Source of the DNA: an uncultured Anaerolineae bacterium | GTDB taxonomy: Bacteria; Chloroflexota; Anaerolineae; J036; Brachytrichaceae | Length of the DNA: 64,000 nucleotides | Assembly (NCBI GenBank): GCA_937959265.1 | Contig: CALGMA010000012.1 | Location: 1 to 64,000, forward strand | Direction of reading: 5' to 3' | Shown here: piece by piece, positions 1-64,000 of the stretch | Numbering within the stretch: the first letter of the stretch is position 1 | How the letters are laid out: every line of letters starts with the position of its first letter | The notes under the pieces: model-generated | Seen by the model: the letters and a program-made list of their open reading frames with translations, nothing else | What the model was told of the DNA's origin: nothing | The model's database searches: none | Translations under genes and position numbers: made by a program

Positions 1-143
1 CGCCCACGCCCACGCCGGTGCCGCCGACGCCCACGCCCACGCCGGTGCCGCCGACGCCCACGCCGGTGCCGCCGACGCCCACGCCGGTGCCGCCGACGCC
101 CACGCCGGTGCCGCCGACGCCCACGCCCACGCCGGTGCCGCCA
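1..143 (+). repeat. 21/27-bp tandem repeat encoding PPTPTPV / PPTPTPTPV
   Basis: The DNA repeats a 21-bp unit (CCGCCGACGCCCACGCCGGTG) with an occasional 6-bp CCCACG expansion that adds one Pro-Thr pair. All units are multiples of 3, so copy-number change would keep the frame open. Six units are visible and the array continues beyond the window start. Confidence 0.85.
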
Positions 144-284
144 TCGTCAGGGTCTGAGACGCCCACGCCGTCGCCGCCGCCAGCTAACGATCCTACACCC
201 TCGGCAGATGGGACGCCCGGTGCAGAAGACGGCTCGTCGGTGCAGGCACCGAGTGTAACTCCGGACACATCAGCGTCACCGTGA
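1..284 (+). CDS. C-terminal part of a Pro/Thr-repeat protein (5' end outside window)
   Basis: The reading frame is open from the window edge to a TGA at 282-284, so the true start lies upstream. The visible part is low-complexity: PTPTPVPP-type units to about base 143, then a Ser/Pro/Thr-rich tail ending in SASP. No domain can be recognised. Such Pro/Thr stretches usually act as extended linkers or surface stalks in exported proteins; that role is inference. The gene converges on the serpin gene, whose stop begins 50 bases further on. Confidence 0.6.
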   Translation, partial: PTPTPVPPTPTPTPVPPTPTPVPPTPTPVPPTPTPVPPTPTPTPVPPSSGSETPTPSPPPANDPTPSADGTPGAEDGSSVQAPSVTPDTSASP

Positions 285-334
285 ATGAAGCTACGGCAGC
301 GCTGAATTATCCGGGCCCGGAGCCGGTGCGCCGC

Positions 335-1651
335 TCAAGGTTCGACGATCGCACCGACGAATACCGGGCTGCCCGTGTCGCTGTCCTCGATCACGAAGAA
401 GAAAGGCCGGTCCACGTGCATGGTAAATGTGTCCTCGATTGGCCTAGCTGAAGTGACGCCCATCTGAACAGACGTCGCTGCCGCGGCCTCTGTGCCGGCT
501 TCGTTCACATCCACATAGGCTAGGTGCTGCACGCTGCTGATAAAGACGGCTGGAGGAATCGGTCGCATACCAGAGAAGTCCGCCTTTTGCGGGTCAAAGG
601 CGACCGCCATACCCATCTCTTGCAATACGTCGTTCAAAGTGACGTCATATTTCGCCTTGAAGCGGGGAAGGAGCAGTTGCCCTTGCTTTGGAGCGAATTG
701 TGCACTCCAGGCCTCCCAGTTCTCGCTTGTGAGAATGGATTCGAACTCGGCCAGCGTGTGGCCTTCGTCTGGAAGGAACACGACCATCTGAAGCATATCG
801 CCTGCGTATGGCAGGCGCACTGCCTGGAAGTCGCTGCCTTTCAGGTACTCGAACATGCCGGATCGAAACATGGTCGGCGTCTGCTTTTGCGATCCATCAA
901 GCAGGTTGAAGGGCAGGTCCTGGGTCAGTTCTTTGTTGAAAGGCGTCTGCCACGCGCCGTTAAAGTAGATGGCGCTGATGAGGAACAGCACTGTATCTTG
1001 TGGGATGTCGCTCACAATGCCGTTGATCTTGTCGTTGGTCTTGTCGCTTACCCAACCGTTGATAACATCTGGCGCGTCGGGCTGCATGAAATCGAGCTCG
1101 CTGATCTCTGCGTCGTAGAAGCGACGTGTGCGTTGCAAGAAGTCTGCGTTGAAAGGAACACCGGCCCGTACCCAGAGCGAGTTGGCGATGGTGAGAACCA
1201 GGCTTGGGTCGTCGCGCCTGAGCAACGCCTGCAGCGTGGCGTAATCGGCGTTCATCACGTCCAGCGTCGCGCCTTCGTTTCCCATCGCGGCGAGCATCGT
1301 TTGCAGCGTTTCACCGCGTGCACCGTTTGCCGTCATTGCCAGGGCAATCGCGATGTTGGCTGGCGAGATGAAGACGTTCTTGTCGGCGTCCTGCCGGGCG
1401 ACCCGCCGAAACAAGTCCAGCGCAAACGTAGTTGTTGCCCGCGTGAATTCCGGTCGGATGGCGTTCATAGTTTGTTGCGTATTGCCGCCGGCGGCCTGGC
1501 GTTCGGCCGTCGCAGGTGGCGTGGGTTCGCTCATGGTCATCGTCGGTGCTATCGGCGCCTCACGCGCCGGTGCGATAGGAGGGGCCGTGGCACAGCCAGC
1601 GATGACACACAGCGTTCCAGCCATGAACCAGCGTCCTATTTGGATTCTCAT
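335..1651 (-). CDS. Serpin family protease inhibitor, lipoprotein
   Basis: The product (438 aa) starts with a lipoprotein signal (hydrophobic stretch, then VIAGC at about residues 16-20) and is predicted to be membrane-anchored and exported. The serpin fold fills residues about 65-438. The hinge of the reactive-centre loop, GTEAAAATS (386-394), has the small residues needed for loop insertion in inhibitory serpins. Counting from Gly386 as P15 puts the scissile P1-P1' near Thr400-Ser401. The PFFF motif of the C-terminal strand follows. It probably inhibits serine or cysteine proteases outside the cell; the target is unknown. A TATAGT hexamer lies 7 nt before the ATG. Confidence 0.93.
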   Translation of the reverse strand: MRIQIGRWFMAGTLCVIAGCATAPPIAPAREAPIAPTMTMSEPTPPATAERQAAGGNTQQTMNAIRPEFTRATTTFALDLFRRVARQDADKNVFISPANIAIALAMTANGARGETLQTMLAAMGNEGATLDVMNADYATLQALLRRDDPSLVLTIANSLWVRAGVPFNADFLQRTRRFYDAEISELDFMQPDAPDVINGWVSDKTNDKINGIVSDIPQDTVLFLISAIYFNGAWQTPFNKELTQDLPFNLLDGSQKQTPTMFRSGMFEYLKGSDFQAVRLPYAGDMLQMVVFLPDEGHTLAEFESILTSENWEAWSAQFAPKQGQLLLPRFKAKYDVTLNDVLQEMGMAVAFDPQKADFSGMRPIPPAVFISSVQHLAYVDVNEAGTEAAAATSVQMGVTSARPIEDTFTMHVDRPFFFVIEDSDTGSPVFVGAIVEP

Positions 1652-1658
1652 AGCCGGA

Positions 1659-1664
1659 ACTATA
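1659..1664 (-). promoter_or_regulatory. -10-like hexamer TATAGT for the serpin gene
   Basis: TATAGT on the minus strand ends 7 nt before the serpin ATG. With a normal -10 to start-site distance, transcription would begin at or next to the start codon. No clear -35 box and no Shine-Dalgarno sequence are visible. Confidence 0.4.
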
Positions 1665-1677
1665 GCAGTCGAAGCGT

Positions 1678-2634
1678 TCAGCGCAGCACGAACTCGCGCA
1701 CGTGTGTGTGAAATCCTTCTTGCGGCGGGTCGCGGCGATCCAGAATCGCCACATGCACAGATCGCAATGGTCGCGTGCCGCCGGGTACTTCGAATTCGAG
1801 CACCGGGTCTACCAGCTCTTCGACGTATGTCCCACCGAAATTGAGCGTTTCGCCGTCTGCAGTCGCTGCAGCGATGGCGATTTCGAAGTCGCTCATCCGC
1901 GCGAGGTGCAGGAGGACGCTACTAGCCAGTTTCGGTTGAGGATAGTGCACCTCAAAGATGAAAGGATTAGCACGCTCGCCACGCATCAGCGTGTCTGGCT
2001 TTCCATCGAAGATGTCGGCGGCTTGGCCGATGTCGAGCGCCGAGTGCAGCACGGTCCACTCCTCACCCGCGACGATGACGCGGCTCTCGATCAAACCTGA
2101 AGTAGCTTCGGGCTTGTGGATCGGCGAAACGGGCGACGACGATAGCGACTCGATCGGCGCGACGTCCTGTGCGTCGACAGAATTGGCATGTGGCGCGGGC
2201 AGGATGCGATTGGCCAGCACGCCGACTGCGATGCCGGCCAACAAGGCCCCGATCAGCCAAAGCCAGGTTGTTGTGTATTGTCGGACGTGGGTCTCCGGCG
2301 TCGGGGCGATCGGTTGACCGGCGGTTGGTTGCATCGCCCCAGTTGTTGCGACGGTCTCTTCGATGTTGGCGATTTGCGTTTGCTTTGTCTCCTCGCTGGT
2401 GGCGGGAGGAGCAGCCGGTGGATTCACGGCTGAATGACCTTCGGCGTTGAGGGAATCGCGCGTGATGGGTGTTGAATAAACGCGCGCCACAGTCCCCAAG
2501 CCGATGCCAAGGCTGGCGAGGATGAAGAGGGCGATCGCCGCCCACACATTCACGAACAAGAGCGGCGCTGCAGCGATGCCCAGCAGCAACGAGAACAAGA
2601 GGATCAGGCGCTGCAATCGCTCAGCGGTGGGCAT
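1678..2634 (-). CDS. Membrane protein with discoidin-like C-terminal domain
   Basis: This 318-aa protein has two adjacent hydrophobic segments at its N-terminus (about residues 8-50), a polar Ala/Pro/Thr linker, a third membrane helix at about 125-148 (WLWLIGALLAGIAVGVLANRI), and a beta-rich C-terminal part of about 135 residues. The C-terminal pattern (IGQAADIFDGKPDTLMRG, then alternating hydrophobic strands) resembles F5/8-type-C/discoidin carbohydrate-binding modules, so it may bind a surface ligand; this is a weak fold guess. It lies just upstream of the serpin gene on the same strand with a 26-nt gap, so co-transcription is possible. The specific function is unknown. Confidence 0.75.
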   Translation of the reverse strand: MPTAERLQRLILLFSLLLGIAAAPLLFVNVWAAIALFILASLGIGLGTVARVYSTPITRDSLNAEGHSAVNPPAAPPATSEETKQTQIANIEETVATTGAMQPTAGQPIAPTPETHVRQYTTTWLWLIGALLAGIAVGVLANRILPAPHANSVDAQDVAPIESLSSSPVSPIHKPEATSGLIESRVIVAGEEWTVLHSALDIGQAADIFDGKPDTLMRGERANPFIFEVHYPQPKLASSVLLHLARMSDFEIAIAAATADGETLNFGGTYVEELVDPVLEFEVPGGTRPLRSVHVAILDRRDPPQEGFHTHVREFVLR

Positions 2635-2645
2635 GGACTAAGCCG

Positions 2646-2651
2646 ATTATA
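2646..2651 (-). promoter_or_regulatory. Consensus -10 box TATAAT 11 nt before the membrane-protein ATG
   Basis: A perfect TATAAT on the minus strand lies 11 nt upstream of the ATG at 2634, leaving room for only about a 4-nt leader. There is no recognisable ribosome binding site. No good -35 hexamer is seen at 16-18 bp. Confidence 0.45.
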
Positions 2652-2663
2652 GGGCGAAGGACA

Positions 2664-2703
2664 AGAAGCGCCCTCAGCCTTTGCGTGGGCCAAGGGCGCT
2701 TCT
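2664..2703 (-). terminator. Hairpin after gap
   Basis: An 11-bp perfect stem (AGAAGCGCCCT at 2664-2674 with AGGGCGCTTCT at 2693-2703) closes an 18-nt loop, starting 22 nt after the gap stop codon. There is no proper T-run, so it may be a weak terminator or a 3'-end stabilising hairpin. Confidence 0.55.
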
Positions 2704-2724
2704 GCCAAATCGAACAGATCGGGG

Positions 2725-3792
<1,068 letters not shown>

Positions 3793-3841
3793 TCACAACC
3801 GCTGTTCAGCGTCTGGCCGGCGATCGCTTCTCGTGGCGATC

Positions 3842-5152
3842 TCAGTCTTGGATGAACTTCAACACCGCAGCAGCAAGCTTGTCTGAATCGTGACGCCAGG
3901 GTTCGGTTTCGTCAGCCAGGTTGGCGCGCACGACGGCGACTGTGCTGCCCTCAACATGTGCATCAGCCAGGACGATATCCATGCCGCTTGGCGCCTTGAA
4001 GGTGGGATTGACCTGGTCATTTGCCAGCACTGCATCCAGGATGCCTGGCCCGATGTGTCGCTCGATGGCACGGACGTGGTCGCTCATGCTGAAGCGGTCT
4101 GTTTCGCCACGCTCCGTTGCTAAGTTGCATACGTAGATGCACTGTGCCGGCGTTTCTCGCAACGCCTGGACGATCTCCGGCACCAGCAGGTTGGGCATGA
4201 TGCTGGTAAACAGGCTACCCGGTCCTAAGACGACGAGGTCGGCTTCCAAGATGGCCCGAATCGCTTCCGGATACGCCGGTGGATCGGCCGGCTCCAGCCA
4301 GACGCGCTCGATCGGCAAGCCCTTCTTCCCGATGGATGATTCGCCACGCACCGGCGCAAGCGAGGGCATCGGGCCTATCGCAGCGGGAGCCAGGTCCAGC
4401 GCTTTGTACTCGGCGCACAGCGTGACATCGGTCAGTGTGCTGGGCACGATCCGGCCCTGGCTGGCTACAACTCGGCTCGATTCCAGGATGGCACGCTCGA
4501 AGCTGCCGGTTAACTCGGCCATGGCAGTGATGAACAGGTTGCCGAACGAATGGCCGCTCAGCCCATTGCCGTTGCCAAAGCGGTACTGCATCAACTGCGA
4601 AACGAGCGATTCATCGTCGGCCAGCGCCGAGATGCACATGCGGAAGTCGCCCGGCGGCAGCACGCCGAACTCTCGGCGCAATCGGCCGGAGCTGCCGCCG
4701 TCATCGGCCACCGTGACGATGGCGGTGATGTTGGAGGTGTGCTGTTTCAAACCGCGCAGCAGCGCTGCCAGGCCATGTCCACCGCCGATGGCGACGATGT
4801 GGGGCCCCTGTGAGGTGACATACTGGCGCACCAGTTTTTTGACAATGGGCTGCGTGTCGTTGCCGCGCGCCGACTGGATCAGCGTGCGATTCAGGCGATA
4901 CAAGCCAAACAAGAAGGCGCCGAGGCCCAGCGCGCCGAGCAAGAGCCCGCGCGACCAGCGCGGGATGAACTGCAGGGTGAGATAGTAGAAGATCGCCGGC
5001 AGCGACGCTTCGCGGTAGATCTCGACCAGGATGAAGCCGATGCCGAGGCCAATCAGCGTCACGCCCACGAGCATCAGGATGAACCAGCGCTTGACATGCA
5101 GTCCGGGGATGAACCAGAGTAAGTGAGAGCGATTCAACAGTGCGTCTTTCAT
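3842..5152 (-). CDS. yvcK: YvcK/CofD-like gluconeogenesis factor with N-terminal membrane anchor
   Basis: The 436-aa protein has two N-terminal hydrophobic segments (about residues 18-48 and 65-88) and then the YvcK/CofD-like domain. The nucleotide-sugar-binding start is clear (VAIGGGHGLAALLRGL at about 120-135, then TVADDGGSSGRLRREFG and PPGDFR). YvcK proteins bind UDP-sugars and are needed for growth on gluconeogenic carbon and for cell shape in Firmicutes; the exact role here is inferred. The gene lies 22 nt downstream of ppc on the same strand. TACAAT lies 15 nt before the ATG, so it may also be transcribed on its own. Confidence 0.92.
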   Translation of the reverse strand: MKDALLNRSHLLWFIPGLHVKRWFILMLVGVTLIGLGIGFILVEIYREASLPAIFYYLTLQFIPRWSRGLLLGALGLGAFLFGLYRLNRTLIQSARGNDTQPIVKKLVRQYVTSQGPHIVAIGGGHGLAALLRGLKQHTSNITAIVTVADDGGSSGRLRREFGVLPPGDFRMCISALADDESLVSQLMQYRFGNGNGLSGHSFGNLFITAMAELTGSFERAILESSRVVASQGRIVPSTLTDVTLCAEYKALDLAPAAIGPMPSLAPVRGESSIGKKGLPIERVWLEPADPPAYPEAIRAILEADLVVLGPGSLFTSIMPNLLVPEIVQALRETPAQCIYVCNLATERGETDRFSMSDHVRAIERHIGPGILDAVLANDQVNPTFKAPSGMDIVLADAHVEGSTVAVVRANLADETEPWRHDSDKLAAAVLKFIQD

Positions 5153-5174
5153 GGAGCGATGCGCGCAATTGTAC

Positions 5175-8060
5175 TCAGCCGGTGTTTCGCAATCCGGCGC
5201 TCACCCCGTTGATGGTCAGTTCGATGACCCGACGCAGCATGACAACCTCCGGTGTCTCCGTTGTTTCGCCGGCATGCATCAGCCGGCGCAATCGGCGGAT
5301 CATCTCTACCTGGATGTAGTTGAGCGGGTCCACGTAAGGGTTGCGCAGGCGGATGGACTTTTGCAGTACTGGTTCGTTATCCAGCAGCGCGGCCTGGCCG
5401 GTGATCACGAAGATCGCTTGACAGGTGCGGTCGAACTCCTGCCTGATGATGCTGAAAACGCGCTCACGGATGCGTTCGTCTTCCACTAACGTGGCGTAGA
5501 GCGATGCGATGCCCATATCGGCCTTGGTCAGGCTTTGCTGAGCGTTATCCAGCGTGGTCTGGAAGAAAGGCCACTCGCGATACATCCGTTGCAGCAACGT
5601 GCGCGTTTCGCCGCCGCGCTGCAGCATTGCCTCCAATGCCGTGCCCAACCCGTACCATCCAGGCAGCACGAATCGGCTCTGCATCCATGAGAACACCCAG
5701 GGAATTGCGCGCAGGTCTTGCACCGAGCGCGTCTGCCTGCGGAACGCCGGCCGCGATCCCACCTTCAACATGCTGATCTCGGCGATGGGCGTGGCTTGTT
5801 CCCAGAACTTCAGAAACTCCGGATCTTCGTGTACCAACGCGCGATACGCCTCGAACCCGCGATCGGCGATCTCCTCCATCGTCGTCTTCCACTCTGCCGG
5901 AATGGCGAGCGGGTGATCGGCACGTTGCATACCCAGTAGCACGCCATAGGTCACCTGTTCCAGATGCCGGCGCGCTAGGTCGGGGTCCTGGTAGCGCGTG
6001 GAGAGCACCTCGCCCTGTTCGGTGATGCGAATCCGCCCGTCCAATAGGCCGATGGGCTGTGCAAGAATGGCTTTTGCCGCAGGACCGCCGCCGCGCGCAA
6101 TTGTCCCGCCACGCCCGTGAAAGAGCGTGAAGCGAATGCCGTGCTCCCGACAAACCGCGGCAATCGCCTCCTGGGCCTTGTAAAGTTCCCAGTTGGCCGT
6201 GATGTAGCCGCAATCTTTATTGCTGTCCGAATAGCCGAGCATGATGAATTGCTCGTCGGCCTGTGCGTGCAGGATGTCCCGATAGATCGGATGGGTGAAC
6301 ATGGCGCGCAGGATGTCCGGCGCATGTTGTAGGTCGTCCCGCGTCTCGAAGAGCGGCGCGATGGGCAGCCGCACACGACACCACGCCATGAGCAGCGCCA
6401 CCTCCAACACGTCGGATAGCCCATCGGTCATGCTGATGATGTAGATGCCCAGCGCTTCGCGCCCATAGCGTTCCATAGCTTCGCGCGCGAGTTCGAGCGG
6501 CTCTGTCACACACAGCGCGCGCTCATCGAGTGGGCCGATGCGATCCAACAGGCTGCTGTTCGGCTGCGACAATTGCGCAGTCAGGAGCACCACTTTTTGC
6601 GCCTCGTCGAGTTGTGCGTAGTGGTCGCAGACGCCGCTCTTGGCCAGGATTTCAGCGACTGCCTCTTCGTGCCAGGCGGAGTGTTGGCGCAAATCGAGAT
6701 GTGCCCAGTGCAAGCCGAACACGTCGAGTTGGTGCTGCAGGTCGCTCAGTTCGCCGCCGGCCAGCAGTGCCGCCCGTCCACGCCGCAGGCTGTTGCCCAC
6801 TGCATCGAGGATCTCTTTCACCTGGCGCAGTGTGATCGCCGGCGGCCGCATCAGTGGCAAAGATAGGCTCGGCGACAGCGCCAGCGTAGGACGTGCCGTG
6901 TTGAACGGATAGAGCGGGTGTGATTTGGTTTGCTGAAAAGCTTCCTGGAGCTGCGCAGTCAGGCTGGCCAGCACCATCCGGTAAGGTTCGTTGGGATAGC
7001 GCTGAGCGATCATGCGCACACGTGACGTGGCTGAAGCGCTATTCGTGCGTACGATCAGCGCCTGCATCTCCGACGTGATGGTGTCTCGGCTAATCGAGAT
7101 ACTCAATAAACGCGACAGTTCGTGCACGGCGTTGTGGACTTTGTCAATTGCATGCTCGCGGTGCAACTGCAACGTGTCGGCCGTGACCTGGTGGGTGACG
7201 TTGGGGTTGCCGTCACGGTCGCCGCCGATCCAGGAACCGAAAGTCAGCCAACGCGCCGGTGCACGCACACCCGGATAGTGCACATCCAGCGCGGCCTGTA
7301 GGTCGGCGTATAGCTGCGGGATCACCTGCCACAGCGTCGAGGTGAAGTACCACAGGCCAGTTTTCACCTCATCGGTCACCGCCGGCTGCATGGTGCGCGC
7401 GCGATCGGTCAACCATAGCGCCGCGATCTCGCGCTTGATGGCAGCGGCGAGAGCGTGGTTCTCCCCTCTCCACTTTCCACCCTCCAATCCCCCATGGGCC
7501 GAGGCCGAAGAGTCGGAAGCCGGGGGCTGGGCATTCGCCTTGAGCAGGTCCGACAACCGGCGCAGCTTGGTCAGCACCGTACGGCGCTTGGCTTCAGTGG
7601 GGTGAGCGGTGAAGACCAACTCGATGGACATCTGATTGAGCATCGCCTGGAGCGTTTCCGCCGTGACGCCCTGGCGCTTCAGTTCGATCAACGCAGCTTC
7701 GATGGATTCGCGCACCGGTTCGGCCCGCCGGCCGGCAGCGCGTTCGGCGCGATACCGGCGCAGCTTCATCGTACGATGATGTTCTTCGCACAGGTTCACC
7801 AGCTCGAAGTAGGTGGTGAACGCCATGGCCATCTCATAGGCTTCGTCGGCGCTCAGTTCGCCGATGGCAACCCGAAGATGCTCTGCAGCCTGTGGATTGC
7901 CGGCTCGGCTCTCCTTGGCTAGCTTGCGCAGATGCTCTTCGAGCGCCAACACATCTGGGCCGTTGAGCTCGGCGATCACCTCGCCGAGCAGATATCCCAT
8001 ATCGTTGATGCTCTCTGCGAGTGGATCGGTCGCGCTGACCGTGTTTGCTGGGTGCTGCAT
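5175..8060 (-). CDS. ppc: Phosphoenolpyruvate carboxylase
   Basis: It carboxylates PEP with bicarbonate to oxaloacetate, replenishing the TCA cycle or fixing CO2. The length of 961 aa is typical. The catalytic histidine motif FTAHPTEAKRR (His153), GGDRDGNPNVT, GYSDSNKDCGY, the FHGRGGTIARGGGP loop and the invariant C-terminal NTG are all present. A low-complexity Ser/Ala/Gly linker (about residues 178-205), encoded by heptameric DNA, sits in a loop that varies in the family. It heads the ppc-yvcK pair. TATAAC lies 6 nt before the ATG and no ribosome binding site is seen. Confidence 0.98.
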   Translation of the reverse strand: MQHPANTVSATDPLAESINDMGYLLGEVIAELNGPDVLALEEHLRKLAKESRAGNPQAAEHLRVAIGELSADEAYEMAMAFTTYFELVNLCEEHHRTMKLRRYRAERAAGRRAEPVRESIEAALIELKRQGVTAETLQAMLNQMSIELVFTAHPTEAKRRTVLTKLRRLSDLLKANAQPPASDSSASAHGGLEGGKWRGENHALAAAIKREIAALWLTDRARTMQPAVTDEVKTGLWYFTSTLWQVIPQLYADLQAALDVHYPGVRAPARWLTFGSWIGGDRDGNPNVTHQVTADTLQLHREHAIDKVHNAVHELSRLLSISISRDTITSEMQALIVRTNSASATSRVRMIAQRYPNEPYRMVLASLTAQLQEAFQQTKSHPLYPFNTARPTLALSPSLSLPLMRPPAITLRQVKEILDAVGNSLRRGRAALLAGGELSDLQHQLDVFGLHWAHLDLRQHSAWHEEAVAEILAKSGVCDHYAQLDEAQKVVLLTAQLSQPNSSLLDRIGPLDERALCVTEPLELAREAMERYGREALGIYIISMTDGLSDVLEVALLMAWCRVRLPIAPLFETRDDLQHAPDILRAMFTHPIYRDILHAQADEQFIMLGYSDSNKDCGYITANWELYKAQEAIAAVCREHGIRFTLFHGRGGTIARGGGPAAKAILAQPIGLLDGRIRITEQGEVLSTRYQDPDLARRHLEQVTYGVLLGMQRADHPLAIPAEWKTTMEEIADRGFEAYRALVHEDPEFLKFWEQATPIAEISMLKVGSRPAFRRQTRSVQDLRAIPWVFSWMQSRFVLPGWYGLGTALEAMLQRGGETRTLLQRMYREWPFFQTTLDNAQQSLTKADMGIASLYATLVEDERIRERVFSIIRQEFDRTCQAIFVITGQAALLDNEPVLQKSIRLRNPYVDPLNYIQVEMIRRLRRLMHAGETTETPEVVMLRRVIELTINGVSAGLRNTG
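7461..7495. repeat. Degenerate 7-bp-period DNA inside ppc
   Basis: Five consecutive heptads (CTCCCCT, CTCCACT, TTCCACC, CTCCAAT, CCCCCAT) on the plus strand encode part of a low-complexity linker of PEP carboxylase. The composition is unlike the surrounding codons. Confidence 0.4.
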
Positions 8061-8066
8061 ACCGAA

Positions 8067-8072
8067 GTTATA
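8067..8072 (-). promoter_or_regulatory. -10-like hexamer TATAAC for ppc
   Basis: TATAAC on the minus strand ends 6 nt before the ppc ATG. Used as a promoter, it would give a leaderless transcript. Confidence 0.4.
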
Positions 8073-8202
8073 GATTCAACTCATGTTCGAGAAACGCGGG
8101 CTGCGCTCGCTCACTTGCAAACAGAGCGCAGATAGACATGAATGATACGCGTTACGTTCCCTGCGTTGACGTCGGTCGTACAATGTCAATCACGACGCGC
8201 CT

Positions 8203-9063
8203 ATGAAGAAAATTCACAAGAACGTGTTCTATCACGCAACCGCCAGTGGCCTGAACGTGGGATGTGTCATCGGCGAAGACGCGGTCATCTGCATTGATCT
8301 GCCGCCCGATCCGGCCGAGGCGCGCTCCTGGCGCGCGCAAGTGGCCGAACTCAGCGACAAGCCCATCCGTGCTGTAGTCTTCACCTCGTCAGATCGGATG
8401 AGCGCTGAGTCGCTCGCTGCGGTCGGTGCGCCAACGGCAATTGTGCATAACGCCGCCTTTGCACCGGTTGCCGCGCCGGCTGAACCTGCCCTTGCTCAGC
8501 CTTTCGAGTCCCCTGCACCCCTGGTGAGAGATCTCAACGGCGCGCCGCGGCTCACCTTCAGCGATTCGTTGAGCATCGTGCTTGGCGTGAAGCATGTGAC
8601 CTTCGTGGATGTCACCTTTCAAGGTGGCTATTCGCCCGACGCATGCTTCGTCACGCTGCGAGACTCCGGCATTGTCTTCACCGGCGATCATGTGACCGTC
8701 GGCCAACCACCCAACCTGGCACAGGCTAACCTCGAACATTGGCAGGCTATCCTGGCTGCGCTGAAGAAGAACCGCACGATCACGACGCTCGTGCCGGGGC
8801 GTGGTCCGGCGAGTGAACCGGCCGAAGCAGTGGACGCTACGCTCGATTACATCAAGGCAGCCGCGGTGCGCGTCAGAGCGCTCGTGCGCGCCAATCGCAG
8901 CCGGTCCGAAGTGAGCGCGCTCGTGCCCGATTTGATGATGCTCTATGCGCCGAAGGTCGCCCGCAGCAAGGTGTCGCCGGCGTATGAAGTGCTGGTTCAC
9001 GAAATGCGCGCCGGCCTGGAGCACCTCTACGACGAACTTCAAACCAAAGGCGAAGAAGGATAA
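8203..9063 (+). CDS. Degenerate metallo-beta-lactamase-fold protein
   Basis: The 286-aa protein follows the MBL layout: an N-terminal strand block (IGEDAVICIDLPPDP), the segment where the HxHxDH metal motif should sit, then FTGDH and LVPGRGP near residues 160 and 195. At the metal-motif position the sequence is TSSDRMS (61-67), so all three His and the Asp are replaced. The later PGHG has become PGRG. Only the Asp of FTGD remains. A zinc hydrolase is therefore unlikely; it may be a binding or regulatory pseudoenzyme. TACAAT lies 18 nt upstream of the ATG. The gene ends 56 nt before rbsK. Confidence 0.8.
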   Translation: MKKIHKNVFYHATASGLNVGCVIGEDAVICIDLPPDPAEARSWRAQVAELSDKPIRAVVFTSSDRMSAESLAAVGAPTAIVHNAAFAPVAAPAEPALAQPFESPAPLVRDLNGAPRLTFSDSLSIVLGVKHVTFVDVTFQGGYSPDACFVTLRDSGIVFTGDHVTVGQPPNLAQANLEHWQAILAALKKNRTITTLVPGRGPASEPAEAVDATLDYIKAAAVRVRALVRANRSRSEVSALVPDLMMLYAPKVARSKVSPAYEVLVHEMRAGLEHLYDELQTKGEEG

Positions 9064-9119
9064 CGCATCGCGACTCGCAATCGCAAGTTGCTCGAGCCGT
9101 GCTCAATTCTCGATTCCCG

Positions 9120-10040
9120 ATGATTACCGTCGTTGGCAGTTTGAACATGGACCTCGTCATCCGCGTGCCGCGCTTCCCCACACCTGGCGAGGCGATTCAT
9201 GGGGAAGATCTGCAGACGGCGTGCGGGGGCAAAGGCGCCAATCAGGCCTATGCGGTGGCGCGTATGGGCCAGCCGGCTTGCATGATCGGTTGTGTCGGCG
9301 TGGACGCATTCGGCGAAGCTATGCTTACAAATCTACGCGCGGCAGGCGTGGACACACAAGGCGTGATCCGTCGCGCCGGTAGCGCCAGCGGCACAGCCAT
9401 GATCCTGGTGCATGACGCGACCGGGCAAAACGAAATCGTCGTAGCCAGTGGCGCAAACCGGACGTTGACCCCGGCCGACGTGTGTGCAGCCGCAGATCGC
9501 CTGGCGAAGTCGGACGCCGTGATCGCTCAGTTGGAGACCAGTTTGTCTGCTACTGAGGCAGCGATGACGATGGCGCGCCGGGCAGGCCGGCTGAGCATCC
9601 TCAATCCGGCGCCCTTCGCCCCGCTTGACGACGCGCTACTGCAGTTGTGCGACTATCTCATCCCCAACGAGAACGAAGCCAGCCGGTTGGCCGGTGTCGA
9701 AGTACGCGGCCCGGAAAGTGCAGCCGCAGCGGCCCAAGCGTTACGGATGCGCGGCGCGCGCAACGTGCTGGTGACGCTGGGTGAAAACGGGGTGTGGGTG
9801 GATGCCGAGGCCTGGCGTGGCCATGTGCCGGCCTTTCCTGTCGCAGCGGTAGATACGGTTGCGGCGGGCGACACGTTCATCGGCGCGTTCGTGACACGGC
9901 TGGTAGAGGGCGCGCCCGTACGCGAGGCCACGCAATTTGGCTGCGCAGCCGCAGCCATTGCCGTCACCCGGCCGGGTGCTCAGCCCAGCATCCCGAGCCG
10001 AGAGGAAGTCGAGTCTTTCTTGTATGCGCATGGCGCCTGA
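9120..10040 (+). CDS. rbsK: Ribokinase-like PfkB-family sugar kinase
   Basis: It phosphorylates ribose (or a related pentose) with ATP. The first PfkB signature is seen at the start (VVGSLNMDLVIRVPRFPTPGE, then GGKGANQAYAVARMG). The catalytic signature near residue 245 reads DTVAAGDTFIGAF, with Ala instead of the usual first Gly of GAGD, a common variant. The length of 306 aa fits. I chose ATG 9120 because ITVVGSLNMD is where the family begins; an in-frame GTG 21 nt earlier adds only MLNSRFP. A hairpin terminator follows the stop. Confidence 0.9.
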   Translation: MITVVGSLNMDLVIRVPRFPTPGEAIHGEDLQTACGGKGANQAYAVARMGQPACMIGCVGVDAFGEAMLTNLRAAGVDTQGVIRRAGSASGTAMILVHDATGQNEIVVASGANRTLTPADVCAAADRLAKSDAVIAQLETSLSATEAAMTMARRAGRLSILNPAPFAPLDDALLQLCDYLIPNENEASRLAGVEVRGPESAAAAAQALRMRGARNVLVTLGENGVWVDAEAWRGHVPAFPVAAVDTVAAGDTFIGAFVTRLVEGAPVREATQFGCAAAAIAVTRPGAQPSIPSREEVESFLYAHGA

Positions 10041-10057
10041 AAGCCGTCGCCGAACAA

Positions 10058-10085
10058 AAAGGCTCCCGCATATGCAGGAGCCTTT
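10058..10085. terminator. Bidirectional terminator between rbsK and acpP
   Basis: A perfect 9-bp stem (AAAGGCTCC at 10058-10066, GGAGCCTTT at 10077-10085) with a 10-nt loop is flanked by A-rich and T-rich sides. It sits between convergent genes and can serve both. Confidence 0.75.
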
Positions 10086-10108
10086 CGATTGCTCGATGTC
10101 ATAGCGAC

Positions 10109-10360
10109 TTATGCGCCCTGGCTCTGTCGTTGCTCTAGATAGGCGACGGCTTCCCCAATCGTGGTAATCTTCTGAGCGTCTTCGTCGGAGATCTCACCGC
10201 CGAATTCCTCTTCAAATGCCATGATGAGCTCAACCAAATCGAGCGAGTCCGCCTCGAGGTCCTCGCGGAACTTTGCTTCCATTGTGACCTTCTCGGGCGC
10301 AACGCCGAGCAGCTTGACAGTAAGCGCCTTGACGCGTTCGAATGTGGACTGGTCTGACAT
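10109..10360 (-). CDS. acpP: Acyl carrier protein
   Basis: This 83-aa acidic protein carries fatty-acyl intermediates on phosphopantetheine. The attachment motif [10 protein letters not shown] places the modified serine at residue 39, followed by the typical [14 protein letters not shown] helix. The start at 10360 is set by a strong ribosome binding site (AGGAGG) about 10 nt upstream; the frame is open further upstream but that part has no resemblance to the family. The gene stands alone, without fab genes next to it, and diverges from the IPP isomerase gene. Confidence 0.96.
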
Positions 10361-10454
10361 CAATCTATTCCTCCTGTGGTGATCCGTTGGGCATTTTAAT
10401 CTATCTCTGTGCCACTGAAACACCGCTGGCGGAGAAGGGTTACGGAACCGAGCT

Positions 10455-11522
10455 ATGAAGGATGAACGACGCGCCGACGTGAGCGCGCACGAGGGACATG
10501 AGTTGGAAACGCGCAAAGCCGATCACATTCGCATCAATCTGGATGAAAACGTCGCGTCGCGCTTGACCAACGGCCTGGAGCGCTATCGCTTTATGCACCA
10601 GGCGCTGCCGGAGATGGATGCGCGCGAAATAGACACCAGCGTAGCTTTGTTTGGGCGGCGCCTCGGCGCGCCGTTGCTGATCTCATGCATGACCGGCGGC
10701 ACGGAGCAGGCGCGTGTGATCAACCGCAACCTGGCGATTGCAGCGCAACAAGCGCGCATTCCCATGGGTCTCGGCTCGACGCGCGCCGCGGTCGTCCAGC
10801 CAGAACTGGCGGATACCTTCCAGGTGCGCGATGTCGCGCCGGACGTTCTTCTCTTCGCTAACATCGGGGCGGTGCAGCTCAACTATGGCTTTGATGCCGA
10901 TCAGTGCCGGCGCGCTGTAGCGCTGACCGGCGCCGACGCCCTGGTCTTACATCTGAACCCGCTGCAAGAGATCCTGCAACCGGAAGGCGACGTGAATTGG
11001 GATGGGTTGCTCGGCAAGATCGAGCGGGTCGTGCGTGCCTTGCAGGCCGATGACATCCCGGTCATCGCCAAGGAGGTCGGCTGGGGAATCTCACCCCGCG
11101 CTGCACGTGACTTGGCGAATGCCGGTGTGGCTGCTATTGACGTGGCCGGTGCCGGTGGCACGTCGTGGAGCCAGGTTGAGATGTTCCGCGCGCGGAACGA
11201 CGTCCAGCGCCGCATCGCCGAGGCATTCGTGGATTGGGGCATCCCTACGGCCGATTCGATTCGCTATGTGCGCGAGGCTGCGCCGGAGGTGGTCATCTTC
11301 GCCAGCGGCGGTCTGAAGAACGGGGTGGATGGTGCAAAGTGCCTGGCTTTGGGTGCAACGCTGTTCGGTATGGCCCGGCCATTCCTGCGCGCGGCCACGA
11401 TCTCCCCGGAAGCGGTCGGTGATGAGATCGCCGTGATCCTCGGCCAGCTCCGTGCCGTGATGTTGTGCACCGGCGCGCACGACCTAGCAGCGTTGCGCAA
11501 CGTAGAACTGATCCATGCGTGA
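10455..11522 (+). CDS. fni: Isopentenyl-diphosphate delta-isomerase, type 2 (FMN)
   Basis: It interconverts IPP and DMAPP for isoprenoid synthesis, using reduced FMN and NADPH. The 355 aa cover the full TIM barrel: the N-terminal [14 protein letters not shown], the LLISCMTGG block, the [15 protein letters not shown] active-site segment, and the flavin-phosphate motif [13 protein letters not shown] followed by FASGGLKNG. The type 2 enzyme is unrelated to type 1 and is typical of Archaea, Firmicutes and Chloroflexota. The gene starts 94 nt from the divergent acpP. Confidence 0.95.
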
Positions 11523-11593
11523 CACGAATGTGAAATGGCGCGCCTCATACACCGATCCAACGTAGATATGCGATACACTCAATCAACACGATC

Positions 11594-12394
11594 ATGTTGA
11601 TCCTGGATGCCATCCGCGCCTACGTTGAACCCATCGAGCAACGCATCCATCTGGGCGAGGTCTTTCATGACGGTGCCTCCCTTGCAGAAGACTATCACGC
11701 CTTTGTTGCGCATGTCCTCCGGCCGATGTTGCCCTTGCGCTACGGCCTGGAATGGGGCAGGGCGTTCTCGATAGACGACGTAACCACACGCAAAGACAGC
11801 ATCCTCATCTACGACGCGATCTTTGCCTTGCCGATGGGGCGGCTGCTGCCATGCGAAGGGGTGTATGCGATGTGCGAGGTTGCGCCGCACCTGGATCAGG
11901 AGATGTTCGTCGAACACCTGCACAACGTGGCTTCGCTCAAACGGATGCATCGCGCCAAGGCGACGGCCCACGACGTGACGCCAATGCACCACCTGGGAGT
12001 GTTCGGCGCGCGCTACGCGCAGCTCTCCGACGATAAGCTCAACCCCTACCTGGGTTACGTCTTCGCGGCAGAAGCAACCGCACCGGATTTGCTGCTGCAG
12101 CGCCTGAACAGCCTGATCGAAGACAACGTCATCCGGCCGGAACACACTCCCGACGCGATCGTATGCTTCCGCGATCGTTGGATAATCACACGCCAGACCC
12201 GCACTGGCGACGCCGCCGTGCCTCGCAGCAGCTTTGCCAAATTCGGCCTTTGGCGGCCAGATTCGCATTTGATGCCACTGCTCTACGTGTTGCTCAACGT
12301 CAGCCTATCGCAGATCCAGTTGCGCAATCCTGATCTGCTGCGACCGCTAGCGGCGCTGACGAAGTACAAGTCGGCGCAGTCCGATGAACACTGA
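11594..12394 (+). CDS. DUF6602-like protein with degenerate nuclease-like core
   Basis: The 266-aa protein shows a pattern like the DUF6602 family: a block ending in DSILIYDAIF (about 72-81), a hydrophobic run, then VYAMCEVAPHLDQE (about 95-108) and the helix HLHNVASLKRM. In related proteins this arrangement (D...EVK) looks like a PD-(D/E)XK nuclease core. Here the expected Lys after Glu is replaced (EVAP), which would impair catalysis. The function is unknown. TACACT lies 14 nt before the ATG, with no ribosome binding site. Family assignment is moderate. Confidence 0.65.
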   Translation: MLILDAIRAYVEPIEQRIHLGEVFHDGASLAEDYHAFVAHVLRPMLPLRYGLEWGRAFSIDDVTTRKDSILIYDAIFALPMGRLLPCEGVYAMCEVAPHLDQEMFVEHLHNVASLKRMHRAKATAHDVTPMHHLGVFGARYAQLSDDKLNPYLGYVFAAEATAPDLLLQRLNSLIEDNVIRPEHTPDAIVCFRDRWIITRQTRTGDAAVPRSSFAKFGLWRPDSHLMPLLYVLLNVSLSQIQLRNPDLLRPLAALTKYKSAQSDEH

Positions 12395-12408
12395 GATCCG
12401 GCGAGGCG

Positions 12409-14475
12409 CTACCGCGCCGGCGTTTGCACCAGCCTGGCTGCTACGTCGCGCATGATCGAACCGTCGGGGTTGAGCACGCGCGCCTTGAACTGCCAATCGC
12501 CATCGTTGGTGTCAATCTTCAGCAAAAGCGCGTTGTAGCCCCGCTTCAGCTCGATGGGTGGCAGGTCAATGTCGCGCAGATCGTCGGGCATGTAGCGGCT
12601 CACTTTGTTGCGCCAGATCTCTTTGCCGTTCAGCCAGGCAGCCAGTCCGTCGTCCGAGTTCATCCCCAGCAGGCCCTTGCGATCCTCGGGTGATTCGATC
12701 CACACAAAGGCATAGGCCACAGTCTTCCGCGACGGCGTGATGTAATTCAGCAGGTTGATGTTGCGCGACGGGCTGCGGATCGCCCAGGCAGTCTTGTCGC
12801 CGGGGCGGGCGATGTAGCTGGCTTCGCCGCCGGGCAGGACGTCGTCGTCCAGCGTGCCGTAGGGATACCCGCCGTTCAGCCACCACGCGCGAATGTAGCC
12901 GTCGCTCGGAAATGGATAAATGTTGACCTTGGCGGCGGCAAGGTTCCCTTTGTTGTCGGTTGCGGTGAAGATGGCCTCGACGAAGCCATCATCGCGCAAA
13001 TCGGCCGGCATGACGAAGCTGGCCTGTAGCCCGGTCGTGCTGGTGATCGGCGTGGCGCGCCGCCCGTCGTAGCGGGTGATGCGCCATTCGGTTGCTGCGG
13101 CGTTCCTGGCCTCGCCGCGCAACCGCACGGTCTGACCGGCCAGGTAGGTGTCGCCGTCGAACGGGGCGAGGATGGTCGCCGAGGGCTTGTTGCTTACCAC
13201 GGGTCGGGTGATCGTCGTCAGTGCGCCGACGGGGCTGCCTTCATACACGATGCGCCGCAGCCCGCCGGAGTAGATCGAGAGATACCACAGCGCGCCGTCC
13301 GGGCCGAACTGGATGTCCACCGGTTCACCCATCTGCTTGCCGAAGGGGATCGTTTCCTTGAAGCGCCCGCGTTCGTCCAAGACCGTGCGGTTGATAGCTT
13401 GTGTGGAGTAGTCGCCCCAGAAGAAGTTGCCCTTCATCTCTGGCGGGAAGTTGTTGCTGGTGTTGAAGTCGCCTGCCGTCACCGAAGCGTTGTTCTCGTT
13501 GTGATGATAGCTCAGCTCCTTGGGCGTCGTGGTCTTCGCGTTGATGCCACGACATTCCGGCGCGCTTTGGAACTCCGGCCGGTCCATGCTGCCTTCGACG
13601 CACGGCCAGCCGAAGTTCGAGCCCTTGGTCGCGATCATCAGCATCTCGTAGGTGTTCCAGCCTACATCGCCAACGTAGGGCAGTTGCGTCTCCGGATGCA
13701 AGGCAAAGCGGAAGGGGTTGCGGTAACCATACGACCATATCCGTGAACGCGCGCGCTTGGGGAAGCGCGGGTCGTAGAACGGATTGCCGGGCACACCGTT
13801 GCCGGTGCGCGGGTCAATCCGCAGCACCTTACCTTGCAGTGTGTTGATGTCGAGTGCGGTGAGCGAGAGCTTGTCGGGCATGGCCGAGAGCGAGCCTTCG
13901 CCCAGCGAGACCCAGAGCAACCCGCGGTTGTCGAACTTGAGCGTGCCGACCGAGTGATTCTGCGTGTAATTCCAGTGGTCGTCGAACAAGACGAAGGCGC
14001 TGTTCGGCCTGACCACATCACCCTCGACGGTGTAGCGCACCAGCCGGCTGCGGCGAGGTTCATCTACGTCCGTAGCCTCGCCCGGCGCGTCCCATGCGTA
14101 GAGCAGGTAAATCCAACCGTTCTCGGCGAAATTCGGGTCGAGCGCCATACCGATTAGGCCGCGATCCACGAAGCTGTTTACCTCGTCGCGGATGTCAATC
14201 AGCGGCTGTACGTAGAGCACGCCGTCCTTCCACACCTTGACCCGACCGGCTTTCTCGGCGATGAAGATGCGGCCATCCGGTGCGAAAGTGAATGTCGTCG
14301 GCAGCTCCAGGTTCGAAGTGATTGGCTCGACTTTGAATCCTGGCGGCACCTCCAAGGCGCGCGTGGGTTTAGCTTGAGACGTGCCCGCAGTGGAAAGTGA
14401 AGGGCCGAAAGTGATGATAAATGCGAGCGCAAGAATAGGGATGCGCCGCTTGAAGTTCAAACCACGTAATTCCAC
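12409..14475 (-). CDS. Exported PQQ-type sugar dehydrogenase-like beta-propeller protein
   Basis: The 688-aa product has a signal peptide (about 1-33), then a six-bladed soluble glucose/sorbosone-dehydrogenase-like propeller (about 40-410). Family hallmarks include LPTTFTFAPDGRIFIAEKAGRV, RGLIGMALDPNF and IWSYGYRNPFRFA. A C-terminal region (about 430-688) holds an Ig-like domain and a domain with NSDDGLAAWLNGKEIW, a motif common in carbohydrate-linked exported proteins. PQQ dependence is known only for part of the family, so the reaction is unproven. GTG start with AGGAG 7 nt upstream. It lies 33 nt downstream of the glycosyltransferase gene, probably one transcription unit. Confidence 0.85.
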   Translation of the reverse strand: MELRGLNFKRRIPILALAFIITFGPSLSTAGTSQAKPTRALEVPPGFKVEPITSNLELPTTFTFAPDGRIFIAEKAGRVKVWKDGVLYVQPLIDIRDEVNSFVDRGLIGMALDPNFAENGWIYLLYAWDAPGEATDVDEPRRSRLVRYTVEGDVVRPNSAFVLFDDHWNYTQNHSVGTLKFDNRGLLWVSLGEGSLSAMPDKLSLTALDINTLQGKVLRIDPRTGNGVPGNPFYDPRFPKRARSRIWSYGYRNPFRFALHPETQLPYVGDVGWNTYEMLMIATKGSNFGWPCVEGSMDRPEFQSAPECRGINAKTTTPKELSYHHNENNASVTAGDFNTSNNFPPEMKGNFFWGDYSTQAINRTVLDERGRFKETIPFGKQMGEPVDIQFGPDGALWYLSIYSGGLRRIVYEGSPVGALTTITRPVVSNKPSATILAPFDGDTYLAGQTVRLRGEARNAAATEWRITRYDGRRATPITSTTGLQASFVMPADLRDDGFVEAIFTATDNKGNLAAAKVNIYPFPSDGYIRAWWLNGGYPYGTLDDDVLPGGEASYIARPGDKTAWAIRSPSRNINLLNYITPSRKTVAYAFVWIESPEDRKGLLGMNSDDGLAAWLNGKEIWRNKVSRYMPDDLRDIDLPPIELKRGYNALLLKIDTNDGDWQFKARVLNPDGSIMRDVAARLVQTPAR

Positions 14476-14508
14476 AATAAGACTCCTGGGCCGCAGCAGT
14501 ACCGGCGG

Positions 14509-16791
14509 CTAGGGAATTTCGATGAACACGATATCGTCCGGCCATGGGTTGCCATCGGCCATGCGGGCAGTCAGACGCTGGCCGGTCTGCCGGTCGTACC
14601 AGCCGATGCGCAGCCGCTGGGCTTCTGGGGATAACGCAATGACACGCACATCGCGCACCTGCTCCCCTGTCTCCCACAGGCCGGTGGGGTACTGCCCGTC
14701 GAACGGCTCGGCGTCTTGTTGGCCGATCTGCGCGCCGTTCGCATTCAGGATGTGCACGAAAAGCGTGTAATCGCTGCCAGGCGGTTTCAGCGCCGTCCAA
14801 TCGAAGGCGACGTGATCCGGCGCGAAGTGCACTCGGTCGAGGCGTATTGCGTCGCCGAACACGGCGATCGGCGGCTGCGAGGATGCAGGTGGCAACGCTG
14901 TAGCCGCTTCGACTTTCACCCGGTCAATCAGGAAGGCGCGCGTACTTGTGCCGTCGATCTGCGCGGCGCCCGGCTCCGGATATAACTTGAATAGGCTGAG
15001 TTGCACACGAGCCGGGCCACGCGGCGCCGTTGCATTAATCGGCAGCCAGTATGCGTCGCGAAAGTATGCGCCGGGCTGCCAACGCTGTGTGGCAAAGCGC
15101 CCTCCGAAGGGGATGGCCATTTTGCGCCCGATCACTTCGCCATCGAGGTCGAGCGCCTCCAGCACTACGCGGTAGCTCTGGTTGATCGGCCGCAGCGCAC
15201 CCCAGTAGAGCGTCACCTCCAGGTGCTCGCCGGGCTTCAGGCGTTTGGCGCCGACCTCAGCGTGCAATAGCTCGATCGCGCCGTCGAACATGGCGACGCC
15301 GGCGCTGGGCAGACGATAGGCTGCAATGAGAGCCTCGCGGCTCATAATGTCGGGCGTGGCGTAGGCCGGCCAGAGCGTGGCGAACGGCGCCGCAACGGCC
15401 AGCGCAAGCAACGACCCTGCACCGGCGATGGACGTTGCAGGCCAGGCGCGTTGTGGTGCGAGCGTCAGCCAGCCCATTGCCGTCAACAGCACGACCGGCG
15501 CGACGCCCGGCATGATCAGTCGGCTGTTCTCTGTGCCCACATAGCTGCGCAGCCACCATGCGAACATGGCCATGGTGGCGATCTGCCAAATCATCAACAA
15601 GGTGAAGCCGGCGCGGTTGCCCACCATCGGCAGCCGACAAGCGAAGGCGACGACGCAGCCGATCACGGCCAGCGCCAGCGCAACGAACAGCACGACGTTC
15701 ACCCACTCATCGTAGTGCAGCTCGATGCCCAGGTTGCCCCAATACGATGTGAACCACAACGGCAGCGTTGCAACGACTTCGCCGGCGCTCAGTGGCGGGA
15801 TGCGCAGCAGCGCCGCATTCGCTGCCTGCACCTGCGCCCACGCCAACGGATGGCCGTAGTTGAGTAAGTTGAAAATGAACCACCAACCGGCCACGGCGGA
15901 GAAGCCGGCCAGCAGTGCTGCAATGCGCGTCAGCGGACTTTTGCGTGGCGTGACCAGAAAGACGGCAACCAGCGCCGGTGTGAGCAAGCCCAGCCCTTGC
16001 AGCTTGCATAGCGTGGCTGTGGCCACCAATGTCCCGAGGACGAAGAATGCGCGCGCTGCGCCGCAGCCGCGCGCGATCGCCGGATTCGTCATACGTACCA
16101 TCCACCAGCAGGTCGCTGTAGCGGCCAGCGTAATGGCGATGTCGTTGCTGACGACGCTGCTGAGGTGAATGAACTTCGGGTTGAAAGCCACCAACGCTGC
16201 ACAGAGTGCGGCTACCCATGTGCGTGAAGCATCGGTGATGGCGTGGCCGGTGAAGATGCTGCGCGCGATTAAATACACAAGGATGATCGTCGCTGCGCCC
16301 AACAGCGACGACAGCAAGCGCGCTGCCCGCACAGCCCACACTGCGCCCTGATATGGCCAATCTTCAGCAGCAGTATGAATGTGTTGACCGCGCACGCCGG
16401 TGTAGCCCTGGTTGAGCGACCGGTCGAACCAATCGGGGTTGAGCTGGACTAACTGGTCGAGGTTGCTGCGGTCGAACGGGCTGATGACCAGTGCCGTCAG
16501 CGCATAATACAACACCGGCTGCGTTACTTCGTGCGAGGGCAAGTCGCGCTTCAGGTCTGGCAAGCGGCGCTCGTTGGCCAGGTAGTGCGCGTAGCGGAAG
16601 TGGGAAGCCTCGTCGGGCGCCTCGAACACCGGCAGCGTCACGTTGTAGACCACGCACAGCGCCAGGAACGCAACGAGGATGAAATTGAGAATCGAGAAGG
16701 GGTGATCAGGGTAAATCCCTCCTCTCCCTAACTGCTGGCTTCCGGCTTCCGACTTCTGGATGCTGGCCTGTGAACTCACTGCGTCAGCCAT
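14509..16791 (-). CDS. GT-C membrane glycosyltransferase (family 39/DUF2142-like)
   Basis: The 760-aa protein has about 10-12 hydrophobic segments in residues 35-480. The first extracytoplasmic loop carries FEAPDEASHFRYAHYL, the acidic signature of ArnT/PMT-like GT-C enzymes that use polyprenyl-phosphate sugars. The C-terminal 270 residues are beta-rich and appear as two similar domains (the pattern RVHFAPDHVAFDW parallels LKPGEHLEVTLYW). It probably glycosylates an exported protein or cell-surface polymer; substrates are unknown. The ATG overlaps the end of the upstream lipoprotein gene by 16 nt, so translation is coupled. The N-terminus (about residues 8-28) comes from heptameric low-complexity DNA. 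Confidence 0.85.
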   Translation of the reverse strand: MADAVSSQASIQKSEAGSQQLGRGGIYPDHPFSILNFILVAFLALCVVYNVTLPVFEAPDEASHFRYAHYLANERRLPDLKRDLPSHEVTQPVLYYALTALVISPFDRSNLDQLVQLNPDWFDRSLNQGYTGVRGQHIHTAAEDWPYQGAVWAVRAARLLSSLLGAATIILVYLIARSIFTGHAITDASRTWVAALCAALVAFNPKFIHLSSVVSNDIAITLAATATCWWMVRMTNPAIARGCGAARAFFVLGTLVATATLCKLQGLGLLTPALVAVFLVTPRKSPLTRIAALLAGFSAVAGWWFIFNLLNYGHPLAWAQVQAANAALLRIPPLSAGEVVATLPLWFTSYWGNLGIELHYDEWVNVVLFVALALAVIGCVVAFACRLPMVGNRAGFTLLMIWQIATMAMFAWWLRSYVGTENSRLIMPGVAPVVLLTAMGWLTLAPQRAWPATSIAGAGSLLALAVAAPFATLWPAYATPDIMSREALIAAYRLPSAGVAMFDGAIELLHAEVGAKRLKPGEHLEVTLYWGALRPINQSYRVVLEALDLDGEVIGRKMAIPFGGRFATQRWQPGAYFRDAYWLPINATAPRGPARVQLSLFKLYPEPGAAQIDGTSTRAFLIDRVKVEAATALPPASSQPPIAVFGDAIRLDRVHFAPDHVAFDWTALKPPGSDYTLFVHILNANGAQIGQQDAEPFDGQYPTGLWETGEQVRDVRVIALSPEAQRLRIGWYDRQTGQRLTARMADGNPWPDDIVFIEIP
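16717..16765. repeat. Degenerate 7-bp-period DNA in the 5' end of the glycosyltransferase gene
   Basis: Seven heptads can be read in a row (CCCTCCT, CTCCCTA, ACTGCTG, GCTTCCG, GCTTCCG, ACTTCTG, GATGCTG). They encode the non-conserved N-terminal residues IQKSEAGSQQLGRGG. Confidence 0.45.
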
Positions 16792-17702
16792 CGGAACAGG
16801 TTGCGCGCGTAGGTGCGGTTGTCGAACGCGTCAATGTCGGTGCCCGGCCCCGGCCCGTTGTGAAAGGTATTGCGGTCGCATGTGCCGGCTAGCTTGCCGC
16901 CGCGAGCGTTCTCGCGCACCCACGTGCAAGCGACCACATCGCCAGGCTGAATTTTGGCTTGCTCCGCCGGCTGCAGGGCGCAACCGCTGCGCTCCAGCGG
17001 CGAACACTTCGCCAACACTTGATGCTCGCTTAAGCGCGCCGCGCTGATGAGGAATTGGCTGCTGCCCTCGGTAGCGAACGACGCCACGCCCTGCATGATG
17101 GGGTGGCTGGTCACGATGTCGGTGATCTGTGTCGCCGGCTGGAAGTTGTCGGGGAACACTTCGACCCCAAATTGCCCGAGGAAGCTATTGTCGCTGGCCC
17201 AGTTGTCTGGGCCATATTGAAAGTCGGCATAGACGAGGACGCGACCGCCGGCATCATAGTACTCGGTCAGCGTTTGCACTTCGCCGGTGCCCAGCAGGCG
17301 ACCGTTGGAGCCGAGCACGACCAGCGTATACGGGGACAGCAACGCCGGCGTGATCGCCTCGTTGGCCGTGAGAATGTATTCGTCCACCGACAACTTCAGA
17401 TCGCCCTCCAGCACCTCAGTGCGCAACCGTGAGAAGCTCTCTGACTTGCTGCCGTCGTCATGCACACGTGAGTGCGGATAACCGGTCTCCGGGACGTGAT
17501 CGCCGTTAATGAACAACACGCGTTTACGGCCCTCGACGGTCGTCGCAGGTAGGTAGGCGCGCGGCGTCAGCGTGGCTTGTGGCTCTTGTTGGCCGAGTGG
17601 ATCGGTTGGCGCTGCCGACAGTTGTGCTGGAGACGGGGCTGCCCCGCAGGCCACGAGGGCGATGCACAACGTTGCGGTGGGCCAGAAAGGTCGAGATCGC
17701 AC
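16776..17702 (-). CDS. Lipoprotein with DUF4350/glutamine-amidotransferase-like fold
   Basis: The 308-aa product begins with a lipoprotein signal (LVACG near residue 20). The body (about 55-300) starts with KRVLFINGDHV and has the alternating strand-helix pattern of DUF4350/ThuA-like domains, including SPYTLVVLGSNGRLL, GGRVLVYADFQYG and SHPIMQGVASF. These domains resemble class I glutamine amidotransferases but lack the catalytic Cys-His-Glu and usually bind sugars or act as surface modules. It starts with GTG just behind a perfect TATAAT, and its stop overlaps the glycosyltransferase start. The likely operon is lipoprotein, glycosyltransferase, sugar dehydrogenase. Confidence 0.75.
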   Translation of the reverse strand: MRSRPFWPTATLCIALVACGAAPSPAQLSAAPTDPLGQQEPQATLTPRAYLPATTVEGRKRVLFINGDHVPETGYPHSRVHDDGSKSESFSRLRTEVLEGDLKLSVDEYILTANEAITPALLSPYTLVVLGSNGRLLGTGEVQTLTEYYDAGGRVLVYADFQYGPDNWASDNSFLGQFGVEVFPDNFQPATQITDIVTSHPIMQGVASFATEGSSQFLISAARLSEHQVLAKCSPLERSGCALQPAEQAKIQPGDVVACTWVRENARGGKLAGTCDRNTFHNGPGPGTDIDAFDNRTYARNLFRWLTQ

Positions 17703-17712
17703 AACGAATTGG

Positions 17713-17718
17713 ATTATA
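17713..17718 (-). promoter_or_regulatory. Consensus -10 box TATAAT for the lipoprotein-glycosyltransferase unit
   Basis: TATAAT on the minus strand lies 10 nt before the GTG start at 17702, leaving a leader of about 3 nt. It is the best promoter candidate for the three-gene unit. Confidence 0.45.
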
Positions 17719-17811
17719 AGGGTGACTATTTGACTACAATCGCGGTTGGATCGGTGAAGGTATGGCCTTCGCCTGCTCGGCGGACCCTTTCAGACATGCG
17801 CTGAAGCGCAA

Positions 17812-17817
17812 TACAAT
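17812..17817 (+). promoter_or_regulatory. -10-like hexamer TACAAT for the KDPG-aldolase-like gene
   Basis: TACAAT ends 12 nt before the ATG at 17830. No ribosome binding site is visible in the short interval. Confidence 0.4.
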
Positions 17818-17829
17818 ACCGATCACGCT

Positions 17830-18486
17830 ATGCTTCCCATCGAACGCCGTCTGCGCACACTCTTCCACGAGCAAGTCGTCGCCATCATTCGGGTCGCCGA
17901 AACCGAACGCGCGCTGGGGTTGGCGCGCGCCTTAATAGCAGGCGGCTTCCGGTGCGTAGAGGTCACGATGACCGTGCCTGGCGCGCTAGACGTGATCAAA
18001 ACCCTGTGCGCCGACGTGTCTGAGGACGTGTTGATCGGCGCCGGCACGGTGACCAGCGCGGCCGAAGCGCGCCAGTGCATCGAGGCCGGCGCGCAGTTCC
18101 TCGTCTCCCCGATTTGCGAGACCGACATCATCCGCCCTAGCCGTGAAGCCGGCGTGGTTGCCATCCCCGCCGGCATGACGCCGACCGAGATCATGCATGC
18201 CTGGCGTCTGGGCGCGCATGTGGTCAAGGTCTTCCCTGCAGGCGCCATCGGCGGTCCGGCCTTCATTCGCGCCGTGCGCGGACCGCTGCCCGAAATTCCG
18301 TTGTGGGTGAGCGGCGCTGTGCAGCCGTGCGAAACACAAGCGTATCTGGCTGCCGGCGCGCAACTCGTCGGCTTGAACGCCAGCATACTGCCGAGTTGCT
18401 TGATCGAATCCGGTGACTGGGCCGGGCTTGCTACCGCAGCCCGCGCCATGCTGAACGAAGCGCGCCACACAGCGAAGGTCGTGTGA
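17830..18486 (+). CDS. eda: KDPG/KHG aldolase family protein
   Basis: Members cleave 2-keto-3-deoxy-6-phosphogluconate or 4-hydroxy-2-oxoglutarate to pyruvate plus an aldehyde through a Schiff base. The 218 aa include GAGTV (70-74) and the Schiff-base lysine Lys133 in VVKVFPAG. Glu44 (VEVT) aligns with the acid-base Glu. The Arg that binds the substrate phosphate in the E. coli enzyme (four residues after Glu) is Thr48 here (EVTMT), so the substrate may be non-phosphorylated or different. No Entner-Doudoroff partner genes are adjacent. Confidence 0.88.
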   Translation: MLPIERRLRTLFHEQVVAIIRVAETERALGLARALIAGGFRCVEVTMTVPGALDVIKTLCADVSEDVLIGAGTVTSAAEARQCIEAGAQFLVSPICETDIIRPSREAGVVAIPAGMTPTEIMHAWRLGAHVVKVFPAGAIGGPAFIRAVRGPLPEIPLWVSGAVQPCETQAYLAAGAQLVGLNASILPSCLIESGDWAGLATAARAMLNEARHTAKVV

Positions 18487-18551
18487 CCGGCAAGGTGAGA
18501 ACCCGCCGCACCTGCGAATCGTCGTCTGGCCGGTAGGCAGTTGGCAGGGGT

Positions 18552-18644
18552 GCATTTCTGGCGAGGAGGGGCATGCGCAACATATCGAGGGTAGGCGCAG
18601 GCATTGCCTGCGCCTACCCATGTCTCGCCCCTACAGAGAAATGC
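18552..18644. repeat. 93-bp nested inverted repeat
   Basis: Outer arms GCATTTCT (18552-18559) and AGAAATGC (18637-18644) are exact inverted copies. Inside them are imperfect arms rich in GGCGAG/GGGGC against CTCGCCCC, and the core is the perfect 31-bp palindrome at 18589-18619. The whole element sits between the aldolase and VanW genes. No ORF is inside, so it looks like a small non-autonomous or structural element. Confidence 0.65.
18589..18619. repeat. 31-bp perfect palindrome, family copy A
   Basis: GGGTAGGCGCAGGCA, a single T, then its exact reverse complement. Compared with the other copies, the tenth pair is C-G instead of A-T, and both arms are changed together. Confidence 0.9.
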
Positions 18645-18714
18645 GCCCGTTAGCAGCCGCGAGCAGATACAATTTGATACGTCACCGTGCGCTGTTGCGG
18701 ATGATGCGCAAGCG

Positions 18715-20547
18715 ATGCTCAGAAGTTTGTTTCGACCGCTTTACTTGTTGTTCGCGACGCTGGTCGTCGGCCTGGCGTATGGGGCGGGCATGCTGGCCTA
18801 CCACCATATCAACTACCAGAATCGTGTCTTTCCCGGTGTGCGCTTGCAGGGCATAGACCTGAGCGGCATGACGCCGGAGGAAGTTTTCGCCATCGCGCAA
18901 CTCCAATCTCAATACTTCCATTTGCCCGCGATCAGCTTGCGGGCGGCCGAACAACGGTATGTCTTTCGGCCGGCCGACTTCGGCGTTGGCCTCGATCCGG
19001 CGGAGACGGTGCGCATCGCGCTTAACGTCGGGCGTCAAGGTGACCTGCAGACGCAGATCCGTCAGCGCTTCGAGGCATGGTGGCACGGGATAGATGTGTC
19101 GCCCGTTGTGCGAGTGGATGGTAGCGAGATCGTGCACATCGTGCAGCAAGTAGCCAAGCAGACCGAGCGACCGGCCATAGATGCGCGCATCGTGTTCGAA
19201 GGCAACGTCCCGCGCGCGTCGCCGTCCCAGGTCGGCCGCGAGCTGGACGAGGCGATGGCTCTGCAACTGATCCGTTCGGCGGTGCTGACGAATCGGCCGG
19301 CGGACATCGTGCTGCCCTATAAGACGCTCGAGCCAAAGGTTGCTTCGGTTGTTGCGGCGGCCGACGCAATCGCGCGCATCGTGAGTGACGATCTGGTTGT
19401 GATGGCGCCACGCTGGGACGACGCCGGCAATCCGCTGCTGCCGCTCGAAGCGTTCCGCATTCGCAAAGAGGATTTGCTCGACTTCGTGCTGATCGAGCAG
19501 CCGCCGGACGACCCGGCCAACATCAGCATACGGATGCGGCGAGAAAAACTGCGCGCGCTGCTCGAGCCGCTGGGCAAAGCCGTAGCGCAGAAAGCGCAGA
19601 ACGCACGGTTCACGTTCAACCTGTCCAGCGGCCAGTTGCGCGCCATCGCGCCCTCGCGCGATGCGCGTGTGCTCGACATCGAAGCTACGCTGGATGCGCT
19701 GGAGGTTGCCGCGCGCAGCGCCAACCGCGTCGCAACGCTCGTGGTCAACATCACGCCGGCGCCTGTGCCGGCCACAGCCACGGCGCAAGACCTCGGCATC
19801 ACCCAGCTCATTACCCAGGCGACGACTTACTTCAAAGGGTCCAGCGCAGCCCGGCTAGCCAACGTCAAAGTTGCAGCAGCGCGCTTCAACGGCGTCGTCA
19901 TACCGCCTGGCGCGGTCTTCTCGTTCAACGAATATCTGGGCGATGTATCGGAGAAAGAGGGCTTCCAGGAAGGCTTGATCATCGTCGGCAACCGGACGGT
20001 GAAGGGCGTTGGCGGCGGCGTATGTCAGGTCTCGACCACAGCCTATCAGGCGGCGCTGCGCGCCGGCTTCCCCATCGTCGAGCGCTACCCGCATGGCTAT
20101 CGCGTCAGCTACTACGAACGCGGCATGGGACCTGGCTTCGATGCGTCGGTGTTCTCGCCTTACGCAGACTTCAAGTTCATCAACGACACGAATGCCCATC
20201 TATTGATCGAAACGATCTACGATCCGGCGCGCGTCACGCTCACCTTCAAGTTCTATGGCACGTCCGACGGCCGTCAGGTGGCGATTAGCTCTGCCACGAT
20301 CACCGATGTCGTGCCGCACGGGCCGGATATCTACGAACGCGACACCGAGGGAGAGGTGCCGCCTGGCCAGGCCAAGCAGGTAGATTACGCCGTGGATGGC
20401 GCGACGGTCTTCTTCACGCGCGTCGTCACGCGCAACGGCGAGACGCTGATCAACGAGCGCGTGGTGAGCAAGTATGTGCCCTGGCAAGCGGTCTATCGCT
20501 ATGGGCCGGACTTCACACCGCCGGAAGGCGCAATCGTCAAGAACTGA
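18715..20547 (+). CDS. VanW-family cell-envelope protein
   Basis: The product (610 aa from ATG 18715) has one N-terminal membrane anchor (FRPLYLLFATLVVGLAYGAGML), two PG_binding_4-like domains of about 110 residues each (about 40-330), and the VanW domain (about 375-520). The VanW part carries PPGAVFSFNEYLG, GGGVCQVSTTAYQAALRAG and YPHGYRVSYYERG. VanW occurs with peptidoglycan-linked proteins, but its chemistry is unsettled. I reject the in-frame start at 18604 because it lies in the palindromic element and encodes non-family residues. Confidence 0.88.
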   Translation: MLRSLFRPLYLLFATLVVGLAYGAGMLAYHHINYQNRVFPGVRLQGIDLSGMTPEEVFAIAQLQSQYFHLPAISLRAAEQRYVFRPADFGVGLDPAETVRIALNVGRQGDLQTQIRQRFEAWWHGIDVSPVVRVDGSEIVHIVQQVAKQTERPAIDARIVFEGNVPRASPSQVGRELDEAMALQLIRSAVLTNRPADIVLPYKTLEPKVASVVAAADAIARIVSDDLVVMAPRWDDAGNPLLPLEAFRIRKEDLLDFVLIEQPPDDPANISIRMRREKLRALLEPLGKAVAQKAQNARFTFNLSSGQLRAIAPSRDARVLDIEATLDALEVAARSANRVATLVVNITPAPVPATATAQDLGITQLITQATTYFKGSSAARLANVKVAAARFNGVVIPPGAVFSFNEYLGDVSEKEGFQEGLIIVGNRTVKGVGGGVCQVSTTAYQAALRAGFPIVERYPHGYRVSYYERGMGPGFDASVFSPYADFKFINDTNAHLLIETIYDPARVTLTFKFYGTSDGRQVAISSATITDVVPHGPDIYERDTEGEVPPGQAKQVDYAVDGATVFFTRVVTRNGETLINERVVSKYVPWQAVYRYGPDFTPPEGAIVKN

Positions 20548-20577
20548 GCGCGGCCGGGAAGCGTGCCGGCAAACTGA

Positions 20578-21861
20578 TCAGGGTGCCGTCAGGACGTCTA
20601 TGGCCTGCCTAATGTGCGGATCGTCCTCGGCCGTAAAATCTTCCCAGGCCGACTCGGACAGGATGTTCGGTGTCACGCCTTTGCCGCGCCAACTGTTGTT
20701 CTTTACACCGATGTAGTCGCCGGTGGGAATCTGGATGCGCAGGCGCGAGCTGGGCAGCGTGGCCGTGGCGAATTGAGCGATCTGACCGCTCGTCTTTGTC
20801 CCAACGATCTGCGCGCGGCCGAGGTCTTGCAGGAGACCAGCAAACGCCTCGGCCTGTCCGCTCGTCAGCTCGCTGACGAGCACAGCCAGCGGCACTTCCT
20901 GGGAACCGGCGATGCTCTTTCCGGCGATCTCGATCTTTTCTTTCTTGCTGCGCGTCTGCACGGTACCCACCTGGCCGTTCGCAAATAAGCTGAGCATCTC
21001 ATCCAGCGGGAACTCGTTGCCGCGGATGATGCGCAAATCGAGCACTACGCCGTCCACGTTGCGATCTGCGCTCAAATCGCGCAGTGCGTCGGCTGTGTCG
21101 GCGCGCATCGTGCCCAGTTGTGTCGGGTTCGGCGCGATGTAGCCGATGTTCGTGTCGGGCAAGCGCTTGTAGCTGATGGGGCTGCGCGGCTCGACCGGAC
21201 GGCGCGTCAAGGTGACGTCGCGCGAGGGCTGACCGGGCGTGCGCACGGTGACGGTGACCTTGCTGCCGGTCTCGCCGCGCAGTTTGGGGATCAGCTCGTT
21301 GCGTTTGGCAAACGTCACCGGCTCACCTTCGATCGCGATGATGGCATCGTGTGGCTTGATGCCGGCGCGATCGGCCGGCGAGTCGGGATACACTGCCAAC
21401 ACCAATAGGCGATCCTTGCCCTCCTGGGGCAGGTCAATCAAGACGCCGATGCCGGAATATGCCCCTGAGCTGCCGGATGACGGCTGGCTTTGCGCGGGCG
21501 GAAGCACGATCACTTCTTCATCTTTCAGCTCTGCGATGATCTTTTGCAAGCTCTCGACGAAGCGCGCCTCATCACCATCGCCCTGCGCGATCTTCAAGCG
21601 TTCGGCATCAACAGTCGTCTGCCACTCGTCGTTGATGGCATCGGCGTTGAGGTAAGTCTCGCGCAGACTCTGTACGGCAAAGTCGAAGTCACGTAGTTGC
21701 GCAGCTACCTTGGGTGACACATCCACCGGCACGGCCGGCGTCACCCGGCGATTGAAGAGACTGCTAAAACTGGGGCTGCCCACACACGCAGTGAGTGTGA
21801 GCAACATTGCTAAGCCTGATCCGATCAATAGACGGTTTACCCTGCTCATCTTCGACTTCAC
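20578..21861 (-). CDS. S41/CtpA-like lipoprotein lacking catalytic Ser and Lys
   Basis: The 427-aa product has a lipobox (LTACVG near residue 27), a PDZ domain (about 130-225: GIGVLIDL, then SPADRAGIKPHDAIIAIEG) and a tail-specific-protease fold (about 230-410) ending in GKGVTPNI. In active S41 enzymes the catalytic Ser lies 3 residues before a Glu and 25 residues before the catalytic Lys. Here those positions are Gly335 (SELTSGQAE) and Gln360 (GTKTSGQ), with the exact 25-residue spacing kept. It is therefore probably a PDZ-bearing pseudoprotease. GTG start with GAGGA 8-9 nt upstream; ATG 21849 is an alternative. Confidence 0.85.
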   Translation of the reverse strand: MKSKMSRVNRLLIGSGLAMLLTLTACVGSPSFSSLFNRRVTPAVPVDVSPKVAAQLRDFDFAVQSLRETYLNADAINDEWQTTVDAERLKIAQGDGDEARFVESLQKIIAELKDEEVIVLPPAQSQPSSGSSGAYSGIGVLIDLPQEGKDRLLVLAVYPDSPADRAGIKPHDAIIAIEGEPVTFAKRNELIPKLRGETGSKVTVTVRTPGQPSRDVTLTRRPVEPRSPISYKRLPDTNIGYIAPNPTQLGTMRADTADALRDLSADRNVDGVVLDLRIIRGNEFPLDEMLSLFANGQVGTVQTRSKKEKIEIAGKSIAGSQEVPLAVLVSELTSGQAEAFAGLLQDLGRAQIVGTKTSGQIAQFATATLPSSRLRIQIPTGDYIGVKNNSWRGKGVTPNILSESAWEDFTAEDDPHIRQAIDVLTAP

Positions 21862-22161
21862 CTCGCTATTCCTCTAAACGCAACCCGCTCAAAAGTCGAA
21901 ACTCGCCTGCGCATCCACGGCCCCCCCGGGCTTCTTCCGAATGGCGGTAACTAGGACGACGATCGCGCGCTTGCCTGGTGTGGCTCCGCTGCAATAAATT
22001 ATATTGCGGCGCAGGCGCGTTCTCCCTACGCAGTAGTCGCATCGGCTCAAGTGGTCAGGGTGGCTTGAACGCGGGCGTCAATCGCGCAACGCCCGACAAG
22101 CTTGATGCCTGTCGGGCGTTGAACCTATTCGCTCCTCGTCGGGGTTAATTTTGCCCTGCGC
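21862..22161. other. Intergenic region between the S41-like and FAH genes
   Basis: These 300 bases hold a near-palindrome GCAATAAATTATATTGC (21991-22007), whose minus strand contains TATAAT (21998-22003), a possible promoter for the S41-like gene with a leader of about 130 nt. They also contain a C7 run and the hairpin at 22087-22121. I see no coding potential. Confidence 0.5.
22087..22121 (-). terminator. Hairpin downstream of the FAH-family gene
   Basis: A perfect 12-bp stem (CAACGCCCGACA with TGTCGGGCGTTG) and an 11-nt loop lie 40 nt after the stop of the FAH gene. No T-run follows, so the termination strength is uncertain. Confidence 0.6.
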
Positions 22162-23004
22162 TCAGCGCACGCGGCAGAAGTTGGTCAGGGCGCCGATTCG
22201 CTCGATCTCAACCGTGACTTCGTCGCCGTCCTTCAGCCACACCGGCGGCTTCATGCCCATGCCCACACCGGGTGGCGTGCCGGTGGCGATCAGGTCGCCG
22301 GGCATCAGCGTCATGAACTTGCTGAGGTATGACACCAGCGTCGCCACGTCGAAGATCATCTCGCGCGTGTTGGAGTTCTGCACCACTTTGCCGTTCACCA
22401 GGCAGCGGATGGCCAGGTTCTGCGGGTCGGGGATTTCATCGGCGGTGACCAGGCACGGGCCGACCGGGCAAAAGCCATCGAGCGTCTTGCCCAGTGTGAA
22501 CTGTTTGGCGCTGTCGGTGAGCTGGATGTCGCGCGCGCTCACGTCGTTCACGCAAGTGTAGCCGCCGATATAGGCCATAGCGTCTTCCTTGCTTACGCGA
22601 TAGCACGGCTTGCCGATCACCACGCCCAGCTCGGCTTCCCAGTCCACTTGCTGCGTGGCGTCGGCATACCAGGTGATTGCATCGCCCGGATGCGCCAGGG
22701 CGTTGGCGAACTTGGCAAATACCACCGGCCGCGCAGGCGGCTGAGAGTTGCTCTCTTTGACGTGATCCATGTAGTTCAAACCGATGCAGATGAAGGAGCG
22801 CGGTGTGAACGGCGCGCGCAGGCGTGGCAGAGCCGGCATCTGGTGCGCAGGGTCGGCCATCAGCCGTTCGGCCTGCGCCCGCGCCGGGGGATTCGATGCG
22901 ATCTCGAGCGCGCTGCCTACTTCGGTGAGGTCTACGGCGCCGCCGTCGGGGTGCAGTGCGCCCACGCCGGTGCGCCCGTCGAGTTCGTAGGTGATGAGTT
23001 TCAT
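22162..23004 (-). CDS. Fumarylacetoacetate hydrolase family protein
   Basis: This 280-aa enzyme of the FAH fold probably hydrolyses, decarboxylates or tautomerises a 2-oxo-diacid such as an acylpyruvate. The metal site is intact: SFICIGLNYMDH, then the Glu pair in WEAELGVVIGKP and the Asp in YTCVNDVSARD. GDLIATGTPPGVGMG is diagnostic. The start is placed at the ATG before KLITYELDG; earlier in-frame codons encode no family sequence. TACACT lies 9 nt upstream. The substrate cannot be told from sequence. Confidence 0.93.
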   Translation of the reverse strand: MKLITYELDGRTGVGALHPDGGAVDLTEVGSALEIASNPPARAQAERLMADPAHQMPALPRLRAPFTPRSFICIGLNYMDHVKESNSQPPARPVVFAKFANALAHPGDAITWYADATQQVDWEAELGVVIGKPCYRVSKEDAMAYIGGYTCVNDVSARDIQLTDSAKQFTLGKTLDGFCPVGPCLVTADEIPDPQNLAIRCLVNGKVVQNSNTREMIFDVATLVSYLSKFMTLMPGDLIATGTPPGVGMGMKPPVWLKDGDEVTVEIERIGALTNFCRVR

Positions 23005-23013
23005 AGCGTGCGA

Positions 23014-23019
23014 AGTGTA
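23014..23019 (-). promoter_or_regulatory. -10-like hexamer TACACT for the FAH gene
   Basis: TACACT on the minus strand ends 9 nt before the ATG at 23004, which would give a near-leaderless transcript. Confidence 0.35.
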
Positions 23020-23161
23020 AGCCAGATTCGCCGGGCTTGCCGGCCCGCTCGGTTTGCGCGGATAATACGCACAGCCGTCCACACTGCGCACGACGCCCCC
23101 TTCCCACTAAGGCTCAAACCGAACAGGGATCGGCTCTCGATCCAGGCCAAGACCAGAGTTG

Positions 23162-25174
23162 ATGCACGATATTCCCCTGCTGATCCACATCGCTGTCGCG
23201 CTCAGCGTGGCGTTTTTGGGCGGCGTGCTCGCCCGACGTATCGGTCTGCCGACCATCGTCGGATATTTGCTCGCCGGCGTCGCCATCGGTCCCTTCAGCC
23301 CGGCGTTCGTCGGCGATGTGGAGACCATCAGCCAGCTCGCCGAGCTGGGGGTGATCTTTCTCATGTTTGGCGTTGGCATTCACTTCTCGCTCCGTGATTT
23401 GTGGCAGGTGCGCAGCGTCGCCTTGCCAGGTGCGATCTTGCAGATGATTGCTGCTTCTGCACTGGGGTTCGCATTCACGCGCCTGTGGGGGTGGTCGGTC
23501 ACGTCCGGCTTGGTGCTCGGCGTGGCAGTCTCGGTGGCCAGCACGGTGGTGCTACTGCGCGGGCTGATGGATAACGGTCTGTTGAATACCAAGCATGGCC
23601 GCGTCGCGGTAGGCTGGCTGGTGTTGGAAGACCTGGCCAGTGTGCTGATTCTGGTCACGCTGCCGGTGGTCGCAGTGGCCGGCCCGAACGCCGGCTCACA
23701 GAACATTGCCTGGACGGTGGTCAAAGCAGGCGCTTTCGTGGCGTTGACGCTATTTGTCGGCGGACGCGTCGTGCCGTGGGTATTGCTGCGCGTTGCGCGC
23801 ACGCGTTCGCGCGAGCTGTTCATCCTGTTGGTGCTGGTGCTGGCGCTGGGCACAGCCATTAGCTCCTCAGAATTGTTCGGCGTGTCGCTGGCGCTGGGGG
23901 CGTTCCTGGCCGGGGTGATCATCAGCGAGTCCCCGCTCAGCCATCAGGCCGGCGCCGATCTGTTACCTTTCCGCGAGGCGTTCGCCGTGCTGTTCTTTGT
24001 GTCGGTGGGCATGCTGGTCAACCCGGCATACTTAATCGCCAACGCCGGGCATGTGCTGGCGCTCACCGCGCTCATTGTGATCGGCAAACCGGTCATCACA
24101 ATCCTGCTGGGGACGATGCTGCCGGCGCCGGCGCGCACCTCGCTGGTCGTTGCTGCCGGCCTCAGCCAGATCGGCGAATTCTCGTTCATCATCGGCCAGG
24201 CGGGGTTGAATTTGGGCTTGCTCGATCGCGATCAGTACTCGCTCATCCTGGCCGGGTCGCTGCTATCCATCACGCTGAACCCGTTCATGTATCGGCTGAT
24301 TCGCTCGGCCGAGTCGGTTCTGCGCCGCTGGCCGGCATTTTGGCAGCGGTTGGACAAGCATGGCCCGGAGCAGCCGCTGCCGCGCGAGACCCTGAGCGAC
24401 CACGTGGTGATCGTTGGCTACGGGCGGGTTGGCCGGCACATCGTAGATGTGCTCGGATCGCTCGGCGTCCCACATCTGGTCGTAGACTCCGACGCGACGC
24501 GCGTTGCTGCCCTGGAGCAGCGTGGCGTCCCGACATTATTCGGCGATGCGGCTAACTCGGAAATCCTGGCACATGCGCACTTGCTGCGCGCCCGGGCGTT
24601 GGTTGTGGCGCTCCCCGATGAAGCCACGACAGAAATGACGGTGATGAGCGCGCGTCGGCTTGCGCCCGATGTGCCGATCATTGCACGAGCGATCACACCG
24701 GACGGCGTCAAGCGACTGGCCATGCTGGGCGCGCAAGACGTAATTCATCCAGAGTTGGAAGGTGGGCTGGAGATCGTCCGCCACACGCTGCTACGACTCG
24801 GCTTGCCGATTCGCGAGGTGCAACAATACGCCGATGCGGTGCGGCGTGAGCACTACGATGTCGGCGCCGGCGCGGAGCGACATGCGCTGCGACAGTTCAT
24901 GGAAGCCGCGCAGATCCTCGAAATCACGCTCTTTGAGTTAGCAGAGGACAGCCCGGTCGCCGGCATCACGTTAGCAGAGGCGGATATCCGCGGGCGGACG
25001 GGCGCGTCGGTGGTCGTCATCCTGCGCGGGCAGCAGATCATGCCCAACCCGAAATCGCACACTGTGCTGCTGCCGGGCGACCACATCGGCCTGGTCGGTG
25101 ACGTGGAACAGATCGCCGCCGCTGAGCAGATCATCACGCAACCGGCGCGCATTGAGGCGCGGTCGGTCACCTGA
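23162..25174 (+). CDS. CPA2 monovalent cation:proton antiporter with RCK domains
   Basis: The 670-aa protein has about 12 membrane helices (residues 5-390), with the Na+/H+ exchanger pattern starting at GGVLARRIGLPTIVGYLLAGVAIGP. A cytoplasmic TrkA-N (RCK) domain follows (about 410-525), opening with HVVIVGYGRVGRHIVDVLG, a Rossmann NAD(H) site. A TrkA-C domain is at about 585-660. It belongs to the KefB/RosB-like branch and exports K+ or Na+ in exchange for protons, gated by nucleotide. Its 3' end overlaps that of the convergent metallopeptidase gene by 8 nt. Confidence 0.93.
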   Translation: MHDIPLLIHIAVALSVAFLGGVLARRIGLPTIVGYLLAGVAIGPFSPAFVGDVETISQLAELGVIFLMFGVGIHFSLRDLWQVRSVALPGAILQMIAASALGFAFTRLWGWSVTSGLVLGVAVSVASTVVLLRGLMDNGLLNTKHGRVAVGWLVLEDLASVLILVTLPVVAVAGPNAGSQNIAWTVVKAGAFVALTLFVGGRVVPWVLLRVARTRSRELFILLVLVLALGTAISSSELFGVSLALGAFLAGVIISESPLSHQAGADLLPFREAFAVLFFVSVGMLVNPAYLIANAGHVLALTALIVIGKPVITILLGTMLPAPARTSLVVAAGLSQIGEFSFIIGQAGLNLGLLDRDQYSLILAGSLLSITLNPFMYRLIRSAESVLRRWPAFWQRLDKHGPEQPLPRETLSDHVVIVGYGRVGRHIVDVLGSLGVPHLVVDSDATRVAALEQRGVPTLFGDAANSEILAHAHLLRARALVVALPDEATTEMTVMSARRLAPDVPIIARAITPDGVKRLAMLGAQDVIHPELEGGLEIVRHTLLRLGLPIREVQQYADAVRREHYDVGAGAERHALRQFMEAAQILEITLFELAEDSPVAGITLAEADIRGRTGASVVVILRGQQIMPNPKSHTVLLPGDHIGLVGDVEQIAAAEQIITQPARIEARSVT

Positions 25175-27275
25175 TCTGCAGCTCGTATCCGGCCGGCTCG
25201 GTGGTGCCCTGCGTCGTGGGCGAGATGGCCAGCACGGCGCTGCGCACCGTCCCGCCGAAGTCGAGCATCAGCGCGCCGGCATTGTCGGTGAGCGTCATGC
25301 GTTGTAGCCGACGTTTGCCGTCGCGGTCGGTGAGGATGACCTGCACCTGCCAACGCTGCGGCAGCCAATTGCCGACGCGCACCCAGCCCTCTGCCTGCCA
25401 ACCCAAGTCGGCACCTGCGTCGTCGTAGAAGCCAATCTCCGGGATGGCAATGTTATCTACCGCCAATCCTTCGCGATTGATCGCGGCGTCGGTGACCATC
25501 TCGAAGCGCAGCAGGATCTTCTTGCCGGCGAATTCGTCCAGGCTAAGGCGCTCGTCCAACCAGCGCGGTGCATCGGTCTTCTCGGTCCCGCCGGATGGGC
25601 CGGTGTAGCCACAGCCCAGGTTGGCATTTTGTGGGTTGTCTGTGGTACAAGAGGTAGGCGAGAGCACCTTCCAGGTCAGGCCGCCGTCCTCGCTGACGGT
25701 GACGTAGGCATAGTCGTAATTCTTCTCCAGCCGATACCATGCCCGGTAGGTGAGTGTGGCGCTCGTGACGCCGGTAAGGTCCACCTCGCGCGTCAGGCGT
25801 GAGTTGCTGGCGTCGGCGCGGTTGGACCACCAGAACGCGCCATCGGCCTCGTTGGTCGGCAATAGCGAGACAATGGTCGAGCCGGTGAACGCGATCGTCA
25901 CCGGCCGGCTCCCCATGAGTTCGTAGTAGTGCGTGCCGAACTGCGCCAGCCCCTCACGAACCGAGTATGGATAGTCCTGGGCATTCAGTTCGGCGCGCGT
26001 TGCCATCGGTGGCACGCGGATCGTGGCATAGTTGTAGCGATTCGTCCCCGGCTCGATCGCCTCACGGTTCATGTAATTAGCAATGACGAAATCGGCAAAC
26101 AGCGCTTCGAACGTGAGCGGTCGTCCGGTGTCGAGGTTCACCATGCCAGCCTCGGCCAGCACTTGCATCAAAGCCCGCGCGCTGCGCTCCGGCGAGCGCG
26201 CGAACTTCCGCAGAATCTCCTCTCCGAAGCGGTCGTAGAGATAAGACCAGAATAGATAGCCCGCGCCGTAGTGCGCGCTGTTGCCGCCGGCGCTGCTTTC
26301 CTGCCAGGTGTTGAGCTGTGTGTCCGGCGCCGCGGCAAAGTCGTACACCGTCGTGACCGAATCGCCATAGCCGTTCAGACGCTCTGCGAACTGCGCCGCC
26401 CCTTCTTCCAGCCACAGATCGGGCGTATGGGTCTGGTTGAAGCTGATCATGTGCTGGAATTCGTGGGCGATGGTGCTGAGATACGTTTCGCTGGCCGGAT
26501 CGGATCCGTTGTAGCCGCGCGCGGCGTGCATGATGAAGATTTGCCCTTCGTTCGAGTCGCTGCGCACAGCCCGCGGATAGCCGTCGGGTGAGGAGAAGTA
26601 GCCGCCGACCGTGCGGCCCAGGCCGAGGGCATGCACAATGTGCACGCGCGGGTCGCAATCCACGCCTGGCAAGTCCTCGCTGCCGAAGAACTCGCGCGTG
26701 CGCGGATAAATCCGGCGATCGAAGATCTCGACTGCGCGGCGCAGCTTGTCCTGGTTCAAGCGCACCCGCGTGGGCGTGCTCTGCACCCACATGTAAACGT
26801 GCTCACCCTTCTCCTCCAGGCGCGCTTCGATCTGGAACAACTCGTCGGTGTCCGAATTGGTCAGGGTGAAGATGCGCGTCGCACCGACCTGATACTCCGG
26901 GGCAAGCTTGGGACAACTGACCTCAGCTTCCTTCGGCGATACGCCTTTGAAGCGGATTGCCAGCTCGGCCAGGTCTTCGCGGGGCAACACGGCAGTAGTG
27001 ATTATCTCGATCGGATCGTCGGGCGCGCCGGGCTGCGGCGTTGGGCGAATCACCTCGATCGGCGCGTTTGTCGTCTTGCCCTCTCCGACGGGCGGGCTGT
27101 CAATATCCGGTGGGAAGTCTCGAAACTCGGGGCCGCTGAAGGTGCGCATGGCCGCCAGCCAGGTCAGGCCGGCGCCAATGGTGCCGAAGCAGGCGCAAAT
27201 CAACATCAAGCCGACGATGATGACGATCCAGGCGTTGCGACTGTTGTTCATGACTGTGGTTTGGAACGGCGCCAT
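25167..27275 (-). CDS. Membrane-anchored M6-like metallopeptidase
   Basis: The 702-aa product has an N-terminal membrane segment (about 15-42) that may act as anchor or signal. The zinc motif HEFQH (271-275) is followed by Glu290/Glu291 in LWLEEGAAQFAERL, as in immune-inhibitor-A-like and related gluzincin-type peptidases. After the catalytic domain comes a beta-sandwich region (about 470-640) with WKVLSPTSCT and WLDERLSLDEFAGKKILLRFEMVTD, typical of the MAM-like part of M6 proteins. It probably cleaves extracellular proteins. ATG 27251 (residue 9) is an alternative start. Confidence 0.82.
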   Translation of the reverse strand: MAPFQTTVMNNSRNAWIVIIVGLMLICACFGTIGAGLTWLAAMRTFSGPEFRDFPPDIDSPPVGEGKTTNAPIEVIRPTPQPGAPDDPIEIITTAVLPREDLAELAIRFKGVSPKEAEVSCPKLAPEYQVGATRIFTLTNSDTDELFQIEARLEEKGEHVYMWVQSTPTRVRLNQDKLRRAVEIFDRRIYPRTREFFGSEDLPGVDCDPRVHIVHALGLGRTVGGYFSSPDGYPRAVRSDSNEGQIFIMHAARGYNGSDPASETYLSTIAHEFQHMISFNQTHTPDLWLEEGAAQFAERLNGYGDSVTTVYDFAAAPDTQLNTWQESSAGGNSAHYGAGYLFWSYLYDRFGEEILRKFARSPERSARALMQVLAEAGMVNLDTGRPLTFEALFADFVIANYMNREAIEPGTNRYNYATIRVPPMATRAELNAQDYPYSVREGLAQFGTHYYELMGSRPVTIAFTGSTIVSLLPTNEADGAFWWSNRADASNSRLTREVDLTGVTSATLTYRAWYRLEKNYDYAYVTVSEDGGLTWKVLSPTSCTTDNPQNANLGCGYTGPSGGTEKTDAPRWLDERLSLDEFAGKKILLRFEMVTDAAINREGLAVDNIAIPEIGFYDDAGADLGWQAEGWVRVGNWLPQRWQVQVILTDRDGKRRLQRMTLTDNAGALMLDFGGTVRSAVLAISPTTQGTTEPAGYELQIR

Positions 27276-27486
27276 GACGAGGCTACTTGTTCTCCCTGAG
27301 ATGGCTCTGAGGCGCGCTTAGTTGCACGCTAAGCATTGCTCGGTTGGCGGTCTAGTCTGCTGTGACGTCCTCCGATGCCCGACTGTTTGGCACACAGCAG
27401 TGTACGTACGCCACCACCTGCCGGATCGCGAAACGCCTGGCGATGTCAATCTCCTATCTTCAATTCTCGATCTCCGTGATATCGAC

Positions 27487-30021
27487 TCACCGACGCACGG
27501 TCGCGCCAAGTTGCCCCTCGACTGCGCGAATGATTTTGGCGCGCAATTTCTCCACATCCTTGTCGGTAAGCGTCCGGTCTTCGGCCTGATATGTCAGCGA
27601 GTAAGCGAGGCTTTTCTTGCCTGAGCCGATCTGCTCGCCGCGGTAGACATCGAACAGGTGCATATCGCGCAGCAGCGCGCCGCCGGCCTGGCGGATCGTC
27701 CGCGCCACGGCTGCTGCCGGCACAGCTTCGTCCACGACGATGGCCAGGTCTTCAATGGTGGCCGGGAAGCGCGGCAGGTCTCGGATCGCATAGTCCCGGG
27801 CCACGGCGTGGCGCAGCGCTTCCAAGTCGAAATCGGCGATCAGCACCGTCCGGTCGGCAGGCAGCCCCCACGCTTCGCGCACGCGCGGGTGCAACTCGCC
27901 AAAGATGCCCAACAGCATCCCCGACGCATCGCATGCGCGCACTGCGGCCGTTCGGCCTGGGTAGTATGTCGGGTGCATTGTCGGCTCGTAGGTCACCTCG
28001 CCGAGGTGCAGCCCATCCAGCAACGACTCGACCACGCCCTTCAAGTCGTAGAAATCCATGACGGGCGCGCCGTCCGCGTTGCCGGTGCGCCAGGAGGGTT
28101 CGGCGCGCGCGCCGCTCATCGCAATCGCTAGGCGCGGCTTCTCTTCGGGCAGGCGCCCATCGCTGCCGGGCAAGAAAACGGCGCCGATCTCGAAAAGCGC
28201 CACGCGCGCATGATGGCGCAGGTTGGCCGCCAGCGCTTCGAGCGCGCCGCTCACCAGGGTGTGGCGCATCACGGTGCGCTCGGGATTGATCGGGTTGGCC
28301 AGCGTGACGTAGGGCCGGTGATCGGCAGGTGTATTGGGCGCGTAGATGCGCGCTTCTTGTTCCGGCGTGGTCAGGCGATAGGTGACGATCTCTTGCAAGC
28401 CGGCGCCCACCAGCAAGTCGCGCACGCGTTCCTCAAAGTCGAGTTCGGGGTTGCCGTGGATGGGCGGCAGCGCGTCGGCCATCAGCGTCTCCGGGATGCG
28501 ATCGTAGCCGTAAATGCGGGCGATCTCCTCGATGAGGTCGTGCTCGCCCTCGATGTCCAAGCGATGCTCCGGAGTCGTCACCGTCAGGCGCGGCAGTTGG
28601 GGAGCGGGAGTGGCGACTCCCGGCTGCTCACTCCCGCCCTCGGCCTTTACCTCAAATTCCAGCGAACGCAGGATGCGCGCCATCTCCTCGACTGCCATCT
28701 CGACGCCGAGCAGCTTGTTCACCCGCTCTGGATGCAGCGTGATGCTGACGGGTTGAGCCGGCGAGGGGTAGGCGTCGAGGATGCCCCGGCTGATTACTCC
28801 GCCAGCATATCGCTGCAGCAGATGCAGTCCGCGCCGCTGGGCGACCATCGCCAGTGCCGGATGCACACCGCGCGAGAAGCGATACGAGGCCTCGCTGTGC
28901 AGGTTGTGGTGGCGCGCGGTCTTGCGGATGCTGATGTTGTCCCACGCTGCCACCTCAAACAGCACGTTGCGCGTTGCTTCTTTCACCTCGCTGTCGGCGC
29001 CACCCATCACGCCGGCCACGCTGAGCGGGCCGACTTCGTCGCACACCAGGATGTCGGTCGGCTGCAAATCGCGCGTTTGCCCGTCTAGGGTGGTAAGGGC
29101 CTCGCCCGGCTCGGCCAGGCGCGTGATGATCGTGCGGATGCCGCTCGGTCCGACCCGCACGGCGTCCAGGTCGAAGGCGTGCGTCGGCTGGCCAAATTCG
29201 AGCATGACGTAGTTGGAGATGTCCACGATGTTGTTGATCGCGCGCATGCCACACAACGCCAGCCGTCGCTGCATCCAAAAGGGCGAGAGGCCGATCGTGA
29301 CGCCCCGAATAATGCCGGCGGTGAAGCGCGGGTTCAATCTTGGATTGCGAATCTCGATGCGCAGCTCGCCTTCGATGGGTTCACCCTCGGCGGTGAAGTC
29401 CATCGGCGGGTAGCGGACGGTCTGACCGGTGAGCGCGGCGACTTCGCGCGCGATGCCGATGATGGACGCGGCGCGGGCCGTGCTCGGCAAGATGGCGACC
29501 TCTAACACGGCATCGCCGAGATAATCGGCCAGCGGCGCGCCGACCGGCGCATCGTCGGGCAGGATGAGGATGCCTTCGTGTTCGTCGCTCAGCCCCAGCT
29601 CCTTCTCGCTGCACACCATCGAGTCGTTCTTGATGCCGCGCAACGTCGCCTCTTTCAAGGTCATGATGACCTTGCCCGCTTTGTGACCGTCGTACAGGCG
29701 CGCGCCTTTCAGCGCCAACACCACCTTTTGCCCGCTGTCGCCGGGCCGAATGTTCGGCGCGCCGGTGACGACCGTGATCGGCTGATCGGCGCCATAATCT
29801 ACCGTGGCCAGCAGTAAGCGATCGGCGTTGGGATGGCGCTCGACCTTGAGCAATTGACCGACGAAGATTTTGTCGCGATCCCACGGCAGCTCACTGCCGG
29901 GCAATCCGACATACTCGATGTGCTCAACCTCGAAGCCGGCCAGCGTCAACTTTTCGGCTAGAACTTCAACAGGCAGGGTAACTTCGACGTATTCTCGCAG
30001 CCAGGAGATTGGAACGCGCAT
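27487..30021 (-). CDS. pheT: Phenylalanyl-tRNA synthetase beta subunit
   Basis: With PheS it forms the alpha2-beta2 enzyme charging tRNA-Phe. The 844 aa show the N-terminal tRNA-binding (EMAP-like) domain (about 40-155: VGQLLKVERHPNADRL), B3/B4 editing domain, B5 domain, the core synthetase-like domain and the C-terminal anticodon-binding FDX-ACB domain (about 745-840: FPATIEDLAIVVDEAVPA). A Gly/Glu/Pro-rich insert (about 462-478) is encoded by heptameric DNA. pheS is not adjacent: upstream lies a divergent ROK kinase gene. Confidence 0.97.
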   Translation of the reverse strand: MRVPISWLREYVEVTLPVEVLAEKLTLAGFEVEHIEYVGLPGSELPWDRDKIFVGQLLKVERHPNADRLLLATVDYGADQPITVVTGAPNIRPGDSGQKVVLALKGARLYDGHKAGKVIMTLKEATLRGIKNDSMVCSEKELGLSDEHEGILILPDDAPVGAPLADYLGDAVLEVAILPSTARAASIIGIAREVAALTGQTVRYPPMDFTAEGEPIEGELRIEIRNPRLNPRFTAGIIRGVTIGLSPFWMQRRLALCGMRAINNIVDISNYVMLEFGQPTHAFDLDAVRVGPSGIRTIITRLAEPGEALTTLDGQTRDLQPTDILVCDEVGPLSVAGVMGGADSEVKEATRNVLFEVAAWDNISIRKTARHHNLHSEASYRFSRGVHPALAMVAQRRGLHLLQRYAGGVISRGILDAYPSPAQPVSITLHPERVNKLLGVEMAVEEMARILRSLEFEVKAEGGSEQPGVATPAPQLPRLTVTTPEHRLDIEGEHDLIEEIARIYGYDRIPETLMADALPPIHGNPELDFEERVRDLLVGAGLQEIVTYRLTTPEQEARIYAPNTPADHRPYVTLANPINPERTVMRHTLVSGALEALAANLRHHARVALFEIGAVFLPGSDGRLPEEKPRLAIAMSGARAEPSWRTGNADGAPVMDFYDLKGVVESLLDGLHLGEVTYEPTMHPTYYPGRTAAVRACDASGMLLGIFGELHPRVREAWGLPADRTVLIADFDLEALRHAVARDYAIRDLPRFPATIEDLAIVVDEAVPAAAVARTIRQAGGALLRDMHLFDVYRGEQIGSGKKSLAYSLTYQAEDRTLTDKDVEKLRAKIIRAVEGQLGATVRR
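28594..28642. repeat. Degenerate 7-bp-period DNA inside pheT
   Basis: Seven heptads (CAGTTGG, GGAGCGG, GAGTGGC, GACTCCC, GGCTGCT, CACTCCC, GCCCTCG) encode a poorly conserved linker of PheT. The central GGGAGTGGCGACTCCC is an inverted repeat. Confidence 0.4.
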
Positions 30022-30209
30022 GATGATGTGCGGCTCACTTCACTTTGCAAAATGGATGTGAGATTCTAACATTGGCGCACATTCGTGCGGGCGCATCAGG
30101 TTAGCGGAGGCTTTATACCTGTGCGTTGTTGCGCAGCGCGACGGATGCGGCTTTCGGCCAGGACGGATAATCTGTCGAACTACAACACAGGGACAACGGA
30201 GATGCAATC

Positions 30210-31193
30210 GTGGCATCAAAATACGCAATCGGTATAGACCTGGGCGGCACGAAGATCCTTGCCGCAGTAGTAGACGCGCAGGGCAACGTGCTCGCTGCGG
30301 CAAAAAAGACGACGCAGGCCGAGAAAGGCCCAGAGGTCGTCATCACCCGTATCCAGAAAGCGATGGATGAAGCGCTGGATGAGGCCAAGCTCAAAAAAGA
30401 TCGTGTCGCTGCTATCGGCATTGGCGCGCCGGGCATCATAGACAGCGCCAACGGTGTGGTGATTAGCCTGACCAACCTGCCTGGTTGGCACAACATCGAG
30501 ATTGCCAAGTTGCTGCGGCGCTGGCATGCGGTCCCGGTGTCGCTATCGAACGACGTGCGCGTGGCTGCGGTGGGTGAGCATCGCGTAGGCGCCGGTCGGG
30601 GCGTGCACAGTATGATCGCCGTGTTCGTCGGCACAGGCATTGGCGGCGGCATCATCGTCAACGACAAGCCATGGGTCGGCTTTCGTTCGAGCGCCGGCGA
30701 AGTGGGTCACATGGTCATCCTGGCCGATGGCCCCTACGCACCCGGTGGCGGAATCCGCGGTGGCATCGAAGCGCTGGCCAGCCGCAGCGCCATTGACCGT
30801 GACCTGCGCGCGGGCATCGCCGCCGGGCGCAGGAGTGTGCTGCCCGACCTACTCAAGGAGAAGGGCAACGGTGCAATCACCAGCAGTGTGCTGGCCAAGG
30901 CCGTGAGCAAGAATGATCCGCTGACGATCGAGGTGTTGCGCCGTGCAGCCTATTACCTAGGCCTACATGCGGCCAGCCTGATCAACGCCTTCGATCCGGA
31001 GATGCTCGTCTATGGTGGCGGGGTGATCGAAGGGCTGGGCGAGTGGATGGTGGCTCAGATCCGCGATGTGGCCAAGCAGCATGCCATCAATCGGACTGAG
31101 TTGGACAAAATCAAGATCGTCGAAGCAAAGTTGGGCGAACAAGCCGGGGTCATCGGCGCGGCGCTAATGGCGTTGGACGCGCTGAAGGCCTGA
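30210..31193 (+). CDS. ROK-family sugar kinase (glucokinase-like)
   Basis: The 327-aa protein probably phosphorylates glucose or an amino sugar with ATP. The phosphate-binding motif GIDLGGTK is at residues 8-15, and FVGTGIGGGIIVN at about 140-152. The glucose-contact segment AGEVGHMVI is present. The CxCGxxGCxE zinc motif that usually follows is absent; that stretch reads GPYAPGGGIRGGIEALAS, so it is a zinc-less ROK protein. GTG start with a weak CGGAG about 10 nt upstream. It diverges from pheT. Confidence 0.9.
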   Translation: MASKYAIGIDLGGTKILAAVVDAQGNVLAAAKKTTQAEKGPEVVITRIQKAMDEALDEAKLKKDRVAAIGIGAPGIIDSANGVVISLTNLPGWHNIEIAKLLRRWHAVPVSLSNDVRVAAVGEHRVGAGRGVHSMIAVFVGTGIGGGIIVNDKPWVGFRSSAGEVGHMVILADGPYAPGGGIRGGIEALASRSAIDRDLRAGIAAGRRSVLPDLLKEKGNGAITSSVLAKAVSKNDPLTIEVLRRAAYYLGLHAASLINAFDPEMLVYGGGVIEGLGEWMVAQIRDVAKQHAINRTELDKIKIVEAKLGEQAGVIGAALMALDALKA

Positions 31194-31265
31194 CGGCGCA
31201 ATGGGATGGCGCGACGCCCACGAACAAACGAAGGACGGGAGCGCCGTCCTAGTGGGGTAGGGCGT

Positions 31266-31739
31266 ATGGCCGTCGAACTACAAATCGAGTTGTGCGTGCG
31301 CGTTGCTGTGGCAGCATTGCTCTCATCGCTGGTCGGCCTCGAACGCGAGCTGCAAGGTCATTCCGCCGGATTACGCACGCACATGCTGGTGGGTCTGGGC
31401 GCGGCGTTATTCACCGTGTTATCTCTGTTCGCGTTCAAGGAGGGCGACCCTGGCCGCGTTGCGGCGCAGATCGTCACCGGCGTGGGCTTCCTCGGCGCAG
31501 GCACCATCATTCAACGCCGTGACCGGCATACGCCACACGGCCTGACGACGGCGGCCGGCATCTGGGCAGTGTCGGCGATCGGCATGGCCTGTGGCGTTGG
31601 GGCTTACGTGCTCGGCGTCTTCAGCACGCTCTTGATCCTGTTCGTGTTGATCCTGCTGGCGCGCATCAGCGAGCGGATTCATGCCGCGAAAAAGGGAAAG
31701 GAGGACTCCTTGCACGCCGAACAACTCGACAGGAGCTAG
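31266..31739 (+). CDS. MgtC/SapB family membrane protein
   Basis: The 157-aa protein has about four hydrophobic segments. The MgtC N-terminal domain is recognised by VGLERELQGHSAGLRTHMLVGLG, then IVTGVGFLGAGTII and GLTTAAGIWAVSAIGMACG. The C-terminal cytoplasmic domain of longer MgtC proteins is missing, as in many bacteria. MgtC proteins are linked to low-Mg2+ growth and F-ATPase modulation, not to transport itself. ATG 31266 is preferred over 31206, which would add a polar, non-family extension. Confidence 0.92.
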   Translation: MAVELQIELCVRVAVAALLSSLVGLERELQGHSAGLRTHMLVGLGAALFTVLSLFAFKEGDPGRVAAQIVTGVGFLGAGTIIQRRDRHTPHGLTTAAGIWAVSAIGMACGVGAYVLGVFSTLLILFVLILLARISERIHAAKKGKEDSLHAEQLDRS

Positions 31740-31761
31740 AGCCTGTGCGGAACGCCCGTTG

Positions 31762-31812
<51 letters not shown>

Positions 31813-31920
31813 ATTCACTTCACGCTGTGCATTTCGGACATCCATCACATTTAGCCGTCGGCGGCGCTGCTGCGATAATCCGATCAGACGACAACCGTTG
31901 GTTGAGGAGCGACGAACGAC

Positions 31921-32910
31921 ATGACGACGAATACTCTCCCGCGCCGCAGGGTTGGGCGCACCGCGCTGGAAGTTACACACATCGGCCTGGGCACGGCATT
32001 CTTGCTTGGGCTTGATGTTGTGAGAGAGGACGCGCCGGCCATCGCCACGGTGCATGCCGCGTTGGACCAGGGGATTAACTTCATTGACACGGCGGCGCTC
32101 TATTCGCGCGGACAGGCCGAGCGCGTGGTCGGCGAAGCGCTGCGCGGCGTGCCGCGCGACCGGTTCGTCATTCAGACTAAGGCCGGCCGCTTCCCCAAGC
32201 CGGACGGCGGCTCGTATCACGACTACTCGCGCGAAGCTATCCTGCGCAGCGTGGAGAACAGCATGAAGCTATTGGGCGTAGATCGGCTGGATAGCGTGCT
32301 GGTGCACGACGCCGACGGCGACAAGTTCAACCGCAGCCAGGGCGCCGGCCTGGAGGATACTTACTTCCGCGACGCGCTCGATCACGCCTTCCCCACGTTG
32401 CTCGAGCTGCGCAGCCAGGGCGTGATCGGCGCAGTGGGCGCCGGCATGAACCAGTGGCAGATGGAATGGGAGTTCGCCAAGCGCGTGAACGTGGACTGTT
32501 TTCTGCTCGCCGGCCGTTACACGCTACTCGAACAGACCTCGCTCGACTTCCTCGAATATTGCCGGCAGCGAAACATCGCAGTCTTCCTGGGCGGCGTGTT
32601 CAACAGCGGCATCCTGGCCACCGGCCCACGCGAGGGGGCAAGTTACAACTACGCTGCGGCGCCGGCGCACGTGATCGAGAAGGCCAGGAAGATTGATGCG
32701 GTTTGTGCGCGCTATGGCGTGCCGCTGCGCGTGGCCGCCTTGCACTTCGCCATGGCGCACCCCGCCGTCGTTTCCGTGGTGCTGGGCGCGCAGAAGCCCG
32801 AAGAGGTCATCGCGAACGTCGCTGCGGCGCAGCAGACCACGCCGGCGGCGCTGTGGGCTGACCTGAAGCGCGAAGGGCTAATCGCGCCCGAAGCGCCGAC
32901 GCCGGCATGA
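31921..32910 (+). CDS. Aldo/keto reductase
   Basis: This 329-aa NAD(P)H-dependent oxidoreductase has the AKR barrel. The catalytic tetrad is Asp56 and Tyr61 (FIDTAALY), Lys87 (IQTKAGRF) and His129 (SVLVHD). The overall pattern is close to the D-threo-aldose/L-fucose dehydrogenase branch, so a sugar is a likely substrate, though unproven. GAGGAG lies about 12 nt before the ATG. The stop overlaps the start of the HAD gene (ATGA), showing translational coupling. Confidence 0.93.
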   Translation: MTTNTLPRRRVGRTALEVTHIGLGTAFLLGLDVVREDAPAIATVHAALDQGINFIDTAALYSRGQAERVVGEALRGVPRDRFVIQTKAGRFPKPDGGSYHDYSREAILRSVENSMKLLGVDRLDSVLVHDADGDKFNRSQGAGLEDTYFRDALDHAFPTLLELRSQGVIGAVGAGMNQWQMEWEFAKRVNVDCFLLAGRYTLLEQTSLDFLEYCRQRNIAVFLGGVFNSGILATGPREGASYNYAAAPAHVIEKARKIDAVCARYGVPLRVAALHFAMAHPAVVSVVLGAQKPEEVIANVAAAQQTTPAALWADLKREGLIAPEAPTPA

Positions 32911-33965
32911 GCGCTCTGGCGCCAATCCTTCTGCTCGACGTTGACGGCACGCTGATCGAAGATCGCGGCTATCGCTGCGCGCAAGTCGAAGCGGCGCGCT
33001 TCGTGTGTCGCAAGTGGGGCTTGCCCGACTACACGCCGAACGAGGACGAAATCAACGTCCTGCATGCGTGCGGCTTCTCAAATGAATGGGATTCGACCGC
33101 GTTCAACGTCGGCATCAACCTGCTGGCGCATCATCGCGGCAGACCTGGCCGCCCCGACTTCGCTGCCTGGGCGATCAAGACGCGCGCGTTCACCGGCCTG
33201 CCGCACGAGCGCGCCCGCGCGCTGTTGCTGAGCGAAGCGCCGCCTGACCTGCACCCGGGCATTCATCGCTTGCTCGACGACGTGCGCGACCCGCGCGTGA
33301 GCGAGACGACCCGGCTGCTCTATACCTTCGTGCTCGGATCGGCGCGTTTTGAGCAACACTTCGGCTTGCGGGCCGAAGTCGAGACGCCGTCGTTCCTGGA
33401 GACGATGGATGTGCCGATCCCCCACGCGCGCAGCCGACAGATCATCCGCGCACACCCGGCCAGCGCCTACACAGCGCGCCCCACGCTTCCCCCCGACGAC
33501 AGTCGCCCCGGCCTCTATCAGACGCCGGAAGGCGAGATCGCGCTGGCCCAGTTGGACATGGCGGAACTGCCGCTCATGGGCCTGGGGCCGATGCAGTGGC
33601 TGGCCGACGTGAAAGGTGGCTCGATCTGGGATTACGCCAAGCCGGCGCTGGTTCAGCCGATTGCGGCTATGCTGGCTGCGGTCGGCTGCCCGCTGCGGGA
33701 TGCTGCCTTAGCGGCCTATGCGTTCGTCGCGCAAGGAGAGCGGGGCGGCATCGAGCGACTCGCCAGTCGGCAGGTGATCGTCTTCGAGGACAACGCCGGC
33801 GGGGTGCGCGCCGCGCGTCAGGCGGCAGCCGCATTGCGGAACGCCGGCGTTGACGTTCGGGTTGTCGGCTTCGGCGTGGCGCGCGATCCCGCAAAGCGTG
33901 GGGCACTGGCCGAAGTGTGCGACCGGCTCTTTGAGGACGTGAACGCGGCGCTGGCTGCCCTATAG
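32907..33965 (+). CDS. HAD-superfamily hydrolase-like protein
   Basis: The 352-aa protein opens with the HAD motif I LLLDVDGTLIED (Asp at about residues 10 and 12). Motif IV may be VIVFEDNAGGVRAAR at about 290-304, typical of phosphoglycolate-phosphatase-like HADs. The central 200 residues are longer than in a common HAD cap and are not recognised. It is translationally coupled to the aldo/keto reductase gene, so it may dephosphorylate a related sugar intermediate; this is inference. Confidence 0.75.
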   Translation: MSALAPILLLDVDGTLIEDRGYRCAQVEAARFVCRKWGLPDYTPNEDEINVLHACGFSNEWDSTAFNVGINLLAHHRGRPGRPDFAAWAIKTRAFTGLPHERARALLLSEAPPDLHPGIHRLLDDVRDPRVSETTRLLYTFVLGSARFEQHFGLRAEVETPSFLETMDVPIPHARSRQIIRAHPASAYTARPTLPPDDSRPGLYQTPEGEIALAQLDMAELPLMGLGPMQWLADVKGGSIWDYAKPALVQPIAAMLAAVGCPLRDAALAAYAFVAQGERGGIERLASRQVIVFEDNAGGVRAARQAAAALRNAGVDVRVVGFGVARDPAKRGALAEVCDRLFEDVNAALAAL

Positions 33966-34016
33966 CTCGGGCCGACTGCAGCTTCGCGTTCGTGGCTTGA
34001 GGCGTCTGCTGTTGCG

Positions 34017-35069
<1,053 letters not shown>

Positions 35070-35088
35070 GGCGTGTGACTGTATTGTT

Positions 35089-35961
35089 TTACCTCATTCC
35101 GGTCATCTGCGTCTGGCCGGTGCCGCGGCCCACGCGCTGGATGAGCAGCACCAGGATCCATACGAGCACGAAGCTGATGATCGTCAGCGCGGCCGGCTCG
35201 AAGATTTTGTTGTTGCCAACCGAGGCCATGTATGACCCGAACGCGCGCTCGTCGGGGAACAGGAAGTTGGCCAGCGTGTATTCGCCGATGGCGATGGCGA
35301 AGGTCAGTAAGGCTGCGCCGAGCACGGCCACGCGCAAGTTGGGCAGGATGACCTGTAGGATGATAGCCGGCCAGCCGGCGCCTAGGCTGCGCGCCGCCTC
35401 GGTGAGTGTGCGAATGTCAATCGCCCGTAGACCGATGTCCACCGAGCGATATGTGTAGGGCATGACGGCGATGGTGTAACCGCCCACCAGCAGCGCCACC
35501 GTGCCCAGCTCGGTGTTTGTCAACGAGAACGGCGGACCACTGTAGGTGCGCAGCAGGCCGAATGTGAGCACGATGCCGGGAATGGCAAACGGAAGCACCG
35601 TGAAGAACTCCATCACCGGCTTCAGCCTTGGCACGCGCAGGTGAACCCAATACGCCGTGGGCACGACAATGGTGGTGCTGACGATGATGGTCAGCACTGC
35701 CATCAGACATGAGAAGAGCAGCGATGAATAAAAGCGCGGCAGGTTGAGGGCAATCTTGAACGGCGATACCTGAACCTGAAGCACTTTGTCGGGCTCCGGG
35801 ATAGCAAGCACGTTGGTGTAAGCAGTGAAGCCGATTTCACCGCGCCGGGCGCGCAGCGAATAGTCGAACTGCGTTACCAACGGCACGATCAGGTAGGCGG
35901 CGCAGACGATCAGGATCGCCCACGCGAAGAGTCGTGCGGCGAGGGAGCGTCTGCCGGTCAT
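35089..35961 (-). CDS. ABC transporter permease (PotC-like)
   Basis: The 290-aa membrane protein has about six helices and the cytoplasmic EAA loop (EAARSLGAGWPAIILQVILPNLR at about 187-209) that docks with the ATPase. The start overlaps the zinc-ribbon gene stop (ATGA), so translation is coupled. It pairs with the permease at 36218-37105 to form a heterodimeric pore. Confidence 0.93.
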   Translation of the reverse strand: MTGRRSLAARLFAWAILIVCAAYLIVPLVTQFDYSLRARRGEIGFTAYTNVLAIPEPDKVLQVQVSPFKIALNLPRFYSSLLFSCLMAVLTIIVSTTIVVPTAYWVHLRVPRLKPVMEFFTVLPFAIPGIVLTFGLLRTYSGPPFSLTNTELGTVALLVGGYTIAVMPYTYRSVDIGLRAIDIRTLTEAARSLGAGWPAIILQVILPNLRVAVLGAALLTFAIAIGEYTLANFLFPDERAFGSYMASVGNNKIFEPAALTIISFVLVWILVLLIQRVGRGTGQTQMTGMR

Positions 35962-36200
35962 GGAACCTCTACCTCATCCTGTGGGGTGTAGAGTCTGAAT
36001 TTGCGCCGGATGCGGTCTAGGTCTTCGGGTAACTCCACGTAGCTCTCGATGTAGCCGCAGGTGCAGCACACATAGCGCGCGACCGGCACGCTGGTGAAAT
36101 AGCCGCCCCAATCCACGATGATGGATGTCTCGTCTTGGCGTCCGGCCACGCGAGCGATCACGTCGCTGCCGCATTTTGGGCAAAAGCCGGTGGTCTTCAT
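35958..36200 (-). CDS. Small zinc-ribbon protein between two ABC permease genes
   Basis: This 80-aa cytoplasmic protein has two CxxC pairs: Cys7/Cys10 (GFCPKCGSD) and Cys45/Cys48 (RYVCCTCGY), forming a predicted zinc ribbon, and an acidic C-terminus (PEDLDRIRRKF). The start is supported by GGAGG 7-8 nt upstream. It lies 17 nt after the first permease gene and overlaps the second by 4 nt, so it is made with the importer. Its job is unknown; metal sensing or assembly of the transporter are guesses. Confidence 0.85.
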   Translation of the reverse strand: MKTTGFCPKCGSDVIARVAGRQDETSIIVDWGGYFTSVPVARYVCCTCGYIESYVELPEDLDRIRRKFRLYTPQDEVEVP

Positions 36201-36217
36201 CTTCTTGCCTCCTCGCA

Positions 36218-37105
36218 CTAACGCAACCAGCGCGCTGTCACGCGCTGCAGCCAGACATATAGGGCGATGGATATTCCCAGGATCATGACCATGCCGAAGG
36301 CTAGCGCATAGCTCAGTCCGGGGTTGTAGAGCACGTCGCCGCGAATTTGCCTGCTGATGACGCGCGTCACCACGTCCACTTTGCTTCCGGTGAGCGCTTC
36401 GGCGGTGGCGTATGCGCCGAAGGCGTTGCCGAACAACAGCACCATCGCGCCGAGAAACGATGGCAACAGAATCGGAAAGCCGACGTAGCGCCAGAAGTCG
36501 AACGTCGTGCCGCCCAGGTTTGTCGCGGCCTCGAGCCACTCGCGTTTCAGCCCGTCGAACGCCGGCACCATAATGAGCAGCATCAGCGGGAATTGAAAGT
36601 ACAAATAAGCCAGGATCAAGCCTTGCACGGTATAGATGCTGAAGCCGGCGGCATAGAGGTCAATACTGAAGACGTTGCGCAGGAAGACCGGCAGCGCGCC
36701 GGTGCGGCCCAGCAGGGTGATGAAGGCAAAAGCCAGCGGAATGCCGCCGAAGTTCGCTGCCACGCTGCTGAACGTGATGACCCCCGAACGAATCCGGCCT
36801 GAGAGGCCGCCCCAGGTGATTGCATAGGCCAGCAGCGCGCCGAGGCTCGCGCCGATCACTGCAGTCACGATGCTCAGCTCGATGCTGGTGCGGTACGACT
36901 CCAGGATGAGCGGCTGGAACAGCCCGGCGATATTGTCGAGCGTGAAGTGGCCATCCCGGTCGCGGAAGGCGCCGGCCATGATGGTCAGCGACGGCAAAAG
37001 CAGGAAGGCGAAGATGAACAAGAAAAACGGCAAGGTCCCCAGCCAGGTCCACGACACCGACGGACTAATCGGCTTGGCTTTGGGAGCGGTGATCGCTGTG
37101 TCCAT
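36218..37105 (-). CDS. ABC transporter permease (PotB/FbpB-like)
   Basis: The product (295 aa from ATG 37105; an in-frame start at 37123 adds 6 residues) has about six membrane helices. The EAA-type loop is LEAATNLGGTTFDFWRYVGFPIL. It is the first permease of the importer operon. A 40-bp perfect palindrome lies between it and the binding-protein gene, which could reduce downstream expression relative to the binding protein, as is common in ABC operons. Confidence 0.92.
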   Translation of the reverse strand: MDTAITAPKAKPISPSVSWTWLGTLPFFLFIFAFLLLPSLTIMAGAFRDRDGHFTLDNIAGLFQPLILESYRTSIELSIVTAVIGASLGALLAYAITWGGLSGRIRSGVITFSSVAANFGGIPLAFAFITLLGRTGALPVFLRNVFSIDLYAAGFSIYTVQGLILAYLYFQFPLMLLIMVPAFDGLKREWLEAATNLGGTTFDFWRYVGFPILLPSFLGAMVLLFGNAFGAYATAEALTGSKVDVVTRVISRQIRGDVLYNPGLSYALAFGMVMILGISIALYVWLQRVTARWLR

Positions 37106-37120
37106 CGCGCAAGGCAGAAT

Positions 37121-37160
37121 CACAGAAACCAGGTTTCTCCAGAGAAACCTGGTTTCTGTG
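37121..37160. repeat. 40-bp perfect palindrome in the ABC operon
   Basis: 19-bp arms (CACAGAAACCAGGTTTCTC and its exact reverse complement) with a CA spacer fill the gap between the solute-binding-protein stop and the permease start. Each arm is itself partly palindromic (AGAAACCAGGTTTCT), so several stem-loops are possible. The sequence is unrelated to the GGGTAGGCG family. Confidence 0.9.
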
Positions 37161-37183
37161 AAGATTCTACGGCAATCGCTGAC

Positions 37184-38443
37184 TCACTGGAGCTTGCGGA
37201 ACTCGATCTTGGTCACCTTGTCCCAGTTGTCGGCCAACAATTGCTTATGCTTGTTCAACTGCTCCAGCGTGGGGAAGACCGCCTTAGCATACAGTTCGTC
37301 CGACGGCAGCTTGGCGGCCAAGTCTTCGGGGATCACTTTGCGCGCCACCAGGTCGTTGTAGCGCGTCGGGTGGCAGTAACCCTTGATCCAGATTAGCGAG
37401 CCTTCGTCGGAGAAGACGTGTTCCATCCACAGCTTGGCGGCATTGGGGTGCGGCGCATACTTGCTAATGGCGGTAGCGTAGTGGCCGGCCAGTTGCGCTG
37501 ACTTGGGGATGACGACCTCGATGTTGATGCTGTCCTTGTTGGCATCGCGCTGCGCTAGCGCGTTGTAGTCCCAGTCGAAGACGATCGGCGTTTCGCCGCG
37601 GCCGAAGGTCTGCTGGTTCCACGACGGCAGGAAATTGCCGGCGGCGTTGAGCTGTGCGAAGAACTCCAGGCCTTTCGACGAATCGTCGGGCGAACCGCCC
37701 GTGCCCAATGCGGCATTGAACACGGCCTGCGCCTGTGAGTTGCCGATGCGCGGGTCGTTGATGGAGACCATGCCTTTGTACTCCGGCTTGAGCAGATCGG
37801 CGAAGTCCTGCGGCACGGCCGGCACGGCATCCACGTTCACCTGCATCGCCATCACGCCGTAGTAATTGCCGGTCCACAGGCCGTCGGGATGCTTCAGATT
37901 GTCTGGGATGCTGTCCCAGGTCGAGACCTTGTAGGGCGCAACGAGGTCTTCTTTGACTGCTTGGACGGCGAAGGCCGGGCCGACGTCGAGCACGTCGGGC
38001 GCTTGTGGACCTTTGTTGTCCTTGTTGGCCTTCACGGCTTCCAGCTCTTCGGCGGAGCCAGCGTCGGGCGTGATCTCGTTGACCTTCAAACCATACTTTT
38101 GCTTGAAGGTTTCGATCATCTCGCCGTAGTTGCACCAGTCGTGTGGGAGGGCGATGACGTTCAGTTCGCCCTCGGCCTGCGCCGCTGCGATCAACGCTGC
38201 CATGTTCATCGCCTCCTGCGCTTTGGGCATTGCGGTCGCTACGGCTGCGCTCACCTGAGTAGCAGCAGCCTCGACAGTGGGCGCAACCGCAGTCGCAGCG
38301 GCTGCAATGGTCGGCGCAGCGGTGGCAGCTACTTCCTTTGCCTGCTGCACAGCCGTAGGCACCATACCGGCCTGCGGCGTAGCGCAAGCTGACAGTGTGA
38401 GCGCAATCATCGTAGTCAGCATTAATACGTTGGTCTTTCTCAT
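37184..38443 (-). CDS. ABC solute-binding lipoprotein (Fe3+/polyamine type)
   Basis: The 419-aa product has a lipobox (LSACAT near residue 19) and an Ala/Thr-rich spacer of about 65 residues that probably lifts the domain off the membrane. A type II periplasmic-binding fold follows (about 95-419), with YGLKVNEITPDAGSAEELEA and an apparent Tyr/Trp-rich ligand cleft (DWDYNALAQRD). The ligand cannot be told: iron, polyamine and aminoethylphosphonate proteins share this layout. The start at 38443 is set by GGAGG 5 nt upstream; a longer in-frame extension runs over the neighbouring cyclophilin gene. Confidence 0.9.
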   Translation of the reverse strand: MRKTNVLMLTTMIALTLSACATPQAGMVPTAVQQAKEVAATAAPTIAAAATAVAPTVEAAATQVSAAVATAMPKAQEAMNMAALIAAAQAEGELNVIALPHDWCNYGEMIETFKQKYGLKVNEITPDAGSAEELEAVKANKDNKGPQAPDVLDVGPAFAVQAVKEDLVAPYKVSTWDSIPDNLKHPDGLWTGNYYGVMAMQVNVDAVPAVPQDFADLLKPEYKGMVSINDPRIGNSQAQAVFNAALGTGGSPDDSSKGLEFFAQLNAAGNFLPSWNQQTFGRGETPIVFDWDYNALAQRDANKDSINIEVVIPKSAQLAGHYATAISKYAPHPNAAKLWMEHVFSDEGSLIWIKGYCHPTRYNDLVARKVIPEDLAAKLPSDELYAKAVFPTLEQLNKHKQLLADNWDKVTKIEFRKLQ

Positions 38444-38540
38444 GATGTCCTCCAGTTGATCACGAGCACATCTCAGCCGAAATCCTTTAAGGAACGTGTG
38501 AGTTTGTGTGAAGAAAGTCTTAACGCTGCGGCGTGAGAGA

Positions 38541-39059
38541 ATGAGCACTATGGCAAAGCAATACAAGTCCCCGCCTCCCCTGGTAATTGACCCGACCAAG
38601 AAGTACAAGGCTCGGCTCAAGACCGGAAAGGGCGACATCGTGATCGAGCTGTTCGCTGACAAAGTCCCCAACACCGTCAATAACTTTGTCTTCCTGGCGC
38701 GCGAGGGCTACTACGACGGTACGACCTTCCATCGCGTGATCAAGGATTTCATGATCCAGGGTGGCGATCCGACCGGCACCGGCCGCGGCGGCCCTGGTTA
38801 TCAGTTCAAGGACGAGTTCCATCCCGCACTCAGACATGACGGGCCGGGCATTTTGTCCATGGCCAACGCCGGCCCGAACACCAACGGCTCGCAGTTCTTC
38901 ATTACCCATGTCGCCACACCGTGGCTGGACGGCAAGCACGCCGTCTTCGGCAGGGTAATCGAAGGCATGGACGTGGTGAATGCCATCCCCGAACGCGACC
39001 CCGGCCGTGCCCGCCAACCCGGCGAGGCGTTGATCAGTGTGGAGATCATCGAGGAGTAG
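38541..39059 (+). CDS. Peptidyl-prolyl cis-trans isomerase, cyclophilin type
   Basis: It speeds prolyl isomerisation in protein folding. The product (172 aa from ATG 38541) contains the complete cyclophilin core: [19 protein letters not shown], the catalytic Arg in [39 protein letters not shown] and [18 protein letters not shown]. There is no signal peptide, so it is cytoplasmic. ATG 38550 and an upstream start at 38508 are also in frame. Confidence 0.95.
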
Positions 39060-39064
39060 CGTTG

Positions 39065-39163
39065 GTAGTGTCAGTGGTGTCGAGAGTGTTAGGAGTGTCA
39101 GGAGTGTCAATGGTGTCAAGGGTGTCAGTAGTGCCGATGGTGCCGATAGTACCAATGATGGTG
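39065..39163. repeat. 11-unit degenerate 9-bp tandem repeat
   Basis: Consecutive 9-mers of the form RNGGTGTCA (for example GGAGTGTCA twice, ATGGTGTCA, AGGGTGTCA, GTAGTGCCG, ATGGTGCCG) start 6 bases after the cyclophilin stop and end about 58 bases before murI. No gene is supported here. Confidence 0.75.
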
Positions 39164-39221
39164 GCGGTGCCTCGGTGCTTATGACGCCCGTGACGCGACC
39201 GACATAGGGCAAGCCTTTCTC

Positions 39222-40037
39222 TTGATTGGCATCTTCGATTCCGGTGTCGGTGGACTGTCGGTATGGCGTGAAATCGTCCGACTCATCCCCGATGTATCGC
39301 TGACCTATCTCGCCGATCAAGCGCACGTCCCTTACGGCGAGCGGTCGCTCGACGAGGTGCGCGCGCTCACGCTACGCGCCGCCGGTTGGTTGATCGCGCG
39401 CGGCTGCCGCGTCGTCGTCATCGCTTGCAACACAGCTTCGGCTGCGGCGCTCGAGGTGTTGCGCGCGACCTTCCCGGCGACGCCGTTTGTCGGCATGGAG
39501 CCGGCCATCAAGCCGGCGGCGCTGCGCACGCAAACCGGCGTGGTCGGCGTGTTGGCGACGCCGGCCACGCTGCGGAGCGCGCGCTACGCCGGCCTGGTCT
39601 CACGCTGGGGGCGCGCCCTGCGCGTGATCGAGCAGCCTTGTCCTGGCTGGGTGGAAGCCGTGGAACGGCTGTCGGTCTGCGCAGCCGCGGAGGATGCCCT
39701 GAATCGTCTGGTCGGCGACTGCGTTACCCCCCTGCTGGCGCAGAACGCAGACGCGCTCGTGCTCGGATGCACACACTTCCCCTTTCTCCGGCCGTGGATC
39801 GAGCAGGCGATCGGCGCGTGGCAGTCAGCGCATCCGGGCGCGCATGCCGTGACGGTCATTGACCCGGCGCCGGCCGTCGCCCGGCGCACGCAGCAAGTAT
39901 GGCTGGAACTGGCTGAATCCGTCAGCAGCGCAACGCTCAGGCATGAGTTCTGGACGACCGGATCGGCTGCTCAATTCGCTCGGGTTGCAGCGGCGCTCAT
40001 CGGCCGCCGTGTGCAGGTGCGTTCGCTTGCCCTCTAA
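39222..40037 (+). CDS. murI: Glutamate racemase
   Basis: It makes D-glutamate for peptidoglycan by proton transfer between two cysteines. Both are present: Cys69 in VVIACNTASAAAL and Cys183 in LVLGCTHFPFL. The N-terminal IGIFDSGVGGLSV and HVPYGERS motifs are typical, and 271 aa is normal. The start codon is TTG, chosen because IGIFDSG is where the family begins and no ATG or GTG is available nearby. Confidence 0.96.
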   Translation: MIGIFDSGVGGLSVWREIVRLIPDVSLTYLADQAHVPYGERSLDEVRALTLRAAGWLIARGCRVVVIACNTASAAALEVLRATFPATPFVGMEPAIKPAALRTQTGVVGVLATPATLRSARYAGLVSRWGRALRVIEQPCPGWVEAVERLSVCAAAEDALNRLVGDCVTPLLAQNADALVLGCTHFPFLRPWIEQAIGAWQSAHPGAHAVTVIDPAPAVARRTQQVWLELAESVSSATLRHEFWTTGSAAQFARVAAALIGRRVQVRSLAL

Positions 40038-40074
40038 CACCCGACCAACGTTGGCGTGGTAGGTGTGTTAACCT

Positions 40075-42666
40075 ATGCACGGAAGCATGCAAAGGAATCC
40101 ATTGGACCTACTCTTGTTGGACCATCTTCTCGAAGAAATGGCCGACGTGAACGAGCCGGCGGACGCGCCGGCCGAGGGACCGCAGCCCGACGAGGGGCGC
40201 ACCGAGTCGCTGGGCGTGCTGCCGATTCTGCCGCTGCGAGGCGTGCTGGTCTATCCGTTGTCCGCATTGCCGTTGCGCGTGTCGCAGCCACGTTCGATCC
40301 GCCTGATTGACGATGCGACGCTGCGCAAGATGCCGATCGGCCTGGTGGCCAGCAAGCATCCCGAGAAGGATGAACCGGGTCCAGAGGACATCTTCAACGT
40401 CGGCACGATTGCCACGATTGCGCGCCATTTCAAGGCGCCGGACGGCGTGGTGAACATGATCGTGCAAGGCGCAGAGCGCTTCCGCATCGTCGAGATCGTC
40501 AGCGAAGACCCTTACATCGTCGCCAGAGTCGAGCCCCTGCCGGAGACGTGGGAGAACTCACTCGAGATCGAGGCGCTGCGACGCAACATCAGCGAAGGCT
40601 TCAACAAGATGGCCGAACTGCGCCCCGACATGCCCGATGAGTTGGCGCAGATGATCCAGAGCATCGAGGACCCGCGCCAGCTCACCTACGCCGTCGCCAC
40701 TTACATGCGCATAGACCTGGACGATGCGCAGCGGCTGCTCGAGATGGACGGTCTGCCCAATAAGATGCTCTTCCTGCTCCAGCTCCTGAACAAAGAGCTG
40801 GAAGTGCTTCAACTCGGCAAAAAGATCCAAACCGAAGCGCAGAGCGAGATGGAGAAGGTGCAGCGCGAGTACTTCTTGCGCGAGCAGATCAAAGCCATCC
40901 AGCGTGAGCTGGGCGAGGCCGACGAGCAGCAGATCGAGATCAACGCCTTCCGAGAGAAGATCGCCGCGAGCGGCATGAACGAGGAAGCGCGCAAAGAAGC
41001 CGAGCGCGAACTCGACCGCATGTCGAAGATGCCGACGCAGGCTGCCGAATACGGCGTAATTCGCACCTACCTGGACTGGATGGTGTCGCTGCCCTGGCAG
41101 AAGACCACGCAGGACAACCTGGACATCGCACACGCGCGCCAAGTGCTGGACGAAGACCACTACGGCCTGCAAGACATCAAAGACCGCATCTTGGAGTTTC
41201 TGGCCGTGCGCAAGCGCCGCCAGGAGTTGCAAGCGACCAGTTCCAAGTTGCAGGAGGGTGAGCAGCCAAACGAGGCGCAGACTGCCAACCCGCAGCCCGA
41301 GACCGACTTGATCCGCCGCGAGCGTGAGGGCGTGATCTTGTGCTTCGTCGGTCCGCCGGGCGTGGGCAAGACGTCGCTGGGCGCCAGCATCGCGCGGGCG
41401 ATGGGCCGCAAGTTCATCCGCATGAGCGTGGGCGGCATTCGCGACGAGGCCGAGATTCGCGGCTTCCGCCGCACCTACATCGGCAGCATGCCGGGGCGGA
41501 TCATCCAGAGCATTCGCCGGGCCGAGAGTCGCAATCCCGTCTTCATGCTCGACGAAGTGGACAAGATGGGCAGCGACTTTCGCGGCGATCCATCCAGCGC
41601 ATTGCTCGAGGTGCTTGACCCAGAGCAGAACCGCGACTTCCGCGACCACTACCTGGATGTGCCGTTCGACCTTTCGCAGACCATGTTCATCTGCACGGCG
41701 AACACGCTGGAGACCATACCCGGTCCGTTGCGCGATCGCATGGAGATCCTGCAACTGAGCGGCTACACCGAGAGCGAGAAGCTGCACATCGCCCAGGGCT
41801 ATCTGGTGCCGCGCCAGCTCAAGGAGAACGGCCTGCGCCCCGGCGAGGTGACTTTCAGCGACGAAGCGATCCTGAAGCTGATGCGCGAATACACGCGCGA
41901 AGCCGGCGTGCGCAACCTGGAGCGTGAGATCGGCAGCATCTGCCGCAGGCTGGTCGCGCGCGCGCAAGAGGGCAAGGCGACGCTACCCTTCCACGTCACA
42001 CCGGAGAACTTGTCCGAGCTGCGCGGCAAAGCCAAGTTCTATAACGAAATCGTCGAACGCACGGAGATCCCCGGCGTAGCTACCGGGATGAGCTGGACGC
42101 CGGTGGGCGGCGAGATCATCTTCATCGAGGCCACGCGCATGCCGGGGTCGAAGGGCTTCCAGCTCACCGGCCAATTGGGCGATGTGATGAAGGAGAGCGC
42201 GCAAGCGGCGCTATCGTATGTGCGCAGCCACGCCGGCGATCTGAAGATTGCTCCGAAAATGTTCGAGAGGAGTGACATTCACATTCACGTGCCGGCTGGC
42301 GCGCAGCCGAAGGACGGCCCTTCGGCGGGCATCACCATCGCCACGGCCCTAGCATCGCTGCTTACAGGCCGAAAAGTGCGCCACGATGTCGCGATGACGG
42401 GTGAGATCACGCTGCGCGGCTCGGTGCTGCCGGTGGGCGGCATCAAAGAGAAAGTGCTTGCCGCGCATCGCGCCGGGCTGAAGACGATCATCCTGCCCAA
42501 GCGCAACGAGCCGGACCTGGAGGATTTGCCGCTGGAAGTGCGCGACTCGTTGAAATTCATCCTGGTGGAGCGGGTGGAGCAGGCTCTGGCCGCAGCGTTG
42601 ATTCCGGCAAAGCGCGCACGCGAACGGAACAACGGCAGGGTTCGCTCCAAGAGGTCGGAAAAGTAA
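40075..42666 (+). CDS. lon: ATP-dependent Lon protease
   Basis: It degrades damaged and regulatory proteins in the cytoplasm. The 863 aa have the N-terminal LAN domain (about 48-240), a coiled-coil region, the AAA+ module (Walker [10 protein letters not shown] near 426; Walker [11 protein letters not shown]) and the protease domain with the Ser-Lys dyad Ser750 (KDGPSAGIT) and Lys793 (GGIKEK), 43 residues apart as in E. coli Lon. A polar Gln/Glu insert (about 383-415) just before Walker A is encoded by heptameric DNA and is longer than usual. ATG 40087 is an alternative start. Confidence 0.97.
41221..41255. repeat. Degenerate 7-bp-period DNA inside lon
   Basis: Five heptads (CAGGAGT, TGCAAGC, GACCAGT, TCCAAGT, TGCAGGA) encode the start of the polar insert before Walker A. 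Confidence 0.4.
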
Positions 42667-42703
42667 ATCGAGAATCGGGGCATCGTCTCCTTCGATTCTC
42701 GAT
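42667..42703. terminator. Hairpin between lon and tRNA-Gln
   Basis: A perfect 11-bp stem (ATCGAGAATCG with CGATTCTCGAT) and a 15-nt loop sit directly after the lon stop. On the minus strand it is followed by TTTACTTTT, so it may end the tRNA transcript; on the plus strand it follows lon and ends in TCTTTA. Confidence 0.65.
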
Positions 42704-42708
42704 CTTTA

Positions 42709-42780
42709 CTGGGGCGGCTGGATTCGAACCAACGAATGGCGGATCCAAAGTCCGCTGCCTTACCACTTGGCGACGCCCCA
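42709..42780 (-). tRNA. tRNA-Gln (anticodon UUG)
   Basis: The minus strand folds into a full cloverleaf: acceptor TGGGGCG/CGCCCCA, D-arm GCCAAGTGGTAAGGC, anticodon stem GCGGA/TCCGC with loop CTTTGGA (anticodon TTG), T-arm GTTGG-TTCGAAT-CC, and discriminator G. The 3' CCA is not encoded. The U1-A72 start and UUG anticodon are typical of bacterial tRNA-Gln. Confidence 0.96.
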
Positions 42781-42809
42781 ATCTACGAAGAACATTCTAC
42801 CATTTACAA

Positions 42810-42842
42810 GGGATAGGCGAAGGCATTGCCTTCGCCTATCCC
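42810..42842. repeat. 33-bp perfect palindrome, family copy C
   Basis: Arms GGGATAGGCGAAGGCA and the exact reverse complement around a single T. Compared with the 31-bp copies it has one extra A-T pair (GGGATAGG/CCTATCCC), inserted symmetrically in both arms. It lies between tRNA-Gln and the 3' end of the aminotransferase gene. Confidence 0.9.
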
Positions 42843-42857
42843 TTTGCGTACCCACGG

Positions 42858-44123
42858 TCACAGGGTTTCAATGCGCGGGCGGAGCTTGTTTGACCTATCC
42901 CCTGCCGCATGCTCGGTCGCCGGTGCATCGAGGTGCTGCAACACCACGCGCGCCAGCCGCGCGATGCCCTCCTCGATCGTCGCCTCGTCGGCCTGTGAAT
43001 AGCTCAGCCGCATGTAGCGCTGGCCATCGCCATCGGTGAAGAACGGCGCGCCCGGCAAAAAGCTCACTTTCTGCGCAACGGCGTCTTTGAGGATCGCCAT
43101 CGCGTCCGCCGTTTCGGGTAGGGTGACCCAGATGAACATGCCGCCCTGTGGGCGTGTGAACGAGATGCCTGCCGGCAGGTGGCGTTCTAGCGCTGCGATC
43201 ATTGCTTGCGCTTGCGACGCATAGCCGGCGCGGATACGCGCGATATGTTCGGCGACCGGGTTGGAGATCAGGTAGTGATGCAGCGCGCGCTGCGCAAAGT
43301 TGTTCGTGTGAAAGTCCGCCCCTTGCTTCGCGATGATGATGCGCCGCATGATCTCCTGAGACGCGATCAACCAACCCAGACGCATGCCGGGCGCGACGAT
43401 CTTGGAGAACGAGCCGAGCAGGACAACCCGATCTTCCAGATAAGCGCGCATCGGTGGCGCACTTTCTCCAGTGAAACCGAGTTCGTTGTACGGATCATCC
43501 TCTACGAGGAGCATGTTGCGCTGGCGGATCACGCCGGCGATGGCGCGCCGATTGGCCTCGCTGTAGGTCAGGCCGGTTGGATTCTGGTAGTTGGGTGTGA
43601 TGATGACGAACTTCGCGCGATCAGCGTGTGCACGCAACGCGCGGCTCAGTTCGCCGACATCCAGGCCGTCGCCCCCCAGCGTCACGCTGGCGAAGTGCGG
43701 TTGGTATATGGACAGCGCGTGGATCGCGCCCTGGTACCCCGGACGCTCGTTGATCACCACGTCACCCGGGTCGAGCAGCACCTTGCCTAGCAGATCGAGG
43801 CCTTGCTGGGAACCGTTGGTGATGAGGATCTCCTCAACAGGTATATTCAGGCCGAAGCGCTGCCGGTAGCGCGTGGCAATCCACTCGCGCAAGGGCGGAT
43901 AGCCCTCACTTACAGCATACTGTAGCGTGTTTGCTGCGTCGTTGCGCAGGACGGCCTCGGTTGCGGTGATCAGCGCTTCCGCCGGGAAGAACTTCGGGTT
44001 GGGCAAGCCGCCGGCAAATGAGATGAAGCCGGGGCCACCGGCGTTCTTGAGCAATTCGCGCACCAGCGAAGGCCGCATGTTCCGCATGCGTTCGGCAAAC
44101 AGAGATTCGGTATCGAGAGGCAT
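42858..44123 (-). CDS. PLP-dependent aminotransferase (fold I, 2-aminoadipate/MocR-like)
   Basis: The 421-aa enzyme transfers amino groups with PLP. Seen: FAGGLPNPKFFP near the N-terminus, ITNGSQQGLDL, NYQNPTG, the PLP-ring Asp209 in LLVEDDPY, and the Schiff-base lysine Lys241 in GSFSKIVAPGMRLGW. The pattern fits the LysN/Aro8-like branch acting on 2-aminoadipate, branched-chain or aromatic amino acids. The start at 44123 is preferred over 44237 because PLDTESLFAERM matches the family; TATCAT lies 8 nt upstream. Confidence 0.93.
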   Translation of the reverse strand: MPLDTESLFAERMRNMRPSLVRELLKNAGGPGFISFAGGLPNPKFFPAEALITATEAVLRNDAANTLQYAVSEGYPPLREWIATRYRQRFGLNIPVEEILITNGSQQGLDLLGKVLLDPGDVVINERPGYQGAIHALSIYQPHFASVTLGGDGLDVGELSRALRAHADRAKFVIITPNYQNPTGLTYSEANRRAIAGVIRQRNMLLVEDDPYNELGFTGESAPPMRAYLEDRVVLLGSFSKIVAPGMRLGWLIASQEIMRRIIIAKQGADFHTNNFAQRALHHYLISNPVAEHIARIRAGYASQAQAMIAALERHLPAGISFTRPQGGMFIWVTLPETADAMAILKDAVAQKVSFLPGAPFFTDGDGQRYMRLSYSQADEATIEEGIARLARVVLQHLDAPATEHAAGDRSNKLRPRIETL

Positions 44124-44294
44124 GATGCACGATGATACCGCTTGGGTGTGCGGTGAGGCATGGGGCATCGCCACCGGCGGTATCCTTTCAGTTGCGTGAG
44201 CGACGCGCCCAAGTCTTGCGCGCGGGGATCTCGGCAACCCGCCCTTCGTCGCTTGGTTCGGCTCGCCGGCCGATGACCGGTATCATCGGCTTCC

Positions 44295-45842
44295 ATGGCC
44301 ATCCTGATCGAACACGTAGACGTCCTCGATCCAACTGCGCCGCGTAGCACCGCTGGCGATCAATCCGTCCTCATCGAAGGCAACCGCATCTCCGAAGTTG
44401 CACCATCGCGCGGCCTCAATCTGGCAGCGATCATGAATCGCGCATCGCCAATCGGCAATCTGGAGGTGATCAACGGCCGCCACCTGCTCGCCATCCCCGG
44501 CTTGATCAGCGCACACACGCACTCGCCGGAGAACTACATGCGCGGCGCCACGGAGCGCATGCCGCTGGAGCCGTGGTTGGTTTGGCTCTACGGCACATGC
44601 GGCGAATACACCGCGCGCGACCATTACCTGTGCGCTGCGATGAGCGCGATCGAGATGCTGCTGAGCGGCGTGACCGGCTCGCTTGACCATCTGTGGCACG
44701 GCGGCCCATGGCAGCGTGAATACCTGGACGCCGTGATGGAAGCCTACCGCGATAGCGGCATCCGGGCGGCCGTGGCGCCGATGTACGACGATCACGACTA
44801 CGTGCTCGATGCCGCCGACGCGCTCGGGCACGACCTACGCGGCAGCGTCTATGGCCTGTCGCACGGCGGCTATCGGCCCGACCGTGACGACTATCGCCGC
44901 GGTGTGCTTCGCGATAACCTTGCCCTGTTCGACGAGTGGATGCGCAACTGGCACCGCTCACACGATGGCCGGTTGCAAACTTTCCTTGGGCCGGCCGCCG
45001 GCCAATTGGTGACCACCGAGTGCTTGCAGTGGTCGCTGGAGCTGGCACGCAAGCACGGCGCCGGCGTACACATGCACTGCGTCGAAACACGCGTGCAAGA
45101 CTACTGCATCCGGCGCGCGCGCGGCAAAACCGTGATTCACTGGTTGTATGACGAAGATCTGCTCGCCCCTGAGGTGACGTTGCCGCATAGCGTCTGGATT
45201 CGCAGCGCGGACGATCTGGACCGGCTGGCCGAGCGGGGCGCGATTCCCGTGCACAATCCGGCAGCCAACCTTAAGCTGGGCAGCGGGCTGATGGCGATGC
45301 GCGAGATGCTCGATCGTGGTATCACCGTGGCGCTGGGCGTGGATGGCGCATGTAGCAGCGACAACCAGAACATGTTCGACGCGATCAAGCTGGCTGCGCT
45401 CATCCACAATCTGAAGCATCACGATCCCAAGACGTGGATTACGGCGCGTGAGGCGTTCGAGGCCGGGACGATCGGCGGGGCGGCGGCGCTATTGCTGGGT
45501 GACCGGCTGGGAAGCTTGCGCTCTGGACAGTTGGCCGACATCGTCCTGCTGGACACGCGCACGGCGACGCTCGCGCCGATGAACGATGCCTACGGCATGC
45601 TCGTGCACTGCGAGACCGGCGCCTCGGTCCGGCACGTCATCGTCAACGGCGAAGTCGTGGTGCGCGATCGCAAGCTGCTGACGTTGGACGCCGGCGCGCT
45701 CATCGCCGAGTTCTTCGAACGCGTGGAAACGCTACCCTTCCGGCATCCCATTGACCTGAAGACGCAAAAAGACGTGGATGACTGCTGGGCGTTCTGGCGC
45801 GAGGTGATGCGGCGGGTGACGACGGGGGAAACATCATCCTAG
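44295..45842 (+). CDS. Amidohydrolase (chlorohydrolase/deaminase type)
   Basis: The 515-aa metal-dependent hydrolase has the TIM-barrel metal site: His74 and His76 in SAHTHSPENYMRG, a later HMHCVE histidine, LPHSVW, and the Asp in ALGVDGACSSDNQNMFD. The NPAANLKLGSGL loop is typical of the TrzN/AtzA/guanine-deaminase group. It likely deaminates or dechlorinates an N-heterocycle; the true substrate is unknown. TATCAT lies about 8 nt upstream. Its 3' end overlaps that of the convergent 5-FCL gene by 9 nt. Confidence 0.9.
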   Translation: MAILIEHVDVLDPTAPRSTAGDQSVLIEGNRISEVAPSRGLNLAAIMNRASPIGNLEVINGRHLLAIPGLISAHTHSPENYMRGATERMPLEPWLVWLYGTCGEYTARDHYLCAAMSAIEMLLSGVTGSLDHLWHGGPWQREYLDAVMEAYRDSGIRAAVAPMYDDHDYVLDAADALGHDLRGSVYGLSHGGYRPDRDDYRRGVLRDNLALFDEWMRNWHRSHDGRLQTFLGPAAGQLVTTECLQWSLELARKHGAGVHMHCVETRVQDYCIRRARGKTVIHWLYDEDLLAPEVTLPHSVWIRSADDLDRLAERGAIPVHNPAANLKLGSGLMAMREMLDRGITVALGVDGACSSDNQNMFDAIKLAALIHNLKHHDPKTWITAREAFEAGTIGGAAALLLGDRLGSLRSGQLADIVLLDTRTATLAPMNDAYGMLVHCETGASVRHVIVNGEVVVRDRKLLTLDAGALIAEFFERVETLPFRHPIDLKTQKDVDDCWAFWREVMRRVTTGETSS

Positions 45843-46457
45843 GCTAGGGAGGCATTCAGAGGTCTCGGTAATGACGCCGTCCAGCAGCACGTCGAAATGC
45901 TCTATGGGGATCGCCTCGACCCGTTGCAACTCGAACGCCAAGCCGATCTTGGGTGTACCGGCACGGACGCGCTTCAGGAAGCGATCGTAGAAGCCGATCC
46001 CATAGCCGATGCGCGCGATCCTAGCTCTGCTTATCTCCTGAGGTAGGTCACAGCCGGCGGTGAGACAGGCGAACGCCACCATCGGCGCAAACACTAAGTC
46101 TATTTCGTTCGGCGGCACGAGGTGCAGCGTTTTGGGCGCGCGCAGATCCCATTTGCCGAAGTCAAACGCGTTTGGGTCGAGCGATGTGATCTGCGCGCAT
46201 GGCGTCTCGTCGCTGCCCTTCACGAAGACCGGCGCAACTACTCGCTTACCGCAGGCCAGCGCATGCGCGATGATGGCCTGGGTGTCCACTTCGCTCTGAA
46301 TCGAGAGGAAGATGTGAATCGTCTGCGCGAGCCGATACGCCGGCAACGCTATCGCCTTCGCGCAGATGTGCGCGCTCCATTCGGCGCGCAGATCGGCCGG
46401 GGCAGCGTCGCGCAACGCGCGGATACGTCGGCGGATGTCAGCCTTCGACTGGGACAC
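45834..46457 (-). CDS. 5-formyltetrahydrofolate cyclo-ligase
   Basis: It converts 5-formyl-THF to 5,10-methenyl-THF with ATP. The core is clear: KADIRRRIRALRDA at the start, FLSIQSEVDTQAII (substrate site), and the phosphate loop IARIGYGIGFYDRFL near the C-terminus. I place the start at a GTG just before SQSKADIR, giving 207 aa, close to the family's usual length. An ATG at 46529 is in frame but adds residues translated from a short direct repeat (CGCTGTCRCACCC) and looks non-coding. Confidence 0.9.
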   Translation of the reverse strand: MSQSKADIRRRIRALRDAAPADLRAEWSAHICAKAIALPAYRLAQTIHIFLSIQSEVDTQAIIAHALACGKRVVAPVFVKGSDETPCAQITSLDPNAFDFGKWDLRAPKTLHLVPPNEIDLVFAPMVAFACLTAGCDLPQEISRARIARIGYGIGFYDRFLKRVRAGTPKIGLAFELQRVEAIPIEHFDVLLDGVITETSECLPSLG

Positions 46458-46517
46458 GGTGTGACAGCGTGGGTGCGACAGCGTGATTGTAAGCCGGCGT
46501 GTTGCCGGTCGGTCGCG

Positions 46518-46523
46518 TATAGT
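46518..46523 (+). promoter_or_regulatory. -10-like hexamer TATAGT for the PfkB-family kinase gene
   Basis: TATAGT ends 14 nt before ATG 46538, with no ribosome binding site between them. Confidence 0.35.
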
Positions 46524-46537
46524 CAACATCCTCGATC

Positions 46538-47383
46538 ATGACCAACCCCATCCTTGTCGTCGGCTGCGTCTCGTTAGACACTTTGCACATCGGCGGGCAC
46601 ACCTATCAGACCATCGGCGGTGCCGGCCTTTATACCGCGTTGGCAGCGCGGTGCGCCGGTGTACATGCCACGCTGCTCGGACCTCGGCCCAGGCGGCTCT
46701 CTCCCTTGCTGGCGACGGTTGCCAGGCGGCTCGACTGGATCGGCCCCGAAGTTCCGCCGGATGCGCTGCCGCACCTTGAGATCGTGCATCACGGCGAAGG
46801 TCGGGCGACGCTGGTCGGCGCATCGTGGGGCGCAGAATCGCAACTGACGACCGAATATTTGCCCGATGACCTCTCACGCTACGCATTCGTGCACATCGCC
46901 GCGCTCAGCTCGGCGCATAAGATGCTCGACTTCCTGCACGTGTGCCGTGAGCGCGGCGCGCGGCGGATCAGCGCCGGCACGTATTACCGCATCGTGCAGA
47001 ACGAGCCGGCTACCGTGCGCGCCATCTTCGAACAAGCCGACCTGTTCTTCATGAACGAGAACGAGGCGATCGGCTTGTGGGGATCGCTGCGGGTAGCCGG
47101 CCGCGTCTCCACGCGCACCCGCGAGGGTGCCCTGCTGTTCATCACCTTCGACCGGCGCGGCGCGATCGTGATCGCCGGAGACCAGGCCACGCCGCTCCCC
47201 GCCGATCCGGCGGACGAACTCGACCCGACCGGCGCCGGCGATACCTTCTGCGGCGCGACGCTGGCTGGCCTGGCGCGCGGCGAAGATCCGGTTACCGCCG
47301 CTTCGCATGCGACCGTGCTGGCGGCGCGCAAGATCGAACACGTCGGGCCTGCGTTTCTGCTGGGGTTGCCCTTGCTTGAGTGA
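46538..47383 (+). CDS. PfkB-family carbohydrate kinase
   Basis: This 281-aa ATP-dependent kinase is shorter than ribokinase. It opens with VVGCVSLDTLHIGG and YQTIGGAGLYTALAARCAG (first PfkB motif). The catalytic DPTGAGDTFCGA places the general base Asp at about residue 235. The N-terminal lid is reduced, as in nucleoside or small-sugar kinases, so the substrate is open. It diverges from the folate gene. Confidence 0.9.
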   Translation: MTNPILVVGCVSLDTLHIGGHTYQTIGGAGLYTALAARCAGVHATLLGPRPRRLSPLLATVARRLDWIGPEVPPDALPHLEIVHHGEGRATLVGASWGAESQLTTEYLPDDLSRYAFVHIAALSSAHKMLDFLHVCRERGARRISAGTYYRIVQNEPATVRAIFEQADLFFMNENEAIGLWGSLRVAGRVSTRTREGALLFITFDRRGAIVIAGDQATPLPADPADELDPTGAGDTFCGATLAGLARGEDPVTAASHATVLAARKIEHVGPAFLLGLPLLE

Positions 47384-47405
47384 GTAGGCAGGCCGACTGC
47401 TGTAT

Positions 47406-47435
47406 TTGACGGTTGTTGGCGGTTTATCGTAGACT
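47406..47435 (+). promoter_or_regulatory. Sigma70-like promoter upstream of the DUF3298 gene
   Basis: TTGACG (47406-47411), an 18-bp spacer and TAGACT (47430-47435). It would start transcription near 47442 with a leader of about 80 nt ahead of a gene that has its own ribosome binding site. Confidence 0.5.
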
Positions 47436-47524
47436 CGTAGAGAAAACGCGCGTCGCCCGACGTAGAATCCCCGTGTTCCGCGAACCCGTCTGCGAGCCCA
47501 TCTATTGAAAGGAAATCCGACGCC

Positions 47525-48370
47525 ATGAATACTGTTTCACGTTCGATACTTGCTTCGCTCAAGGGATTCGGCCTTTGCGCGATTGTCGCTGCGCTCATCG
47601 TCGGGGCGTCGCCCGTGACCACGGCGCACATGCAGGGCGACTCGCCTTTGCCTACGCCGCCCCCACCGACTGCCGCGCCTGAACCGACGCCGGAGCCTAC
47701 GGTCGCGCCTACACCTGCCCCACGCCCGTCACAGACCATCCCAACGCCCCGGTTGGTGACGCGACGTATCCAGGAGAAAGATGCGGCTGCTGGATACGAG
47801 ATAGACATGCGATATGCGGTGGTGAACCGGCCGGCGGATGTCTGGCTACCCTTCAATGCCCTCAGCGAAGCCCAGGCGCGCGAAGCCATTGCCAGCTTCA
47901 AGGCCGAAGTCGCTGCAATGGGCGTCGTCACACAGGCGCCCGTGCCGACCAGCACGCTCTCGTCGCAGTGGGAGGCTTTCCGCGCCACACGCGACTTCAT
48001 CAGCATTCGCTCAACTTACAGCGTGTACATGGCAGGCGCAGCGCATCCGACCTCGTTTACTCGTGTGATCAACTTCGATCCGCGCACAGGCCGGAATCTC
48101 GACCTGGCCGACTTGTTCCGCCCCGGCGTGGACTATCTCGGCGCGATCTCGGCCTACTGCGTGGAAGCGCTGCGACGAAAGGACGTGCTTATCTTCCCTG
48201 AAGGCGCCGAGCCTAAGCCGGAGAACTATGCGAATTGGAACGTCGGGCGCAGGAACCTGGTGATTACGTTCGACGTGTATCAAGTCGCGCCCTACGCGGC
48301 TGGGCCGCAGGAGTGCCAGATGCCGCTGAGCCGGCTGCCCCGCCTGCTGGCCAACCCAAGTCGCTGGTGA
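47525..48370 (+). CDS. Exported DUF3298-domain protein
   Basis: The 281-aa product has a signal peptide (about 1-38), a Pro/Thr/Glu linker (about 40-75) and a C-terminal domain (about 80-278) resembling DUF3298, the domain of the anti-sigma factor RsiV. Hallmarks: TRVINFDPRTGRNLDLADLFRP, then a NWNVGRRNLVITFD strand and YQVAPYAAGPQECQMPLS. RsiV binds lysozyme; no anti-sigma helix or sigma factor gene is seen here, so that role is not implied. A ribosome binding site (AAAGGAAA) precedes the ATG. Confidence 0.85.
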   Translation: MNTVSRSILASLKGFGLCAIVAALIVGASPVTTAHMQGDSPLPTPPPPTAAPEPTPEPTVAPTPAPRPSQTIPTPRLVTRRIQEKDAAAGYEIDMRYAVVNRPADVWLPFNALSEAQAREAIASFKAEVAAMGVVTQAPVPTSTLSSQWEAFRATRDFISIRSTYSVYMAGAAHPTSFTRVINFDPRTGRNLDLADLFRPGVDYLGAISAYCVEALRRKDVLIFPEGAEPKPENYANWNVGRRNLVITFDVYQVAPYAAGPQECQMPLSRLPRLLANPSRW

Positions 48371-48386
48371 TCTCTCCAAAAGGTTT

Positions 48387-49760
48387 CTACGAAGTGGCGC
48401 AGAAATCGCGCACCACTTCGTAGAGCACACGCGCGCCCCAGGCCAGCGCGGAGATTGCCACGCGCTCGTCGTGGCCGTGTACCATCTCGAAGAAACTCTC
48501 GCCCGGCGCGAACTGCATTGGCGAGAAGCCGTAGCAGATCGCGCCGAGCTTGGCGACGTGCTTGGCATCGGTTGCGCCGGTCATCATGTAGGGCAGTGTG
48601 ATGCCCTGCGGGTCGTGCTGTTTCAGCGTGCGCTCGATCAGTTTGAACAGCGGTGTGTCGAAGGGAAACTCGAGTGCGTCGCCGCTGCTGTCCACTTGAA
48701 ACTCGACCGGCAGGTCGCTGCCCAGCGACTGGCGTAGCGCCTCGATCAGCGCGTCGGGCGTGGAGCCAGGCAGGGTGCGGCAATCCAGGGTGGCTTCGGC
48801 GGACGAGGGCACGACGTTAGTTTTGTAGCCGGCGCGCAGGACTGTGGGCACGACGGTGTCGTGCGTGACGGCGTATAGTTCTGCGGCCAGTCCGGGATCG
48901 CCTACGAGGTGGTGCAACGGCACCTCGCGCAGCGCATCCATATCCAGCCAGGCGCGCAGGGCGATGCCTTGCCCGCCGCCGATGCCTTCGGCCAGGCCGG
49001 CGATGAATGCGCGCGACGTGGGGGTGATGCGCGCCGGCAGCCGCATGCGCGCTAGCTTGTCCAAGGCGCGCGAGAGGTGCATCACCGCGTTATCGGCTTG
49101 CGGGACGCTGGCATGGCCGGGCCGGCCGCGCGCGACCATGCGCATCCACACGTTGCCCTTCTCTGCCGTCTGGATCGGGTAGAAACAACGACTGCCAAGG
49201 TGCAAGCTGTATCCGCCGAACTCGCTTAGCGCGTATTCAGCCCGTAGCAAATCCGGGTGCTTCTCGACCAGGATACCGATTCCCTGGTTGGTATCCGCCT
49301 CCTCGTCGGCGGTGGCTGCCAAAATTAAGTCGCGTCGCAGGGCCAACTCTCCCTGCCGACTTGCCTGTGCGGCCGCAAGGAATACGGCTAACTGCATGGC
49401 GGTGATGCCTTTCATATCGAGCGCGCCACGGCCATACACGAAGCCATCCTTGACCTCGCCACCGAAGGGATCCATTGTCCAGCGTTCGCGCTCTACCGGA
49501 ACCACGTCGGTGTGCGAATAGAGCAACAGCGGTGCGGCGCTGCCGTCGCCCTTGAGGCGCGCGATCACGTTGCCGCGTTTCGGCGCGGTCTCGATGACGA
49601 CGGGTTCGATGTCCGCTGCACGCAGAACGCGCGCGAGATACTCGGCGGCGAGCATTTCGTTGCCTGGCGGGTTCGAAGTGTCCAGGCGGATCAGGTCGCG
49701 CAGGTAGCGCACAACGTCGTCGGCGAGGGACTGCCAATTCGGGGGCGGCGGGATGGACAT
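48387..49760 (-). CDS. M20-family metallopeptidase
   Basis: The 457-aa di-zinc amidohydrolase/peptidase (ArgE/DapE/CPG2 group) has the metal ligands in LLLYSHTDVVPV (His, with catalytic Asp two residues on), GRGALDMKG (bridging Asp), TADEEADTNQG (Glu pair) and the C-terminal MMTGATDAKH. A dimerisation domain is at about 200-330. Likely role: release of amino acids from peptides or acyl-amino acids. ATG 49760 is chosen because SIPPPPNWQ leads into the family; TATACT lies 9 nt upstream. Confidence 0.93.
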   Translation of the reverse strand: MSIPPPPNWQSLADDVVRYLRDLIRLDTSNPPGNEMLAAEYLARVLRAADIEPVVIETAPKRGNVIARLKGDGSAAPLLLYSHTDVVPVERERWTMDPFGGEVKDGFVYGRGALDMKGITAMQLAVFLAAAQASRQGELALRRDLILAATADEEADTNQGIGILVEKHPDLLRAEYALSEFGGYSLHLGSRCFYPIQTAEKGNVWMRMVARGRPGHASVPQADNAVMHLSRALDKLARMRLPARITPTSRAFIAGLAEGIGGGQGIALRAWLDMDALREVPLHHLVGDPGLAAELYAVTHDTVVPTVLRAGYKTNVVPSSAEATLDCRTLPGSTPDALIEALRQSLGSDLPVEFQVDSSGDALEFPFDTPLFKLIERTLKQHDPQGITLPYMMTGATDAKHVAKLGAICYGFSPMQFAPGESFFEMVHGHDERVAISALAWGARVLYEVVRDFCATS

Positions 49761-49769
49761 GCATTCGTA

Positions 49770-49775
49770 AGTATA
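49770..49775 (-). promoter_or_regulatory. -10-like hexamer TATACT for the M20 peptidase gene
   Basis: TATACT on the minus strand ends 9 nt before the ATG at 49760. Confidence 0.4.
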
Positions 49776-49817
49776 GCGGGCTAGAATCGAGCGCATCCTT
49801 GTGCGAGAGGTCTTACG

Positions 49818-50261
49818 ATGCAGACTGCCCTTCAAATCACGCGCACCGAATTCCGCGGCCGCGCTGAGCGCTTGCTAGAACACATCCGAGCACAAAAGCT
49901 GAGCGGCGTCGTGCTCTTCGATGGCGCGTATGTGCATTACTTCTCCGGCTTCGCGTTCATTCCCACCGAGCGACCGATCGCGTTCGTGATGAATGCGCAG
50001 GGGGAGCAGGCGATGTTCGTGCCACGGCTGGAGCTAGAACACGCGCGCGCCCAAACCGGCATCGAGCGCGTGGAGCACTACGTCGAGTATCCCTATACAC
50101 CGCATCCGGCGCATGTGCTGGCCTCACTTTTGGCCGAGATGGGCATTGGGCAGCGGATCGGTGCGGATAGTAATGGCTATCCGTGGATCTTTGGCTATCG
50201 CGGGCCGGCGCTGAGCGAGATGACCGGCGCGGAGGTCGTGCGGGTGACGGCGTTCGTTTAA
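49818..50261 (+). CDS. M24-fold protein, N-terminal half (split by in-frame TAA)
   Basis: The 147 aa cover the creatinase/prolidase N-terminal domain (LLEHIRAQKLSGVVLFDGAYVHYFSGF and onward to EVVRVTAFV). Translation stops at TAA 50259-50261; the same frame then continues through Asp-Ile into the catalytic domain at 50268. In homologues this linker is uninterrupted, typically Phe-Val-Glu-Asp, so a single GAA to TAA change explains the break. GAGAGG lies 7 nt before the ATG. It may be a broken gene, a sequencing error, or two subunits made by reinitiation. Confidence 0.75.
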   Translation: MQTALQITRTEFRGRAERLLEHIRAQKLSGVVLFDGAYVHYFSGFAFIPTERPIAFVMNAQGEQAMFVPRLELEHARAQTGIERVEHYVEYPYTPHPAHVLASLLAEMGIGQRIGADSNGYPWIFGYRGPALSEMTGAEVVRVTAFV

Positions 50262-50267
50262 GACATA

Positions 50268-51011
50268 ATGATGATCAAAAGTCCGGCCGAGATCGCGCTG
50301 ATCAAGGAGAGCGCCAAGTGGGGCAACTTGGCGCACCGCTTGCTGCAGCGCTACACGCGCCCCGGCGCAACCGAAACCGAGGTGAGCCTGCGCGCCGGCC
50401 AGGAAGCCACGCTGGCCATGCTCGAAACGCTTGGGCCGCTGTATGCCTCGCGTAGCCTATATGGTGACGGCGCATCCGCCGGCTATCGGGGGCAGATCGG
50501 CCGCAACGCGGCCATTCCCCACGCCCTGGCCAACAACATCACCTTCCAACCAGGGGACGTGCTGGTCACCGGCGCCGGCGCCCCGATGTGGGGCTATAAC
50601 AGCGAACTCGAGCGCACCATGGCGATCGGTAGCCTGACGGATGAACAGAAGCGCATGTTCGATCATATGGTGGCGCTGCAGGATCTGGCCATCCGGTCGC
50701 TGCGACCAGGCGTTAAATGTTCGGATGTAGATCGCGCCGTGCGCACCTACTTCGAACAGCACGATCTGATGCCATACTGGAAGCATCATACCGGCCACGC
50801 CATTGGCCTGCGCTACCACGAAGCACCCTTCCTGGACGTGGGCGACGACACCGAGATCAAGCCGGGCATGGTGTTTACCGTGGAGCCGGGGCTATACGCT
50901 GCACACCTGGGTGGCTTTCGTCACTCCGATACCGTCGTCATCACCGAGGACGGCTACGAGATCATCACCTACTACCCGCGCGATCTGGCGAGCCTGACCA
51001 TCCCGGCCTAA
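50268..51011 (+). CDS. M24-fold protein, C-terminal pita-bread domain
   Basis: The 247 aa form the whole M24 catalytic-type domain, in the same frame as the N-terminal half, 6 nt after its stop. His motifs (HHTGHAIGLRYHEAP) and VEPGLY are kept. Metal-binding positions are altered: the usual first Asp region reads VTGAGAPMWGYNSELERT (Asp absent, second Asp now Glu), and the last Glu (typically RxED) is Ser in RHSDT. This suggests a metal-free creatinase-like or inactive member, not a true Xaa-Pro peptidase. There is no ribosome binding site before ATG 50268. Confidence 0.78.
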   Translation: MMIKSPAEIALIKESAKWGNLAHRLLQRYTRPGATETEVSLRAGQEATLAMLETLGPLYASRSLYGDGASAGYRGQIGRNAAIPHALANNITFQPGDVLVTGAGAPMWGYNSELERTMAIGSLTDEQKRMFDHMVALQDLAIRSLRPGVKCSDVDRAVRTYFEQHDLMPYWKHHTGHAIGLRYHEAPFLDVGDDTEIKPGMVFTVEPGLYAAHLGGFRHSDTVVITEDGYEIITYYPRDLASLTIPA

Positions 51012-51051
51012 TCTGCGCCATACATCCAGCTTCTCTACAACGCCACGCAAT

Positions 51052-51079
51052 TTGACACGTGGTGGGGATGCGACAAAAT
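51052..51079 (+). promoter_or_regulatory. Sigma70-like promoter of the peptide-type ABC operon
   Basis: TTGACA (51052-51057), a 16-bp spacer and CAAAAT (51074-51079), followed by a leader of about 100 nt and AGGAGG before ATG 51186. Confidence 0.5.
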
Positions 51080-51185
51080 GGTACACACCACAAGCGCGCC
51101 GTCTGATCACCGATGACTCCCTGACCTGAGCAAAGCGGCACGCCGGCAATCCCGAAGAAGCAAACAGTCTGAGGAGGCAAAACCC

Positions 51186-52802
51186 ATGAGTCAATCGTCC
51201 CGTTCAACCCCCCTTCGATTGACGGCAGCGTTTGGTCTGGCGCTGACGCTCGCGCTTGCTGCATGCGCAGCACCACCCCAGGCAGCGCCGCCTCCGGCGC
51301 AACCGTCCGCTGAGGAAGCCAAGCCGGCTGAAACCGCTGCCCCTGCGCCTGGCCAACCCAAGCCTGGAGGCACGTTGCGCGTCGGCACGAACCAAGATGC
51401 CATTGGCTTCGATCCGCACCTGACTAACGCCACCGCCTCGTATCGCATCTTGGAGAACGTCTACAGCTCACTGCTGCGTTTCAAGCCGAACCTGGAGATC
51501 GCGGGCGATCTGGCCGAGAGCTACCGCGCCATTGACGCCACCACCTGGGAGTTTAAGCTGCGGCAAGGCGTGAAGTTCCACAGCGGCAAGCCACTGACCT
51601 CGGCCGATATCAAATACTCGCTCGAGCGGATCAAGGATCCGGAGGTCAAATCGCCGCGCAGCTCACAACTGGCGCCCATCGTCGCGATTGAGACGCCGGA
51701 TGACTACACCGTCATCATCAAGACCGAGAAGCCGTTCGCGCCGCTGCTCGCTGTGTTGGCCGACCGCACCATGGCCATCGTCAACAAAGATTTCATCGAA
51801 GCGAACGGTGGCAAGCTGGACAACGTGGCCGACGGCACCGGTCCGTTCAAGCTCAAGGAGTGGGTACCCAATACGCGCACGGTGCTCGAGAAGAACCCGG
51901 ACTACTTCATCCCCGGACAGCCCCTGCTCGACGAGGTGATCTATCAGCCGATTCCCGATGACACGGCGCGCAGCACTGCTGTACGCACCGGTACCGTGGA
52001 CTTCATCGAGTACGCGCCGCCGAAGGATCTGGAATTGCTGCGCGGCGATGGCAACATCGTGATCACCGGCGAAGGTAACAATAATGTGCGCTTCCTGGCC
52101 TTCAACACGACGCTCAAGCCGTTCGACAATCCCAAGGTGCGCCAGGCCATCGCCTGGGCGGTAGATCGCGAGGCGGTGTTGCAGGCTGCTGTGAACGGCG
52201 CCGGCACACCGCTATACGCCGGCCCATTCCTGCCGTCCTTCTGGCCAGGATTACAAGAGCCGGTCTACAAACGCGATCTGGAGAAGGCGAAGCAGTTGCT
52301 GGCCGAGGCCGGCTATCCCGATGGCTTCACCGCCAAGTTGAAGAACACGCCCACCTATAGTTTCCTCGGCAACGCCGGCATCGCTGTCCAGGAGCAACTG
52401 AAAGAGATCGGCATCAACTTGGAGATCGAATCGCTGGAGTGGAGCGTCTTCCTGAAGGATTACCTCGGCAAGAACTTCGAGGCGGTTGTCAGCGGGTACA
52501 GCGCCTTTGCCGATCCGCACACGCCGCTCGACGGCACCTACGTTACGGGCCGCCAGAACAACTTCATGAGCTACAGCAATCCGAAGTTCGATGAGCTGGT
52601 TGCCCAGGGCGCGCAGGAAACCGATCAGGCCAAGCGCGCCGAGATCTATCGCGAGGCGCAGCGCATCCTGCTCGAGGATTCGCCGATGGTCTTTCTATAT
52701 GCGGCGAACGAATATGAGGCCATGCAGAACTACGTCAAGGGCTACGAGCATTATCTCAACGGTTCGCACGTATCGTTCCGCCAGGTCTGGCTCGACAAGT
52801 GA
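51186..52802 (+). CDS. Peptide-type ABC transporter solute-binding lipoprotein (DppA-like)
   Basis: This family 5 extracellular binding protein has 538 aa. A lipobox (LAACAA near residue 22) and an Ala/Pro linker precede the domain (about 60-538). Typical blocks are TLRVGTNQDAIGFDPHL, VYSSLLRFKPNLEIAGDLAESY, WEFKLRQGVKFHSGKPLTSADIKYSLER and NPKVRQAIAWAVDREAV. The ligand may be an oligopeptide, but family members also bind sugars and nickel. It is first in an operon with two permeases, with a strong ribosome binding site. Confidence 0.95.
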   Translation: MSQSSRSTPLRLTAAFGLALTLALAACAAPPQAAPPPAQPSAEEAKPAETAAPAPGQPKPGGTLRVGTNQDAIGFDPHLTNATASYRILENVYSSLLRFKPNLEIAGDLAESYRAIDATTWEFKLRQGVKFHSGKPLTSADIKYSLERIKDPEVKSPRSSQLAPIVAIETPDDYTVIIKTEKPFAPLLAVLADRTMAIVNKDFIEANGGKLDNVADGTGPFKLKEWVPNTRTVLEKNPDYFIPGQPLLDEVIYQPIPDDTARSTAVRTGTVDFIEYAPPKDLELLRGDGNIVITGEGNNNVRFLAFNTTLKPFDNPKVRQAIAWAVDREAVLQAAVNGAGTPLYAGPFLPSFWPGLQEPVYKRDLEKAKQLLAEAGYPDGFTAKLKNTPTYSFLGNAGIAVQEQLKEIGINLEIESLEWSVFLKDYLGKNFEAVVSGYSAFADPHTPLDGTYVTGRQNNFMSYSNPKFDELVAQGAQETDQAKRAEIYREAQRILLEDSPMVFLYAANEYEAMQNYVKGYEHYLNGSHVSFRQVWLDK

Positions 52803-52884
52803 TGCGGCGTGCTTCTTTTTGGAGGGGCAGTGATGCGGGCGACTCTGCAGGGTCGCTCTTGCACCCTCATCGGCGAAAGCATTC

Positions 52885-53835
52885 GTGACGCGTTATATCG
52901 TCCATCGCTTGCTCGTCGCCATCCCGGTTGTGCTCGGCGTGAGCCTGTTTACGTTCGGGCTGGTGCGCTGGATTCCGGGTGATCCCATCCTGGTCATGCT
53001 CGGCCCGGATGCCCTCGGCGCAGACGTCGAGGGCATCCGTCGGCTATACGGCCTGGATCGTCCCTGGCCGGCGCAATACGTCGAATGGCTGACCAACGTC
53101 CTGCGCGGTGACTTCGGACAATCCATCCGCACGCGCATGCCGGTTGGCCAGTCTATCCTGCAGCGACTGCCGGTGACGATCGAGCTGACCTTACTATCAC
53201 TGCTGCTGGGTCTGATCCTGGGCATTCCACCGGCCGTCCTGGCTGCGACGCATCGCGGCAAGGCTACGGACGCCATCGTCGGCGTTATCTCGCTGTTGGG
53301 CATCAGCGTCCCGGGCTTCTGGCTGGCGATTTTGCTCATGCTGCTCTTCTCGCTCCACCTGCGCCTGCTGCCCTCCATCGGCTATGTGCCTCTGTACGAG
53401 AGCGTGGCCGGTAACCTGCGCCATCTGCTCTTGCCGGCGCTGGGCCTGGCGCTGCCGTTGGGTGCGACCATCATGCGCTTCATGCGCTCGTCGCTGCTGG
53501 AGGTGTTCGGGCAGGATTACATCCGCACCGCGCGTGCCAAAGGACTCACGCAGGCGAAGACGGTGATGAAGCATGCCGTGCGCAACGCGCTGATTCCGAT
53601 CATCACCGTCATTGGCATCCAGGTGGGGCGCTTGCTGGGCGGAGCGGTCATCATTGAGCAGATCTTTGCTCTGCCCGGGCTGGGCCGTCTGGTCTTCGAC
53701 GGCATCTCCACCCGAGATTACCCCATCGTGCAGGGCACCGTGTTGGCGTTCACCGTGATCTTCATCCTGATCAACCTGCTAGTAGACGTGTTGTATAGCG
53801 TCATTGATCCACGGATCAGGCTATCCGCTCGATGA
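52885..53835 (+). CDS. Peptide-type ABC permease (DppB-like)
   Basis: The 316-aa protein has six membrane helices, the N-terminal IVHRLLVAIPVVLGVSLFTFGLVRWIPGDP typical of DppB/OppB, and the EAA loop YIRTARAKGLTQAKTVMKHAVRNALIP. GTG start. Its stop overlaps the start of the next permease gene (ATGA), so the two are coupled. Confidence 0.95.
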   Translation: MTRYIVHRLLVAIPVVLGVSLFTFGLVRWIPGDPILVMLGPDALGADVEGIRRLYGLDRPWPAQYVEWLTNVLRGDFGQSIRTRMPVGQSILQRLPVTIELTLLSLLLGLILGIPPAVLAATHRGKATDAIVGVISLLGISVPGFWLAILLMLLFSLHLRLLPSIGYVPLYESVAGNLRHLLLPALGLALPLGATIMRFMRSSLLEVFGQDYIRTARAKGLTQAKTVMKHAVRNALIPIITVIGIQVGRLLGGAVIIEQIFALPGLGRLVFDGISTRDYPIVQGTVLAFTVIFILINLLVDVLYSVIDPRIRLSAR

Positions 53836-54671
53836 ATTCGCCCCTTCGCCGTGCGCTCTACCGCGCCATCCGCAGCCCACAATTTATCATCGGTGCGGCG
53901 TTGGTGACGTTGTTCGTGTTGACGGCTGTGCTCGGCCCGGTGCTCTCGCCCTACAGCCCCACGGCGCAAAAGATGAGCTTGCGGCTGAAGCCACCCAGCG
54001 CCGAGCATGTCCTCGGCACGGACGACTTCGGGCGCGATGTGCTCAGCCGCATCCTGCACGGCGCGATGCCGTCGCTACAGGTGAGCGTGTTGTCCGTCGC
54101 CGGCTCGCTGGTCATTGGCGTGATCATCGGACTGGTCGCCGGCTATCGCGGCGGTTGGACGGACACGCTATTGATGAGCCTGATGGATGTGTTGCTCGCT
54201 TTCCCGGCGGTGCTGCTGGCCATCGCCATCCTGGCCGTGATGGGCACAGCGCTGAGCAACGTCATCCTGGCCATTGCGATTGTCAACCTGCCGACCTTCG
54301 CCCGGTTGGCGCGCGGTTCGACTCTGGCAACGCGCGAGTTATTGTATGTCGAAGCAGCGCGCGCGTTGGGCGTGCCGCCGGTCGCGATCATGTGGCGACA
54401 CATTCTGCCCAACATCGCCGCGCCGCTCATCGTACAAACCTCGCTCACCATCGCCGCCGCCATCTTGATCGAGGCTGCGCTGAGCTACCTCGGCCTTGGT
54501 ATCCAGCCGCCGGCGCCGTCGTGGGGCAACATCCTGTCTTCGACTTATGGCTTCATTCAGACCAATCCATGGCCGTCGGTGTTCGCCGGCGCGGCCATCG
54601 CCTTGGCCGTGCTCGGCTTCAACTTGCTGGGTGATGGGCTGCGCGACGCGCTCGATCCGACGACGCGTTAG
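53832..54671 (+). CDS. Peptide-type ABC permease (DppC-like)
   Basis: The 279-aa protein has the OppC N-terminal segment, six helices, the HVLGTDDFGRDVLSRILHGA motif and the EAA loop YVEAARALGVPPVAIMWRHILPN. It forms the pore with the preceding permease. No DppD/DppF ATPase genes follow: the next gene is convergent. The ATPases must be encoded elsewhere. Confidence 0.95.
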   Translation: MNSPLRRALYRAIRSPQFIIGAALVTLFVLTAVLGPVLSPYSPTAQKMSLRLKPPSAEHVLGTDDFGRDVLSRILHGAMPSLQVSVLSVAGSLVIGVIIGLVAGYRGGWTDTLLMSLMDVLLAFPAVLLAIAILAVMGTALSNVILAIAIVNLPTFARLARGSTLATRELLYVEAARALGVPPVAIMWRHILPNIAAPLIVQTSLTIAAAILIEAALSYLGLGIQPPAPSWGNILSSTYGFIQTNPWPSVFAGAAIALAVLGFNLLGDGLRDALDPTTR

Positions 54672-54683
54672 CCCGTCTATTGG

Positions 54684-57194
54684 TCATCGCGGTAGCAGGG
54701 TGAAGCTCAAGTTGCCTACCCTGAATTGCAGACGGCTGTCGCTGTCAACCTCGATGGGCTTGCCGGTGTTCAGAATTACGCGCATCGGTTTGAGACCTGA
54801 ACCGGCGTCGAGCGTGCCGTCGAGGACAAGCGCGTACACTTCGCCCGACTCCGCGCGTAACCGTGCTACATTCACCTTGTTGTCCACCAGCTTGCCACGG
54901 CCTAGGCCGATGCTCGGCGCCGATGCGCTTAGCACTAGGTCGCCGGTGGTCAGTCCATTGGGAGTAGCGCTCACATCGGTAGCTTTGAAGGATACGTCGC
55001 CTAGCTCCGGCGCAAACGTCAATGTCACCGAGGCTACGGCGACGCCGCTTGATGATGCGAGCGTCTGGCCCATTTCCAGACTTGCCACGCCGAGGTTGAG
55101 CGTCAATCCAGGCGACTCGCCGGTGATTGAGCCGTCCGGCGAGAGCGTGAAGGCGATCGTGTTGGTCTGACCGGCATTCCCCGGCAAACTGAGCGTGAGT
55201 TGCCCTTCCCCACTGACGCGATACTGTGTTCCGTCGTAGGTAAGATTGGCCCGAGCACCCTCTAGCGCCAGTGCACCGTCGGCTAGCACGATCGCCGGTA
55301 GAGTGAACGTACCATCGTTCACGCTCAGGCCGTTTGCGGTCAATGCCACACCATCCAGCTTGGTCACGCCGTTGCCCCATGCCGGGGCCAGTGCAAACGA
55401 TGCGTGATCTGCGAACAGGCCGGCGTTGTTCAGCGTCACATCCAATAACTCCAGCGAGCCGAATCCGAGATCGAGCGTGAGCCCGTCGAATGTGCCGAGC
55501 ACCTGCGTTCGTCCTTGTGCATCGGGAGCGAGGGTGAACTGGATCTGTTGTTGCTGTTCGTTGCCAGGCAGGTCCACGCGCAACGTGGAAGCGACGTTGA
55601 ACGCATAGTAGTTCTTGCCGTTGATCGGGACGACGCTGAGCACGGCGCGATTGTCCGATAGGACGACCTGGTCGGCGAGCGTAATAGAGGGCAGGTCAAC
55701 AGTCGCGCCGGCAGAGCCGAAGGAGAGTCCATCCTGGCTAATGACCACATCGGTCACCACCGTTGTTGCGCCTCCCAGGCTCTCCGGCAGTTGCAACGCT
55801 GCCGACGATGCTTTCAGGCCGGTGTTGTCAATGCGCGCTGGCCCCAAGGTCAGCATCGCACCGCCCAAGTTGAGTTGCAAGCCGACCACCTCACCGCTCA
55901 GTTGGCCGTTAGGGGCAAGTGATAACACCACGTCGGTTGTCTGCTCGTTGCCGGGCAGGTTCATGATCAGTGTGCCCTCGGCAGCGACCGCATAACCCTC
56001 AGATGCGTTCACCAGAGCTGCAGTCACATCGCTTACGCTCAGGAAGTCCCCGGCCAAGGAGAAGCCGGGTATGAAGAACGTGCCCTCACTGACTGACAAC
56101 CCGCTGCCATCCACGCGCGGATTGTCTACCACGAATACTGCATCACCAGTGACGGTCGGCAGCGTCAGCGTCGCCGTTGGCGCGGACAACCCTTCGTTAC
56201 TGATCGAGACGTTGCCCATTTGGAAGACGCCGCCGGCGACATTGAAGGATAACTGTGGCAACGCGCCGCTTAGTTGTGGCTGACCATCCACTGTGGCAAG
56301 CGCCACTGTAGCGGCGGCCTCGCCGGGCGTTGCGCCTTGAACGATCAGCGACGTCGAAATGTCGAAGCGGTAGTCGCGCATGACTGGGTCCCACTTCAGC
56401 ATTGCGGTGTTGCCGCTAAACCGAATCGCATCGCTGCTACCCAGAGTGATGTCGGGGAAGGCGAATAAGCCGTCCACAGCGCCAAAGGTGATGTCCTGAC
56501 CAACGATGCGCAGTTCGTTGACGGTGACCGAGCTGCCGCCAAATTGCGGCGGCAGTGTGATACTGGCAACCGGCGCGTAGAAGCCGCCGTCGATCAGCCG
56601 CAGCCCATTCGGTGCAGCGATCGTTACCCCCGATACCTGGAAGGCGACCGGTGGAAGCCGTCCAAAGAGCAACCCGCTGACCAGATCGAAGCCCAGCGTC
56701 GAGGTGATCTGCTGGTTGGGGCCGAGTCGCACCAGCGCTCTGCCGTGTGCTGTGCCGGCGGGAATGTTAACTTGGGTGATGGCCGAAGTGATCGGCCGGA
56801 CGCCTCGTAGATGGCGCAGCCGTGACCTGGCGCCGGGCAGCGGCACAACGACGCCGGTCTTCGTATCGGCGCGGAAGCCACCGTCGAACAACGCGATGTT
56901 GCCGGTGATCGTCTCTAACGTGCCGGAGCCAAGCACCGTCGCGCCGTCGAACATCACCATCGCATCGGCGCCGGTCAGGCGGAACATCTGTCCTAGGCGC
57001 AGGTTGCCGACGGCGCGCGTAAAGCCATTTTCGGTCTCGATAAAGCGATCCGCCGTGATGGTGATCGCGCCGACTCGGCGGATTTGCGGCGCAGACGCGA
57101 TCGCGAACACATCCGCACGGGCTGCTGCAGCAGACACCGCGGCATGAGCAGAAATAGCAAACGCCAATGTGACACGCATCAAGATTTTGGGCAC
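54684..57194 (-). CDS. Large exported protein built of about 125-residue beta repeats
   Basis: The 836-aa product has a signal peptide ending near ARA-DV (about residue 26). The rest is composed of about six repeats of 110-130 residues. Each repeat holds a strand block, a phrase like LPGNEQTTDVVLSLAP or LPGNAGQTNTIAFTLSP, a GQLSGEV/GSITGES turn, and a strand such as LQLNLGGAMLTLGPA. No catalytic motif is seen, so a surface or matrix role is likely. I chose GTG 57194 because AGGAGG lies 8 nt upstream; an upstream ATG at 57269 is also in frame. No known family recognised. Confidence 0.75.
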   Translation of the reverse strand: MPKILMRVTLAFAISAHAAVSAAAARADVFAIASAPQIRRVGAITITADRFIETENGFTRAVGNLRLGQMFRLTGADAMVMFDGATVLGSGTLETITGNIALFDGGFRADTKTGVVVPLPGARSRLRHLRGVRPITSAITQVNIPAGTAHGRALVRLGPNQQITSTLGFDLVSGLLFGRLPPVAFQVSGVTIAAPNGLRLIDGGFYAPVASITLPPQFGGSSVTVNELRIVGQDITFGAVDGLFAFPDITLGSSDAIRFSGNTAMLKWDPVMRDYRFDISTSLIVQGATPGEAAATVALATVDGQPQLSGALPQLSFNVAGGVFQMGNVSISNEGLSAPTATLTLPTVTGDAVFVVDNPRVDGSGLSVSEGTFFIPGFSLAGDFLSVSDVTAALVNASEGYAVAAEGTLIMNLPGNEQTTDVVLSLAPNGQLSGEVVGLQLNLGGAMLTLGPARIDNTGLKASSAALQLPESLGGATTVVTDVVISQDGLSFGSAGATVDLPSITLADQVVLSDNRAVLSVVPINGKNYYAFNVASTLRVDLPGNEQQQQIQFTLAPDAQGRTQVLGTFDGLTLDLGFGSLELLDVTLNNAGLFADHASFALAPAWGNGVTKLDGVALTANGLSVNDGTFTLPAIVLADGALALEGARANLTYDGTQYRVSGEGQLTLSLPGNAGQTNTIAFTLSPDGSITGESPGLTLNLGVASLEMGQTLASSSGVAVASVTLTFAPELGDVSFKATDVSATPNGLTTGDLVLSASAPSIGLGRGKLVDNKVNVARLRAESGEVYALVLDGTLDAGSGLKPMRVILNTGKPIEVDSDSRLQFRVGNLSFTLLPR

Positions 57195-57950
57195 GGCATC
57201 AGCCTCCTGGGTGAGTTCGTCTACTGAAGGATCACGCAATGTGTTTCGGGTGTGCGGATGATGAGACAACCTGCATGGACTGAATCTGTAAGCCTACGCC
57301 ATCTTCCTGAATTGAAACACATTTCATTATTGCATATCCGTTTTAAGCATCTGTATAATTTCTGTTGAGCGGTTCGCTTGGGGTAGACGAAGGCATTTTC
57401 GAATTTGGATTGTCAGGGCCGAAAAATAGCCATGTCGAAGAGTGTATCAATGAAGGCAGATATGTCTGCAAGTTTTGGGTATGTTGCAGTTTGGAAATGG
57501 TAACCTCGGCTTCGAACACAAAGGCGCAGATGAAGGCTTTCTGAAAGGTGCCAGGCTTTCCGAAAGCAAAGCTTCAAGGGATGCATGCCTTCCTCTCAAT
57601 ATTGAAAGTGTTTTTGGGCAAGCTTTGGAATCCGAATTTCCAACTATCAAATATTTGAGTTGCAAACAACATGAAAGCTGACCAGCAGACTCAATTATCA
57701 TACGGCATGAATAAGCTGCCCAACACGCGATTCCACTTGACACCGCTCTGCTGCGCTTCGCGGCGCAGGTGAAGCGTATGCCGTTACACTTATATGACTG
57801 GCGCATCTCACCGTTTCCCTGCTTCGCCCGCTGCCTGACCCGGCGGGTTGATCCTCGAATTTGATTGCGGCTCGGCTCTGGCTGGCTGCAATGGTCGGCT
57901 TGTATTCGCGCTGGTCCAATACACTCACATCCAATATTCGTAACTTGATC
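57195..57950. other. 756-bp intergenic region, AT-richer than its surroundings
   Basis: The stretch 57300-57700 is clearly lower in GC than both neighbours and contains TTTTAAGC and TATAATTTC motifs, so it may hold promoters of the repeat protein or a fragment of foreign DNA. It also has a degenerate half copy of the palindrome family (57381-57397). Short frames here (68 and 119 codons) lack ribosome binding sites and recognisable domains, so I do not call them genes. Confidence 0.5.
57381..57397. repeat. Degenerate half copy of the palindrome family
   Basis: GGGTAGACGAAGGCATT matches one arm of the 31-bp palindrome with one mismatch; the second arm is missing. Confidence 0.55.
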
Positions 57951-59381
57951 ATGGCAAAGATCACCCCGCGCTCACAGGACTTTTCGGAGTGGTATCTCGA
58001 CGTTATCCGCGAAGCGGATCTGGCCGACTACGCGCCGGTGCGCGGCTGCATCGTCGTCAAGCCCTATGGTTGGACGATCTACGAGCACATGCGCGACTAT
58101 TTGGACAAGCGCTTCAAAGACACCGGCCACGTCAACGCGGCCTTTCCGCTGTTCATCCCGATGAGCTTCTTACAGAAAGAAGCGCATCACGTTGAAGGGT
58201 TCGCGCCAGAGCTGGCCGTGGTCACCCACGGCGGTGGTGAGGTGCTGGAGGAGCCGCTCGTCGTGCGACCCACCAGCGAGACGATCATCGGATACTCCTA
58301 TTCGCAGTGGATCAAAAGCTATCGTGACCTGCCGGTGCTGATCAACTGCTGGAACAGCGTGGTGCGCTGGGAGAAGCGCACGAAGCCCTTCTTGCGCACG
58401 ATGGAGTTCTACTGGCAAGAAGGACATACCGCGCATGCTACCCACGAGGAGGCACTAGAGGAAGTGCTGCGCATGCTCAACGTATATTACGACCATATGC
58501 GCGAAGACTGCGCGCTGCCTGGCTTCCGTGGGCGCAAGAGCATCAACGAGCGCTTCGCCGGTGCGATCAACACCTTCTCCGTCGAAAGCATGATGGGCGA
58601 CAAGCGTTCGCTGCAGAGCTGCACCAGCCACGACCTCGGTCAGAACTTTGCCAGGGCGTTCGAGATCAAGTACCTCGACCGCGATAACACTGAGAAGTAT
58701 TGCTGGACGACCTCATGGGGCCTGAGCTGGCGCTTGCTCGGCGCGGTGATCATGGTGCATGGCGACGACCAGGGCTTGCGCCTGCCGCCGAAGATCGCGC
58801 CGATTCAGGTCGTGATCGTACCGATCTTCAAGAACGATGCGGAGAAGTCGCAAGTCATGCACGTTGCAGATCGGGTCTGTAAGTCGCTCAAGGCATCGGG
58901 GCTGCGCGTGAAGCTGGACGACCGCGACGAGACGCCGGGCTTCAAGTTCAACGATTGGGAGATGCGCGGCGTGCCGGTGCGCGTGGAGATCGGCCCGAAG
59001 GACGTGGCGAACCACAGCGTGGCGCTGGCCCGGCGCGACATGCCCGGCAAGGCTGGCAAGGCGTTCGTATCGCAGGATGGCCTGGCCGAGCGCATCCATG
59101 CCCTGTTGCCGGAGATCCACACCTCGCTGCTTCAGCAAGCCGAGGCGTTCCAGAACCGCAACATCCGCGAGTGCTTCACCTGGGACGAGGTGAAGGAAGC
59201 TGTGCAAGACGGCTGGGCGCTCGCGCCGCTGGAGGACAACCCGAGGAACGACGAGCGCATCCGCGAGGAGTTGACGGCTAAGAGCTTGAACTTCCCACTC
59301 GACCAGTCAGAAGGCGAGTGGACCTGCGTGGTCAGCGGCAACAAGGTGCGCGAGCGCGCGCTGATCGGGAAGTCGTATTAA
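57951..59381 (+). CDS. proS: Prolyl-tRNA synthetase, type 3 (archaeal/eukaryotic type)
   Basis: It charges tRNA-Pro. The product (476 aa from ATG 57951) has class II motifs: YGWTIYEHMRDYLDKRFKDTGH (motif 1 region), LVVRPTSET and the RWEKRTKPFLRTMEFYWQEGHTAH block (motif 2), GDDQGLRLPPKIAP (motif 3 region), then the anticodon domain and a C-terminal extension. The bacterial editing (INS) domain is absent, as expected for type 3. The in-frame start at 57861 adds 30 non-family residues and is rejected. Confidence 0.96.
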   Translation: MAKITPRSQDFSEWYLDVIREADLADYAPVRGCIVVKPYGWTIYEHMRDYLDKRFKDTGHVNAAFPLFIPMSFLQKEAHHVEGFAPELAVVTHGGGEVLEEPLVVRPTSETIIGYSYSQWIKSYRDLPVLINCWNSVVRWEKRTKPFLRTMEFYWQEGHTAHATHEEALEEVLRMLNVYYDHMREDCALPGFRGRKSINERFAGAINTFSVESMMGDKRSLQSCTSHDLGQNFARAFEIKYLDRDNTEKYCWTTSWGLSWRLLGAVIMVHGDDQGLRLPPKIAPIQVVIVPIFKNDAEKSQVMHVADRVCKSLKASGLRVKLDDRDETPGFKFNDWEMRGVPVRVEIGPKDVANHSVALARRDMPGKAGKAFVSQDGLAERIHALLPEIHTSLLQQAEAFQNRNIRECFTWDEVKEAVQDGWALAPLEDNPRNDERIREELTAKSLNFPLDQSEGEWTCVVSGNKVRERALIGKSY

Positions 59382-59441
59382 CTGTGCGACGGTGGTGGGT
59401 TCGCTGCGCGGGCGTTTGAGCAGGCAAACGGGTGGCATGAA

Positions 59442-59473
<32 letters not shown>

Positions 59474-59485
59474 GATGGCATGTGC

Positions 59486-59770
59486 TCAATGCGGCAGCGC
59501 GTCAATCTGCCGGGCGAGGTCAAAATCCTTGTCGGTCAGGCCGCCGGCGTCGTGCGTGGTCAACGCCAGCGTCACCTTATTCCACTTGATAGTGATGTCG
59601 GGATGATGCTGCGCTGCTTCGGCCAGCACGCCCACGGCGGTAGTAAACATGAGCGACTGTGGGAAGCCGCTGAAGGTGTAGGTCTTCGTGATCTCGCCGG
59701 CCTCGTTCAAGCGCCAACCTTCGGCCTGCGTCAACCGTTCCTGGATCTGTGCGTCGTTTAGCTTTGTCAT
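59486..59770 (-). CDS. phhB: 4a-hydroxytetrahydrobiopterin dehydratase
   Basis: This 94-aa pterin-4a-carbinolamine dehydratase recycles the pterin cofactor of aromatic amino acid hydroxylases. The active-site motif EAAQHHPDI is at 51-59 (His55, His56), followed by TIKWNKVTLALTTHDAGGLTDKD. It has a strong ribosome binding site (AAGGAGG). No aromatic hydroxylase gene is in the window, so the partner pathway could also be molybdopterin or folate related. Confidence 0.95.
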   Translation of the reverse strand: MTKLNDAQIQERLTQAEGWRLNEAGEITKTYTFSGFPQSLMFTTAVGVLAEAAQHHPDITIKWNKVTLALTTHDAGGLTDKDFDLARQIDALPH

Positions 59771-59787
59771 CGAACCTCCTTCACAAC

Positions 59788-59793
59788 TACAAT
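59788..59793 (+). promoter_or_regulatory. -10-like hexamer TACAAT for the GNAT gene
   Basis: TACAAT ends 12 nt before ATG 59806; the spacing matches that at the aldolase gene (17812). Confidence 0.35.
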
Positions 59794-59805
59794 ACGATCT
59801 GGACG

Positions 59806-60297
59806 ATGTTACGTATTATCCACGCACGGAGCGAGGTTCACTTCGACCAGGTGCGCTCGTTGATGCGCGAGTATCGCGATGCGGTAACCGCGCTGGCCAG
59901 CGCGACCGGCGTATGCACTTGATTCGACAGCTTCGACACGGAGCTGGTGCAGCTTCCTGGAGCGTATGCGCCGCCGCGCGGCCGGCTGTTGCTAGGCCTG
60001 ACGGAGACGTTGGTCGCCGGTATGGCTGCGCTGCAGCCGGTAGACGCGTTGGTCGGTGAGGTCAAGCGGCTCTACGTGCGGCCGGCAGCACGCTGCCAGG
60101 GCGTGGGGCGCGGGCTGGTCGTCGCACTGATCGAAGTAGCACGACAGGCCGGCTACGCGGTGCTGCGCCTGGAGACGCTGGAGGAGATGCGCGCAGCGCA
60201 AGCGCTCTACCGTTCGCTGGGTTTCCAGGAGGTCGAGCGTTTTCGCCCGTCCACCAACGACGACGACCGTACGATCAGCATGGCGCTACGCCTGTAG
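59806..60297 (+). pseudogene. GNAT acetyltransferase interrupted by in-frame TGA
   Basis: Reading through TGA 59920-59922 gives a 163-aa protein with family length and order: VRSLMREYRDAV, then (after the stop) FDTELVQLPGAYAPPRGRLLL, GEVKRLYVRPAARCQGVGRGL (acetyl-CoA loop) and LETLEEMRAAQALYRSLGF. From memory, the stop falls where relatives of this GNAT group often have Cys or Ser, so a single TGC/TGT to TGA change would explain it. ATG 59947 after the stop could make only a shortened protein lacking the N-terminal helices. It could instead be a sequencing error. Confidence 0.75.
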
Positions 60298-60311
60298 TTG
60301 GCGAGCACACT

Positions 60312-62294
60312 TCATGTCTGCGCAATCTGCACATACTCCTGCCGCAGCACGGCATCGTCACTTACGCCGAAGCGCGCCAGTAGCTTGCCGATCACAGCGG
60401 CTTTGCGCTCGGCGTCACGCTTGCTCCAGGTGCGGCTCTTGATCTCCAGGAAATAGCCGTCGCGCGCCGGATTCACCACGCGGTCTATGTTGATGAAAAG
60501 CTCCTCATCGTCATAGAACACTTCCCAGCGCAGGCGATCCTTCTCGACTTGCACCTCGTGCGTCGGCTTGAAGTACTCGCGGTAGAAGCGCAGGCTACGA
60601 TCCGCCGGCGACATGAAGCGCACTCGGCTGAGCAGGATGGAATGGGGGTATTCGCGTTCGCTCTGGCCGCTCACCAGCGTCAGGCGATAGCGACTGCCGA
60701 CCACGTTGCCGCGCTCATCTATGCGCTCGTCTTCGCGATAGCGCAGGCGTGACGGCTCGTCCTCGAAGAAGAAGTAAGTGTCGTATTGGCGGTAGTGCAC
60801 GTGGCGCACCACGTTGATTTCGCTGCTGTTGATCATCTCGATAATCGGCTGCGGGTCGCCGATGCGGGCTTTTACTTGCACCTCGAACGATTCCTCTTGC
60901 TGCACGCCGCCAATAGCGGCGAGCTTGCGCAATACGTCGCTTTCGCGCGCCATGAGGAATGTGTGGATCTGTTGCGCCAGCCGGTTGGCCTCCGATTCGA
61001 TTGCGCCCTCATCCAGGGTGAGCAGCGCGCGGTCGCGCATCAGCGGCTTGCCGTTCACGAATACATCGCGCACGTCGCTGGCCTTGCTGGAATAGACGAT
61101 CTGCGTGTAGATGGCGTCGCTGCCGGCCGCAATGCTGGAGTACTGCGGCGTGCTGTGCAGCCGGCGCAGCTCCAGCACGATGACGTCGGCGCGCTTGCCG
61201 ACTTCGAGAGAGCCGGTGACGTGGCCGATGTGCAGCGCGTGTGCGCCCATGCGCGTCGCCATCAACATCGCCGTGCGCGCCGGCACGGCGACCGGATCGC
61301 GCGTGCTGCCTTTAGCCAACAGCGCTGCCAGCCGCATCTCCTCGAAGTGGTCGAGGTCGTTGTTGCTGGCCGGACCGTCGGTGCCGATGCCGACGTTGAG
61401 GCCGGTCTTCAACATCTGGGCGACGTTGGCGATGCCGCTGGCCAACTTGAGGTTGGCCGAGGGATTGTGCGCTACCGTTGCGCCGGCGTTGCGCAGCGTG
61501 CGCATCTCGCCGGCGTCTATCGCTACGCAGTGCGCGGCGATCACCTTGGCCTCCAGCACGCCGTTCTTCTTGACCCAGTTCACCACCGGCATGCCGTGTT
61601 CGCGCCGGCTGTCTTCTACCTCCTGGAAGGTTTCGCTGATGTGGATATGCAACGGCACGTCATATTTGATGGCGATCTCGGCGCAGGCGCGCATGAGCGG
61701 GCCGCTGCAGGTATAAGGCGCGTGCGGAGCGATCACCGGCGTGATTAGCGGGTGCCCCTTCCACTTGCGGATGAAAGCTTCGGTGAACTCCAAACTCTCG
61801 TCGGCGCTGGATGCGTCAGGCGTGGGGAACTGCATAATGGTCTGCGAACACAGCGCCCGCAAGCCGGCCTCGGCGATAGTCTGCGCGATGGTCTCCTCGA
61901 AGTAATACATGTCATTCACGCAGGTCACCCCGCTGCGGATCATCTCGGCGCAGGCCAGGCGCGCGCCCAGCGCCACGAACTCCGGCGAGACGAACTTGCG
62001 TTCGACCGGCAGCATGTAGCCATACAGCCACACATCCAGCCGCAGGTCGTCGGCCAGGCCGCGCAGCAACGTCATCGGTGTGTGGGTGTGGCAGTTGACC
62101 AGGCCAGGCATGATGCAGCAACCTGTGCAGTCAATCACCTCCCCTGCAGTGTAGGTAGCCGTGATTGGGTCGGCATCGCCGACGGCGGCGATCGTATCGC
62201 CGCGAATGGCCACGGCGCCGTTCGGGTATTGATGGAAGGCATCGTCCATAGTGATGACGACGCCGCCGGTGAGCAGAGTGTCGGCTTGCTGCAT
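60312..62294 (-). CDS. Amidohydrolase fused to a C-terminal CYTH domain
   Basis: The product (660 aa from ATG 62294) has an MTA/SAH-deaminase-like amidohydrolase in residues 1-455. Metal ligands: His69/His71 (NCHTHTPM), His216/His218 (LHIHISE), His255 (IAAHCVAID) and Asp306 (GIGTDGPASNND). From about 468 to 655 the sequence looks like a CYTH (CyaB-thiamine triphosphatase) domain: FEVQVKARI (471-475 as an ExQxK variant of ExExK), RQYDTYFFF, RLRYRED and FLEIKSRTW. CYTH domains act on triphosphates. I do not know this fusion as a described protein. TATAAC lies 6 nt before the ATG; an in-frame start at 62330 is less likely. Confidence 0.85.
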   Translation of the reverse strand: MQQADTLLTGGVVITMDDAFHQYPNGAVAIRGDTIAAVGDADPITATYTAGEVIDCTGCCIMPGLVNCHTHTPMTLLRGLADDLRLDVWLYGYMLPVERKFVSPEFVALGARLACAEMIRSGVTCVNDMYYFEETIAQTIAEAGLRALCSQTIMQFPTPDASSADESLEFTEAFIRKWKGHPLITPVIAPHAPYTCSGPLMRACAEIAIKYDVPLHIHISETFQEVEDSRREHGMPVVNWVKKNGVLEAKVIAAHCVAIDAGEMRTLRNAGATVAHNPSANLKLASGIANVAQMLKTGLNVGIGTDGPASNNDLDHFEEMRLAALLAKGSTRDPVAVPARTAMLMATRMGAHALHIGHVTGSLEVGKRADVIVLELRRLHSTPQYSSIAAGSDAIYTQIVYSSKASDVRDVFVNGKPLMRDRALLTLDEGAIESEANRLAQQIHTFLMARESDVLRKLAAIGGVQQEESFEVQVKARIGDPQPIIEMINSSEINVVRHVHYRQYDTYFFFEDEPSRLRYREDERIDERGNVVGSRYRLTLVSGQSEREYPHSILLSRVRFMSPADRSLRFYREYFKPTHEVQVEKDRLRWEVFYDDEELFINIDRVVNPARDGYFLEIKSRTWSKRDAERKAAVIGKLLARFGVSDDAVLRQEYVQIAQT

Positions 62295-62300
62295 AAGGCG

Positions 62301-62306
62301 GTTATA
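62301..62306 (-). promoter_or_regulatory. -10-like hexamer TATAAC for the amidohydrolase-CYTH gene
   Basis: TATAAC on the minus strand ends 6 nt before ATG 62294. A possible -35 (TTGTGT) lies 18 bp upstream, making this one of the better leaderless-promoter candidates. Confidence 0.45.
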
Positions 62307-62344
62307 GCACAGCCAGGATGCCCCACACAAACTTAGAAAGTACG

Positions 62345-62350
62345 TAGAAT
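62345..62350 (+). promoter_or_regulatory. -10-like hexamer TAGAAT for the FHA regulator gene
   Basis: TAGAAT ends 7 nt before ATG 62358, with no ribosome binding site. Confidence 0.4.
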
Positions 62351-62357
62351 AGGGTCT

Positions 62358-63080
62358 ATGAGCGCATCGTCAAACCACGTTCCACCACTACAAACAGCGC
62401 TGTTGCAATCGAATACACGGTCTGGGGAGCGCTACAGCCTGCGCATGCCCGTCGTGCGCATCGGTCGCGGCGCACTCGACCCACATGACATCCAACTGCC
62501 CCCCGATGACATACATGCCTCGCGCGAGCACGCCCGCCTGATGTTCGAGGATGGCGCGTGGTTTATAGAGGATCACAGCCGTAACGGCACGATTGTGAAC
62601 GGCCGGCTGCTGCAGAAAGCAAAAGTCAAGTTGTCGAGCGGCGACCGCATCCGGATAGGCGATTCATTCGATGTTGTGTTCCGCTATCTCAGTGACACTA
62701 CACAGGCGGAGGATTTCGCTCATGTCGCGCCGCGCGCTGCACTGTCAGCCCAACCGGCCGAGTCGCCCGCTACGCAGGTCGGCCTGTGGATCAGCCCCAG
62801 CGCGGCGGTGTGGCGCGATGGTGAGCGGCTGCCCGTCTTCCTCTCGCGCACCGAGTACCGCTTGCTCAAATATCTCATGCAACACGCCAACGACGTGTGC
62901 GAATACGACACGGTGATTCAGGCCGTATGGGGCAGCCGGCGCGACAAAGATAGCCTGCATGAGTTGATCTATCGTGTGCGCCGCAAGATCGAGCCGAATC
63001 CATCGCAGCCACGTTACCTGGTCATCCGCAGCGGCATCGGCGTGGTTTTCTTCCCGCAAGGCGTGAGCACAGACGAATAG
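62358..63080 (+). CDS. FHA-domain protein with OmpR-type winged-helix DNA-binding domain
   Basis: The 240-aa protein joins an N-terminal FHA domain (about 24-112: VVRIGRG, SREHARLM, DHSRNGTIVNG, KLSSGDRIRIG), which binds phosphothreonine, to a C-terminal winged helix (about 150-236: LSRTEYRLLKYLMQH, YDTVIQAVWG, LHELIYRVRRKIEP). It is likely a transcription factor controlled by a Ser/Thr kinase rather than by a response-regulator receiver. The order is the reverse of EmbR (DNA-binding first, FHA last). No kinase gene is adjacent. It diverges from the amidohydrolase-CYTH gene. Confidence 0.9.
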   Translation: MSASSNHVPPLQTALLQSNTRSGERYSLRMPVVRIGRGALDPHDIQLPPDDIHASREHARLMFEDGAWFIEDHSRNGTIVNGRLLQKAKVKLSSGDRIRIGDSFDVVFRYLSDTTQAEDFAHVAPRAALSAQPAESPATQVGLWISPSAAVWRDGERLPVFLSRTEYRLLKYLMQHANDVCEYDTVIQAVWGSRRDKDSLHELIYRVRRKIEPNPSQPRYLVIRSGIGVVFFPQGVSTDE

Positions 63081-63094
63081 AGGCTTATTTGTAT

Positions 63095-64000
63095 TCAAGC
63101 GACGACGGCGACGATCATCGGCCGGCGCTTGGTCTCACTGTAGATCAGCCGGCTAAGTGCATCGGCCGCGCGTTCGCGGATTGCGCCTTCGCCCGTCGCG
63201 CCGGTGATGTCGCGTAGCGCATCGGCGACGGCCTGCGACATGGTCTGTAAGAGTGGCTCGGAGTCTTTCATGTAGACGAAGCCGCGAGTGATGATCTCCG
63301 GCTTCTCGGCCAGCCGGCCATCCTCGTCGCGCCGGATCACTGCGATGACGAAGCCGTCGCGTGCCAACACCTCCCGGTCGCGAATGACCGCTTTGCCGAT
63401 GTCGCCCACCCCACTGCCGTCCACGAACACATAGCCGCCTGGAATGCGGTCCAGTTGCCGCGCCTCGCCATCTACGAACTCGATCGGCGTGCCGTTCTCG
63501 ACGACGAACGTTCGATCGGGTGAGATGCCCAACTCATGTGCCAGGCGTGCATGCGCCTTCAACATGCGCAGCTCGCCGTGGATGGGGATGAAATACTTGG
63601 GGCGGATCAGGCTCATCAACAGCTTCTGCTCCTCCTGGCTGGCATGGCCGGAGACGTGCACCTTGGCGACCGGATCGTAGAGCACCTCCGCGCCCTTTTG
63701 AAACAAGCGGTTGATGATGCGGTGGATGTATTCCTCGTTGCCGGGGATGGGGTGTGCCGACATCACGATCGTATCGCCGGGCATGACGTTAAGGACTGGA
63801 TGTTTGCCCACCGCCATTCGGCCGAGCACCGCGCTCGGTTCCCCCTGCGTGCCGGTGGCCATGATGGCGACGGTGTCGGGCTTCATCTTATTGGCTTCCT
63901 CCAACCGGACCAACATGCCATCGGGGATCTCCAGGTAGCCCATCTTCTGGGCCATCTTAACGTTCTCGATCATGCTGGTGCCGGCCAGGGCAAGCTTGCG
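63095..64000 (-). CDS. rnj: Ribonuclease J, C-terminal part (5' end outside window)
   Basis: The frame is open to the window edge, so only about the last 300 residues are seen. They contain ATGTQGEPSAVLGRMA, MSAHPIPGNE, VHVSGHASQEEQKLLMSLIRPKYFIPIHGELRML (beta-CASP and metal-site region) and the C-terminal domain ending in IVAVVA. RNase J is an endo- and 5'-3' exoribonuclease for mRNA decay and rRNA maturation. The metal motif HGHEDH is not in the window. Confidence 0.95.
   Translation of the reverse strand, partial: RKLALAGTSMIENVKMAQKMGYLEIPDGMLVRLEEANKMKPDTVAIMATGTQGEPSAVLGRMAVGKHPVLNVMPGDTIVMSAHPIPGNEEYIHRIINRLFQKGAEVLYDPVAKVHVSGHASQEEQKLLMSLIRPKYFIPIHGELRMLKAHARLAHELGISPDRTFVVENGTPIEFVDGEARQLDRIPGGYVFVDGSGVGDIGKAVIRDREVLARDGFVIAVIRRDEDGRLAEKPEIITRGFVYMKDSEPLLQTMSQAVADALRDITGATGEGAIRERAADALSRLIYSETKRRPMIVAVVA

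Follow-up and report, generated by a model that had tools for sequence, protein, structure and literature searches.

Introduction

CYTH/TTM proteins are found in all domains of life, and their physiological function is described as largely elusive (PMC8233210, in part). In the inorganic triphosphatase SaTTM, E7 and E135 bind the Mg of site 1, E5, E7 and E137 the two Ca ions, and R56, R58, K69, K110 and R112 the phosphate chain (PMC8233210 and PMC4641920, both in part). The acidic patch is not universal: in Vtc4p the four positions of AtTTM3 Glu2, Glu4, Glu90 and Glu171 are all basic (PMC4641920, in part), and the tunnel domains of Vtc2/3 are inactive (PMC9938405, in part). Among the nucleoside deaminases of the amidohydrolase type, DadD converts SAH to S-inosylhomocysteine, and Thermotoga maritima has an MTA/SAH deaminase (PMC10978960, in part).

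Our study concerns a gene from an uncultured Anaerolineae bacterium in which an amidohydrolase and a tunnel domain of this kind are joined. The fusion has in common with the inorganic triphosphatase TTMs (SaTTM, YgiF, AtTTM3) the eight-strand tunnel, RxR, KxR and DxY, the first Glu of ExE, and the first Glu and the Lys of ExExK. It differs from them in having ExQxK for ExExK, ExK for ExE and no strand-4 Lys, and in that its tunnel sits C-terminal to an amidohydrolase. Partial loss of the acidic patch, a basic tunnel and a retained metal-1 Glu are features of Vtc4p and Vtc2/3 that recur here. The Vtc proteins have other domains. On alignment the fusion tunnel appears partly Vtc4-like, since Vtc4p is basic at four acidic-patch positions; Q and K occupy the Glu4 and Glu171 positions of the fusion, whereas the Glu2 position is still Glu. 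Plant TTM1/TTM2, as their partly consulted source presents them, also combine a nucleotide-type enzyme domain with a TTM that is without canonical ExExK and ExE, but their partner is of kinase type and they keep W/YxRxR; a plant-type TTM structure, 7z67, is the 12th Foldseek match of the fusion tunnel model. The MTA/SAH and 5'-deoxyadenosine deaminases (DadD, the T. maritima enzyme; 4f0r, 4gbd; PRK09045) share with the fusion the amidohydrolase fold and all metal ligands, whereas they are unfused proteins of about 450 aa, compared to 660 aa, and differ from fused members in loop 80–92.

TTM fusions and degenerate TTMs (plant TTM1/2, Vtc2/3) are known, whereas an amidohydrolase partner with a fixed ExQxK/ExK was not found described. 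The first-pass annotation knew of no described protein with this layout, and we likewise found no account of an amidohydrolase–CYTH protein in the literature searched, which leaves most subscription-journal papers outside its scope. One passage that lists known CYTH partners does not name an amidohydrolase, and the main text of that source is without the terms amidohydrolase, deaminase and Chloroflex. For members above the Pfam cutoff, the combination may already be present in domain databases.

The fusion gene and its distribution

The window, that is, the whole stretch of 64 000 nucleotides analysed, carries on its minus strand an uninterrupted 660-aa frame (60315–62294) whose translation contains both domains (Table 1). 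The ATG lies at 62294, the last sense codon ends at 60315 and the stop occupies 60312–60314. The single frame joining an amidohydrolase to a CYTH-like domain, which had been proposed from the letters with no strand named, is therefore present. Conservation of the linker averages 56 %, compared to 70 % and 63 % for the two domains.

Table 1. Positions in the window of the fusion gene and its parts
Feature	Position	Strand	Evidence
Fusion gene, 660 aa and stop	60312..62294	-	Frame; relatives with the same architecture
Amidohydrolase (nucleoside deaminase) domain, residues ~2–445	60960..62291	-	Pfam, NCBIfam, invariant ligands, structural matches
Amidohydrolase metal/catalytic residues H69, H71, H218, E221, H255, D306	inside 60960..62291	-	Alignment
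Two-helix linker region, residues 429–466; overlaps the end of the amidohydrolase match	60897..61010	-	Model and alignment
Linker invariant residues F446, R450, E451, K457	60897..61010	-	89 aligned rows
CYTH/TTM-like tunnel domain, residues 467–660; eight strands and C-terminal helices	60315..60896	-	Profiles, hhalign, model
Strand 1 signature E471-x-Q473-x-K475 (canonical ExExK)	60870..60884	-	Alignment
Strand 8 signature E617-x-K619 (canonical ExE)	60438..60446	-	Alignment

A survey of architectures across Chloroflexota, suggested by the first-pass annotation, found the C-terminal domain, and with it the fusion, in 243 of the 396 class genomes queried with the last 200 aa and in 62 of 301 genomes of the phylum (profile search), where those outside the class fell under five family labels. 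A scan of one genome per species, restricted to close relatives, yielded 73 loci. Loci with the fusion came from records whose titles name Chloroflexota groups or an uncultured bacterium, and the deaminase part only was seen in records titled Bdellovibrio/Bdellovibrionales, Deltaproteobacteria, Proteobacteria, an archaeon and, in one case, simply 'bacterium'. When 251 genomes of the phylum were searched with the deaminase part, 50 of the 51 listed matches at an identity of at least 50 % sat in frames of 658–824 aa; the remaining one (G521) has a 415-aa frame, with the C-terminal part at the end of a different contig. Listed matches at 43 % identity or below lay in frames of 440–726 aa, mostly shorter than 510 aa. 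Two of the deaminase-like frames, G539:C128:39191–40411 (726 aa) and G565:C45:83263–84564 (634 aa), at 37–39 % identity, are unusually long and may be other fusions or just extended frames.

No standalone C-terminal domain was seen among the matches listed in the class search, one short piece (G172:C248) being left aside. Most short C-terminal frames among the matches listed lie at contig ends by their coordinates, and four of them (G376, G287, G374 and G324) are all cut by the contig edge. Plasmids gave no tblastn match to the fusion. The Thermoflexales assembly SKYG109 (G119) holds two complete copies (L057 and L059). In a tree built from the deaminase domains of 24 fused and 14 unfused proteins, the long unfused branches of which call for caution, the fused domains lie on one side of a branch with support of 99/95 that was recovered in 98 % of bootstrap trees; the fused domains sampled are thus a single group. 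The amidohydrolase–CYTH fusion is a conserved family in Chloroflexota. Because the same fusion recurs across genomes, it is confirmed as real, and chance and assembly artefact are both ruled out.

The amidohydrolase domain and its candidate substrates

Residues 2–445 are an amidohydrolase closest to the MTA/SAH deaminases, as had been suggested from the sequence. Pfam Amidohydro_1 matches residues 61–417 with an E value of 3.4e-67, and the six metal and catalytic residues listed in Table 1 are present and invariant in the alignment of fusion proteins. HxH, H, H and D ligands with a catalytic Glu form the motif of the MTA/SAH/adenosine deaminase branch, and the fusion protein has all of them. 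W89, E98, R146 and H191, which we take, from work on TM0936, to be nucleoside-pocket positions, are also invariant. The top NCBIfam model is PRK09045, at 454.8 bits and under its cutoff of 540, followed by N-ethylammeline chlorohydrolase and 5'-deoxyadenosine deaminase models that are likewise under cutoff; no equivalog cutoff (PRK09045, DadD or others) was reached among the best 25 of 54 matched models. The nearest solved structures are 4f0r, 4f0s, 4dzh, 3lnp, 4dyk and 4gbd, at 35–40 % identity and a TM score by target of 0.95–0.97, and the titles of all except 3lnp name an adenosine deaminase or homologue. Amidohydrolase-type entries alone make up the first 50 matches listed in a fold search with the whole protein.

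Pathway genes were counted in 41 relatives, own genome included. AhcY and MTAP each exceeded their cutoffs in 39/41, MTA/SAH nucleosidase did so in 2/41 (7 at E≤0.001), and the matched stretch of the organism's own MTAP scored 299.7 against the MTAP cutoff of 274.85 and 220.7 against the 223 of the thioinosine model. The fusion as the sole route for MTA or SAH was rejected on these counts; because AhcY and MTAP are so widely present, the fused enzyme is probably not the only route for either compound. Its substrate is no less likely to be 5'-deoxyadenosine or the adenosine that AhcY yields. The canonical adenosine deaminase PF00962 was found in 13/41 relatives and in 0/9 of the own genus, and several genomes have both it and the fusion; these counts are no more than a hint that adenosine may be a substrate of the fusion. 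Unfused amidohydrolase paralogues also occur in the organism's own genome and could share deaminase roles. One such paralogue, at 44460–45713 of the window (plus strand), lies in a 521-aa open frame and is 31–35 % identical to the deaminase part.

A deaminase acting instead on a phosphorylated adenine nucleotide (AMP, cAMP or ATP), with the tunnel holding or delivering the substrate, would suit relatives that already have MTAP and AhcY for MTA and SAH. It would also suit loop 80–92, where fused members have R85, D87 and V88, residues that are mostly different in the 9 unfused relatives compared. However, the nearest solved relatives are nucleoside deaminases, and residues 81–100 of the predicted model are of low confidence. 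The amidohydrolase superfamily includes a cAMP deaminase, a term not found in the literature searched. We regard a nucleotide substrate as very improbable.

Gene context gives a weak signal. Of 84 loci, 75 with at least 1.2 kb of downstream sequence, 6 have MTAP near the fusion. Since two of the six (L194 and L195) were chosen for a known MTAP on the contig, the unbiased figure is 4/82, and the neighbourhood was possibly inherited from few events. A CinA-like gene was seen in 14/66 loci and an RNase J-like gene, named by eye, in 10/66; the 66 loci showed no conserved operon that would tie the fusion to phosphate metabolism. In the window, a protein with FHA and winged-helix parts (by eye; 62358–63080, plus strand) is divergent from the fusion at a distance of 63 bp, and FHA/winged-helix-related neighbours occur in 11/66 loci. 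Also by eye, an 861-aa protein at 54684–57269 (minus strand) shows repeated LPGN..-type units and a signal-like start.

Assignment of the C-terminal domain

Taken alone, the window copy gives little from which to assign its C-terminal part: it has no Pfam CYTH match and no match among PDB sequences, and it scores 18.1 bits (E 0.0019) against the class IV cyclase model TIGR00318, under the cutoff of 57.95. At the level of the family, tested with 30 homologous C-terminal domains picked for spread, PF01928 was matched at E≤0.1 by 15/30 (best 1.1e-7) and TIGR00318 by 22/30 (best 3.4e-7); the VTC family was absent from the Pfam matches of these 30. The profile check of the C-terminal half envisaged by the first-pass annotation thus came out negative for the window copy and positive for half of the 30 domains, whereas that of the N-terminal half was positive outright. 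A PF01928 search of 60 genomes returned four ORFs of 662–696 aa above the Pfam cutoff of 23.2 (33.5, 28, 23.7 and 23.6 bits), three of which (G001, G027, G348) coincide with fusion hits and one (G015) was judged by frame length. Comparison by hhalign of the C-terminal profile with six CYTH proteins gave an E value of 3e-9 and a probability of 96.

The AF2 model of the domain (pLDDT 90.1) has the eight-strand tunnel fold. Its first 22 Foldseek matches among the 50 listed against the PDB are all of CYTH/TTM type, counting two Pyrococcus entries that are not so titled and yet match the CYTH profile. The first match has an E value of 2.2e-8, and TM scores by query are 0.58–0.66 for the first 11. 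The 50 listed matches divide into 32 entries for CYTH, TTM, cyclase or RNA-triphosphatase proteins and 18 for Mediator.

Could the C-terminal part be something other than CYTH, or its fusion artefactual? The silence of Pfam on the window copy would allow this, as would the 30-member profile, which found no CYTH chain among PDB sequences and only AP-2 chains at E 0.7–0.8. The family-level PF01928 and TIGR00318 matches, hhalign and Foldseek nevertheless point to CYTH, and the fusion repeats in many genomes, which leaves this explanation next to no probability. Residues ~467–660 are a divergent CYTH/TTM domain, an assignment that is firm for the family and weak from the window sequence alone, and profile and structure comparison both came out for the CYTH-like domain first suspected.

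Other CYTH proteins were met in passing. At E≤0.01 the own genome has a single PF01928 match (G000:C52:13730–14200, L140), which lies in a 603-aa frame with a CHAD partner guessed by eye. Standalone CYTH proteins of relatives (L112, L116, L117, L121) have NIEIK or NLELK at the place of ExExK and lack its first Glu.

An altered and invariant tunnel signature

The C-terminal domain has 29 invariant positions out of 194 in 89 aligned rows, which represent 59 clusters at 90 % identity and 23 at 70 %. Both hallmarks are changed throughout: strand 1 reads ExQxK at 471–475, as first noticed in the window copy, and strand 8 reads ExK, without the second Glu that triphosphatase TTMs use for metal 2, each in 89/89 rows. 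The invariant residues include E471, Q473 and K475; D505 and Y507; R518 and R520; R557 and R559; K585, R587 and R589; N602 and D604; and E617, K619 and R621. Most of the charged tunnel motifs are therefore retained, as had been claimed (R518/R520, K585/R587, D505xY507, E471 and E617). A further 18 loci, 11 of them outside the class, have the same ExQxK and ExK and keep the invariant residues compared (D505 and Y507 left out), except for R557, which is His in L192; L193 is the same as L010 among the 89, L188 spans only residues 311–656 and others may overlap. Since the 89 rows span 59 clusters and the additional loci agree, the fixed signature points to selection rather than decay.

Within their strands, 18 of the 19 residues that are invariant in the 89 rows share one parity, as expected if they line one tunnel face; strand limits were set by hand from the model, R557 interrupts strand 5 and just one such residue falls in strand 4. 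These residues bear on whether the tunnel is a structural or a nucleic-acid- or protein-binding module without a small ligand, like Mediator Med18/20. Mediator supplies 18 of the 50 listed Foldseek matches, 8 of them titled Med18 (or Med8C/18), and Med8C/18/20 contains a version of CYTH (PMC3702460, reviewer-exchange section). However, most of the residues fixed in the strands carry a charge and they face one side, which a purely structural domain would not need, and CYTH/TTM proteins take the first 22 places. A module without a small ligand is on this evidence distinctly unlikely.

By alignment, SaTTM E5, E7, E135 and E137 correspond to E471, Q473, E617 and K619, and the phosphate binders R56, R58, K69, K110 and R112 to R518, R520, V541, K585 and R587. 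Three positions are thus altered compared to a canonical TTM: Glu to Q473, Glu to K619 and the strand-4 Lys to V/I/M541. These changes suggest that phosphate binding is largely kept, that metal 1 is weakened and that metal 2 is without two of its three Glu. Loss of the strand-4 Lys, which helps to bind triphosphate in SaTTM, weakens the claim of phosphate binding, and the retention of E471, a metal-2 Glu, counts against a non-hydrolytic tunnel. R557/R559 may correspond to the AtTTM3 Glu90 position, an assignment that is uncertain because the alignment shifts there.

Catalysis or sensing

Two enzyme identities were considered and rejected. Class IV cyclases are marked by HFxxxxExExK and a small residue for the first Arg of RxR, and both are missing: positions 465/466 are Q/Q in the window copy and most often Q in the 89 rows, and R518 and R520 are invariant. 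Thiamine triphosphatases are marked by W/YxRxR, which is absent from the window copy, where position 516 is R; R stands there in 73/89 rows, M in 3 and Y in 7, and these 7 have the YxRxR form. The motifs of both groups were taken from PMC8233210, in part. Such domains are at risk of misannotation as adenylate cyclases, and caution is advised because the nearest NCBIfam model is a class IV cyclase.

The first-pass annotation had further offered coupling of deamination to triphosphate or thiamine-triphosphate turnover. Neither form of this idea fared well, as two of the three Glu of the water-activating metal are replaced (Q473 and K619) in 89/89 rows and the thiamine triphosphatase mark is missing. 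Replacement of the two metal-2 Glu argues against hydrolysis, short of proof. Class IV cyclases are active although they, too, are without the second Glu of ExE (PMC8233210, in part), so its loss does not by itself establish inactivity.

A catalytic tunnel of different chemistry, such as a one-metal or lysine-assisted triphosphatase, cyclase or phosphotransferase, would accordingly find precedent in the cyclases and in Vtc4p, a polyphosphate polymerase that is also basic at the usual acidic patch (PMC4641920, in part), and the metal-1 Glu and most phosphate-binding residues are invariant. However, changes to acidic-patch Glu impair catalysis in several TTM enzymes (PMC4641920, in part), the HF motif and WxRxR are both missing, and so is the strand-4 Lys. 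We judge a catalytic tunnel of this kind unlikely, though still to be reckoned with.

We favour, at about an even chance (roughly 0.5), an adenosine-nucleoside deaminase in which a non-hydrolytic tunnel serves as a sensor of ATP, tripolyphosphate or polyphosphate. The N-terminal half would deaminate an adenosine nucleoside (adenosine, 5'-deoxyadenosine, SAH or MTA) to its inosine form in a metal-dependent reaction. The tunnel would bind the phosphate chain through its Arg and Lys residues and at most one metal ion, and would not hydrolyse it, because the water-activating metal-2 site has lost two of its three Glu (Gln473, Lys619). Judged by these residues, the tunnel probably serves to sense or retain a phosphate compound without cleaving it, and may be a built-in sensor that adjusts the deaminase through the two-helix linker. 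The four invariant linker residues favour this reading; the lower average conservation of the linker and the lack of a conserved phosphate-metabolism operon in the loci compared count against it. The exact nucleoside, the ligand, the absence of hydrolysis and the allosteric coupling are the parts of this proposal that we infer.

A more specific version is put forward tentatively, and on the doubtful side. It holds that the protein is a SAM-cycle nucleoside deaminase with an allosteric pseudo-TTM tunnel, in which lysine replaces the catalytic metal and ATP, tripolyphosphate or polyphosphate would set purine and methyl-cycle salvage in Chloroflexota. If true, an allosteric deaminase–pseudo-TTM would be an enzyme class without earlier description. 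A conserved deaminase fusion with a fixed non-standard site links the TTM tunnel to one defined step of metabolism, through which a role of bacterial TTMs as phosphate sensors can be tested directly.
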